From contig OZ014412.1 in assembly GCA_963965975.1 (NCBI GenBank), forward strand, positions 8,928,708 through 8,992,707: a stretch of 64,000 nucleotides of DNA. The letters run 5' to 3'. Of this stretch, positions 1-64,000 are shown piece after piece. Position 1 is the first letter of the stretch. Every line of letters starts with the position of its first letter. A program made the translations under genes and the position numbers. Below the pieces are notes generated by a model. It ran no database searches. It was not told where the DNA came from and saw only the letters and a list, made by a program, of their open reading frames with translations. The DNA is from Xestospongia bergquistia. Taxonomy: Eukaryota; Porifera; Demospongiae; Haplosclerida; Petrosiidae.

Positions 1-133
1 ACTATGGCTAGTATCCTTATTAGTTGGGTGTCCTGATTTCAGAGGTTTTACTTTCTGCTGCTGTAATAGTGAAAATTAATATTTTGAGCACATTAACTAT
101 TGTAATATTATATATAATTCGGTGAAACAATTT

Positions 134-1788
134 TTAACAGAAATCAGTAATGGCAATTTGCTTCATTTTTTTGCATGAATCAGCACGATGAATTGAAGCA
201 ACAGCAGACATCATGGACATCACTTGGGTTACCTCTGTGGTATGGCCTTTATAATCAAGAAATTGGGAAATATCTAGAAGACAACTCAAGGCCTCAGAAA
301 AATTTCTGATTTTTTGTTCCAAGAGTAAAGGATCATATTCTTTCTTGTCTTCAGTGTCTGCAAGTAGATTTTCTGCAGTACTCTCCAGGTGAGGTGACTT
401 TCTAGATCTAGGACCAATTTCTGCCTGAAAGTTCTGTTCCCATTTATCATCAACATGTACTTGTAAATCATTATCTGCTGCAAAAAACTCTTCAACAGAA
501 CAACCACCATCTTTTAGCTTAAGGCATGACACTAACTCTCTTAGATCTTCATTGCAGGAATCAGTTGATTCAATTTCAACATCATCTAAGTCAGTGAAAG
601 GATCTTCATCACCATTACCTGTTTGTACAACTTGCATGTCCTTGTCTAGAAATCAAGGTTTTCAAAAACACTTTCTAATAATATCAGGTGTAACACAATC
701 TCAAGACTGAGCAATCCACTGTATTTCATGCAGAATAGTCAAAGTCTTGGTTACTTCTGTTGCTGAAGACCATTCTTCAATTTTTGCCAATACATACTGC
801 ATGAGAAGTTGACGATAATGCATCTTGAAATTCATTATAATTCCCAGATCAAATGGTTGAAGTTTAGATGTTGTGTTCGCTGGTAAAAAGGCAATCTTTA
901 TATTGGAAATTTTCTCCTTCAAATCAGCTGGATGGCAGCCTGCGTTGTCCATAAACAACAATACTGACTGTTCCTTCTTCTTCATTGTTTGATTTATTTT
1001 TTCCAAAACATCGCCTAGTATTTCTCCTGTCATCCAGGACTTTGGTTGGTTATAATAAAGCACTGGAAGCTTCAACTTTTTTACTTGCCTAAAGCAACAA
1101 GGATTGGCTGACTTCCAATCAACTATAGGATCAGACTCTTTTCCACCAGCAGCATTAACAATAAAGGTCACTGTCACTCTCAACTTTGACTTCTTACCTC
1201 CTTTGAATTTCTTAGCTTTCTCACCTAAACCTTTCTCTGGCAATGCACACCAGAAATAGCCTGTTTCATCTAGATTCTAAAGATCACGTACATCATAGCC
1301 TTCTACTATGTGAGGCAGCCGCTTTTGCAAGAATCAACTGTTTCCCCACAAACATCATCAGACTCACCACATATTCTCAGCTGTATAATATTATACCTTT
1401 TTTCCATCTATCTAGCCAATCATTGGAAGCCTTGACGTTTTGATGGCCAAGATGCTCTGCAATGACTTTGGCTTTCTGGGCCAATTGTGCTCCGTCTGGG
1501 TAGATGTTCTTAGAAGTAGCAATAGTATACCATTGGTACAATGCTTCATTTACATCACTGTATTCAGATGATTTTCAAATCTGGCATAAATCATTCCTGC
1601 CACTATTTAATTCATTCAATTCTTTGATACCATTCCTTTTCTTGAGAATAGTACTTATTTGTGTCTTTCTACATTGAAAAACTTCTGCAAGCTTACGAAC
1701 ATCGATTCTTGGCTCTCTTTCTGCAGTTTTAATGACCTGATACTTCACTTCAAGAGAAAGATTGTTTCATTTTCTTGTGGGTGTAGTC
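134..1788 (-). pseudogene. Tigger/pogo-like DNA transposase, degenerate
   Basis: Read on the minus strand, this is a Tigger/pogo (Tc1/mariner superfamily) transposase in pieces. From 1788 downward comes an N-terminal psq/CENP-B-type helix-turn-helix ending in KKRNGIKELNE. It is followed near 1500-1390 by a second DNA-binding segment (LAQKAKVIAEHLGH, NDWLDRWKK). At 1243-701 is the DDE catalytic region with LLFMDNAGCHP and LPANTTSKLQPFDLGI, both typical of the DDE_1 family. At 637-134 is the acidic C-terminal tail. A stop lies at codon 8, another stop follows CQI near 1577, a third follows IAQS, and there is a frameshift near 640. The enzyme would cut and paste its own element, but this copy cannot encode it. 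I did not find terminal inverted repeats. Family call is secure; element limits are not. Confidence 0.85.
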
Positions 1789-1850
1789 ATGATCTTACAT
1801 GTGTGCTCTGCCTGGAGGCTGGAACAACTAGTCATGTGCAGCCGACCACT

Positions 1851-2085
1851 CATGGCAGAGAGCCATGTGTTTGAAATATTAACATTTATACAAGGATTTC
1901 ATCCCTACAAGGTGCTATGGGAACCACAAATGGGCGAAATACTTGTTATAAAGACAGAGCCAAGTAATATATATGACGTGAGTACTCTTGCTGTATTACA
2001 CAATAGTCATGGTGTCATCGGCCACGTACCTTGTGAGTTTGCTTTTATGGTATCCCATGTAAACATTGTGTATTGTCCCTTGTAA
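1851..2085 (+). pseudogene. HIRAN-like domain exon remnant
   Basis: A short open stretch reads GFHPYKVLWEPQMGEIL, then KTEPSNIYDVSTLAVL and GVIGHVPCEFA. The order (Y-x-x-x-W-x-P-x-x-G-E, then E-P-x-N-x-x-D, then V-x-G-H-V-P) resembles HIRAN-like domains, which bind DNA or nucleic-acid ends in helicases and recur in invertebrate repeat-derived proteins. It ends by running into intron-like sequence. It abuts the Tigger remnant and is not part of the duplicated block that starts near 2060, so it is probably a mobile-element or gene relic rather than an exon of the NHL gene. The domain name is from memory of the pattern. Confidence 0.35.
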
Positions 2086-2489
2086 GCTTGGTGTATTAAC
2101 AATGTTTTTTAAAACAGACTGTACAGGGAATTTGGCTTTTAAATAGTTTATATCAGTTCCTAATAACAAAAAAAGTGAATTTTAAAGATTTATGGTTAAA
2201 ATAGAAATATGGATTCAAATTTGTAAGTTTGCTTGTATAATTAATTTTGAATCTTATTTTCTAACCTGTTATATGTCATGCCTAATTCAAAGGATTTGTT
2301 AGCTACTCATTACGTCACAGGTTGGTTACCTTGGATATAATGATACACATGATCCAAAAGCAATATCGTAGGATTACTTCATATGCCAGGTGGTAAAAGT
2401 AAATTCAATAACTGGTTGTGACATGTTAAGAAATTATAATAATATTAGTAATGTAATTGTGGTTATGTTAACACTATATGTACATACAG

Positions 2490-3709
2490 GTTCAAGAAGA
2501 CTTTCTGAACACATGTGGCTAAATGTGATGTGTGATGACAACTTAATGACAAAATTACCCAGTAAAATATTGCACTATGAAAAAGTTGGATACGCTCTTA
2601 GGTTAACAGAAGCTGATATAAAGGCAATTCAAGAGAATAATCATGATGAAGAACTTAGAAGAAAATCTGTCTTGCAGAAATGGAAAGAAAGAAATGGAAG
2701 TCATGCTACATATTTTGCCTTAAAAGAAGCATTTCTTAGTGAACTAGTAAATGATCGTGAGACTGCTGAGTTTATTGAGGACTATGCGAAAGAACATTAC
2801 GGTATGAAATTGTCAATCTGTGGGCCAGTTTCATCATATCCTATGGCTGATTCTAGAGTTACAACAGTCTCTTTAGTCCGTACAATAAATGGACTAGGTC
2901 GACCTCATGGAGTTGCTATGGCCAATGAAGGCCACATTATAATAACTGAGAGTTATAGAAACTCCATTAAAGTTATAAAGGAGGACGGTTCAATTTTGAG
3001 TTCTTTTTTTGTTGGCAAATGTCCTCGTGGTGTAGCTGTTACACAAGATAATTGCATTCTTGTAGCTGTTGAACAGGAGCATAAAATCTATAAAATGAGC
3101 TTTGAGGGTAAAGTTATGGCATATGCTGGTTGTGATCAAGAAAGTAGTGGACAAATAGAGTTCTATTCTCCTTATGGTGTTTCTGTATCTCCTCTTACTG
3201 GGCTTGTCTATGTAGCAGATACTTACAACAATAGAGTACGAGTATTGAATGACAACTTGGAATTCTTATATGACCTTAGCTGTAATGATGCAAGCCCAAA
3301 ACAATTAACATTTAAAGAACCAAATGACGTGGCGTTTGACAAAGAAGGTTTCATATATGTGACCGACACTTGGAATAATTGTGTAAAAAAGTTTACTCCA
3401 GAGGGATATTTTGTCGATGAATTTGGTCACCGGGGAACTGATCCTGGACAACTTCGCTTACCAGAAGGTGTTACCATAGCTGATAATGATCTAATGTACA
3501 TTACAGAGCATAGTAATTATCGTGTCAGTGTTTTTACAATTAATGGTGAATTTGTCCATACCTTTGGCAAAGAAGGCAGAGGGGATAATGAATTTTATTG
3601 GCCTCGTGGAATAGCAGTTGACAAAGCCAGATCTCTCCTTTATATTTGTGACCATGTTAATAGTAGAGTGGTAGTGTATAGTATAAATGACAATACAACA
3701 CAAGATTGA
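2490..3709 (+). CDS. Death domain + NHL-repeat beta-propeller protein
   Basis: The supported exon starts after a splice acceptor (ACATACAG) at 2490 and ends with a stop at 3709. Residues about 1-105 form a Death domain (LNVMCDDNLMTKLP, LRLTEADIKAIQEN, VLQKWKERNGSHATYFALK, AEFIEDYAKEHYG), the module used for homotypic signalling with other death-fold proteins. The rest is a run of about six NHL repeats with the expected motifs (RPHGVAMANEGHIIITE, PYGVSVSPLTGLVYVADTYN, EPNDVAFDKEGFIYVTDTWN, WPRGIAVDKARSLLYICDH), giving a beta-propeller that usually binds protein or RNA. There is no RING or B-box, so this is not a TRIM ubiquitin ligase. A tiny first exon (ATG at 2383, donor at 2390) would join in phase, but this is inferred. 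Shortened paralogue at 60179-61096. Confidence 0.85.
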
Positions 3710-4109
3710 AGTCAAGTGATTTTTGATAACTTTTGAGTTAACTTTTATTAGCTACATACATATACCTATTTCTATATTAATTATCTTCTAAGATAACTAT
3801 TTATTTATAGACACATAATTCAAAACTGACTTAATAATACAATTTTGGCTCATATTGGGCTCATTTGTGTTGTGTTATTTTTATTACTTATGTAATATTA
3901 TATGACAAAAAACGAAGTACTTGTTATTAAACTGAGCATCCTCAGTAAGTAAAGATGACAACAATAAATCAATAAGTAGTTTTAATTTTTCTAAGGATAC
4001 CACAAAATCGTTTGAGTGAGAGAAAATGTTCTACAATGGGCTGGATGTTGAGAGTGATAAGAGTTATTTTATATCAATGGGCAGTACTATTGGTTATTAA
4101 ATATATCAG
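3710..4109. other. Intergenic, duplicated, no gene seen
   Basis: AT-rich 3' flank of the Death-NHL gene. It is conserved in the second copy of the block (61097-61490), which reflects the duplication and not necessarily function. I see no open frame or RNA-like structure. Confidence 0.5.
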
Positions 4110-4256
4110 GTATTGAGAAAGAACTGAAGTCAGTAAAGCACTCGTTGCATGAGAAAAAAAAAGATAGAGAAGCTGAAGTCTGATCTTGAAGACCTTAAAA
4201 AGGTAGTTGAGGATAAGAGTACAGGGAATTATTGGCTAGCAGAAAATTCAGTGTAG
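4110..4256 (+). pseudogene. Coiled-coil terminal exon relic
   Basis: After an acceptor (ATATCAG) the sequence reads IEKELKSVKHSLHEKKK. It then shifts one base within an A-run and continues IEKLKSDLEDLKKVVEDK to a stop at 4254-4256. The heptad-like spacing of L, V and K/E suggests a coiled coil like those ending family E proteins. The frameshift in the A-run and the absence of an upstream partner exon suggest a relic. A more damaged copy lies near 61493-61637. Confidence 0.4.
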
Positions 4257-4794
4257 AATTCCTATTAAAATCTATTAATTTTTTCATAATAATTATTGTT
4301 GGTTGGTAAATAAGCATATTAGTTCTTCAGCTTTCAGTAGTTTTACTGCCTAGCAACATTGATATACATTAAAGTTTTGCTTCTTCCTTGCATAATGAAT
4401 AGTCAACCCACAGCTATTGCCAATTCACAAGCTCTATTTAAATATTATTTTTCTGTGACATTAACATCTATTGTTATACAGTTGTAATTGTACTTTGACT
4501 TGTTAGACGGACAGGTAAAACCTATGGCCATTTTGAACCACAAATACATGCCACTGACAAACAAGGGGCTACAACAGTTTGATAGACATAATTATTAAAT
4601 TATGTCTCAAGTCCATCAAATATAAATATACGGATCTTACTGAACACAAAATTATGCAAGGATCATTTTGAAGTCAGTGTTTCTAATCAATAGTTTACTA
4701 TTTGTCCAATCAAATTACTCCTAGTGCAACATTTCATAGATAGCTTCACATAAAGCAGCATATAAAACCAGAGAGAGTTATTAGATTTATAATT

Positions 4795-6197
4795 ATGGGT
4801 TTATTAACAACCTTGCCCAAGACTTTTCCTACTATTATATGCCATACAATATTGCTTTGGCAGTGTCTAAGTTATTATTCTTTACATGCAGATTCACATG
4901 CTCCCCAGCTAGGATTACATGTGATATGTGATGATGGGATTATACAGAAAGTAGTCAGCAGAATACATCACTATAAAATTAGTGGGATTTGCTCTCAGTT
5001 TTACACAACTTGATAATGTTAGAATCAAACATGATAATGCAAAGAGTCACGATTTTCATTAAGTAAAGGTGGTGATGTGTTTGTTTATAATTTTCTTCAC
5101 TTAACTATTCAAGAGTTTCTGGCTGCCTACCATATACATTTTCGAGACAAGAAATGATGCTCTTGCTTCCAAGCTTTTGTGAGAGCAAGAAATAATGGAA
5201 GGATGTTGTCTTAAACCAGTTCCTATTCTATCAGATATGTATGTGATAGGATCTTGTATAGCTTTAGGAAAATGTAAGTGGAGACTTAGTTTTACATTAT
5301 GTAGTATTATTAGTGAGCATGTGGAAATATTTGTATCTGGGTTGTTTTCTAAAGGTGAGGTTAAAGGTGAAATTGAGAATCTTAGTTTTTCTCTTCACAA
5401 TAATGGTTTAAGCTCTTTTTTCAAATTACCTAAGTGTATTCTAAACAACTTACACTATCTCAATTTGTGAGGTGTTGAAGTTGATGTAGGCTGTTTACAT
5501 GATCTAGTGTCAGCAACTCCAGAACTTGTTATTTTGAACAAATTTCTTTTTCATGATAACAATTTCAAAAAAAAGAGCAAAAAGATTTTTTTGAAGCACT
5601 CTGTCACTCTAAATCTCTTGAACATGTTTCGTTCTCTACACTTAGTCCTGGTGAGTGTGTGTTATTGTTAACTAATTCACATACTCTTCACACAATAGAA
5701 CTTTACCAACTTTCACCTCATAGTGTTGGAGCTGTTCTTGGACACTTATCAAAAAGTACTAATCTTAAAAACCTTCAAATTCACCAGAGTCAATACTGAG
5801 TTTGTTTGTAGCCTTCTGACAACTTTACCTTCCTCTTATCTCAAGTCACTTGAATTTATTAATTGTGCTATAGACTCAGCTAGTTCGTATTATAGCTAAT
5901 GCAGTGATGAACACCCCATCATTAGAGAAACTAAACATCAATAATCTAATAGATGATGAAGGGGGCCATCATCTTGTTGATATGATACAATCACTGACTA
6001 TAACAAAATCTTCAAACCATCCTGGTATATGGAAATCTCAGTTCAGTGAAGTACATCTAGATCGCAATCCTTTTACTGAAAGAACTGTCTTGAGGCTCTT
6101 TGATGATTTCTTATTATATCAACCACAACCATCCATACATCTTCATTTATCATCGCAATGGCAAGAATATGTAACATCCAAGTATGGTAGAGTCTGA
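4795..6197 (+). pseudogene. NLR relic (Death fragment, NACHT tail, LRRs)
   Basis: Fragments of an NLR related to NLR-C in the right order but broken. At 4795-5013 is part of a Death-like module (LHVICDDGIIQKVVSRIHHY). At about 5040-5140 is the helical segment after NACHT (DVFVYNFLHLTIQEFLAAY). At 5195-5870 are LRRs (PILSDMYVIGSCIALGKCKW, then LNNLHYLNL followed by an in-frame TGA at 5467). At 5904-6197 are the final LRRs (TPSLEKLNINNLIDDEGGHH). The Walker A part of NACHT is missing altogether. The same stop, frameshifts and deletions recur at 62167-63578, so the damage precedes the segmental duplication. Confidence 0.85.
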
Positions 6198-6227
6198 AAA
6201 TATTTGCAATTTGGTAGAGTATAAAAG

Positions 6228-6297
6228 AATTAGCTATAGTAACAATCTAACAAACTGTAATATATTACAGTTTGTTAGATTGTTACTATAGCTAATT
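6228..6297. repeat. Perfect 70-bp palindrome
   Basis: Two 35-base arms, starting AATTAGCTATAGTAACAATC, are exact reverse complements with no spacer (centre between 6262 and 6263). Such DNA can extrude a cruciform and a transcript would fold into a perfect hairpin. It sits just after the NLR relic and is kept base for base at 63609-63678. Confidence 0.97.
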
Positions 6298-6762
6298 ATA
6301 TACATTATATAATGTATTGTTTTATATATACATATATATACATGTATTTTATTTTGTAGTTTTTTGACTCTTCTGTCTGAGCTAGTTATTGGACTTTGTA
6401 TGAAATTCTTAATTGAAGCTAATGAATGCTAATTGTATTCATACTGTGTAGTGTCAATGTGAGTACACCAGTGCCAGCTTATTTTACTTACTTTGTAGTA
6501 TGGATTTACACAACATATCAAATTACAAAAATATAACATTTTGCTCAAGGATGAGATGACAAAACATCAATTTTGTAAAGATCTTGACATGTGATTCTTT
6601 AAATACAGTAGTGCTCTTATATGTCAGGAATCACACGAATCTGGCACCGGAAGTTGCTTGCTGTAAAATGAAGTCATACATGGGGGAAATCCGTCGACAA
6701 GGTGGAGTTGCCGGCAAGTCAGCGTTTTTTATCACTGTAGAACCGACACTCGTAAGGTTTCT

Positions 6763-9700
6763 ATGGCTCACTCTGATAAAAGTAAATTATTTGATCATAT
6801 CGTATGTATTATTTCTTTCCATTATACGATCATTTTTATATAGAGAGTTCACTAGAACAAGAGATATTTCAATGTCATTATTCTAAACTTTATGACTACT
6901 TGTGTAGCTCTGATAGTGAAGTCATTAGCCTTACAAATAGTCTGTACAGTGAACACATTGTTGGTAAACCAATAAAAGATAAGATACACACAAGTATAGG
7001 GACATCAGCTGGTGACAAAGCCTGTATACTACTGAATTCTGTTGAATCTGCTATCACAACATATCCCAAACATTTTCTGACCTTTTGTTCTATTCTAGCA
7101 AAGGTTTCAGACAATTTGAAGAAGTTATCTGATGAGCTAATAAGTAAATATGGTGAGTTCTAAATAATGCTGATCATTATTTATTAAATAATGACATTTT
7201 AGATGCCAGACAGAAGTCTAGAGTCAAGAAATATGAAAGCTGTAGTGAAGTTTTGCCATCATCAAATGAAGGTGAGGTGACTATTAATAATGTTCATATT
7301 GACATTAAGTGTAGATGAAATCCAGGTAGAATGGCACCAGCCTTCAAATTCAACTAGCTCTCAAACTCTTTCTGATGATTTGAAAGAGCATGAAGTCAAA
7401 GGTATAACTTCAACAATTGAAGAGTCAGAAGATAAGCCAGAACCAGGTAATACTTGTTTACTTTCTGATGAGCATTCTATTCTGCAACCTGAATATCATT
7501 CTCAGTACTCCTTTCCCAAAACAAAACAACCAAATATTTCTGTCAACTTTGATCGTTCAAAAAGTGATCCTGCTTACATTCCTAAGATATCAAAGTCTCC
7601 CTATACAAAACAATTGAACAATCCTGCTTGGCAAGTCTTTGATAAATTCTTTGATCAAATTGTTAACATTATTAGCAGTGATGAGGTTCTTTGTGCAAAT
7701 GTTCTTGAGCAATTATCTGCAACGTTTCTCATATATGTTGCCAATAAAGAAGTTGTAGATCAATTGACTTGTCTAGAAATTAAGAGCAGAGCAATGATGA
7801 ATGCTGTAGGTAGCTTTATAAGTAGAGGAAAAGGTCACTACCACTCACTAAGAAAACTTGTGAAAGTGCTTTCATGTTTCGATGAAATGAGACCTTTGGT
7901 AAAGGAAATGACAGCAGAAGGTGAGACTATGATTGTTATTAATCTATTACATAATATATATATATATAGCTATAAAATATGGAGTGGACATGCAGAGACA
8001 AACACAAAAAAGTATTCCACAAAATCCATCCATTCCTTCAGGTAATGTATGGACATATTGTATATTGTATTTTAAATATTACTATAATTTTGAACATATA
8101 GATAATGGTATGGTTTTTGACTCACAAGATGCACATGCTTCTTCAACTATTCACATTCAGAAGTATGCAGACCACTTAAGAAAATGTTACAAACGATGGT
8201 GTGCAGAGTCTTCAACAAAGCCAGCTTTTTATGTTGACTTGGCTGTTGTTGAAAAGGGTGAAAATTATAGTAGTGATGTGTTTTCTACTTTTCGCGGCTC
8301 CATTGATGATGTTACTAAAATGATAAGGTCGATATCTTTAGATGAACTATGTCAAATTCCTTTTGGTTCTTCAATACTTATAGAAGGTGCTCCTGGTATT
8401 GGTAAGTCTCGTCTAGCTTTTGAAATCTGCAGTCAATGGGTTGATAAACAATCACTTGAACAATACTCATTGCTGTTATTGCTACATCTACGCGAAAAAT
8501 CTATACATAAATCCGCATCAGTTGAAGATCTCCTAGGATGTTTTCTTCTTTCTCAATCATGGAAACAACAAGCCATTCAAGATATTATTGATAATGATGG
8601 TAGAGGTGTCCTTATAATATTAGAAGGCTATGATGAACTTCCTGACAAAGTCATGAAAGACAAAGAATCTGTATTTTTTAAGCTCACGACTTCACTTCCT
8701 GAAGCAACAGTCATTATTACCACACGTCCTTCAGCAAAGCAGCATTTAAACCATTATAAGCTTTTCTTTTCACAACACATTGAAGTGATTGGGTTCACAA
8801 AATCTAGCATTGTCAAGTGTGTGGAAAACTTTTTTGAGCATAGAACAGAACAGATTCAAAGTTTTCATCAGTATGTTGGTAACTTTCCTCAATTTGCAAG
8901 TTGTCTTTACATTCCTATTATTCTTGAGATTGTTTTAAGAAGTTTTCAATTTTTATCTGATGAAAAACAGGTGGATATACCGCAAAGCATAACAGAGTTG
9001 TATACACTACTAATCAAAATGCGAATATATCGACACCTCAAAAGATTACGCCCAGAAGAAAATATACACTTCACTAACTTGGAGGAGTTACCTAAACCGG
9101 AGTTAGAAGCCTTTCATTGTCTTTGTGAGATGGCATATCAAGGCATACGATATAAAGAAAAACAATTAATATTCTACCAACCTTCTGACCAATATTTTGA
9201 AACACTAGGCTTAATGAGGAAAGAACAGCAACTACTTCCTACAGAAGGTGATGTATTTGCATACAATTTTGTTCATTTAACTATCCAAGAGTTTCTAGCA
9301 GCTTACCATTTGCATTTATTACCATGTGATGAAATACAAAATTGTTTTGATAAGTACAGAGGTATTCCTTCTCTCTTTAATATGATGCGATTTTTAGCTG
9401 GTCTGACAGGGCTCAAATCTATATCTCTTTCTATTCCAGAAAATTTATGTGACTTGAATAGTTTTCATCAACTATTTGAAACTAGAAACAATGCACTTAT
9501 CAGTCACGTTTTAAGTGTTGGAACTGAAGTAGTCTACAAAGTATCACGTGTTCTACAAATCCCTACTCCATATGATATGTACATGCTTGGTTATTGTATT
9601 GCTCTCAGTCAGTGTAATTGGAAGCTTACGTTCACACTTCGTAATATAAGTGATGAACATTTAGGAATGTTTAAGGCAGGTTTGGTGGCTGTAGATGAAC

Positions 9701-10590
9701 AACCAAATTATCAAATTAAGGACATTAATCTTTCACTAAATCCAGTTGGAAATAAAGGGTTTGCCTCTATATTGGATTTACCCCAACATGTATTAAGTAA
9801 TCTAGTTAGTCTTTGTCTAAGAGGTGTTAATTTTGATGTAGGCTGTTTGGATGACCTAGTCAAGAAATTGCCATATTTTTCTAAGTTACAAACCTTTTTG
9901 TTTCATGACAATCATTTCAAAGAGGAAGAACAGTTACCATTGATTACAACAGTTTGTCAATCCAAGACAATTCACCATGTGTCATTTTCTAAGCTTAGTC
10001 CAGATGAGTGTTCCCACCTGTTGACTAATTCAAAGTTGATTTGTAGTTTAGATGTATATCAACTTTCACCTCCTAGTATTGAAGCTCTTATTACATGCTT
10101 ATCTAAGGATACTGCTCTTGAAATATTAGAAATTCATCAGAGTGAAGTCAAAGCTGAATTGATTGCTTACCTCCCTAAAACTCTACCTTCCTCTCATCTC
10201 AAGTCACTTGAGTTTATCAATTGTGCTATAAACTCTGTTACAGTTCATGTTATAGCTGATGCAGTGATAAGGACCCCAACATTAGAGAAATTAGACCTCA
10301 GTGATAACCTAATAGATGATGAGGGTGGACATTATCTTGCTGATATGATACATTCAGTAATACATTCAACTCAGACTAACATGAAAAGCCATTTTAAGGA
10401 ACTATATCTAGATCACAACCCCTTTACTGAAAGTACTATCTCAAGCCTTAATGACGAGCTCTCATTATGTAATCAAAGATCATTTTTAAAGGTTCACTTG
10501 TCCTTAAAGTGGAAAGAATATGTACAATCATATTCCAATTACCAAAGTGTTGAAGAATATTTGAAATTTGGTAACATGGAAGAATCCTAA
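6763..10590 (+). CDS. NLR-A: CARD-like + CARD-like + NACHT + LRR receptor
   Basis: Intact NOD-like receptor in six inferred exons: 6763-6781 (ATG), 6844-7152, 7203-7271, 7315-7920, 7970-8041 and 8102-10590. All introns are phase 1 with GT..AG ends, giving 1187 residues. Exon 2 is a six-helix CARD-like domain (LYDYLCSSDSEVISL, LLNSVESAITTYPKHF). Exon 4 has an S/T/P-rich linker, then a second CARD-like module (WQVFDKFFDQIVNIISSDEV, IKSRAMMNAVGSFISRG). The last exon holds NACHT with Walker A GAPGIGKS at 8386-8409 and Walker B GVLIILEGYDEL near 8605. It continues into the winged-helix region (NFVHLTIQEFLAAYHLHLL) and seven or eight ribonuclease-inhibitor-type LRRs ending near residue 1180. A cytosolic sensor role is known for the family; ligand and output are unknown. 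CARD assignments rest on pattern and length. Confidence 0.88.
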
Positions 10591-11443
10591 CAAATCTATC
10601 TAAATAAATATGACACATGATCAGCTGCTTCTGCTCTGTGTTTCTTTTTCTCTCCATTTTTACATGATGTTTTCTTGAGAATTGTCTCCATAAAAAACAA
10701 ACTATTATTATAACTTCTATCGTCCTGTTATTGTGCCAACTTGCTCCCATCTGAGATCTTTTATCACTAACTACTCATCACGGAATACGTTAAAATAATT
10801 ATCCACAGTTCTTTCAGTTACTTCTACTACTCTCTAAAGATATTGAAACCCTGGCTCTCATGCAGGCTAAATAACTTTGTTAAATGTGTCAGTAATGCAC
10901 AAGTGAGCATTGTTGCTTAACAGGTCTCATTTCCACAACAAGGCAGTGAACTTAAGCAAATAATTGGTTGCAAAATCTTTATGTGTATGTGAAAATTCTT
11001 GACTGAGATCTTTTTTATGGTATGATATGAAATTGTAGTATAATGCTGTGTGTAGATATGTCAACAACCAGTCTATATATATATAGTTAATGTACAATCT
11101 GTCTTCATTACATGTGTTACATGTTTGTTTATTTATAACATAAATAAATTTGTTTACTAGTTTATACACCAAATAGTCTCTTATCTGAACTTTTGCCATG
11201 TAATTCAAAACCTATACATACCATGCATAAACTCACACACAATATATATATAGAGAGTGAACAACGAATGAATTATAGACAAAAACAGACAGCAGGTTAT
11301 CATATTATAAAAGATATTAAAGATATTATATTCTTTTATCATGAACAACGATTACCACTACTGTTGTACAATTAGTGAAGATTTTATAAAAAGTTAATAA
11401 AACAATTATATAAAAATGATGCATTTTAGTTTGTGAGGAACAA
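10591..11443. other. Tail-to-tail intergenic gap, no gene seen
   Basis: AT-rich sequence between the 3' ends of NLR-A (+) and NLR-B (-). It must contain both polyadenylation regions (for example AATAAA-like runs near 10600 and 11395), but I see no further coding sequence. The short open frames here lack codon structure or homology. Confidence 0.6.
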
Positions 11444-14400
11444 CTAACTTTCTTCTTTTCTTTTAAATTGGAAATGTTTATCAACTACACGATAGTTAGG
11501 ATGAACTTGAATGCATTCTTGCCATCTTATTGACAAATGAAGTATTAAAGGTGACTCTGGATGACAAAAGAAGACATCTATGAAATTTGAAATTGTTTTT
11601 TCACTAAATGGATTGTGAGCTAAAGTTATTTCTTTTAACTGATGTGTCCAATCAGATTGCTCTGAAGACTGCACTAATATTAATGACTGTATCATATCCA
11701 CAAGATAATGTCCACCTTCATCATCTATTAAGTTATCATTGAGGCTTAGTTTCTCTAATGATGGGGTCTTCATCACTGCATCAGCTATAATACGAACTGT
11801 AACAGAGTCTATAGCGCAATTGACAAACTCAAGTGACTTGAGATGAGAGGAAGGTAGAGTTTTGGGGAGATAAGTAATAAAGTCATCTTTGACTTCACTC
11901 TGACAAATTTGAAGGGTTTCAAGATTGCTAGCATTTGATAAGCATGTGACTACAGCTTCAACACTAGGAGGTGAAAGCTGACACATTTCTAGTGTACAAA
12001 TTGACTTTAAGTCATTTAGCAGCATTGAACACTCATTTGGACTAAGATTAGAAAATGACACATGCTGAAGTACATTAGATTGACAAATAGCTGAAATTAG
12101 TGGTTGTTGCTCACCACTTTTGAAACGATTATTACGAAATATCATTTTTTGTAACTTGCATAGATGTGGCCATTTCTTGATTAATTCATCCAAACAGCCT
12201 ACATCAACACCAATACCTCTTAGACGAAGGCTAAATAGATTATTTAATACATGTTGGGGCAAGCATAATAGCGAGGTAATCCCTTTATTACCAAGTGGAT
12301 TTAGTGAAACACTAATGTCCTCAATGTGATATCTTGGTTGTATATCTTTATTCGTCAGGCCTGATATAAACATCTCCAAATGCTCATCAGTTATGTGACG
12401 TAGTGTGAAGGAAAACTGCCAGGTACACTGACTTAAAGCAATACAATATCCTAACAAAAACATTTCTTGTGTATTAGGAATTGGCAAAACACGTGATACT
12501 TTTCGAGCTTGATCCTTGATGCTTAAAATTTCACTGATACGTTCATCATCCTTTGTTTCATATAATTGGTGAAAAATATTCATGTGAGAAATATCAGGGG
12601 GAACATAAAGCGAAATTGATTGTAGCCTTGTTAATCCAGCCAAGAAAAGCATCATAACAGAAAAAGCAATAACGTGATTGTATCTGTCAAAATGGTCTTG
12701 TATTTCATCAGGTGCCATTAAATGAATATGATAGGCTGCTAAAAACTCTTGAATTGTCAAGTGAAGAAAACTATAAGCAAATGTATCACCACCTTCACTT
12801 ACAAGCACTTGTGGTTCTTTCTGCATTAATCCTAATGTGTTTAAATTGTTTAAATAAAAAACTAATTGCCTTTGTTTTTGGCGATTTAGGAATCCTGAAT
12901 AAGCAAGATGACAAAGGCTGTGAAAGTCATCTAACTCAGGTTGAGGCAGGTCTTCTAAACTAGTAAAATTTATGCTTCTGTCAGGATTTTGATCTTTTAA
13001 GTGACAATATATAAGCATTCTGATTAGCATTTCATATAGCTCTGTGTATGTTAATGTTGTTGATTGAGTAAGGTTTTTATCAATAATAAACTGTTCACTA
13101 AACACATCTAATACTATAACAAGAATAATAGGGATATGAAGGCATTCTTCCAATTTAGGAAACTGTTGTAAACATTGCTTAAATTTATGAAGAAGCAGAT
13201 CATTTCCTTCAAAAAACTTTGTTACATACTTGCTAATGCTGTCTTTTGTAAAACCAAGCACTTCAATATGTTGTGTGAAGCAAAGTTCTTTATTTAAATA
13301 GGGCTTAGCAGATGGACGACTTGTAATTATGATAGTTGCTCTAGGAAGAGTATTAATAAGCTTAAAGAAAACTGATTGACTATTAGATGCAATATATTCA
13401 GGGAGTTCATCAAAGCCTTCTAAAATAATGAGCACATCCTTACCACTGGAATCAATGATTGTTTGAATGGCTTCTTGTCTCCAACTTTGGGAGCGAAGGA
13501 AGTATCCTAGAAGATTTTCAACAGATGACAATTTCTGCACAGCTTCATCTCTTAGACGCAATAATAAAAGTACTGAGTAATGTTGAAGAGCTTCTTTGTC
13601 AACCCAACGATGACATAGCTCAAAGGCTAACATAGATTTACCAATACCTGGAGCACCCTCTATAAGATATAATGACTCCAATGGGATTTCACAAAGTTCT
13701 TCTAGAGATATTGGTGTTTTCTTTCTAAGAATATCATCAACAGAATGATGAAGAGTAGACTTAGAAAATTTATCATTATGATTTGGATCATTTCCAACTA
13801 CAGCCAAATCTACATACAGTTTTGTTCTTACTGGGGACCACTTGGGGTCTGGTTTCCATCGTTTGTAACATGCCCTTAGATGGTCTGCATATTTGTGAAT
13901 GCAATCAGGAATAATGAGAGGAGATTCTTTATCCATGACAACACCTTTAAAAATTAAATAAAAAGCACAGCCATGATGTTATGCAACTTACATGACAAGT
14001 CAATGGCTTTTGAAGTACTCTCTTGCTTTAATCTGCCAGCATGTTTATAAGCTCCCACTTTTAAAGCTAAGAAAGAGAAAACCATTCTCTTACAGTATAT
14101 TATCAGTCTAATCTAACCTTCCTCCTTTAGTTTGTCACTGATCATTTTTGTTTCCTGAAAATTTGAAAATATATCCACAAGTTTAAGTAGACAAATCTTA
14201 AACTTTGTGTGTTTACTTATAAAAGTTCCAACAGCATCCATTATTGCTCTGGTTTTAATATCTGGACATGTCAATTGATCTATGACATATTTTTCAGATA
14301 TATTGATTAAAAACTTTGCATGAAAATCTTCAAGAACTTTAGAACAGAGAACTTGATCATGACTGAGAATTTCAACAATTTTGTCATAGTATTTGTCAAA

Positions 14401-15782
14401 AACTTGCCATGAACAATTATTAGGCTGTTTAAGATAATGGTCACAATTATGTCTTCGACCAGAACGCCTAGGATTACTTTTTGAGCGATTAAAAGGAAAT
14501 GGTGGTTTGTTACAACTAGGCACCGATGACTGAGATTGGTATTCACGTTGAACAAGAGAATGCTTTTCAGATGTTACTTCATGATATCTTAGCTTTGACT
14601 TAACTTCAGAGTTATCTACAGGTGTGTATTTCAAGTAAGAGAGAAGGATAAACAACATACCTTGTTGGTTAACATGAACTTTGTTGGTAGCCAATTTTTT
14701 AAGAGTAGAACCATCAAGTTGAGTATTGACACCTTTAAGCATGTAGGAAAAAATTTAAAGTAAACATTAAATACAATTGACCAATATATATATGGTTATA
14801 CAGGTTGTATGATAAAAAAATATATTTGATACAAATAACAATTATACTGTCTTGGTTTCTAACATATATTATACTATAAAAGTGTTTGTTCACATAGCTG
14901 TATAGATAACTATGATGAATTGTTTATTGTTAGACAAAATTAGATACTGTGCCAGGACTGTTACTATGGACATCATAATATACACTTCATTGCATTTTGT
15001 AGAGATTCATGAGAAGCCAAAATGATTCAATTAAAACAACCAATTTATGCAAGCAATACAATACAAGTCATAGCATGTAACCATAAAAATAATAAGTTAT
15101 TTTAACAACCGACTTTAGCTTATATATGGGGAATCCAAATGTTTATTTACTATATACTTTGTTAGCATATTACAAAGGAACAAATTATACAGTCAGTAAT
15201 TTATATAAACTATAGATTCCATAGTAATCTATTCATGTAGTCTACAAATTGTTGGTTAAAGTAACATATTAATTATTACAGTGATCAACCTACTTGATGT
15301 ATCTTCTATAATCTTCTGATTTCCCTGTATTTGACTAATAAAATAGTCCATAACAAACTCAGCTAGTTCAAGTTTTTCATCTTGTATAAAGATCTTCACC
15401 AGTGACAGATAGGTAGCATCACTACCATTCTTTTCTCTCCATTTAAATAATGTTTCTACTATTCTAGATCTTTTATCATCTTTATCTCGTCGGATCTGTT
15501 CTGCATCAGCTCTCGTTAACTTTAGACTGAGAGCCAGTATAACAATAGACTGAGATATTTGAGTACTTAGCTTTAGAAACAAACTGTCATCACATTTCTT
15601 AGACAAATGTTCATTACTAAGAGATTTCTTTGTAAGGATTGCATCGACTGTAAAGAGAAATAAATGTAGATCTAGTGATACTAGATTCATGAACAGTATT
15701 TAATGAATCTAACTGATTACAAACTGTATTTAGTTGATTGCTATCATTATCACTTACGTAGCTCTATTAGTAGGAACAGCAT
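11444..15782 (-). CDS. NLR-B: Death + CARD-like + NACHT + LRR receptor
   Basis: Intact minus-strand NLR. Inferred exons are 15782-15758 (ATG), 15647-15294, about 14732-14660, about 14622-14117, about 14070-13990 and 13944-11444. All are phase 1, matching NLR-A's plan. Exon 2 is a Death domain (LSKKCDDSLFLKLSTQ, LALSLKLTRADAEQIRRD, VETLFKWREKNGSDATYLSL). Exon 4 carries a basic linker and the CARD-like module (WQVFDKYYDKIVEILSHDQ, IKTRAIMDAVGTFISKH). The last exon has NACHT with Walker A GAPGIGKS, Walker B VLIILEGFDELPEY and sensor-like TIIITSRPSAKPYL. The EFLAAYHIHL segment and C-terminal LRRs (SLEKLSLNDNLIDDEGGHYL) follow. The first exon is chosen because only that ATG leaves the needed single base at a GT donor. 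A damaged duplicate lies at 52094-56322. Confidence 0.87.
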
Positions 15783-15868
15783 TCATCATAGTACTGAAGT
15801 TATACCAATGACTGCCCAAGGTCAGCCTGCCTGGTATTCAATATGCATTGTGATATTTTTCTTTTATA

Positions 15869-17110
15869 GGTACCATAACACAGTTTCATCTCTCACCTAC
15901 TTATGAATACAATTTTGATCAGATAAGAGCAAAATTGGGAGACCTTTTGTTGTGGTGTCACCTCTTATTGAGTCAACTGTTATGTCCAAATTTTGAAAAA
16001 GGTTAAGACATTTCCTTTGAATGTGCTTCCCAAAATAAAACCTCAGTTGTATTTAACTGAATCATTTGATGCATAAATGTAGTATGAGAGAAATGTACCA
16101 TGATCAATGTCGCTTGCTTGGAGGCTAATGTTGAGCATTTAAAGATTGAAAATGCTGAAACTCAAATTACATCCTACCCTTGCTAAAAGAGTACTACTTA
16201 ATTAAGTAAAAAAGGGCAACTCCATCATTGTGACGTACTGCATGTGCTTCAGCTACATAGTTGATGTTTTAGTGATTGAAGTTAAAATGAAACTTGAGAT
16301 GCTGAAAGAGATGGGATTAATTAAAGTCACTTTTATGTAATATACCATTTGGGATCTACATGCTAGGAATAAGACATAATTTTTAATAATATTACAGAAG
16401 AAAGAACCCTTGAGGAGGAGATTGTTTCATTGATAAATATATCAGTTGAGAAAGATCAGCAACTATTGGAACTGAAATCATTTTTGGAACAGTCAGATAA
16501 AATGAGTAGAATGAAGACATTGGAGATTGAGCAATTGACAAAAGTTACAAAAGGTTATTTATATTCTGTGAGTAGTACATAATATATATCATATAATGTA
16601 TAATTTGAAATGATAGATATTAAATATATTAGGACTGTTGTATTTTGTATATATAGCATGAAGTAATTACAATCACAGATGAGTCCAGATGAGTGCTTGT
16701 CTCTGTTAACTAGTTCACATACTCTTCACATAATAGAACTTTACCATCATTCACCTCATAGTGTTGGAGCTGTTCTTGGACATTTATCAAAAGTACTACC
16801 TTTTAAACCCTTAAAATTCACCAGAGTAAAGTGAAGGCTTTCATGACCTCCTAACAACTTGACTTTTCTCTCATCTCAAATCACTTGAATTTGTTACTTG
16901 AATTATGTTTTGTGAAGTTGTCAAACTCAGTGTGTGTAAAAGTGAGGACTTTATGCCAGATTAATCCTCTCGTCTTAGATGTGAAACTATTGAGTTCATT
17001 TTGGAATGGAAGATTGTGTAAAATTTGTGTAAAGAGGGTGATGGTTTTCTCTCACATTCTCAAGATATTTTCACACAAATTCAGAGGCTACAATTTTAAA
17101 ATAAGTTAAT
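15869..17110 (+). pseudogene. Family E pseudogene with chimeric LRR junction (E3)
   Basis: Degenerate copy of the gene E central exon. It starts after an acceptor at 15869 with PTYEYNFDQIRAKLGD-like coding, then frameshifts. It jumps from the 'ITSY' point (near 16170) straight to the later AKRVL/GNSIIVT part, losing about 160 bp relative to gene E. A coiled-coil exon copy follows at 16396-16555 (EEEIVSLINISVEKDQQLLE). From about 16680 comes an LRR fragment (LTSSHTLHIIELYHH) fused near 16900 to a second piece of the E domain (VKLSVCKSEDFMPD). Multiple stops make it non-coding. The LRR-to-E junction recurs at 21150-21500. Confidence 0.8.
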
Positions 17111-17880
17111 GAAACAATTAAGAGCTTGTTTAGGGAAATACATCGTGTGAATGTACACAAAGTGATTCCAATGTACTTTGTGACATTTGACCTTTTATCT
17201 ACTCTTTGTCTTATAGACTACTTAAATTGTAATAATTCTTTGGTGTCATGTCTAGGGTGAAGTGTGAAGGGTGGTACAGTTCTAATTAATTATTCACAAT
17301 TGTGGTCAAATAGTTTATAATAGGTATTTCATAAATGCAAATTGGGGGCGTGACACTATATAAACAGGGTGGACTTAAGCCAGTTATGCCCTCCTTTTTC
17401 TCTGTAAGCCATGCTGTTGAAGTACTTTTTTAAGAGTTAATTTTATTGCCTTGCATTCTGATGTCTTTATGACAATCCTTCTGATTGTTTGATTATATTA
17501 TAGTGATATGGTAATTTGTAAAACCATGCATAGATACTCTAAAGCTTTTAGAGTATTGAGTATCTAAAACTCAATACTACAAAAGATGCTTCCATACCAG
17601 ATAGAATAATAAGACCAAATAATATTTGATGTTATTAGTTAAGATTAAAAATTAATTGTGCATGATTGCATAAAATGGTGTTCTATGAGAGAACTAAAAA
17701 ATGAAGAAAAATATTGTATAATAGCCACAATTTAAATCCCTATACATGTTTAGTGAGACTTTAATGTGTGGCTGCTATGGTCTTGTTTGTATCATCATTC
17801 TTCTTTCATTTTTATTTTCTTGTATGCTGATACCTAGCTAGCATGGATAAACTATTCAAACTTTTAAAACTCCTCTGTAT
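17111..17880. other. Non-coding spacer, no gene seen
   Basis: AT-rich spacer. The part after about 17690 is homologous to 33440-33680, upstream of the NLR-D Death exon, so it belongs to a second segmental duplication (about 17.7-19.2 kb versus 33.4-34.8 kb). No coding signal. Confidence 0.5.
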
Positions 17881-17882
17881 GG

Positions 17883-18300
17883 ATGCCTAAGGTGGACATA
17901 CAAATCTACTTTGTAATTTCCAATTCTACCTCGTAATTTCATGTTCTACTTTGAATTTTTCCAAAAATATTTTAATTGCAATTCTATTGTCTATCTTTCA
18001 ATGGAATATTTAACAACTAAAATCCTATACTCCCACCTTAACTGGAAACATGTCACTTTGCTCCATTCTAAGATAGAATTGCTTCACTCATTGAACTCAA
18101 TGAAGTGAAGTGTGAGCACCGTAAGCTGTCTCTTAGAATGGAGTGAAGCGACATGTTTCCAATTAGGGTGGGAGAATAGGATTTTTTGTTAAATATTCCA
18201 TCAAAGGATAGAAAATAGAATTGGAATTAGAATATTTTTGGAAAAATTCAAAGTAGAATATGAAATTACGATGTAATTATGGATTGCCGCCTTCGGCTTT
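17883..18300. mobile_element. Foldback MITE, copy 1
   Basis: Long imperfect inverted repeat. The left arm (17885-18060: GGTGGACATACAAATCTAC, then TCTACTTTGAATTTTTCC) pairs with the right arm (18130-18297: GGAAAAATTCAAAGTAGAAT, then GGATTGCCGCCTTCGGC). Ends resemble GCCTAAGGTGGACAT on both sides. There is no open frame inside, so it would be a non-autonomous element. The same family is at 32730-33157. Confidence 0.75.
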
Positions 18301-18742
18301 GGTACCTATGAGGTATCGACATCTTCGAAATGGTTATTTTTGTTAAAAATTAGTTTGTATCACTGTGTATTTGTCATTAAAATAGCTGTCAGTATTGTCT
18401 TTGAATTGCTGCATTCCCAGCAAAGAACAGTTAAAATTACCATTAATTAAATAGTCTTGTCATATATGTTCTTAATTATAGGACAGTTTTTAATAACTGT
18501 AGTTTTTGTTTTGGCCACATGTTATGGATAATGTAATATGATATATATTATTATACTGAAAAATAAAAGATTTAAAAGTTGTCATGTATTAAAAGCAATG
18601 GCATCATCAAAAATTCGCAAGTGCTTTTGTTCTAGAAGATTCACAATATGAGATTTCTCTAGTTAACAAATATTAAATCACTATATATAATAACATTACC
18701 TTATTACAAATTATAATCAATTTTGTTATGTCATTATATAGA

Positions 18743-19212
18743 AGCTGAGAAACAGACAACTCTCACTCCCACAATGGTTTCACCAGTTTCTCGAGAGTTG
18801 TCAGGTAAGTTTTAGCTTAATTTTTATAATTTACCCCAAATAGATTGATTTAATGAATTTATTGTGATTGTGATCATTTTTTATTGTAGTTTTGGAAAAG
18901 CTTCTTCGGACAAAATCACTCACTGAAGAAAGGTTGTCACTTGCATGTGATGAGAAGTTGTTTCTAGAGCTAAGTAGTCAGATACCACGATGTGATTTAA
19001 CACTAGCTCTTAGTCTTGGATTAACACCTGCTGATGGACAACAAATCAAATGTAACAATGACAATGAGAAAGACAGGATAATTGCAACTTTATTAAAATG
19101 GAAAGAAAAAAATGGCAGTGATGCTACTTACCTGGCATTAGTTAAGATCTTTATACAACATGAAAATCGTGAATTGGCTGAGTTCATATTGGATTACTTT
19201 ATTTCTTTGTAA
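18743..19212 (+). CDS. Orphan Death-domain exon pair
   Basis: Two exons copied from, or ancestral to, the NLR-D N-terminal region. A short exon at 18743-18805 (EAEKQTTLTPTMVSPVSREL) ends at a GT donor. A Death-domain exon from about 18890 to 19212 follows (KLLRTKSLTEERLSLACDEK, LALSLGLTPADGQQIKCNND, LLKWKEKNGSDATYLALVKI, AEFILDYFISL, stop). The Death domain is complete and undamaged, but no NACHT exon follows. It is either a Death-only adaptor whose first exon I cannot find or a stranded cassette. The terminal stop falls where NLR-D continues into its linker. Confidence 0.55.
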
Positions 19213-19810
19213 AGCCAAACTTTTTTCTAAATGATTTGTTACAATACAATAAACAATAATGAATAAACAGTTTGTTGTTAATAATAAAAATAATTAGGTA
19301 AAACTACTAAATTTTGAACACAGTAGTTTTTATATTTTTTTAAATAACTTTTTAATGATTCATAGCTAGATTAAATAAGTAAGTGGTTTTGCCTGTTACG
19401 TTTTGATCAAAAATTGCTGGCATCTCTCTAAGAAATCTTTATAATAGATCTGTGGGCAGGCTCTTTCAGTCTTTTCATGTGACAGTGAATAGCAAAAAAA
19501 TTCATCTAAACATGTTCCATTCAAAGTTAAGTAAAGCCCACAAAATGTATTAATTAATTTTTGGTATTATCACTGTTCTATCCTACATGAAGTAATAATG
19601 GAGGAATGGGTAATATGAATATATATATAACAAGAATTACTGCTAAATATTCCCATTTATATCATTACTTTATTTATTGGTCAAATCATAAGCATATTTA
19701 GCTTCTTTGTTTATTCTAAATCTTTATATTCTGTAACTACAAATATTTTGGACATCACCTTCACAAGGATAGTAAACTTAAGAAGAAAAGTGGTAGTGTA
19801 GGTCTTGTTT
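19213..19810. other. Spacer, no gene seen
   Basis: AT-rich sequence after the Death exon. No coding or structural signal was noticed. Confidence 0.4.
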
Positions 19811-22148
19811 TAACAGAGGGAATCATCACTAAGGAGACACAAAGTCAAGAGTTCTGGGGGCACTCTATCAGATAATCCATTGAGAGCATGGCTTACTAAA
19901 TTATCTGAGAACCCAAGTATATTGGGAGTACTTGCTAGAATTTTATCATAATCAGAAGATACAATACAAATTATGTACTCAAAGTGTATGGTAAGTGGTT
20001 AATGTGATCATTATTTCATATAGAGAGGAAAGATTTCCCAAATAAAGCTCATCAGGTAAGTTGTTATGTACTTTATACTTTAAGTATGCTTGTAAAGTTG
20101 CTTGAATGTCATATATAATAAATCTTTTCTACATGGCTCTACTTTGCTGTGTATGAACACTGATCCTCACACTCGTTACCTTAAACATTGTATTATCATA
20201 TGTAATCTGAACGAAAAATCACTTTTCTTTCATAACGTAGTTGTAATACCATTCATCATAGTACTCAAGTTATACCAGCTTGTCTTGTATTCAATATGCA
20301 TTGTAATTATTTTCTTTTATAGGTACCATAACACAGTTCATCTCTCACCTACTTATGAATACAATTTTGATTGGATAAGAGCAAAATTGGGAGACCTTTT
20401 TTGTGGTGTCACCTCTTCTTGAGTCTGCTGTTATGTCCAAATTTTGAAAGAGCTTAAGACATTTCCTTTGAATGTGTTTCCCAGAATTAAAACATCAATT
20501 GTATTTAACTGAATCATTTGATGATGTTATGGATATAGTATGAGAGAAATGTACCATGATTAATGTCACTTGCTTTGAGACTATTGTTGAGTATTTAAAG
20601 ATTGAAAATGCTGAAACTGAAATTACATCCTACCCTTGCTAAAAGAGTACTAGTTAATTAAGTAAAGAAGGGCAACTCCATCATTGTGACATACTGTGCT
20701 TCATGCTACATAGTTGATGTTTTAGCGATCAAAGTTAAAATGAAACTTGACTTGCTGAAAGAGATGGGATTAATTAAAGTTACTTTTAAGTAACATACCA
20801 TTTGGGGATCTACATGCTAGGGATAAGGTATAAGACAGCATTATTAATAACTTAATTTTTAATAATAATACAGGAGAAAGAACTCTTGAGAAGGAATTGT
20901 TTAATTGATAAATATATGAGTTAAGAAAGATCAGCAACTATTGGAACTGAAATCACCTTTGGAACAGTCAGATAAAATGAATAGAATTAAGACATTTGGA
21001 GATTGAGCAGTTGACAAAAGTTACAAAAGGTTAGTTATATTCTGTGAGTAGTACATAATATGTATCATAGAATGTATAATTTGAAATGACAGATATTAAA
21101 TATATAGGACTGTTGTATTTTGTATATGTAGCATGAAGAAATTACACTTGGTTCAGATGAGTGTGTGTCTCTGTTAATTAGTTCACATACTCTTCACATA
21201 ATAGAACTTTACCAACTTTAACCTCATAGTGTTGGAGCTGTTCTTGGACATTTATCAAAAAAGTACTACCTTTTAAACCCTTAAAATTCACCAGAGTAAA
21301 GTGAAGGCTGAGTTTTTTCATGACCTCCTAACAACTTTACCTTCCTCTCATCTCAAATCACTTGAATTTATTACTTGAATTACGTTTTGTGAAGTTGTTA
21401 AACTCAGTGTGTGCGAAAATGAGGACTTCATACCAGATCCATCCTCTCTTCTTAGATGCGAAACTATTGAGTTCGTTTTGGAATGGAAGATGGATGAACA
21501 CACACTTTGTGAAATAAACGATCTGTTATGGAACACATTGAATGTATGGCTAAAGTTTTAGTTAAAGAAGTAAAGAAAAGGAACTCCATCATTGTAACAT
21601 GCTATGCTTCATCCTATATGTAGTTGATATTTTACTAATCAAAGTTAAAATGAATCTTGGCATACTGAAAGAGATGTGATTAATAAAAATCACTATTGGT
21701 TATCATACCATTTGGGATCTACATGCTAAGGATAAGGTATAAGACAATATTTTTCATAGTATTAAACATATTTTTTTAATAATACAGGAGATGAGAGCTC
21801 TTGAAGAGGAGATTGTTTCATTAAGAAATATACCAGTTGAGAGAGATCAGCAACTATTGGAGCTGAATTCATCTTTAGAACACTCAGAAAAAACGAGTAA
21901 AAAGAAGACACTAAAGATTGAGCAGTTGACAAAAGTTACAAAAGGTTAGTTATGTTCTGTGAGTAATACATAATATATATCATATAGTGTATAATTTGAA
22001 ATGATAGATTTTAAATATATTAGGAATGTTGTACTTTGTATATGTAGTATAAAGTAAATACAGTTACTATTGTCTATGTAGGTTATGTGATTGACGAGAC
22101 AAGAAAAGAAAAAGAAAAGATAAAACATTTAATTAAACACTTAGAAGG
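19811..22148 (+). pseudogene. Family E pseudogene, two overlapping partial copies (E2)
   Basis: At 19811-19990 is a relic of the gene E CARD-like exon (TEGIITKET-like coding with stops, matching 56640-56830). At 20322-20830 is an E-domain copy with the same internal deletion as E3, followed by a coiled-coil exon relic (20876-21030). At 21140-21360 is a broken LRR segment (SDECVSLLISSHTLH) fused to a second E-domain piece (21370-21740: VCENEDFIPDPSSLLRCETI, FVLEWKMDEHTL). Then come a well-kept coiled-coil exon (21788-21943: ALEEEIVSLRNIPVERDQQL) and a small exon at 22081-22148 (VIDETRKEKEKIKHL) with a good donor. It is non-coding overall. It appears to be two successive copies, one nested in the duplication history of E3. 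Confidence 0.78.
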
Positions 22149-22235
22149 TAAGCTAAAATTGACAGTACATGTATATATTATTATAAACATTTGTCATCAT
22201 ATGTGGGCAAAGGCTACAGTACTGTGTCTACTTTT

Positions 22236-22375
22236 GTAGACCTTTCTCATGAGTTAGCAAAAGGAGGGTCTAGCTCATTAGACTATATATTCTATTATGC
22301 TTAGAAGCCATTTTCTTTAGTCACCTATGTGAAACCAATGTGGGCCATTCCCTAGACTCTTGTACTATATAAGCA
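22236..22375 (+). repeat. Direct repeat, copy 1 (MITE-interrupted)
   Basis: About 140 bp, from TGTAGACCTTTCTCATGAG to CTATATAAGCA, matches 23214-23350. This copy is cut at TATAAGCA by the inserted element at 22376; the partner continues uninterrupted into TAGTG. Confidence 0.88.
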
Positions 22376-23064
22376 CATAGGCGTATTTAGACCCGGGCCA
22401 GCACGAGCTTTGTCCGGGTAAACTTGCTCATACCAAAATTAATTACATTTTTCAAAAAATAAATTCATTGCTTTAACCAAAATAAAATTCATAATCTGTT
22501 TATTTACACGAAGATTAACCACTAACACATACCAGTCCAAATTATGACTTCACAGTTAGCAATTAGCACCTGCACCGAGTTTTGCCTTATAGTTTCTTTT
22601 GAGTGAGCTTTGAACACTTTGAACTGTGATCTGAGTCAGACTGAGTGCCAATATGAAAAGAACTCTTAAAGACTTTTGAGCTTCTAGTAATAGCAGCAGT
22701 AGTGGTGTAAGTCCATCACAATGTTCTAGAGAGTGAGGAAGATGACAGTGGAAATGACAGCAATGAAGAAATTGACAGAGAAATTAGAGGATTAAATGAT
22801 CAAGATGGTTCGGTGTGAATCTAATAACAAAGTAATTTGAAATTATTCTTTCTACTTTTCTTGTACTGTACAGATACAGATGATGATGGTGTTAATCTAG
22901 AGAGTCCGCAGGGTTTAGTGATATACCCACAATACCACAAGTTAATGTACATGTACATGGTTGAGTAAAGGTTTAAAATTGTTAATAACTATTAATAACC
23001 ACTAATTAATAATGATGAATAATTAATAAGCCCTACTACTATTAGAGACGTAGATACGCCTATG
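22376..23064. mobile_element. hAT-like non-autonomous transposon (MITE), 689 bp
   Basis: The element begins CATAGGCGTATTTAGAC and ends with the near reverse complement (GTAGATACGCCTATG), giving terminal inverted repeats of about 15 bp. It is flanked on both sides by the 8-bp direct repeat TATAAGCA (22368-22375 and 23065-23072), the target-duplication length typical of the hAT superfamily. A paralogous copy of the flank at 23340-23350 shows the empty site, with one TATAAGCA running straight into TAGTG. No transposase frame is present inside. Confidence 0.88.
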
Positions 23065-23098
23065 TATAAGCATAGTGACATAGACTTTGTTGTTAGCT

Positions 23099-23135
23099 CT
23101 CTGATATTTTGCTTTAATAAAGCAAAATATCAGAG
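23099..23135. repeat. 37-bp hairpin
   Basis: Arms of 18 bases (CTCTGATATTTTGCTTTA and its exact complement) around a single A. It lies beside the hAT-like insertion. It could be a small foldback or a transcript hairpin. Confidence 0.9.
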
Positions 23136-23213
23136 ATATCGTCGGTTGTTGGTATATATGGCTTCCTCCTCCTTTTGCTTTTCGTAATTAATTTTAGCTA
23201 TACTGTGACCTTT

Positions 23214-23350
23214 TGTAGACCTTTCTCATGAGTTAATAAAAAGGAGGGTCTAGCTTAGACTATATATTCTATTATGCTTAGAAGCCATTTTTTAGTCACC
23301 TATGTGAAGCCACTATGGGCCATTCCCTAGACTCTTGTTCTATATAAGCA
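23214..23350 (+). repeat. Direct repeat, copy 2 (empty site)
   Basis: Second copy of the 22236-22375 repeat, about 90 percent identical by eye and lacking the inserted element. It preserves the pre-insertion sequence. Confidence 0.85.
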
Positions 23351-23359
23351 TAGTGATAG

Positions 23360-24400
23360 GCTAGGGTATTACTAGGACACTACATAATATATAATTTATA
23401 TATTCCCTGTCACTCACCTTGTACATGTATGTAGTTTGCTAGGACATGCATGCATATACCATTATGGTTAATGCCATTTATTCATTATTTGATTAAAAGT
23501 ATGGGTATGTGTTCAATCCTAATAAAGCTTTTAAACAGCTATAATATAAATCATACATCAACAAAAGTTTATATATGCTGGAGCCAAAGTTTTGTTCAAT
23601 ATCATGTGGTTTTGTCAGCATATACTTAGTCAATTATTGTTGTTTTGGTATATCAAAACTAAAACTAAAATTACTTTTAATTACTAAATTAAAATTACTA
23701 AAGCATTTGCTTTTGGTAAACTATAACTAAAACCCAATTACTGCATAGGTGGTATATTTTGCGGGTATAAATGTTCACGATTTCACCCAAAGTTCATATT
23801 TGCAAAAAAATTTCGCGAATTAAGAGAGATCTATTTTTGGCGAGGTGTGTGCAACAGATTATTAATAGGGGTTCACCATATTCACAACATCTGAGGTGCA
23901 CTCACATGATCACAGCAGTTATTAGCATGTAAAATTAATTATTATTAATAGCAGCATACCAACATTCTTAAGTTGAATACACACCTTCTTATAAAGTGAT
24001 GCCAGCCTGATGTTGTTGCTTTGAGTTACTGATCGTGATGGTCTGAGGAAAGTCAGTGTCAAGTGTTAATTAAAGTAAGATTTTGGCTATGTATGATATA
24101 TACATAAAGAAGCAGTGTCAATCAGTAGACAGTTGAAAACATTACAGTACAAATGCATTCAGGAATATTATTTAGTCACAAAACCAAAAAAAATTAGGAT
24201 ATAGACTGACATATTATGAATTACACAGATTTCACATAATTTCAAAAGGTCTTTAAATAAGTCAATTAAGCATAGTCGGGTATTGTAGTTCTCATCAGTG
24301 TTGAAGGTTATCTGTGAAATTGATCACATAGGAAGTGTATAACATAAGAGTGTGTACATTGTGTACTTATTATCTGGGCTATACATGTACCTGATGCTGT
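23360..24400. other. Non-coding spacer with repeat-like patches
   Basis: No gene seen. A patch near 23760-23850 (AATTTCGCGAATT, TTTTTGGCGAGG) has CG-rich words unlike its AT-rich surroundings and looks like part of an old dispersed element. Confidence 0.4.
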
Positions 24401-24419
24401 CAACTTTGTACAATTCCGT

Positions 24420-27200
24420 CTTATGTATATATCTTTTCTTCTTCCATCCAGGACCACCAAACTTGGGCTTATCCTTACAGAATAGGCACTCTCCACAATC
24501 ATCCTTAAGACAGCCAGTGCACTGACCACATGCTCTTTTCCTCTTAATTCCTTATAATGTATAACAAGTAAGTTTAAGCAACCCATCTATATTTATGTGT
24601 ACATGCACAATTGTTGATCTACATGTACATGTAGCTTCTATCACTTTTAAAAACAAAGAGTACAGTATATGCTTGTTTTACAATGTGTTTGTACATTTAC
24701 CTATATTACAATACCTTACCTATTTTGAAAACCTTTCTTGTCTGATTGATCGGAATTGACACACCTTCTTCAAAAAAATAAATTCAGTGAATTACTAACA
24801 GATGGCTATGTAAATTGTTAATTTACTCACTGTCACTGTGAGTATAGTTGGAACATACTGGCTGGGTGTGTCCTTGTTTTTATGCTTTCTACAAACAACA
24901 ATAATAAAATATTATTAATATTTGCACATGGTATTATTTTGTCTAAGTTACTATGTAACACTATATATATGCACCTTCCTAAGATTGGTAGCCTTTGTTC
25001 CAACACGACCTTTTAACGCCAGTCATTCTTAGTACGACATCTCTCTTTACTGAATATGGCAGAAGTTTGTACTTCCAATTTTTTGTGCTCTTTTTCTCAT
25101 AGCTTTTATTGCTTCAGGTCGCAATATTAGGCCTTCATGTCTTGGGATGTTTTTACTGATTGACTTGATCAGCTCTTCTACTTTCACAGTTAGTTCATTA
25201 AGATCACTTGGGCTTGTACAACTATAGGTGAGAGTCTCTAGCACCTTTAAAGATACTCTAGCATGTTCTCCCTCTTGCTTGAGTGACTGGATCAGTGTAT
25301 ATAGAGTAGTGAATAGCTGTTTACAGTGTACCAACATGAATTTTTTTAATCAATGCCTTTGATCATTCCATGTACTGTACAGGTTTATACACGTACAAGT
25401 ACATGTATAGTATCATAGACCACATATATATACATGAATGGTACACATACAAGGTGGGACAACGTTGTTCTACATGTGTATGTACATCTAAGCTATATAT
25501 ACATTTATCTACATGTACATATACCTTTTTCACAGGAATGGTTGAATGCATAGGTTTTTCATTGGGAATGGGGGTTGAAATGGAACTCTCTTCTTGTACT
25601 TCAGTGCTGCCTGTTCCCTGAAAGTAATCATTAATAGCTATGCTGTCTGTACTCAGGTATGCACTACTCCTATAAGCTTCTGGTAGGCTTTCCCAATCCC
25701 AGTTCCTGAGCAATCGAAAAATGGCAAAAAATGCTTTCATCGCAGATGCCATGTGATCCAATCACGGCATGTGAATGAGGGTGTATCAAATTGAACTATG
25801 TGATTTTTGTCACCTGTTCCTTTCACAATGAAACTGCCAGTTGTATCATCAATAATATCAACATCTTCACTTGTATATTTAAGTGATTTCTGTCGTCTTT
25901 CCAGGCAATGAGATATGGTCAGTTTTGGCCTTCCATGTAGGTATGAAGGCACTACAGCTCTGTAACAACAATACTCGCCACTTTGTTTGTAGTTTAGAAA
26001 TAAGTTTTTGGTGGCTCTCTGGTAAAAACACTTCCACAAGAAGAGTAATAATGGATGACAGCATCATCTTTTTTTCTGAGGTAAATAATTGTACTTAAGT
26101 ACTTTGTTCAGAGATTCAGTGCCATTGTTTGTAATAACAGCACTATGAAATTCTCTATCTCTGTAAGCTCTTGGCCAAAGCTTAAGTAATAAAAAGTATA
26201 AGAAATACACTTCTAGTTAATCTTGATGTATATGTTCAATGAAAATTTACTGATAACATAAATAGACTTTCCTATGTGAAACATACATGTAGTTTACACA
26301 TAAAAGTACTACATATATATAGTAATGTAAACTCTTTGTACTATTTCAGTTGATACATGTATATACATTCAATTATAATTATTATAATTATTCATGAAAT
26401 GGCTTGTCCAGTAAATGTAACTATGTGAATGCTCAACAAGACAACTATATACATGTACCTCTGGTGAACAGAGCCATTTCCCCTCAAGCCATTCTCTAAC
26501 AGAAGGTTTATTTTGTCATATTTCACTGTCCTTTATGTTTTGCAATTGATAATGATAGTGGTGGTCAATTAGGAGGTCATCCAACACGGGAGAGGGAGCC
26601 AGGGTTATATCTCGAAGAAAAGAGAGAAGTAAATCACCTTCTTCTGAAGTCAAGCCATGCTTGTGGTCCTTAACCCAGCGCTCCCATGACTGCTCTTTGT
26701 GGAAGTCACACAGGTATACTTTGCATATGGGGAATACTGTATTGATGGCTGAGATCTCAGCTTCTGTCATGAAATATGGTGGACTCCAATCTGTATTGAG
26801 TTTGATGAAAGTTGTGATGGGCTTGTTCAGTAGGCAACAGTAGGTGGTATTTAGTAACCTGGTTTACATTTTTACCTTTTGTAAGAACTTGACGAAGATT
26901 TTGTATTTTTGTCTGTTTTAGTTTTTTTAGGCCTCTAGCTGACAGTCTGCTCTTCTCTTCATCAGTGATGCAATAATCAGTGAACAGGACTAGAAAGCAA
27001 ACAACAATGTGAGCTTTGCAACCTATTTTACGTGTACCCTGTAAAGACACTCGACTTGATTAACCACTCTGCTTCTCCTTGTAGTAGTGGGTTCTAAACT
27101 GGCAGTCTGACCTTCGGATGTCTTGTACAGCAAAGGGAGTGTTGTTGAACTCCACTGTTTGTCCTTCAATTCTGTGTTGCCAGAAGATTTTGTTTTCCTA
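24420..27200 (-). pseudogene. MULE transposase with SWIM and CXXC zinc fingers, broken
   Basis: Minus-strand remnants in order. About 27200-27070: N-terminal exon (FWQHRIEGQTVEFNNTPFAV). 27050-26757: GTRKIGCKAHI and linker. 26770-26516: Mutator-like transposase core (INTVFPICKVYLCDFHKEQS). About 26200-26050: FHSAVITNNGTESLNKVLKY. 26067-25737: region before SWIM, split between two frames. 25761-25560: SWIM remainder (KHFFAIFRLLRNWDWESLP). 25337-25050: helical tail. About 24990 and 24890-24840: small exons (KHKNKDTPSQYVPTILTV). 24560-24420: CXXC zinc finger (RACGQCTGCLKDDCGECLFC, KPKFGGPGWKKK), a CpG-binding fold. The SWIM cysteine before KHFF is TGA (25737-25739), there is a frameshift near 26040, and the last two CXXC cysteines are not seen. 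It is a dead element or a domesticated gene that died. Confidence 0.75.
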
Positions 27201-28081
27201 TGAGAGTATTAATTTTAGCATTTCCGTATTCAGTTTTTAATTATTTATATATATATATAGCTTTGTATACCTTATCCTTCAGGTTAGCATTTTTTCCTTG
27301 ATTTTCCTTATTTTCCTACACAATAAATGTACTAATTAATGATCTAACAAAGTATTTCTTGTCATTTCTTTATGAATTCATTTAATGTTTTGTTTGTTAC
27401 ATAATTATTATGTATATTCAAATACCCAATAAAAATAATCAATAGAATTAATGCCAATGACAATGCTATAGTTATCGTTCTCTACTCAATTGTACTTTTT
27501 CAAATATCAAACAGAGGCTTTTCTGTGACGTTCTTGTACCAAAGCAAGATTGTGTTTCTTGTTTATGCTTCTCCAGTACACTTTCTGCATCATCTACAAC
27601 CCCACAAAAATAGTATGGTAAAATAGTAATGAAGACCTACAGTCCAGTTATGTATAAAACTCATCACAAAGCCAAGAGAGCACACCAACAATCCTGAATA
27701 TTCCCGCTCTAAGCCTGAAATTTTAACACAAACCGTTACACGTGAATTAGCATGCTGTATTAAAATGTGTGAGGGTGTGTAATCCACGTGACTTCCGCAC
27801 TTCAGATGTTGTGAAAGTAGTGAATCCATTATTAATAGGCGTGACCGCCCAATTATTAATTTGTGTGGCTTAATAGTTAACGACTGCCTACAGTACACGC
27901 GTGTTCTCTCGAGTCAGTTCTCTTCTCTTCGTTATCAACGATTGTCTACCTCATTCTTTGTGGACTCTGCAATACGTTGCCACTACATTTATAAAGAAAT
28001 TTGGAAACCGTAGAAATCCTTTACATGACACGCCCATTTTTCTAAGGAATATAAATTTTCCCGGATTTTTAATTTCGCGAC
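27201..28081. other. Spacer, no gene seen
   Basis: AT-rich sequence with a TA run near 27247-27262. A somewhat more GC-balanced stretch (27690-28060) has no convincing frame. It might be a promoter region for the MULE remnant, but nothing marks it. Confidence 0.35.
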
Positions 28082-28320
28082 AAAATAGAAAGACTCACCT
28101 CAAGAGTATCAATGTAAATTGCAATCCAATTGGAAAGAAATTATTCGAAAAAGTCATGAGGAAGCAAGTCAGATTATCTTTAAAATGGAAAAAACAAATC
28201 CATTCTCATTTATTTGATATAGTAATCAAATTTATAAGCTAGATAACTAAAACAAAGTAGCTACATTTTTTGTTTGCTATTTAATTTTCATTTTAAATAA
28301 TCAACATGGATTATTCACAT
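28082..28320 (+). pseudogene. Copy of the NLR-D 3' end (last LRR + 3' flank)
   Basis: Nearly identical to 38702-38940. It encodes the last residues of NLR-D (RKTHLKSINVNCNPIGKKLF, SLKWKKQIHSHLFD) and then about 75 bp of its 3' flank. No NLR body lies upstream, and a frame change occurs just before the stop. Because it includes downstream genomic DNA it is a DNA-level duplicate, not a processed copy. Confidence 0.85.
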
Positions 28321-28830
28321 TACAGCAGGCTTGTGTATTATTTATATATATACATATCACCTGCAGTGCATGGAGGAACTTCAACCTGTACAGATTGTCA
28401 CTAAAGAGCTGCAATGATTGCTTAGTGAATAAATAACTTAATAAAGTAAAGTAACAGCAGAATGATACTGGGTAAGTCCGTATAAATTTGTGTATGATGG
28501 TATCAGTTAAGTATTAGATGATATACGGCATTGCAATTCAAAATGTGACCATTTTAGGTAAAAATAGCATAGGGACTGCAGAAACTAACTATGAATCTTA
28601 TTTAAGTAGTTAGTAGTTTATGAATAAAGGATTTTTAAAAATAAGAAAATCTTTTCCTGTGATATGCTATATTCATAGCATGTGTTTATGATGATATCTG
28701 TTACAAACATTGTGTTGTTACCTACCACATGGTAGTATATGTAAACAATAATTTAAACACTTTGTATATGAGGAAAAACAACATATATGCTATCAGTAGT
28801 TAGGCTTAAGTAATAAACCATGAATTTATG
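28321..28830 (+). repeat. NLR-tail-associated repeat, copy 1
   Basis: From TACAGCAGGCTTGTG onward the sequence matches 39810-40238 closely and 29885-30370 more loosely. It is non-coding. At 28320 it is joined directly to the tail copy, whereas at the NLR-D locus 870 bp separate the two. Confidence 0.8.
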
Positions 28831-29125
28831 TAGATTTAAGTGCCAGAAGGCTGTCCATATTATAATATACATGATACTTTTTATGCGCATCTATTTACAA
28901 CTAATGATGATCATATTCTAGCTAAGCCACAAACCTTGAATAAAATATGAAAATTTAATTAATGAATTAGAAAGTGAAACCTAAATAGAGTATGAACAAT
29001 TATGAAATGACAGTTGCTGTTTGAAGAGTTCATTCCTAAATAGATAAATTAAGGTCCATGGCCCCTTCATTGTGGAACCCAAGGCAAATTTTTCCTGGTG
29101 TTCTCTTTTACAGCCCTGCACACCA

Positions 29126-29640
29126 TCACCTCTTTTCTTGATAAAATAGCAGGGGGGTTGAACTATATTTCACTAGAAAATCCCAAGTTAGCATATATAT
29201 GGACCAAAGAACCGTGATTAAAATAATATTGTTTGTTGTGAGATTCATACTAACGTGCCTTCTTGTAAAGAAGTCACCCTTTAAAAGCTGTTTAAGAGAT
29301 TGTATGTTATATAAATGCAAGTGGTCAAAATGGGAGTAGGTATATATCCTGGTTCATAGCCAATACAGACAGGGAATGTCAGGTTTGGACCTGTTAGTAT
29401 AATTACTAGCTGTCATATTTGTGGTGTTAGATTTGTTAAAGTATTTTCCATTAGTAAAAAATGGTACTTTTGATCATTTAGAGGGCAAAATGGGAGTAAA
29501 GAAAACAAAAGTAGGTGAACAAGGATATCACTGATAGTGATAAGCTAGTATTCTAAGGGGCTAGTCATACCAGACTACAATAGTGGTAGATTACCATGAA
29601 TATATAGATCTCATGTATATTATTTTAGATATAACATAAT
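29126..29640. other. Spacer, no gene seen
   Basis: Non-coding AT-rich DNA between repeat copies. No feature supported. Confidence 0.35.
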
Positions 29641-29699
29641 TTAAGCTGAGGTAAGTCTATCATTTCAGAAATATATATTTTATTAAATTTTTCAAACCA

Positions 29700-30500
29700 G
29701 ACACTAAAGGTGTTAGTTTTGATGAATCCTTAGAAATTATGCCCTGGTACTGAACCCATTCATATAGTATAGCCCTGAGAACTATAATAATATCCATGAA
29801 AGTATCTCTGATTTAATGTTATCATTTGTTTGATATTATGAATAAAAGTAAGCTATGCATGTGGTGAGAAGGTGTTCTCTATTATAGCATGCTCATGTAT
29901 TGTTTATATATACATACCACCTGTAGTACATGGAGGAGCTTCAACCTATACAGATTGTCACTAAAAGCTGCAATGATTGGTTAGTGAGTATATAATAAAG
30001 TAAGGTAACAGCAGAATGATACTAAGTAAGTCTTTATAAAGTTGTGTATGATGACATTAGCTACGTATTAGGTGATATATGGCATTACAATTCAAAATAT
30101 GACCATAAAACTAGCATAGGGACTGCAAAAACTAACTATGAATCTTGTTTAAGTAATTAGTAGTTTATGAATAAAAGGATCTTTAAAAATAAGAAATTCT
30201 TTTCCTGTGATATGCTATATTCATAGCATGTGTACCATGGTGATATCTGCTACAAACATAGTGTTGTTACCTACCACATAGATGGATAGTGTATTGTAAA
30301 CAATAATTAAAACACTTTGTATATGAGGACAAATAACATATATGCTATCAGTACTTAGGCTTAAGCAATAAACTCCGAATTTATGTAAAAGTTAAATGCC
30401 AGGAGACAGCCCATATTCTAATATACATGATACATTTTATGCAAGGAATGATGATCAGACTCTAGCTAAGTCACAAACATTGAATAAAATATGAAAATTT
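29700..30500 (+). repeat. NLR-tail-associated repeat, copy 2 (diverged)
   Basis: Matches 39640-40238 with scattered substitutions and small indels (shared words ATTATGCCCTGGTACTGAAC and CAGATTGTCACTAAA). It extends further left than copy 1. Confidence 0.75.
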
Positions 30501-32229
30501 GCCTTATTCTAGATCTATTATTATGTTATGTATGAGTATTTAGATGATTTGGTCATGCCTATGATCTACATGTATGTAACAATGTCATTGTAACAGGCTT
30601 TATGTATATAGGAAGTTTTGAAAATCAATAAATAGTTGAAGCAGGATAATGTGATAACACACTTAAGCCATTTTAGTAGTTTAAATTTTGTTTACTGAAT
30701 TAATGTCATCTATGATGGCTATATAATACTTGTTAATTAGATAATAGCTATATGCAACTCAAAAATTTGTAAGAGTTGGTAAGGTCAACTATGATATCTT
30801 AGACTAGTCTCAGTCTGAGGTATGCATAGGTTAAATTCTGAACTAACTTATCACTACTGGTGATTGGAATACTTATAGTATCTCCAGACAATAACTTCTG
30901 ATGGACATATTGTGAATTAGAAGAAAGTGAGACCTAAATAGAATATGAGCAATCATAAAGTGCATGACAGTTGCTCTTTTAAGAGTTCATTCTGAAATAG
31001 ATGTGATCATGACAGGCTTTTATGAAAACACCTATTCCATATTGGGTCATAGCATTATAATAATGAGCTTACAGTAAAACTCAGTATGCTGTTCTTACTT
31101 AGGAACTTAATAGATACAGTGATATATCTTTTACAGCACTTGATACTGTGGGGACAATGATTGCTCGTAGTCCTTGCATTGCTGAACTGTATGTTAACAC
31201 AACAGTTTGGTAATCCTCAGTCAAAATTGACATTTTGCAGAAGGGTCTGTTTCTGGTCAGTCCATATTTTGTGTGGATAAAGCTGACAATGATTTCAAAA
31301 TCTGTCCTTTGAATTTGTCATGTTTGATTGTTATATATACATGGATGATAATGTTACTATCCTGCATTATAGTTATTGTATGATGCACTAAAGCTTATTC
31401 TGATTAGTATTAATATTTAAAACTTAGTGTTGTTATCCATGCATCCACAGCTATACCTTTGATGCCTTCTAATTTTACTCTAATTACTCATTTGATAGCA
31501 GCAAATAACTGGCTGGTTATTAGATACTATCTCATTCTCCAATAGACAATGAATACTGTATGACCGAAGACTGTACATGAAATTGTACAAGCATTGTATT
31601 TGAAGGTTTTATTTTTTTAAACATCTATTTATGTTTTGTTTTGGCTATGAAATGTATTGGTAATATCACAACTATTACTACCTCTGTTGTGTGGCCATCT
31701 TTCACAATGACAGGTTTATTAAACACAAGTACAGAGACCTATTCAAACAAAATAATGGGTTAGTGACTGAATCTGACCAGAATGATAATAATTGTATTCA
31801 ATATTTTAATTTATAGCTATAACAACTCATGCATCATGTAAGTCTGTTAAGTAAAACATCATTTTCCATGATATCAACACTACTTATTGCAAAATTGATT
31901 TGTGTGCTGTTCTGATTATAAATCTTTTCAACATGTTTTATTATCTTCTAATAAATACGTGATCATGTTAGCTAATTCACATATTAACACAACAGAGTTT
32001 TACCAACTCTTATTAAAAATCACATATATATATGTTAAATTTTATAATACAATCGTCAACTGTCTGGCAAGCACGACTGCGCATGCTCCCAGTCGTCATT
32101 TGTGGCTACGCCCTAATTCCATATTGGACTATAAGTTTACGAGTCCGAGTCATCGCGAAGTAGTTCAACGCCCTTTTGAAATCTATACTGAACAAATCAA
32201 TAGTGAAATACCACCACCGAAAAACTACT
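30501..32229. other. Upstream region of NLR-D, no gene seen
   Basis: Non-coding to about 32040. The last 190 bp before the NLR-D ATG are GC-richer (ACTGCGCATGCTCCCAGTCG near 32080) and probably hold its promoter and 5' untranslated region. This is inferred from composition only. Confidence 0.4.
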
Positions 32230-35200
32230 ATGGAGTCTTTTAATTCTCAAGCCGCCTATCAAGCTCTTTGTGACAACACAGCAAACATATTGGAAGCTAA
32301 ACTTGATCTGCATTCAATAGCAGACAAACTAATTAGTCTTCGGATAATCGGGGATACCGATAAAGAGCGTATTACTGATAGATGTTCTGGCCAAACAACT
32401 AGAGACTGTACGGAACATTTGCTTCAAATTCTTATAGCTAACGTTAAAATTAATGGAATCGTGTTTGGTAAATTTATCGAAATTCTAAGAGAAGATAAAT
32501 GTAGCCAGAGAGAGAAGGACCTCGCTGAAAAATTAATGGCAAGTTACAAAGGTAATTATCATTGATTGATAAAAAAATGCTAAAAAATATACTGTTAGTT
32601 GTCACACATATAGAATGACTAAAATACTTTCAATATGGAACACACATGTGCATATAAAACTTGAAATGATGTGCCTCTCCCTAACAATGTCTAAATATGA
32701 GTTACTCCGAAGTGAGATCCCACAGTTACGGAAGCCGATGGCAGACATCCAATTCTACTTCGTAATATCATATTCTATTTTGAAGTTTACTGAAAATATC
32801 AAATTCTACTTATATCTGAAAGGAATTGGATGTCCGCCTTCCGCTTCCGTAAATTCTAGTTCGTATTTTCACATTCCGCTTTGAAGTTTTCCAAAAATAT
32901 TGCAATTCATTTCCAATTCTATTTTCAATCGCTCAATGAAGTGAAGCGCAAGCACCACGAGCCGTATGGTAGGAAGTCACATGTTTCCTCTTAGGTTGGG
33001 GGTATAGGATTTTAGTTATTAACTATTCCATGGAAAATAGAATTCGAATTGGAAATTTTGTGGAAAACTGTAAAGTAGAATTGGATATTTTTAGATAACT
33101 TAAAAGCACAATATGAAATAATTACGAACTAGAAATGGATGACCGCCTTAGGCTTCCATATACACAGTTTATTCATATGGTGAACTCACATGATTATTAA
33201 CATTATGAATCCAATTAAATCTTGATTGTACAAGCCTAGCAGATCAAAAGTTTGAACATCATTCTTATGGTTGCAAAGATTGTATAATTAGCACTAGTGT
33301 CTGTTAGAAGACTATAGCTATAGAATGCTAGAAATACGGGCAGAGAGATGTTAGCCATTTTCTGAAACTCATGAAATATGTCGATGGGGATACAACATCT
33401 GAAAGAAGACCATAGTAAAAATGGGAGCATAAAAATCACACCATAATAACCACAACTTAATGCGCTCTACATGTTTAGTAAGACCTTAGTGTGTGGCTAA
33501 AATGTAGGAACTTTTATACCAGAATTTCTGCTGTGGTCTTGTTTGTACCACTATTCTTACTTCTTTCATTTTATTTACTTGTATATAGATTGTGTATTCA
33601 TTTTGATTTGTTTATTCAAATGTTGGATAATATATTAATAACTTGAAGGCAACGAACAAGAATTAACATAAACACCTAGCTAGCTTGCTACACTTATCCA
33701 AACTTTAAAACTTTTACGAGATATTGTCAAAATGATTATTTTTGTTAAAAATTAGTTTGTATCACTATGATTTTGTCATTAAAATAGTTCTCAGCATTGT
33801 TCTGTAGTCTGGTGCTTGAATTGCTGCATTCCTATCAAAGAACAATCAGTGTTACTATTAATTAAATCATCATGTCATATATGTTCTTAATTATAGGACA
33901 ATTTTTAATAACTGTAGTTTTTATTTGGGCCATATGTTATGGATAATGTAGTATGATATATAATTTCTTAAAATCAAAGAAATACTGAAAAATAAGAGAT
34001 GAAGTTGTCATGTAGTTAAAGCAATGCCATCATCAAACATTGGCAAACACTTTTCTTCAGTAAGAGAATGTGTCTAGTTAACAAATATTAAATCACTATA
34101 TATAATAACATTACCTTATTACAAATTATAATCAATTTTGTTATGTCATTATATAGAAGCTGAGAAACAGACAACTCCCACTCTCACAATGGCTTCACCA
34201 GTTTCTCAAGAGTCATCACGTACGTTTCAGTTTAATTTTCATAATTTACCCAAGTACATTGATTTAATGAATTTAGTTAGATCATGATTGTTTTATTATT
34301 GTAGTTTTGACAAAGCTTCTTGAAAAACATTCACTAACCATCCCAAATAGATTGATTTAATGAATTTATTGTGATTGTGATTGTTTTTATTGTAGTTTTG
34401 GAAAATCTTCTTCAGAAAAAAATACTCACTGAAGAAAGGTTGTCACTTAAATGTGATGACAAGTTGTTTCTAGAGCTAAGTAGTAAGATACCCCAAAGTG
34501 GTTTAACATTAGCTGTTTGTCTTGGATTAACACCTGCTGATGGACAACAAATCAAATGTAACAATGACAAAGAGAGAGACAGGATAATTGCAACTTTATT
34601 AAAATGGAAAGAAAAAAATGGCAGTGATGCTACTTACCTGGCATTAGTTAAGATCTTTATACAAGATAAAAATCGAGAATTGGCTGAGTTTATATTGGAC
34701 TATGCTATTAAAAATGTATGTTTGGTGCCTACAAGAAAAGACACATCAGGTAGTTATAACTATAGTATTATAATTATTAGCTAATAAGATACTAGAATAC
34801 TATTTTGCATAGCTTGTGTATCATAATTTAATCATTTTATTTCCTTGCTAGACCAAAAATTACCAGGTATATTGTAAATTGAATTACCATTAATTGAAAT
34901 ACTATTGTTGGAATTGCTCCAATTGTACTAGGAATAGTTACATATGTTCAGTGATATACGACATATTTGGGACTAACATGTATTTCCAAAAGTTATTACA
35001 AAGAAAGGAGGTATAAGTGATGAAAGTCAAGATTATATTATTGCTTTAATTCCCTATGACTGCATGTTTAAAATGTAACTGTAACTGTCATGATATGTGA
35101 AGTGATCTAGGTTACTACTATATTTCATGCTGTACATTTTATACTACAGTTTTAGTTACAAATATTAAGTGACAAACAAACAGTAGTAATCCTTACTGAC

Positions 35201-38200
35201 ATATAGAGATGTGTACAATTATTATGCTTTCAATATAACTCTATATTAATAAACCTTTGTTTGTCATTATGTTACAGAAGCTAAAAACCACGTTGTGGAT
35301 CCCAAACCATCATGTCAGTCATTATCGAGAGCTTTCAGTTCTCAATTATCAATCACGCTACCCATTGAAATTAAATTTAACTTTAAATAGTAACAAGATT
35401 ATTTTAATTGAACAAGCTATAATTATTTTGGAAGATAATGACTTCATTAATTAGAGCTACAAAGATTGTATAATTAGTAATTGGTTCAATTGTAATAGGA
35501 ATAGTTTCTTGTGTTCAGTGATATATGGCCAATTTGGCACTAATATGTATTGCTAAAAGTTATCACAAAGAAATGAGGTTTGAGTGATGAAAGTCAACAT
35601 TAAATTATTGCTTTGATTCCCTATGACTGGATGTTTAAAATGCTGAGGCATGGAAGCTATTTCACAAACACAAAAAACCAAAATACTGTAATTGTCATAG
35701 TTTACGAAGTGATCTAGGTCATTATATTCATTAATACAATGCTGTACATGTAATGCTATAGTTTTGTTGCCAGGGTGACAGACAAAGGGTAGCAATCCTC
35801 ACTAACTTAAAGATGTTTACAATTATTATACTTTCAATATAACTCGAACCTTTATTTTTCATTATATTATAGAAGCCAAAAAACTAATTATGGACCCCAA
35901 ACCATCATGTCAATCATTATCAAGAACTTTCAGTTCTCAATTATCAGACATTCCAGATACAGCTGATGTTCCTGATCTTAACAATCCAGCTTCACAAATT
36001 TTTAATCGACACTACAATGACCTTGTCAATGCCATAGCCAATTTGGGTCCCAAAATAGCAGATGAAATGGCTGATCTACTCTCCACACACAACCTTATAA
36101 GTATTGCAGAAAAGGATCGTGTTTATCAGTTATCATCAGTTCCAATTAAAGTAAAATCAATCCTTAGTTCATTAGGAGCTAATATTGAAAGAGGAAGAAA
36201 AGACAACAATCAACTTACTAAGTTCTTAACTGTTTTACATGACAAGTGGCAACATGTACCTACTTTAACAATATTAGAGGAAAAAATGAGAAGAGAGGCC
36301 TGTAAGTTGTGATTGGTTATAATTGAACACACTTCACTTATGTTTTCTAAAACAGTTATCTCTGCTACAGAACAGACAGAAACAATAGTTACAAATACAT
36401 CAACATCTACAGTAGAGGGAGCAGGACTAGATATGACAACTGAGAGTAAGTGAAGACAAAATTGCATTGTGGTTTATATCTAATTTCTTGCTTATTAGGT
36501 TGTACAAGTCTTTCAAAATGTGATGATGATTATTCAGTCATTTCTGAATATGCAGATTATCTAAAATCACAGTATAAAATGGATCAAAAACCAGACAACA
36601 AATTGCCTCATCTTTTTAAAAAGTTCATTAATACTGACCTTGTTGAAGTCTCAGAGTCAGATGATGGATTTTCAAGGTCTACACTTCCGGGCAATTGTGA
36701 GGATGTTATTCGTAAGAAAGTTAAATATTTGCAAAGCAAAAGGAAAAACAGTTTACGCATTCTCTTGGAAGGGGCTCCTGGAATTGGGAAATCTACACTA
36801 GCACTCGAATTTTGTAAAAAATGGGCAAATCAAGAGCTTTTTACTGATTATGATCTCGTTGTTTTGTTACCTCTAAGAGACAAAACAGTCCAGAAAGCCA
36901 AATGTCCAAGTGATCTGTTTTCTAATGAAGGTAATGAGTCAGGAAAAAATGTTTTCACAGCTCTAAGTATCCGAAAAGGTAAAGGGCTATTTATTATTTT
37001 AGAGGGTTTTGACGAGCTTTCAAAACAATTTCAGGAGAAAGATTCTATTTTCATCAAGTTGCTTGATGGTAAAATATTTCCAAATGCCACAGTAATGGTT
37101 ACTACACGTCACAGTGCTACAGCGCATTTACAAAGTTTAACTAAAGCCAAGTTTCAACTTCATTTAGAAATATCAGGCTTCAGTGAAAGCACAATAAAAG
37201 ATTATATTTCTGCATTATTCGAAAATAAAGCTGACAATATGACTTCATTCTATGACTATATCGACCAATTCCCTCACATAAAAGGTTGTCTCTATGTACC
37301 TCTTAATTTAGCAATTTTAACAGAAATTTTCTCTCAGAAGCAACGTCCAGAAACATTAACTGAGCTTTACACAGCTATTGTGAAAACACAACTGTTAAGA
37401 TACCTTGATGATAGAAACCTTAGACTTGAAAAGATTGAGGATTTATCAAAGTACAAAAAACGTCCAGAGATTTTTACAAAGTTCTGTAAAGTCTGTGAGT
37501 TTGCTTATGATAATCTCTGTGACCAAACTCTAGTTTTTCATGAACTATCAGAGGAGTTAGAGACTCTTGATCTAATTCAAAAAGAATCTCATTTTCAAAT
37601 ACATTCAGGTATTTCCTACTCATACAGCTTTCTTCATCCTACTTTTCAAGAATTTCTTGCTGCATATCACATGTCTCGACTTTATGAAGATGACCAGCAA
37701 AAGTTATACAATTTTTTGACAAAAAAACAATCTTTTATTGTTGTTCTTTGTTTTTTTGCTGGTTTAACTGGTTTGAGAACAATAATACCTACCTTTCCTA
37801 GAAAAATCTCTGACTTCAATTTAATTCAACAACTTTTTGAATCTAAGAATGAAAGATTGACAAAGCATCTACTTACAAACCCTGATAAACTTCAGCGCAT
37901 ACTTCGAACATGGCCAACACCAACATTACAAGACTTTTATGCTCTAGGTTGGTGCATAAGACTAAGTAATTGCAAATGGGATCTGGGATTTCATTTTCGT
38001 GCATTGTCAAGTCATCATATTGCAATGCTTAAGAAAGGAATAGGTGAAGATCCAACAGGTCAGATTGAAATGATAAAAATTGGGCTAAATCCAATAGGAA
38101 ATGAAGGTTTTAGCCATTTATTGAGAATTGCACTAAAAACACTTGAAAATGTCTCTATTCTTAGCTTGAGGGGTATAAATCTGGACTCTTCTGCTAGCAA

Positions 38201-38870
38201 TCAACTTGCTAAAAAACTTTCTCACACATTTTCACACCTAAGAAAGTTACATTTTCATGACAATCCTATTGAATGTGGTGGTCATGAACAGTTAATTAAA
38301 GCATTGTGCAATGTCCCATCATTAAAAGAAGTATCTTTTTCTAAGCTTTCACCTGTAGAATGTTCTACTCTCTTGACAAAAACAAGTATTCAAAAAATTG
38401 AGCTTTGGCAACTACCTCATGATAGTTTACAAGCAATTTCACTTTCTATTGCTAATGCTCAAAGTTGCTTTTTGCTGCGAATACATGACAGTGAAGTTAC
38501 CAGTGAGAATGTTGCCAGTTTGCCACAAGTGCTACACAAAAACATTAAATTACAATCATTGGAGCTAATCAACTGTAGTATATCACGTGAAACTACCGAA
38601 ATGATTACCAATGCAGTTACCACCAATACCAGCATTAGAAATCTCAATCTCGATAATAATATGATTTGTGATAAAGATGCTTATCACATACTAGATATGC
38701 TTAAAAATAGAAAGACTCACCTCAAGAGTATCAATGTAAATCGCAATCCAATTGGAAAGAAATTATTCGAAAAAGTCATGAGGAAGCAAGCCAGATTATC
38801 TTTAAAATGGAAAAAACAAATCCATTCTCATTTATTTGATAATAATCAAATTTATAAGCTTGATAACTAA
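32230..38870 (+). CDS. NLR-D: CARD-like + Death + CARD-like + NACHT + LRR receptor
   Basis: Intact, the most divergent NLR here. Inferred exons are 32230-32551 (ATG), 34157-34219, 34396-34749, 35873-36301, 36356-36445 and 36499-38870. Every junction is phase 1, giving about 1209 residues. Exon 1 is CARD-like (LDLHSIADKLISLRIIGDTD, IVFGKFIEILREDKC). Exon 3 is a Death domain (LAVCLGLTPADGQQIKC, LLKWKEKNGSDATYLALVKI). Exon 4 has a second CARD-like module (SQIFNRHYNDLVNAIANLG, VKSILSSLGANIERGRK). The last exon has Walker A GAPGIGKST, Walker B GLFIILEGFDELS, MVTTRHSATAHL, FLHPTFQEFLAAYHMSRL and LRRs ending in IRNLNLDNNMICDKDAYHIL. Acceptor 36356 is chosen because the nearer AG at 36370 would create TAA. 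The order of three death-fold modules is inferred from splice phase, not RNA. Confidence 0.85.
32730..33157. mobile_element. Foldback MITE, copy 2, in NLR-D intron 1
   Basis: Ends GGAAGCCGATGGCAGACATCC and GGATGACCGCCTTAGGCTTC are near reverse complements. Internal arms (ATTCTACTTCGTAATATCAT and the reverse-complement-like AATATGAAATAATTACGAAC) fold back. An extra terminal-like sequence at 32825-32847 (GGATGTCCGCCTTCCGCTTCC) suggests a nested or tandem partial copy. Same family as 17883-18300. Confidence 0.72.
34250..34343 (+). repeat. Partial duplicate of intron end and Death exon start
   Basis: Sequence 34250-34343 (intron tail, TTATTGTAG acceptor, then TTTTGACAAAGCTTCTTGAA) is repeated at about 34344-34430 as the real Death exon start. 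The first copy is cut after about 40 exon bases, leaving a decoy splice acceptor about 85 bp upstream of the true one. Confidence 0.75.
35278..35454 (+). pseudogene. Truncated tandem copy of NLR-D exon 4
   Basis: After an acceptor at 35276 the frame reads KNHVVDPKPSCQSLSRAFSS, matching the start of exon 4 at 35873 (KKLIMDPKPSCQSLSRTFSS). It then departs into unrelated sequence at about 35350. Upstream introns (34900-35277 versus 35500-35872) are also duplicated. Including this exon would hit a stop (TAG near 35388), so it is presumably skipped. Confidence 0.75.
35350..35490 (+). repeat. Short dispersed repeat, copy 1
   Basis: From ATCACGCTACCCATTGAAAT to TTGTATAATTAGTAAT this is nearly identical to 42386-42514. 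It begins exactly where the truncated exon copy breaks off. Confidence 0.8.
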
Positions 38871-39640
38871 AGCAAAGTAGCTACATTTTTTGTTTGCTAT
38901 TTAATTTTCATTTTAAATAATCAACATGGATTATTCACATTTGTTGTGCTAATTACATAGTGCTACTGTGACTTGTTGCTATAATTTCACACAGACTTGA
39001 GTCCTTGTTACCATAAATTGAATAGCTGTTGTATATAAAGTATTTTGTCCTAGTTTTGATTATTTTAATCATTGAAAATACATATTTGTGTATTAACATG
39101 GTATTTATAGTCTTCATTGATATTGATGCTGTAAACCATCTCCTTACATTAGGAAATCAAGTGATTAGTGGATTATGTATAAAACCCAAAAATCTGTTTT
39201 CACACAAAGATTATTCAAATACTGGCAGACATTTAAATAATATGAGTTTGGGGCACACATAAGGTCTACAAGTATATAGTGTGAAATTAGTTGTGTAGTA
39301 TTATGTGTGGGAATTTTAATACTGATATTCCTACTGTGGTGGTATTGGTATATATATATATACTACCATACCTTAAATAATTATACACACACACATATAT
39401 ATATATTATGAATGAAGAAATTCAAAAAAGAACTCTAATTAAGAAATTAGTTAGGTTGTGGTCATAAATAATTATATAGTGGTTTTGATACTGTCATTCC
39501 TAATATGGTCTTGTTTCAAAATGTTTCGTACAGCCATCCATACTTGTTCATGTTATTTTTCAAGAAAATAAAACAATAATTGTTGACATAGAGATAGAAA
39601 ATGGATGTGCCAAAATTTTGTGACCTGATTTGCACTAATG
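38871..39640. other. 3' flank of NLR-D, no gene seen
   Basis: Non-coding. A TA-rich foldback sits at 39340-39372 (GTATTGGTATATATATATAT). Confidence 0.4.
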
Positions 39641-40238
39641 GTGTAGATTTGATGAATTGTTGGAAATTATGCCCTGGTACAGAACTCATTCATATATAGC
39701 CCTGAGAATTATAATAATATCCATGCAAGTATCTCTGATTTAATGTTGTTATTTGTTTGATATTATATGAATAAAAGTAAGCTATGCACATGGCTAGATG
39801 TTCTTCCATTACAGCAGGCTTGTGTATTATTTATATATATACAACTCCAACCTATACAGATTGTCACTAAAGAGCTGCAATGATTGCTTAGTGAATATAT
39901 AACTTAATAAAGTAAAGTAACAGCAGAATGATACTGGGTAAGTCCGTATAAATTTGTGTATGATGGTATCAGTTAAGTATTAGATGATATACGGCATTGC
40001 AATTCAAAATGTGACCATTTTAGGTAAAAATAGCATAGGGACTGCAGAAACTAACTATGAATCTTATTTAAGTAGTTAGTAGTTTATGAATAAAGGATTT
40101 TTAAAAATAAGAAAATCTTTTCCTGTGATATGCTATATATTCATAGCATGTGTTTATGATAATATCTGCTACAAACATTGTGTTGTTACCTACCACATAG
40201 TAGTATATGTAAACAATAATTTAAACACTTTGTATATG
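39640..40238 (+). repeat. NLR-tail-associated repeat, copy 3
   Basis: The copy nearest intact NLR-D, matching 28321-28760 and 29700-30370. It is cut off at 40238, where a further NLR tail copy begins. Confidence 0.8.
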
Positions 40239-40460
40239 AGACCTCAAGAGTATCAATGTAAATCGCAATCCAATTGGAAAGAAATTACTCGATAAAATCA
40301 CGAAGAAGCAAGCCGGATTATCTTTAAAATGGAAGAAAGAAATTCATTCTCATTTATTTGATAGTAATCAAATTTATAACTATTATAACTAGAAAAACTA
40401 GCTATATTTTTTGTTTGCTATTTAATTTTCATTTTAAATGATCAACTTACATTTTCACTT
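40239..40460 (+). pseudogene. Second copy of an NLR-D-type 3' end
   Basis: Starts abruptly at CCTCAAGAGTATCAATGTAA and encodes LKSINVNRNPIGKKLLDKIT, LSLKWKKEIHSHLFDSNQ and a stop near 40391. About 70 bp of shared 3' flank follows. It differs from NLR-D at several codons, so it comes from a related but not identical gene. Confidence 0.82.
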
Positions 40461-41822
40461 TTGTTTTCTAATAACATAGCACTACTGTGACTTGTTATTT
40501 CTATAATTTTAAGCAGAATTGAGTTCTTGTTGCCATAAATTGAATAGCTGTCATATATAAAGTATTTTGTCCTAGTTTTGCTTATTTTAATCATTGTAAA
40601 TACATATTTTTGAGTATTAACATATGCAAAATATTCAATTAGAATGTCATCTCATGCCGTTTGTACCTGCATGAATATGTGCCATCTATAGGAGACATTG
40701 ATGTCTTCATCAAAGTATGCTGACATATATCTTATTAAAATCATTAATTGATATACATGTACTATGGACTAAGAGGATTTTAATCATATTAAAAGAGATA
40801 GTTGCTGTGTTATATATGTAGGTTGAAAGATATGTTGTACCTGTGACCACTTACGACTTAATCTCTACTGGTGTCGTCAAGTGTCTTGTGTAAAGGATTT
40901 AAGTCTCACTTGAGTCTAAGATACTGTAATTAACCTGATTCTTTATTATTTGTCTGTAGTGTCCTGTAGTATTTACATCCCACGCATTCAGCCACACCTC
41001 ACTTAACCTCAAGCCCACGTGGAATAGTTACTATGTGGTTTTTCTGTAATTTTAGAGAGTTAGTTATTTAGTTGTGTTCGTGTGTTTCTCTCTCTTTCTC
41101 TCTGGTTTGTGTGTTCTAAATATAGAGTTAGTTTACATTTATGGTCAATACTCTATATGTCATTAATTTTTTGTGATATGTTGCTGTTCTGCTAGTGGAC
41201 AAATACATTTGGATGTTTTCCTTAATTATGATAATGAAATAAAGGTGAAATATTAAAATGCTCCTTGTTCTCTATGTAGGTCTATTGTATGTGGTAACAG
41301 GATTCACTCATTACATGTTCTATTCTCTCTCTTCATGGAGTTTAAAAACTGACACATTTTAATACTTTACCTACAACTAATACTCTTGATGATTATATTG
41401 TACAATAGTTTATTATCATTATTTTAATCCCTATGGTCAACACTTAGTAGATTGAGCACTTTATTAGCATATACTCCTCTTTCATCCTTTTGCAGTACAA
41501 CATACAGTATAACGTTTTGTGCTTAATTTTTGAGACTAAGAATAGACACAAATGTAACCTGATAGCTCATAAAAATCATATTTGTATTGCTCCAGAGGTG
41601 AATTTTTTTACTAATTAAAAAAACACATCACGTGATTCTTGAAGTTGAATTCTGGGCTTGCTTCTCTAGACTCAAGAGAGTCTGTTCGCTCCATTGGTAC
41701 ACATAGACACTGAAGATCATCCCAATTATTATTATTTTATTTACTAGTTTGTAGAAAGCAAAAACAAAGATAGGCTTATCAGTGAGTAGATCTCGGCGTG
41801 ACTTTCCACCTCTCCATCAGTC
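40461..41822. other. Upstream region of NLR-C, no gene seen
   Basis: Non-coding. The last 150 bp before the NLR-C ATG (41670-41822) are GC-richer and may be promoter or 5' untranslated sequence. Confidence 0.4.
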
Positions 41823-42385
41823 ATGGCTAACGCTTCTGATGATGTGAAGGACTACAGAAGGAATGTTGACGACATTTTCAGGATGTACTTTGATCGTCTT
41901 AATTCAGTACTCGATGACCCCGCAACTATGAAGTCGTTTGCTAGCAAAGCATATTCAGCTGATATAATAGGATTTGAACTTGTGAAAGATGCTAACTTTG
42001 CAAGTATTTTCCGTCAATTTAAAACAGGACTAGAGTTGTGTAAAAGTATTTCGGATATACAGAAACGATGCGAAAGTTTGATTGACATTCTATTGGACTT
42101 TGGTGGACCAGTAAGAGATGCTGGGAAGGATATTAAACAACAGTTGTCAGGTTCGTCTAATGACAGAATCAATTTATTATGTACAGGTTAAATTTTATTT
42201 TAAAATGAACCTATGATATGTTAATTATAAGGTCTTACAGTTCTTAAACAGATAGGCATGCAATAGCATATTATGTGCAATAATTACCACCCTTAAATTT
42301 GATTACTTTTCAGCAATATTTGGGTGGTTTGTTATCACTGGACCAGACCACACTTTTGTAAAAAGCATATCAGTACTGACCACAA

Positions 42386-42514
42386 ATCACGCTACCCATT
42401 GAAATTAAATTAAATTTTAAATAGTAACAAGATTATTTTAATTGAACAAGCTATAATTATTTTGGAAGGTAATGACTTCATTAATTAGAGCTACAAAGAT
42501 TGTATAATTAGTAA
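42386..42514 (+). repeat. Short dispersed repeat, copy 2
   Basis: Near-identical to 35360-35490. Non-coding, in NLR-C intron 1. Confidence 0.8.
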
Positions 42515-43016
42515 TGGTGTCTGTGAAAAGTAATTGCTATAGAATCCTGGAGATATAAGAAGAAAAGCAAACTAGCAAAAAGTTTTAAGCATTGTTAATC
42601 ATACCCATTGTATTAAAATTCATTGGTTGCTATAGGTGTTAGTGGTTATAGGAGGTAATTTAATTTTATTCATTGCTTTCAAAAGTCACATACAACAATA
42701 TAATAAAATATTGAAAGTGAACATAATACATAATATACATATATGCATAACCATTGTCCAAGACAGTTATAGGACATGTGCAATGTGCCAGATAGTAATA
42801 TTTTTTATAAAAATATAAAGAGACAAATTAAAGAATATTTCTATTATAATTGTAAAGTATTTACTTGCTTTGGGATCCATGTAGAAAAGTAGCTCAAACA
42901 ATCTGGACGCAAACAATTTATCATCAATGCATGATGGTTTCATATGATATATCACACAGTCAGTATTTTGCTGCCCAGGCATGCCAGGCTATATTTGTTT
43001 TGGACGATGTGTTATG

Positions 43017-43017
<1 letters not shown>

Positions 43018-43054
<37 letters not shown>
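43018..43054. repeat. (TA)n microsatellite
   Basis: Uninterrupted TA dinucleotides inside NLR-C intron 1. Confidence 0.95.
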
Positions 43055-43058
<4 letters not shown>

Positions 43059-43267
43059 ATATCGTATATGCATGTATGTGTAAGAATATGTATTCACTTT
43101 AGTAAATGATCTAATACGTGTGGAAACAAACTTTGTAGCGCCTAACTTTATTATTTATTACTTTGACCTCTAGTTATTGATGCAAACGTTAATTCTAAAA
43201 CCTCCAGACTAACTGAATGCCAAGGTATGCTGATGTGTTTATTCTGTATAGCATACAAGGTGTATGT

Positions 43268-43550
43268 TGTGATGTAGAGTAGACACTTGTGATTAGTATT
43301 AAGAGTATATCAGAACAACCATGAGGAAAACAGCAAATAGAATTATAACAACACTCAATCTACTAGACACATATGGCAATGAGTATTTATACAAAATCAA
43401 AAGATGAGAAGGGCTCTAGAATGTTCTAGTAACTAATTTAAGAACATGTGGTGCAGCCCTAGTACAGATAAAATGAGAGTTTACAATAATTAACAAGGGC
43501 TATAGACATGATAAATAAACATTCACATAATAAGTCTATAGTACACTACA
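43268..43550 (-). repeat. 3' LTR
   Basis: 283 bp, TG...CA ends, identical by eye to 47488-47770. It would supply the polyadenylation site of the element. Confidence 0.96.
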
Positions 43551-43561
43551 TTCCTCCTTGC

Positions 43562-46500
43562 TTAGAATCCATAGCGATCAGGTGGGTGTCTTTCACGTAT
43601 AGGATATCTTCGACTTCCATCTTGTGCAGGTGTCTCTTGCTTAGACGTAGGCACGTTTTCAGATGTTGAAGGTAAATCAGAGTCTTTGTGCTCGTAATCC
43701 CAGTCATTGCTCTTATTTATTTTAAGTTGATTTGCATGTCGTTTCCATACTCCATGCTTGACTTGGACTAAGTAGGTAATTCCTCCAATCTGTCTGGTAA
43801 TCTTGCCAGGAATCCATTTAGGTTGGCTACGGTAGTTCCTTACGAGTACTTGGTTTCCAACACTAAATTTTCTCTTGCTTGTATGCAGGTCATAATGCTT
43901 TTTCTGATTAGCTTTTGCTTGTTGTACTGTTTGATTTGGTGATTGGAGAGGGTGAATCAAATCTAATTTTGTTTTGAGGTGTCGTTTCATCAAAAGTTCA
44001 CATGGTGGTATTCCTGTTGTACAGTGGGGTGTGATGCGGTATGTGAGTAGAAAATTTCTAAGTGCTGGTTTCACTGCCTTTCCTCCTTGCTTAGCTTTCT
44101 GCATGGCAGATTTAAAAGTTTGAACAAATCTCTCAGCTTCCCCATTTGACTGTGGGTGATATGGAGGAGAAAGCACATGATCAATACCTCTTGATTTGCA
44201 AAAATCTTCAAATTCTCGAGAGATAAATTGTGGACCATTATCTGATATAATTTGCTCACATAGTCCATGTGTAGTAAAAACATCTAGCATCATCTCCACA
44301 GTAGCTTCAGTACTTGCTTTCTTTGTAGGGATCACTATTGGCCATTTAGAGTGTGCATCAATGATGATGAACCACATCATCTCAAGAAATGGGCCAGCAT
44401 AGTCAATATGTAAACGTTGCCAAGGTCTCTGTGGATATTGCCATTGATGAAGTGGAACTTTAGCAGGATCTCTCGACAATTCTGAGCATTCTTTGCAATT
44501 GTTGCTAGTTTCTTCAATTTCATCATCCAGTTTTGGCCACCAGAAATGTGAACGTGCTAGCATCTTCATTTTTACTTTTCCCAAATGAGTTTCATGGAGT
44601 GCTTGTAGTAGTGATGTTTGATGACTCTTAGGAATAACTACTCGCATTCCCCAAAGAAGACAACCATTTAGTACTGTAAGCTCATGTCTTCTGCGGAAAT
44701 ATGGTTGCAAGGTCTCATTCTGGATTTGATTAGGCCAGCCATTGAGTGTGTGATATTTCACTGATCTCAGTATAGGATCCTTGGCAGTCTCTCGTGCAAT
44801 GTCACCAGCCTTCAAAGGAAGATCCTGTATTTGTTCTTCGTGTATATTTTGTACTACACAAATCCTTCCAGGATCTAGAGAATCAAAAGCTTTGTCAGGA
44901 CCAGCAGGCAAACGTGAAAGTCCATCAGCATTTCCAAACTGTTTGGTGCTTTTGTATTCAATCTCAAATGAGTAGCCCATGAGAATAATTGACCAGCGTT
45001 GAAGACGGCTTGCTGTAGTTGTTGGAATACCTTTCTTTCCACCAAAAATTGTTGTCAATGGTTTGTGATCTGTTTGAATTGTGAAATGTCGACCCCATAG
45101 GTATTGGTGGAACTTCTTTATTCCATAAATGATGGAAAGTGCTTCACGCTCTATCTGAGAATAATTTCTCTCTGCTGGTGTTAGAGTTTTCGAGGCATGA
45201 GCTATCGCTCGCTCAGTTTTGTCAGGATATCGATGGAAGATGACAGCACCCACACCAATGGATGATGCATCTGCAGCAAGAAATAAAGGTAAGGATGGAT
45301 CATAGTGTGCCAAAGCTTCTGTTGAGACTAATTCTTTTTTTATTCTGTCAAATACGTCTTGACAGCTATTGGTCCATGACCAAGGTTGCTCCTTCTGCAG
45401 CAATTTATTGAGAGGGGCACACATCTCACTGAGATTGCACAGAAATTTTCCGTAATGGTTGACCATTCCAAGGAAAGAACGTAGTTGATGTTGGTTTCTG
45501 GGCTTAGGCATTTCCACTATTCCTTTGACCTTCTTTGGAGAGACATGGATTCCATTCTTGTCCACAATATGTCCTAGGTATTCTACGGAGTCTTGCATGA
45601 ATGAACATTTCTCTTTGCGTACTTGGAAACCATATTCCTGTATCTTGGCCAGTACTCGTTCCAAGTTTTGGAGGTGCTCTACATCAGATTTCCCTGTGAC
45701 AACGATATCATCAAGGTAGCAGACAACGCCAGACAATCCCTGTAACATTGTTTCCATTGTTTGCTGAAAAATGGCAGGGGCTGCGGCAATCCCAAAGGGA
45801 AGGCGTGTATACTGGTACAGGCCCAAGTGTGTCGAAATCACCATGAAATTCCGAGACTCATCATCAAGTTCCAGCTGCAAGTAGGCATCAGAAAAATCCA
45901 ATTTTGTGAATTTACAGCCACCATTAAGAGCAGTAAACAGTTCTTCTGGTCGTGGCAAAGGGTACTGATTAATGTTGAGCTGAGGATTAACTGTCACACT
46001 GAAATCTCCACAAATTCTTACAGCTTTTGAAGGTTTTGGTACCACAACAATGGGTGTAGCCCAATCTGAGTGTTCAACTTTCTGTAGAACTCCATTATGG
46101 ACGAGTCTTTGAATATCCATTTCAACAGCAGGCTTCAGGGCAAATGGTAGTGGTCTGGGTTTGAAGAATCGAGGCTGAGCATCACTTTTGAGTGTGAGGT
46201 GGACCTTATGTTTCGTGCAATGTCCAAGACCTTCTTGGAAAACTTTGGCGTACCGTCTCATAATACCTACTAGTGCCTGACTGTTATTGCTTATATTGAC
46301 ATGGTTGACATGATAGAGATGATTTAGGTCCAATTTGAGTGCCTCAATCCAGCTGCGTCCCAATAGATCAAGTCGATTTCCTTTTGTGACAGTAATTGGA
46401 AGATTACAAGATTTACCATCACATTGAACGCTAACCTGGCAATCTCCCAGCAAGGGAATATCATCCTCTGAGTAATTCTGTAGACGAACTGCTGGGGGAT

Positions 46501-47458
46501 CCAACTGGGGGCTTCCAATTCTTTTCCAAGTTGCTTCACTAATGAGTGTAATGCTTGCTCCTGTATCAAGTTGCAACTTTACTGTTTTTTCATTGAGTTT
46601 GACTGAAACAAAAACAGGTTTGCTTGGGGAGCTGGAGTTGACAGTAAGAACAACTGTACAGCGTTCAGATTCTTCTGCTGCATTGATAACATTAGTTCGG
46701 TTCTTTGGTAGATAGTGCTTGCTTTTCCCTGAGTGTTGTTTGTGTCTATCCCTACACACTCTTGCCAGGTGACCCATGCGCTTGCAGCATGAGCAGACAG
46801 TGTTGCGATGGAGACATGCAGAACGCCAATGGTCCTTTGCACCACAGGATGGACAGGGTCCTGGTGGAAGTGTCTTCGGTGTTGAACGCTTTGAAGGCGT
46901 TTTAACAATACTCACAGAATTCGAAGTTTGAACTGTGATTTCATTTGCTTCCTTTCCTGCAGCTTCCATATTTTGTGCAATCGAGATTGCCTTGTCCAGA
47001 GTGAGGTCCTTCTCGGAAAGCAGCTTGCGTGCTATATTTTCATCACGAAGGCCCAATACAAAAGCAGTGCACAAGGCATCTGGGAGATACTCTCCTGGAA
47101 ACTCACAAGTTGAAGCCATTTTACGTAAGGAGGAAATGTAATCAGCAAGGCTCTGCGATGGTCCTTGAGTGTTCCTCCAAAAACGATATTGTTCTGCAAT
47201 TTTTAGTCGTTTAGGTTCGAAATGTGCAGTTAGCCTTTTGAACAAATCGTCACTCTTGAAGATTTCAGGCTTTTCAGGGAACACGAGACTTTCCAGGATT
47301 TCATAAGTCTCTGCTCCAATCAGTGCAATGATGCAAGAAGTCTTCTTATCCTCTGTGATCTCATTCACTCTGAGGAAGTGTTCAAACTGAGTCTGATAGC
47401 TTGACCACTTTTGAGTGCGATGATCAAAAGGTCCTGGGGAGCCAATGTAACTAGCCAT
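43562..47458 (-). CDS. Ty3/gypsy Gag-Pol polyprotein, intact
   Basis: Uninterrupted frame; I prefer the ATG at 47458 (MASYIGSPG, 1298 residues), because the upstream ATG at 47506 lies in the LTR and would read through the primer-binding site. Domain order: Gag capsid-like region. Then two CCHC zinc knuckles (CPSCGAKDHWRSAC, CSCCKRMGHLARVC). Then aspartic protease (LQLDTGASITLIS). Then reverse transcriptase with catalytic YLDD (VVCYLDDIVVTG). Then RNase H (FLAADASSIGVGAV, TIQTDHKPL). Then integrase with a zinc-binding HHCC region, and catalytic Asp, Asp and Glu in HIDYAGPF, ISDNGPQF and QSNGEAERF. Then a GPY/F-like tail. Gag and Pol are fused without frameshift or stop. All key catalytic residues are visible, so this copy may be active. 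Confidence 0.95.
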   Translation of the reverse strand: MASYIGSPGPFDHRTQKWSSYQTQFEHFLRVNEITEDKKTSCIIALIGAETYEILESLVFPEKPEIFKSDDLFKRLTAHFEPKRLKIAEQYRFWRNTQGPSQSLADYISSLRKMASTCEFPGEYLPDALCTAFVLGLRDENIARKLLSEKDLTLDKAISIAQNMEAAGKEANEITVQTSNSVSIVKTPSKRSTPKTLPPGPCPSCGAKDHWRSACLHRNTVCSCCKRMGHLARVCRDRHKQHSGKSKHYLPKNRTNVINAAEESERCTVVLTVNSSSPSKPVFVSVKLNEKTVKLQLDTGASITLISEATWKRIGSPQLDPPAVRLQNYSEDDIPLLGDCQVSVQCDGKSCNLPITVTKGNRLDLLGRSWIEALKLDLNHLYHVNHVNISNNSQALVGIMRRYAKVFQEGLGHCTKHKVHLTLKSDAQPRFFKPRPLPFALKPAVEMDIQRLVHNGVLQKVEHSDWATPIVVVPKPSKAVRICGDFSVTVNPQLNINQYPLPRPEELFTALNGGCKFTKLDFSDAYLQLELDDESRNFMVISTHLGLYQYTRLPFGIAAAPAIFQQTMETMLQGLSGVVCYLDDIVVTGKSDVEHLQNLERVLAKIQEYGFQVRKEKCSFMQDSVEYLGHIVDKNGIHVSPKKVKGIVEMPKPRNQHQLRSFLGMVNHYGKFLCNLSEMCAPLNKLLQKEQPWSWTNSCQDVFDRIKKELVSTEALAHYDPSLPLFLAADASSIGVGAVIFHRYPDKTERAIAHASKTLTPAERNYSQIEREALSIIYGIKKFHQYLWGRHFTIQTDHKPLTTIFGGKKGIPTTTASRLQRWSIILMGYSFEIEYKSTKQFGNADGLSRLPAGPDKAFDSLDPGRICVVQNIHEEQIQDLPLKAGDIARETAKDPILRSVKYHTLNGWPNQIQNETLQPYFRRRHELTVLNGCLLWGMRVVIPKSHQTSLLQALHETHLGKVKMKMLARSHFWWPKLDDEIEETSNNCKECSELSRDPAKVPLHQWQYPQRPWQRLHIDYAGPFLEMMWFIIIDAHSKWPIVIPTKKASTEATVEMMLDVFTTHGLCEQIISDNGPQFISREFEDFCKSRGIDHVLSPPYHPQSNGEAERFVQTFKSAMQKAKQGGKAVKPALRNFLLTYRITPHCTTGIPPCELLMKRHLKTKLDLIHPLQSPNQTVQQAKANQKKHYDLHTSKRKFSVGNQVLVRNYRSQPKWIPGKITRQIGGITYLVQVKHGVWKRHANQLKINKSNDWDYEHKDSDLPSTSENVPTSKQETPAQDGSRRYPIRERHPPDRYGF

Positions 47459-47487
47459 CGTAATGGTATCCCACCCTCGTCGCCAAT

Positions 47488-47770
47488 TGTGATGTAGAGT
47501 AGACACTTGTGATTAGTATTAAGAGTATATCAGAACAACCATGAGGAAAACAGCAAATAGAATTATAACAACACTCAATCTACTAGACACATATGGCAAT
47601 GAGTATTTATACAAAATCAAAAGATGAGAAGGGCTCTAGAATGTTCTAGTAACTAATTTAAGAACATGTGGTGCAGCCCTAGTACAGATAAAATGAGAGT
47701 TTACAATAATTAACAAGGGCTATAGACATGATAAATAAACATTCACATAATAAGTCTATAGTACACTACA
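47488..47770 (-). repeat. 5' LTR
   Basis: 283 bp. Promoter-bearing LTR for the minus-strand element; its transcription would run antisense to NLR-C. Confidence 0.96.
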
Positions 47771-50700
47771 TATGTAGGCCTTACACTTCCATTGCAAGTG
47801 TCAAGCAATCTTAGGATATTTTGTAATTATATATTTTTTATAATTATGTATTAATTTTCAGATGTTTCTGAAGTTAAATCAAAACCAAGAAACCATTCCT
47901 TCAGACAAGATGGTACACATTTTACAACAAACACATCAACACCCAAAAAAGGAAAAAGTATGTTATGTTTTATCTTGTCACTTCATATTAACTAATGACT
48001 ATAGACATTGATGGTTCTAAAACTAAATCAAAATCTGAGAGTATACCTCATGCAAGGAAGCTATTACAAACTCCTATGGGAAGAATGGAACCAAACAATT
48101 TCTTTTCATGCATTTTCGACAAGTTCTCTGAGAGACTTGTAGCTATTATGAGTATGGACAATAATCTCAGTATTAATCTTGCTAGGCGTTTATGTGCAGA
48201 GTCACTTTTGTCATCTATGGAAAAAAAACAGGCTGATCGAATGTCTTGCCCAGCTATTAAGAACAAGACGATTGTTAGAATAGTTGGTACTTTCATCAGT
48301 AGAGGCAGAAATCCTTGTGATTCACTTACCAAGCTTTTAAATATACTTACACAGTTTCAGGAGCTGAAAGCATTGTCTGAAGAAATTAGCACTGAAGCTA
48401 AAGGTAATAAGTTTGAACAAATTATCAAAATAATCATATTAAACATTATTTCATTAGTTGAAATTAAGCTGAAAGATACAAGTGATGTGCTGCAATGTAA
48501 GATCAAAAAGGAACCTACATGGAAATCACAAAGTAAGTAATTAGTCAGAATTTTAATAGGAAGGATATTTAATACTCTAACAATGCATATATCTTTGTGT
48601 CCATATATCAATTGTGTATGTTAATTCTAGAACTGAGTAATTTGCAAATGAAATCAAAATATCCATTTACTACTACTTTGCACTTTTTTTACAGTTGCTG
48701 ATCCAGAGTCTACAATGACAGAGTCAATCAAAAAATATGCATGTCATTTACAAAGTTACTATGAACATCATTTACTCTATGATACTCCACGACCTTCATA
48801 TTGTAAACTATTTTCTTTTACTTCAGATATGTTTGTTGACTTAAGTTTAGTTAAGACCGACCATGATGATACTTCTCAAGCTATTCTCCAGTGTGTTCTT
48901 GATGACAACATTGAAAACAAGACACAGATATCATTCAAGGATTTATGTCTAATTCCACATGGCTCATCAATACTTATAGAGGGTGCTCCAGGTATTGGTA
49001 AGTCTACACTAGCCTTTGCACTGTGTTATCATTGGGTCAGCAAGGTTGATCTGAGTACCATTGATGGTTCTGATAGGAAGGTTGACTCTGATATCAAGGA
49101 TGATCCCAATAGCATGGCACTCCAACATTATTCTTTGCTATTGCTATTCCAACTAAGGAATGAATCAGTACAAAAGGTGTTGTTATCAGTTGAAGATTTA
49201 TTAGGATTTTTTTCGCGTTCTAAGTCATGGCAAAAACAGGCCATTGAAGATATCATTGATAACGATGGTAGAGGTCTCATGATTATTTTGGAAGGCTACG
49301 ATGAACTTAATCAATGTAATAAGTTGATCTTTGATAAAATTAAGCAATGCATTCCACAAGCAACGATTATTGTCACTTGTCGTCCTTCCCATAAACATCA
49401 CCTGACACAGATTACTCAATTTAGACACCACATTGGGATAGTAGGATTTACAAAATGCAGCAGAACTGAATACATACACAATTTCTTTAAAGGAGATGAG
49501 GCTTTACATACAAAATTCTTTCAATATTTAAAACACTTTCCTAAAATTGAAGGATGTCTCTATGTTCCCATCAATCTTGTAATTATTTTAGAAATATTTC
49601 GTTCTCGCATCAATGATGATGACTCCTGTCTACCAGAAACTACTACAGAGCTATATGATGCTTTAGTAAAAATGTTAATATGTCGACATTTAAAAGGTTT
49701 GGATCATTATTTGGATGGTGTTAACATTAGCAGCCTCAAAACATTGACAGAACCAACATTATCTGCATTTACCAATCTTTGTAAAGTTGCATATGACAAT
49801 ATTGGCAACAAGAAAATTTCTCAACCAGAAAGTTTTGAGACACTCAGCCTAATGCAAAAAGAGTCACAATTTTCATTAAGTGAATATGGTGATGTGTTTG
49901 TTTATAATTTTCTTCACTCAACTATTCAAGAGTTTCTGGCTGCTTACATCTACATGACAAACAGGATGAAGTAGTCCATGTATTCAGCAGTAATGAACCT
50001 AAATCAACTAATTTAGTGTGTTTCTTAGCTGGGCTAACAAAGCTGGAATCAGTACACTTCCAAATTCCAGGCAAAGTATATAGTTCTAATATTTTTCATC
50101 AGCTTTTTGAGACAAAAAATGATGCTCTTGCTTCCAAGCTTTTAGAAGAGCAAGAAATAATAGAAGTATGTTGTCTTAAACCAGTTCCTATTCCATCAGA
50201 TATGTATGTGATAGGATCTTGTATAGCTTTAGGAAAATGTAAGTGGAGACTTAGTTTTACATTATGTAGTATTATTAGTGAGCATGTGGAAATATTAATT
50301 TTGTATCTGGGTTGTCTTCTAGGTGAGGTTAAAGGTGAAATTGAGAATCTTAGTTTTTCTTTGAATCCACTTCACAATAATGGTTTAGGCTCTTTTTTCA
50401 AATTACCTAAGTGTATTCTAAGCAACTTACACTATCTCAATTTGCGAGGTGTTGAAGTTGATGTAGGCTGTTTACATGATCTAGTGTCAGCAACTCCAAA
50501 ACTTGTCAATTTGAACAAGTTTCTTTTTCATGATAACAATTTCAAAGAAGGTGAGCAAAGACATTTTATAGAAAATCTCTGTCTCTCTAAATCTCTTGAA
50601 CATGTTTCGTTCTCTACACTTAGTCCAGATGAGTGTGTGTCATTGTTAACTAGTTCACATACTCTTCACACAATAGAACTTTACCAACTTTCACCTCCTA

Positions 50701-51199
50701 GTATTGAAGTTGTTATAAAATCCTTATCATCAAGTAAAGGACTTAAAACTCTTCAAATTCATCAGAGTGAAGTCAAAGATGACTTCATTGATGACCTCCC
50801 CATGATTCTACCTTCCTCTTATCTCAAGTCACTTGAATTTATCAATTGTGCTATAGACTCTGTTACAGTTCGTGTTATAGCTGATGCAGTAAAGAGGACT
50901 CCATCATTAGAGAAGCTAAACCTCAGTGATAACCTAATAGATGATGAAGGTGGACATTATCTTGCTGACATACTGCAGTGTCTTCAAAACAACATCTTAG
51001 TTCAAATTAAATGTACCTATATATAGATTACAACCCATTCACTGAAACTACAGTCTCAAGTCTTATCGACAAACTTTCATCATATCATCAACAATCGCTT
51101 AAAATTAAGCTTCATTTATCCTTAGGATGGGAGGACTTCGCTAAATCACATCGTAAGCATCTTAGGGTTCAAAAATACCTGCAATTTGGTAGAAACTAG

Positions 51200-51659
51200 C
51201 CAGTGGTTTAATTTTACAAAAAGACATAATTTATATCTAGACTCTTCTAGTTCCTTCATCTCTTTATTATGTATATTATCCTTGTATTGAGTTTATTTGT
51301 ATACATGTGATTATTGATTGTTCTTTATATAAATCTTGTACAAACATGACTTCATAGTTTACTTACACATACTGTTTGATATTTCCTTTGTAAAATATAG
51401 AATATTAAGCCAATAATATTAACAAATTCACAAATTTAAACAGTATATATGACTGAAATAATATTAATTTCCTCAATTAGGAGGGTGACTTAATTGGTTC
51501 TTATTATTTTTTTTCTTAGTTCAAGAAATTTCCAGCTATTTCACTTTAAACTGATGATGAATAGATCTGTATTATCTTCCACAAAGTACAACAAAAATTC
51601 AAACTGTATAGAGTACTAGACTGGCTCCCAATTGAGCTTATTTAACATTACATATATAA

Positions 51660-51708
<49 letters not shown>

Positions 51709-52093
51709 TATAATATGTATATTCAACACTGTTTTGGAAGTCTTTTTGTACTTTAGATACCTATTACCTTAATTTTCACTTTAATTTTTTGTGGTGAAGC
51801 TGCTTGTAATTTATGCTTACCAATATCTACTTTTCTCCAATTGTTTCCCCACAACTCTGGATCCAGTTTGTGACTGTTCTGGGTTTATGTACCAAATAAA
51901 TTTCACCCATTCGTGATGACATTATTTTGTTAATACTGGTGAAAAAGACTGCTAGATTCTAGATCCACATAAAATATTACCATATATAAGATATTGCCAT
52001 TATTTCTTTATTTACTAAAGTTAAGGAATATAAACACATACACATTGCAATGACATAAGAAAGATATAAGTTAATTGATTTTATGAGGAACAA
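51200..52093. other. Intergenic gap, no gene seen
   Basis: Tail-to-tail spacer between NLR-C (+) and NLR-B2 (-). It contains a TA microsatellite at about 51668-51702 and no coding sequence. Confidence 0.55.
51664..51720. repeat. (TG)/(TA)n microsatellite
   Basis: GTGTGTGTATATATA run in the intergenic spacer. Confidence 0.93.
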
Positions 52094-55000
52094 CTAGCTT
52101 TCTTCTTCATGTTCAAACTGGAAATGTTTATCAACTACATGATAGTTAGGATGAACTTGAATGCATTCTTGCCATCTTAATGACAAACGAAGTATTAAAG
52201 GTGCCTCTGGATGACAAAATAAGACATCTGTGAACTTTGAAATCGTTTTTATACTAAATGGATTGTGAGCTAAACTAATTTCTTTTAACTGATGCATCCA
52301 ATCAGATTGCTCTGAAGACTGCACTAATATTAATGATTGTATCATATCAGCAAGATAATGTCCACCTTCATCATCTATTAGGTTATCACTGAGGTTTAGT
52401 TTCTCTAATGATGGGGTCCTCTTTACTGCATCACCTATAATACGAACTGTAACAGAGTCTATAGTACAATTGATAAACTCAAGAGATTTACATGAGATGA
52501 AGGTAGAGTTTTAGGGAGATAAGTAATAAAGTCAGCCTTCACTTCACTGTGATGAATATGAAGGGTTTCAAGATTGCTAGCATTTGATATGCACATCACT
52601 ACAGCTTCAACACTAGGAGGTGAAAGCTGACAGATTTCTAATGTACAAATTGACTTTGAAAATTTTTTTTTTGTAACTTGCATAGATGTGGCAATTTCTT
52701 GATTAATTCATCCAAACCGCCTACATCAACATCAATACCTCTGAGACGAAGGCTAAGTAAATTATTTAATACATGTTGGGGCAAGCATAATAGCGAGGTA
52801 ATCAATCCCTTTATTACCAAGTGGATTTAGTGAAGCATTAATATCCTCAATGAGATAGCTTGGTTGTATATCTTTTTTTGTCAGGCCTGATATAAACATG
52901 TCAAAATGTTCATCAGTTATGTTGCGCAGAGTGAAAGTAAGTTGCCAACTACACTGACTTAAAGCAATACAATATCCCAACAAAAACATTTCTTGTGTAT
53001 TAGGAATTGGCAAAATTAAACACGTGATACTTTTCAAGCTTGATCCTGGATACTTATATTTTACTGATACGTTCATCATCCCTTGTTTCATAAAATTGGT
53101 GAAAAATATTAATGTGAGAAATATCAGGAGGAATGTAAAGCAAAACTGATTGCAGCCTTGTTAATCCAGCCAAGAAAAGCATTATAACAGAAAAAGCAAT
53201 AACGTGATTGTATCTGTCAAAATGGTCTTGTATTTCACGAGGTGCCATTAAATGAATATGATAGGCTGCTAAAACTCTTGAATTGTCAAGTGAAGAAAAC
53301 TATAAGCAAATGTATCACCACCTTCACTTACAAGCACTTGTGGTTCTTTCTGCATTAATCCTAATGTGTTTAAATTGTTTAAATAAAAAACTAATTGTCT
53401 TTGTTTTTGGTGATTTAGGAATCCCGAATAAGCAAGATGACAAAGACTGTGAAAGTCATCTAACTTTGGTTGCGGCAGGTCTTCTAAACTAGTAAAATTT
53501 ATGCTTCTGTCAGGATTTTGATCTTTTAAGTGACAATATATAAGCATTCTGATTAGCATTTCATATAGTTCTGTGTATGTTAATGTTGTTGATTGAGTAA
53601 GGTTTTTATCACTAATAAACTGTTCACTAAACACATCTAATACTATAACAAGAATAATTGGGATATGAAGGTATTCTTCTAATTTAGGAAACTGTTGTAA
53701 ACATTGGTTAAATTTATGAAGAAGCAGATCATTTCCTTCAAAAAACTTCGCTACATACTTGCTAATGCTGTCTTTTGTAAAACCAAGTACTTCAATATGC
53801 TGTGTGAAGCAAAGTTCTTTCTTTAAATAGGGCTTAGCAGATGGACGACTTGTAATTATGATTGTTGCTCTAGGAAGAGTATTAATAAGCTCAAAGAAAA
53901 CTGATTGACTATTAGCTGCAATATATTCAGGGAGTTCATCAAAGCCTTCTAAAATAATGAGCACACCCTTACCACTGGAATCAATGATTGTTTCAATGGC
54001 TTCTTGTTTCCAACTTTGGGAGTGAAGAAAGAATCCTAGAAGATTTTCAGTGGATGACAATTTTTGCACAGCTTCATCTCTTAGATGCAGTAATAAAAGC
54101 ACTGAGTAATGTTGAAGAGCTTCTTTGTCAACCCAACGACGACATAGCTCAAAGGCTAACATAGATTTACCAATACCTGAAGCACCCTCTATAAGATATA
54201 ATGACTCCAGTGGGATTTCACAAAGTTCTTCCAGAGATATTGGTGTTTTCTTTCTAAGAATATCATCAACAGAATGATGAAGAGTAGACTTAGAAAATTT
54301 ATCATTATGATTTGGATCATTTCCAACTACAGCCAAATCTACATACAGTTTTGTTCTTGCTGGGGACCACTTGGGGTCTGGTTTCCATCGTTTATAACAT
54401 GCCCTTAGATGGTCTGCATATTTGTGAATGTAATCAGGAAGAATGAGAGGAATTTCTTCATCCATAACATCGGCTATTAAAAACAACATCAAAATAAACA
54501 ATACAGCCATTTGCTTTCGTGAATAATCAGATGCTTTTGAAATACACTCTTGATTTAATCTGCCAGTGTGTTTATAAGCCCCATCTTTTGAGGCTAAAGG
54601 GTAAAATTCTTGAATTATGGTAATTATACTAGTTCAATCTAACCTTCCTCCATTAGTTTACTACCTAGTATTGTAGTTTTCTCAAAGTTTGAAAATATTT
54701 CCACAACTCTTAGTAGACAAATCTCACTCTTTGTGTGTTTACTTATAAAAGTTCCAACAGCCTCCATTATTGCTCTGGTTTTAATGGCTGGACATGTCAA
54801 TTGATCTATCACATACTTTTCAAACTTATTGATTAAAAACCTTGCATGAAAATCTTCAAGAGCTTTAGAACAAAGAGCTTGATCTTGGCTGAGAATTTCA
54901 ACAATTTTGTCATAGTATTTGTCAAAAATTTGCCATGAACAATTATTAGGCTGTTTAAGATAATGATCACAATTATGTCTGCGACCAGAACGTCTAGGAT

Positions 55001-56322
55001 GACTTTTTGAATGATTAAAAGGAAATGCTGGTTGTTGGTCAAAACTAGGTAATGATGACTGAGATAAGTATTCACATTGAATAAGAGAATGCTTTTCAGA
55101 TGTTACTTCATGATCTATTAGCTTTGATTTAACTTCAGAGTTATCTACAAGTGTGTATATTAAGTAAAAGTGAGAAGGGTTCACAACATACCTTGCTGGT
55201 TGACATCACCTTTGTTAGTTTTAAGGGAGTTTGGGGATATCAAAGCTGGAATGGAGCCATCAAGTTGATTATTGACACCTTTAAGTATGAAGGTAAAATT
55301 TAAAGTAAACATCACTAAAAACAATTGACCAATATATGGTTATATTGCAGGTTGTATGATATTTGATACAAAGAAATAAACCTTCTTATGTTTTAAATTC
55401 TAACATATAACATACTATAGAAATTACTGTTCACATAACTGTATAGACAACTATGATGTTTTATTAATTCCCAGACAAAAGATGCTGTGCCAGAGGTGTT
55501 ACTATGGAAATCATAATATACACTTCAATGTATTTTGTATAGATTCATGAAACCAAAATGATTCAGTTAAAACAACCAATTTTTGTTAATAATAATTATG
55601 ATACACGTTATGGTATGTCACTGTAAAAATAAAAAGTTATTTTAACAATCAATTTGTAGCTTACATTTGTGGAATCCAAATTCTTTACTTACTATATGGT
55701 TTGTTAGTATTACAAAGGAACAAATTATACAGTCAGTAATTCACATGAATTATGGATTCCATAGTAATCTATTCATGTAGTCTACAATTGTTGGTTAAAG
55801 TAACATATTAATTATTACAGTGATCAACCTACTTGATGTATCTTCTATAATCTTCTGACATCCCTGTATTTGACTAATAAAATAGTCCATAACAAACTCA
55901 GCTAGTTCAAGTTTTTCATCTTGTATAAAGACCTTCACCAGTGACAGATAGGTAGCATCACTACCATTCTTTTCTCTCCATTTAAATAATGTTTTTACTC
56001 TCTTGGTTCTTTCATCATTATTATCTTGTTTGATCTGTTCTGCATCAGCTATCGTTAAGCCAAGACTGAGAGCTAGTATAACAATAGACTGAGTTATGTG
56101 AGTACTTAGCTTTAGAAACAAATTGTCATCACATTTCTTAGACAACTGTTCTCTACTAAGAGATTTCTTTGTTATAAGTTCTGTTAGGACTGTGTAATGG
56201 AAATAGATTATAGTAGTTGATTAGGTTGGTACCAGTGTATACGATCAATATCATTATAGACTACAACAGGTTAAATACAATTATATTCGCTTACTTAAGT
56301 CTTCATTTCTAAGAACAGCCAT
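52094..56322 (-). pseudogene. NLR-B2: decayed duplicate of NLR-B
   Basis: Exon by exon copy of NLR-B (first exon ATG at 56322, Death exon to about 55840, CARD-like about 55150-54643, NACHT from 54510), about 90 percent identical by eye. Damage is concentrated in the last exon. An A is lost in the A-run near 53272, ending the frame after LTIQEF. Four-base insertions lie near 53018 (TTAA-like) and 52811 (CAAT). About 140 bp of LRR is deleted near 52660, and there is a shift near 52490. Walker A reads GASGIGKS instead of GAPGIGKS. The N-terminal Death and CARD-like exons remain open. A truncated Death + CARD + NACHT product is conceivable, but pseudogene is the simpler reading. Confidence 0.88.
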
Positions 56323-56409
56323 TGTAACTAGCTTATAATTAGGTGGGGCTCTTTTTGTCATGTGATGAGGACGTCCCTAGCTCCAGCTAGCTACGCCCCA
56401 TAGTAGATC

Positions 56410-56568
56410 ATGGCAGAAAGAGAAGAACAATTGTATCATAGTATAAATAGTCACTAGCTAGAGCTCTCAAAGAAATTGGAGAAGTTTCCACTGCTAACAA
56501 TGTTATAAAATCATTAAGTGAGAAAACACATAGACATTTGCAATTTAAAATTGTTTATTTTCAAACAG
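56410..56568 (+). promoter_or_regulatory. Candidate first exon / promoter side of gene E
   Basis: An ATG at 56410 opens MAEREEQLYHSINS before a stop. One base over, a frame continues LKEIGEVSTANNVIKSL to a GT donor near 56517. I could not build a frame-consistent first exon, so the gene E start is open. About 90 bp separates this ATG from the divergent NLR-B2 start, suggesting a shared bidirectional promoter. Confidence 0.35.
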
Positions 56569-59500
56569 AAACTTGTAAAATGTTACAGAAATGTTTTGAT
56601 GAACTTATGCCTGATCCTATTCCTATGGAAGTATCCAAGTTATTATGTACAGAGGGAATCATTTCTAAGGAGACATTTCATGAAGTGGAGAGTTCTGGGG
56701 GCTCATTACCAGATAGTCCATTGAGAGTACTGTTTACTAAATTATCTGAGGATCCTAACATATTGGGAGTACTTGCTAGAGTTTTATCAGAAGATACAAT
56801 ACGTGTAGCAAAATATATACTTAAAGTGTATGGTGAGCAATTTAAATTCAAAGAAATGTGATCATTATTTCATATACAGAGGAAAATTTTCCCAAAGCCC
56901 CTTTACAAGCATCAGGTAGGTTAATTGTTATTGTACTTTGTACTTTAAATATGTAAAGATGTTTGAATGTTGTAATAAACTATTCTACATGACTCTACTT
57001 TGCTGTGTATGAAATGAACACAGATCCTCACACTCATTAACTTAAAGGCTTAGACATTATATTATCATTAAAAAACTATGTAATCTGAATAAATAATCAC
57101 TTTTCTTTAATAATGTAGTTGTTCCTTTCAGATGCTACCACTCATCACAATACTCAAGCTATATCAATGACTGTCCAAAGTCAGTCTATGTGGTATTCAA
57201 TGTGTATTGTAATAATTTTCTTTTATAGGTACCATAACACAGCTTCATCTCTCACCTACTTATAAATGTGATTTTGATCAAATAAGAGCAAAATTGGGAG
57301 AACTTTTTCTTGTGGTGTCACCTCTTATTGAATCTGCTGTTACATTGAAAGATCTCAAAAGATATCTTCGATTGTGTTTCCCAGAGTTAAAACCTCAATT
57401 ATCTTTAGCTGAGTCATTTGATGATGTTATGGATGTAGTACGAGAGAAATGTACCATAATTAATGTCGCTTGCTTGGAGGCTATCGTTAAGCATTACAAG
57501 ATTGAAAATGCTGAAACTCAAATTAGATCCTACAAGTTGGAAGTTGATACATTCTGTGAATTTGTCAAAGTCAGTGTGTGTGAAAATGAGGACTTCATGC
57601 CAGATTCATCCTCTCTTCTTAAATGTGAAACTATTGAGTTCGTTTTGGAATGGAAGATGGATGAACACACACTTCGTGAAATAAACGATCTCTTATGGAA
57701 GGCATTTGGAAGTATGGCTAAAAGAGTTTTAGTTAAAGAAGTAAAGAAAGGGAACTCCATCATCGTGACCTGCTATGCCTCATGCTATGTAGTTGATGTT
57801 TTAGTGATTGAAGTTAAAATGAAACTTGACATATTGAAAGAGATGGGATTAATTAAAGTCACTATTGGGTACTATACTATTTGGGATCTACATGCCAGGG
57901 ATAAGGTATAAGCAATATTATTTGTAGTAATTTTAAAAAATAATATAGGAGATAAGAAGTCTTGAGGAGGAGATTGTTTCATTGAGAAATATAACAGTTG
58001 AGAAAGATCAGCAACTAATGGAGCTGAAGTTATCTTTTGAACAGTCAGAAAAAATAAATAAAATGAAGACATTGGAGATTGAGCAATTGAAAAAAGGTAT
58101 AAAAAGTTAGTTATATTCTGTGAGTAGTATATAATATGTATCATATAGTGTATAATTTGAAACGATAGATTTTAAAAATATTAGGACTGTTGTATTTTGT
58201 ATATGTAGTATAAAACAATTACAATTACTGCTGTCTATATAGGTACTGTGATTGACAAGTCAAAAAAAGATAAAGAAGAGACAGAACAATTAACCAAACA
58301 CTCAGAAGGTAAGCTGTAATTAATAGTTAGCATAATATTAATATTTTAAAATTAATTGTTTTTTATTAAAAAGTTTGAATATGTTAGGAGTATTGTAGTC
58401 TTTATATGTAGTATGAAGTAATTACAAAATACTGCTATCTATATAGGTACTGTGATTGATGACTCAGGAAAAGAAAAAGAAGCAATTGAACAGTTAACCA
58501 AACACTCAGAAGGTAAGCTGTAATTAATAGTTAGCATAGTACTATTGTGTCCCTCCCTTTTTGTTTATATATATAGTATATCTTTCTATTTTTAACCTTG
58601 CACAATATCAGGCATGTGGTAGCAGTGCCTATGTAAGGATAACTCTGGATTGTCCATTGAAATGTATTGGCAGAAAACAATGAATATATCACTAGAGAAC
58701 TAAAAATAGATTTTTGTCACATCATTGTAGTTTTCATGAAAGAAGTAGATTAGAGTCCTTGGAAATGTAGTAATAGATAATTATTTTCAAAAAAAAATCA
58801 TGTGCGAAAGATTGGTCTTCAATGATTGTCATAGGTAATTCTACAAAAAGAAATTATAATTTATGATTTAAAAGACTTCTCATATACTATATTATTTACA
58901 TTATCAATTCATTTAAAAAATATATATAATATACATGTGCTATAGATATGATTATACAAGATGTTATTGTTTACTTTATATTGAAATTATAATGACTAGT
59001 GTACTATTGTTTTCTTTAATATAGTCACAGCAGTGTGATCTTAGTCTAGCAACATTAAATTAAAGTGTAAACATTTTACTTTCCCTTGACATAATATGCC
59101 ATTAGTTCAATACTTCTATAATCAACATATTGTATAAAACTACTTATTCATTCATTGAGCAATATCTCAATTGCCCGTTATAATAGATTTCAAATTTTAT
59201 TGTTTATTACTTTGATCTCTAGATATTGATTCAAAATATTCTCAAACTAATCCTGAGAGCTCAAGTCTGCCTAAAGAACACGTGGCTATGCAATATTACA
59301 AAAGTTATAAAGGTAATGTTCAACCCTTATATGTACATTTCATGTTTCTACCTACAAAAGACATTCTGACCATTAGTTTGTTATTACTAATATTAATTTA
59401 TACAATTACACATATTTCATACTTGTTCGTACATTCAAGAATGTACCATGTAAAAAAAACTTACAATGTAAATGTTCATACATAAAAGATTGCATAATTT

Positions 59501-59713
59501 TCAAGTCTGTACAATTTACATAATTACATGTGTTTTGTAGTTGCAGCTACAGATAACTAAAGAATATTGCAACAAAAGCACTTTACAATATTAGTATATA
59601 AATACATATACAAATGTAATATATTATTTACATTATTGTTTATTTTAGAGTGGGACAAAAAAGATGAATGCTTTCAAACAGCTAAAGCAAAGCCATCATT
59701 AAATAAAATATAA
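56569..59713 (+). CDS. Gene E: CARD-like + unassigned domain + coiled coil
   Basis: Apparently intact multi-exon gene. Inferred exons: 56569-56832 (CARD-like: LMPDPIPMEVSKLLCTEG, DPNILGVLARVLSEDTI), 56880-56915, 57132-57179, 57229-57905, 57949-58096, 58243-58308, 58447-58512, 59223-59312, 59649-59713 (stop). All introns are phase 1 except the one after 57905 (phase 0). The 677-bp exon encodes about 225 residues I cannot name. The first half is helical (DFDQIRAKLGELF, LSLAESFDDVMDVVREKC, NVACLEAIVKHYKIENAETQ). The second half has VCENEDFMPDSSSLLKCETI, then GNSIIVTCYASCYVVDVLVI and MGLIKVTIGYYTIWD. It then has a coiled coil (LEEEIVSLRNITVEKDQQLM) and two near-identical 22-residue exons. The 59223 exon resembles NLR-C exon 2. 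There is no NACHT or LRR. The role is probably a death-fold adaptor or sensor, which is inference. Confidence 0.75.
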
Positions 59714-60125
59714 AATTAAAATAAAATTATTATACAGCATATTATAATTTACTGAATAATGACAATAAAACATAGATCAGTCTCTCTTATGGAAATTCCC
59801 AAATTTAGCAGTATGCAAGCATATATTTGTCAAATAATTACTAAATCACCAATTTCATCCCAATACCCATTTAGCTAATTACATGTGCTGACATGAATCC
59901 TTTGCAATTAGCCAGTCACTACTGTCACAATACCAGAAATAAATAGCCAAGCTTTAAGCTTCATACACTATTACTTCCAAGTATTTACTACACAGCATGC
60001 CATATCTACATTGTATAGTTTGGTTATGATTTGTATATGCAAAAGTATTAAGTACACCTGACTGTGATTAAACCACAAATATTATGACACACACACATGA
60101 AAGCTTTTTATTTTGACTGCAATGT
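59714..60125. other. Spacer, no gene seen
   Basis: Non-coding up to the left edge of the second copy of the segmental duplication. Confidence 0.45.
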
Positions 60126-60178
60126 AAACATTGTGGATTGTCCTTTATTGTGTTAATAATGTTTTTAAAACAAACTGT

Positions 60179-61096
60179 ACAGGGAATTTGTCAATCTATG
60201 GGCCTTCAATGCAAGTTTCATCATACCCAATGGCTGATTCTAGAGTTACAACAGTCTCTTTAGTCCATACAATAAATGGAGTATATCAACCTCATGGAGT
60301 TGCTGTGGCCAACGATGGCCACATTATAATAACTGAGAATCATAATAACTCCATTAAAGTTATAAAGGAGGATGGTTCAATTTTGAGGTCTTTTTTTGTT
60401 GGGAAATGTCCTCGTGGTGTAGCTGTTACACAAGATAATTGTATTCTTGTAGCTGTTGAACAGGAACATAAAATCTATAAAATGAGCTTTGAGGGTGAAA
60501 TTATGGCACGTGTTGGTTGTGATCAAGAAAGTAGTGGACAAACAAAGTTCTATTGTCCTTATGGTGTTTCTGTATCTCCTCTTACTGGGCTTATCTATGT
60601 TGCAGATACTTACAACAATAGAGTACGAGTATTGAATGACAACTTGGAATTCTTATATGACCTTAGATGTAATGATGCAAGCCCAAAACAATTAACATTT
60701 AAACAACCAAATGATGTGGCATTTGACAAACATGGTTTTATATATGTGACCGATACTTGGAATAACAGTGTAAAAAAGTTTACTCCAGAGGGATATTTTG
60801 TCGATGAATTTGGTTACCTGGGAACTGATCCTGGACAACTTTGCTTACCAGAAGGTATTGTCATAGCTAATAATGATCTAATGTACATTACAGAGCATCT
60901 TAATTATCGTGTCAGTGTTTTTACAGTTAATGGTGAATTCATCCATACCTTTGGCAAAGAAGGCAGAGGGGATAATGAGTTTGATTGGCCTCGTGGAATA
61001 GCAGTTGAGAAAGCGAGATCTCTCCTTTATATTTGTGACCATATTAATAGTAGAGTGGTAGTGTATAGTATAAATGACAATACAACACAAGATTGA
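60179..61096 (+). CDS. NHL beta-propeller paralogue lacking the Death domain
   Basis: The propeller is open and closely matches 2812-3709 (QPHGVAVANDGHIIITENHN, CPYGVSVSPLTGLIYVADTY, QPNDVAFDKHGFIYVTDTWN, WPRGIAVEKARSLLYICDH). The bases that hold the Death exon in copy 1 (2133-2812) are missing. The join reads GGGAATTTGTCAATC, fusing former intron or 5' sequence to the propeller. A frame exists upstream to an ATG at 60131 (MWIVLYCVNNVF), but it derives from non-coding sequence in copy 1. Either a propeller-only protein with a new start is made or this is a young pseudogene. The substitutions seen leave the propeller open. Confidence 0.6.
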   Translation, partial: TGNLSIYGPSMQVSSYPMADSRVTTVSLVHTINGVYQPHGVAVANDGHIIITENHNNSIKVIKEDGSILRSFFVGKCPRGVAVTQDNCILVAVEQEHKIYKMSFEGEIMARVGCDQESSGQTKFYCPYGVSVSPLTGLIYVADTYNNRVRVLNDNLEFLYDLRCNDASPKQLTFKQPNDVAFDKHGFIYVTDTWNNSVKKFTPEGYFVDEFGYLGTDPGQLCLPEGIVIANNDLMYITEHLNYRVSVFTVNGEFIHTFGKEGRGDNEFDWPRGIAVEKARSLLYICDHINSRVVVYSINDNTTQD

Positions 61097-62166
61097 AGTC
61101 AAGTGATTTTTGATAACTTTTGACTTAACTTTTATTAGCTACATACATATACCTATTTCTATATTATTTACCTTCTAATGTAACTATTATACACATCATA
61201 ATTCAAACCTGACTTGATAAAACAATTTTGGCTCATATTGGGCTCATTTGTGTTGTGTTACTTATGTAATATTATATGACAAAAAATGAAGTACTTGTTC
61301 TTAAACTGAGCATCCTCAGTAAGTAAAGACAACAACAATAAATCAATAAGTAGTTTTAATTTTTCTAGGGATATATACCACAAAATCGTTTGAGTGAGAG
61401 AAAATGTTCTACAATGGGCTGGATGTTGAGAGTGATAAGAATTATTTTATATCAATGGGCAGTACTATTGGTTATTAAATATATCAGGTATTGAGAAAGA
61501 ACTGAAGTCAATAATATACACTCATTGCATGAGAAAAAAGAAAGATAGAGAAGATGAAGTCTGATCTTGAAGACCTAAAAAAGGTAGTTGAGGATAAGAG
61601 TACAGGGAATTATTGGCTAGCAGGAAATTCAGTGTAGAATTCCTATTAAAATCTATTAATTGTTTCATAATAATTATTGTTGGTTGGTAAATGAGCATAT
61701 TAGTCCTTCAGCTTTCTGCCTAGCAACATTGATATACATTAAGGTTTTGCTTCTTTCTTGCATAATGAATAGTCAATCCACAGCTATTGCCAATTCACAA
61801 CCTCTATTAAAATATTATTTTTCTGTGACATCAACATTTATTGTCATACAGTTGTAATTGTACTTTGACTTGTTAGACTGACAGGTAAAACCTATGGCCA
61901 TTTTGAACCATAAATACATGCCACTGACAAACAAAGGGCTACAACAATTTGATAGACATGATTATTAAATTATGTCTCAAGTCCATCAAATATAAATATA
62001 CGGATTTTACTGAACACAAAATTATGCAAGGATCATTTTGAAGTCAGTGTTTCTAATCAATAGTTTACTATTTGTCCAATCAAATTATACTCTTAGTGCG
62101 ACATTTCATAGATAGCTTCACATAAAGCAACATATAAAACCAGAGAGAATTATTAGATTTATAATT
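61097..62166. other. Duplicated intergenic, coiled-coil relic inside
   Basis: Counterpart of 3710-4794. The coiled-coil relic (about 61493-61637) is more damaged here, with extra changes near 61510. No gene. Confidence 0.5.
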
Positions 62167-63578
62167 ATGGGTTTATTAACAACCTTGCCCAAGACTTTTC
62201 CTACTATTATATGCCATACAATTTTAGCTACATTGCTTTGGCAGTGTCTAAGTTATTATTCTTTACATGCAGATTCACATGCTCCCCAGCTAGGATTACA
62301 TGTGATATGTGATGATGGGATTATACAGAAAGTAGTCAGCAGAATACATCACTATAAAATTAGTGGGATTTGCTCTCAGTTTTACACAACTTGATAATGT
62401 TAGAATCAAACATGATAATGCAAAGAGTCACGATTTTCATTAAGTAAAGGTGGTGATGTGTTTGTTTATAATTTTCTTCACTCAACTATTCAAGAGTTTC
62501 TGGCTGCCTACCATATACATTTTCGAGACAAGAAATGATGCTATTGCTTCCAAGCTTTTGTGAGAGCAAGAAATAATGGAAGTATGTTGTCTTAAACCAG
62601 TTCCTATTCTATCAGATATGTATGTGATAGGATCTTGTATAGCTTTAGGAAAATGTAAGTGGAGACTTGGTTTTACATTATGTAGTATTATTAGTGAGCA
62701 TGTGGAAATATTTGTATCTGGGTTGTTTTCTAAAGGTGAGGTTAAAGGTGAAATTGAGAATCTTAGTTTTTCTCTTCACAATAATGGTTTAAGCTCTTTT
62801 TTCAAATTACCTAAGTGTATTCTAAACAACTTACACTATCTCAATTTGTGAGGTGTTGAAGTTGATGTAGGCTGTTTACATGATCTAGTGTCAGCAACTC
62901 CAGAACTTGTTATTTTGAACAAATTTCTTTTTCATGATAACAATTTCAAAAAAAAGAGCAAAAAGATTTTTTTGAAGCACTCTGTCACTCTAAATCTCTT
63001 GAACATGTTTCGTTCTCTACACTTAGTCCTGGTGAGTGTGTGTTATTGTTAACTAATTCACATACTCTTCACACAATAGAACTTTACCAACTTTCACCTC
63101 ATAGTGTTGGAGCTGTTCTTGGACACTTATCAAAAAGTACTAATCTTAAAAACCTTCAAATTCACCAGAGTCAATACTGAGTTTGTTTGTAGCCTTCTGA
63201 CAACTTTACCTTCCTCTTATCTCAAGTCACTTGAGTTTATTAATTGTGCTATAGACTCAGCTAGTTTGTATTATAGCTAATGCAGTGATGAACACCCCAT
63301 CATTAGAGAAACTAAACATCAATAATCTAATAGATGATGAAGGGGGCCATCATCTTGTTGATATGATACAATCACTGACTATAACAAAATCTTCAAACCA
63401 TCCTGGTATATGGAAATCTCAGTTCAGTGAAGTACATCTAGATTGCAATCCTTTTACTGAAAGAACTGTCTTGAGGCTCTTTGATGATTTCTTATTATAT
63501 CAACCACAACCATACATACATCTTCATTTATCATCGCAATGGCAAGAATATGTAACATCCAAGTATGGTAGAGTCTGA
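62167..63578 (+). pseudogene. NLR relic, second copy
   Basis: Counterpart of 4795-6197 with the same layout, same TGA after LNNLHYLNL, same frameshifts and the same missing NACHT core. Small differences include a 9-bp insertion near 62222 (TTTTAGCTA-like) and single substitutions. Confidence 0.87.
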
Positions 63579-63608
63579 AAATATTTGCAATTTGGTAGAG
63601 TATAAAAG

Positions 63609-63678
63609 AATTAGCTATAGTAACAATCTAACAAACTGTAATATATTACAGTTTGTTAGATTGTTACTATAGCTAATT
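63609..63678. repeat. Perfect 70-bp palindrome, second copy
   Basis: Same 35-base arms as 6228-6297 with no base changed in either arm. Confidence 0.97.
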
Positions 63679-64000
63679 ATATACATTATATAATGTATTG
63701 TTTTATATACATATATATACATGTATTTTATTTTGTAGTTTTTTGACTCTTCTGTCTGAGCTAGTTATTGGACTTTGTATGAAATTCTTAATTGAAGCTA
63801 ATGAATGCTAATTGTATTCATACTGTGTAGTGTCAATGTGAGTACACCAGTGCCAGCTTATTTTACTTACTTTGTAGTATGGATTTACACGACATATCAA
63901 ATTACAAAAAAATATAACATTTTGCTCAAGGATGAGATGACAAAACATCAATTTTGTAAAGATCTTGACATGTGATTCTTTAAATACAGTAGTGCTCTTA

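Follow-up and report, generated by a model that had tools for sequence, protein, structure and literature searches.

What does a gene encode in which a CARD-like exon precedes a domain that could not be placed, and does its position inside an NLR cluster indicate its function? This question is raised by gene E of the sponge Xestospongia bergquistia, which occupies positions 56410-59713 (+) of a 64,000-nucleotide stretch of DNA, referred to here as the window (C2:8928708-8992707; C2 is contig OZ014412.1). The genome comprises 146 Mb in 21 contigs, and the genes in this region contain introns. Gene E probably encodes a 496-residue adaptor composed of a CARD, a linker, a DED-like bundle, a TRADD-N-like fold and a helical tail, and probably belongs to a very large TRADD-N family, of the type described in Amphimedon.

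Exon anatomy, tail and copies of gene E

The joined model of 1491 nt consists of ten coding exons and nine GT-AG introns, and its single stop is terminal. As far as DNA can show, gene E appears to be a real gene. The exon at 57229-57905 was found exactly where the original prediction had placed it (ttttatag/GTACCA at 57229 to GATAAG/gtataagc at 57905, in one open frame). The earlier coordinates of the other exons were also exact, as was the stop ending at 59713. To that set we added a first exon at 56410-56440, which carries the ATG, and two short exons that encode linkers. The exons and the modules of exon 5 are as follows:

56410-56440 (+): exon 1, start codon, MAEREEQLYH; ATG, GT donor, in-frame join to exon 2
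56569-56832 (+): exon 2, divergent CARD
56880-56915 (+): exon 3, linker; AG/GT in all five C2 copies
57132-57179 (+): exon 4, linker; AG/GT in all five C2 copies
57229-57905 (+): exon 5, two modules; splice signals in all five C2 copies
57255-57584 (+): exon 5 first half, predicted six-helix death-fold (DED-like) bundle, domain residues 10-119
57612-57887 (+): exon 5 second half, predicted TRADD-N-like b-a-b-b-a-b fold, residues 129-220, GNS at 175-177
57949-58096 (+): exon 6, 49-residue heptad-like segment
58243-58308 (+): exon 7, 66-nt repeat exon, copy 1 of a direct repeat
58447-58512 (+): exon 8, 66-nt repeat exon, copy 2 of a direct repeat
59223-59312 (+): exon 9, less certain; AG/GT and frame here, unaligned in the other four C2 copies
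59649-59713 (+): exon 10 with stop, less certain; AG acceptor, TAA ending at 59713, beyond the compared loci

In the four further copies on C2, exons 1-5 are open and their splice signals are kept. Exon 1 is aligned and open in all five copies, the version in L004 being 9 nt shorter. The exon 6 donor is GT in three of the five and TT in two, perhaps through an alignment shift, and the exons after exon 6 are less well kept or unaligned.

The oligomerising coiled coil of the original prediction was retained only in part. Exon 6 is weakly heptad-like, with 64% hydrophobic residues at the a/d positions (reached by 267 of 5000 shuffles). With the two 66-nt repeat exons included, the a/d fraction is 0.37, a value attained in 2965 of 5000 shuffles. 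The repeat exons do not form a coil in register, and a coiled coil running through all of them was rejected. Exons 7 and 8 lie in a direct repeat of 118 nt, the copies of which share 87% identity at a spacing of 204. Tandem arrays were present in the 1.5 kb downstream of six of 30 family loci, directly after the domain exon in L007 (2583-3381), L006, L009, L010, L011 and L018. The L007 array repeats a 115-base unit 6.9 times (97% matching). The consensus of this unit comprises a frame-neutral 63-nt exon, encoding 21 residues or the length of three heptads, and a 52-nt intron, so that the helical tail could grow by whole exons. A narrow literature search for tandem exon duplication with coiled coils in sponges found none, which is not proof of absence.

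The same domains could also serve an opposite role, in which gene E would be a tail-only copy that lacks a sensor or effector end and caps CARD/DED assemblies as a decoy or brake. This role is unlikely, and several observations are consistent with it. MATH, Hsp70 and PDZ exons lie within 1.5 kb after three other family members (seven pieces picked by eye, 25 loci), and the distance suggests that they belong to the same genes, while the tail of gene E before its stop contains no recognised sensor, enzyme or named domain. The dN/dS of the domain exon among the five close copies was 0.43-0.65 in eight of ten pairs, indicating weak constraint, 1.38 in one and 0 in a near-identical pair. In the CARD exon, several pairs had 0 synonymous and 6-10 nonsynonymous changes, an excess that may reflect diversification or the effect of a 6-nt indel that makes the alignment unsure. 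In addition, the two dead relatives that had been predicted in the window were confirmed by tblastn:

15869-17015 (+): decayed relative 1 of the domain; seen as tblastn pieces that contain in-frame stops
19804-21739 (+): decayed relative 2, a CARD piece with a stop (19804-19972) and then domain pieces with stops (about 20336-21739); tblastn pieces, several with in-frame stops

However, exons 1-5 are intact in five of five copies, and the identity of the domain exon to the window copy is 95.6-99.9%, compared with 83-99.6% across the whole aligned locus. Thus, the copies of gene E are not simply decaying.

One copy, L002 (C2:9054425-9055105 and flanks), is a near-identical duplicate of gene E, with 99.6% identity across 3075 aligned bases. 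An offset of roughly 68 kb is shared by this duplicate and by two repeated NACHT places, which makes a recent segmental duplication probable.

The CARD exon and the two halves of exon 5

The CARD-like death-fold module claimed upstream of exon 5 was borne out by Pfam CARD matches in relatives and by a structure model. In alignment A2 (the window exon and 26 of 30 CARD loci), nine of the 27 rows matched Pfam CARD with a best E of 2.8e-4; the window's own copy was unmatched. The model of the CARD exon was of modest confidence (66.7), and death-fold entries made up the first 14 of its 36 structure matches. A CARD is named in the titles of 12 of these; the remaining two are holoenzymes, CED-4/CED-3 and Apaf-1-caspase-9. 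By fold and profile, exon 2 is a divergent CARD.

The division of exon 5 into a helical first half and a second half of another kind, made in the original prediction, matches the predicted model, which has a bundle followed by b-a-b-b-a-b. The idea of an unplaceable new domain did not hold: profile searches and structure prediction of 57229-57905, together with a conserved Ser turn, indicate that two known modules most likely stand side by side here, a death-fold bundle followed by a TRADD-N-like fold.

The predicted first half is a confident six-helix bundle, and its nearest match is a death-effector domain of viral FLIP. It is 14% identical to the tandem-DED viral FLIP MC159 and the likeness is in fold only. 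The RxDL motif is a feature of DEDs. It was absent by eye from the helical part of the consensus of A1 (the window exon and 62 of 120 listed proteins) and of A3 (the window exon, 14 of 16 distant members and 10 proteins), and the first half is therefore termed only DED-like.

The predicted second half is a two-layer RRM/ACT-like b-a-b-b-a-b fold with kinked helices, as in TRADD-N. The Pfam family with the most member matches was NCOA6_TRADD-N (PF13820), at 13 of 63 members with E up to 5 (best 9.8e-4), the member scores shown being below the curated cut-off. In all six proteins with ranges shown (four of ten and two of ten), profile positions 11-83 aligned to the second half. Against the whole genome, PF13820 identified four places under the cut-off (E 0.18-0.46), all four in exons of this family. 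TRADD-N is described as having a conserved Ser, sometimes Cys, at the b2-b3 turn, usually after a tiny residue (PMC8195603). At this turn S177 is retained in at least 90% of the 63 members, usually preceded by Asn (GNS), and 16 distant members read by eye have Ser in 11, Cys in one and neither in four. Conservation of S177 is below 90% in A3. The family therefore carries the conserved Ser of the TRADD-N superfamily (NCOA6 clade), with Asn in place of the usual tiny residue and with exceptions among distant members.

The vertebrate TRADD_N profile PF09034 had no match in the family, and hhalign of the family against human TRADD, as a single sequence, gave none. Vertebrate TRADD is assigned to a different TRADD-N clade from NCOA6 (PMC8195603). 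A search with the single exon 5 against Pfam, NCBIfam and PDB sequences gave weak unrelated matches only. The A1 and A2 profiles gave nothing at E 0.001 against PDB sequences, A2 reaching NLRP1 chains at E 0.76, and Foldseek alone also gave nothing at E 0.001.

It is improbable that the second half is unrelated to TRADD-N and is instead another ferredoxin/ACT-like fold, or a hot-dog fold like the FcoT thioesterase, that would bind a small molecule or lipid. FcoT was recurrent, matching ten of 63 members with a best E of 9.6e-5, better than that of TRADD-N, and two places in the whole genome (E 0.006 and 0.068), both in the family of gene E. In structure comparison of the model, aspartokinase ACT domains had a Z slightly above TRADD-N. 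However, the FcoT scores shown were below its own cut-off, and FcoT was found in none of the ten distant members scanned (ten of 16), compared with two of ten for PF13820. The FcoT identity was set aside. A hot-dog topology does not consist of four core strands and two main helices, as the second-half model does. In addition, the Ser turn and the dyad of death-fold and second half agree with TRADD-N proteins.

The family in the genome and its neighbours

The exon 5 domain has at least 163 matches in the genome, some partial or with stops. The counts of pairing and co-location cover 150 of the 163 domain matches, 150 CARD exons and 94 of 95 NACHT places (the one left out was under the cut-off), and are lower bounds. 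Of the 150 listed domain exons, 131 are preceded on their own strand by a CARD exon no more than 3 kb away. In the reverse view, a domain exon lies downstream of 130 of the 150 listed CARD exons, the nearest 31-1096 bases away. The reversed order or opposite strand within 3 kb occurred in none of the 150 listed domain exons. The CARD and domain exons thus appear to be a genome-wide unit, and this pairing stands in for RNA evidence without replacing it. A CARD and domain in one frame (P0140) was not used as proof of fusion; by eye, its join resembles a read-through short intron. Among other downstream sequences, a ZU5-like reading by eye of the L019 exon was dropped, Pfam giving nothing at E 0.01, and the pieces of L006, L024 and L027 had no Pfam match. 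The genome searches for ankyrin, Death and kinase scored 150 of 6319, 150 of 983 and 127 of 1263 candidates, respectively, and no counts were taken from them.

Pfam CARD listed 22 places in the genome, 16 of them over the cut-off. The family CARD exon had at least 150 scored matches from 303 candidates, and only two of these overlapped the 22 Pfam places, both under the cut-off.

The partnership with NLRs that had been proposed from location failed genome-wide. Only six of the 150 listed domain places were within 10 kb of one of the 94 NACHT places, compared with 1.2 expected at random, and all six are in the C2 cluster, so the excess comes wholly from local tandem copies. Within 20 kb there were eight of 150 (1.85 expected). 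The listed domain copies are most often on C3 (60 of 150) and C4 (49), two contigs with 12 of the 94 NACHT places, and the listed NACHT places are most often on C2 (29 of 94), C10 (22) and C1 (14). The family is not co-located with NLR genes in the manner of a dedicated NLR adaptor. The adaptor-like layout itself, a death-fold joined to a second module, was supported, and an adaptor role of gene E is likely.

An NHL beta-propeller exon at 60183-61096 might be the true C-terminus of gene E, giving a CARD - DED-like - TRADD-N - helix - propeller sensor, which we consider quite improbable. Exons 1-6, 1-7, 1-8 and 1-9 join in frame at the 60183 acceptor and stay open through the NHL frame, while exons 1-5 alone fail. 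Each of the five C2 copies has an NHL exon a few kb further downstream. The NHL copy near the window start (2372-3709) forms a fusion with a Death domain, and most of its matching stretch (about 0.7 kb) has no counterpart beside gene E. TRADD-N followed by beta-propellers has been published for other animals (PMC8195603). However, gene E ends in a last exon and a stop of its own, open joins occurred at seven of 27 AG sites, which is near chance, and the NHL match in the 99.6% identical duplicate is in two overlapping pieces in different frames. In addition, more than 70 kb separates the NHL copies at C2:8829723 and 8836490 from the closest domain exon listed. There is only a slim chance that the C2 branch was drawn into the NLR cluster, co-duplicating with Death, NACHT and NHL, and that gene E, whose NHL neighbour lost its Death domain, splices into NHL as a new CARD - DED-like - TRADD-N - propeller receptor.

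Elsewhere in the window, 43562-47512 (-) is a 1316-residue open frame in a GC-richer patch, which we take by eye to be a retroelement polyprotein (zinc knuckle, reverse transcriptase and integrase-like motifs).

Relation to known TRADD-N proteins

An expansion of NCOA6-clade TRADD-N to 357 proteins in the sponge Amphimedon was described in eLife in 2021 (PMC8195603). Those proteins mostly have one to three Death-like domains, TRADD-N and a variable C-terminus, and the C-terminal domains named there include MATH and PDZ for sponge and HSP70 for bivalve (PMC8195603). The present family has this layout, and shares the hundreds of copies and the Ser turn. Gene E differs by its helical tail without a named domain, and the description of the expansion does not single out this locus. 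In the DED-TRADD-N proteins of amphioxus, bivalves and cnidarians (PMC8195603), a death-fold bundle stands directly before TRADD-N, as in gene E, which has an extra CARD in front and whose bundle resembles a DED only in its predicted fold. Vertebrate TRADD likewise has a TRADD-N-like fold and a death-fold domain in one protein, an adaptor layout. However, TRADD-N is first and Death last, the reverse of gene E, and there is no detectable sequence match.

The exon anatomy, predicted folds, CARD-domain exon pairing and family size were computed from the sequence; the partners, switching and immune use of gene E we infer. As an adaptor, gene E would use its CARD and DED-like bundle to join a death-fold assembly begun by another protein, such as an NLR, a caspase or another CARD/DED protein. 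TRADD-N has been proposed to keep flanking domains inactive, with the Ser mediating a switch (PMC8195603). By that mechanism, the sheet face with the Ser turn would retain or free the flanking parts of gene E and dock a partner. The helical tail may make gene E multivalent.

The question raised by this locus is thus largely closed: what appeared to be a new domain is most likely a dyad of a DED-like bundle and TRADD-N, preceded by a divergent CARD. Since the Amphimedon family has been in print since 2021, gene E adds a member and not a new type of architecture. Profile surveys can miss most such genes, and counts of sponge death-fold genes based on Pfam only may be too low.
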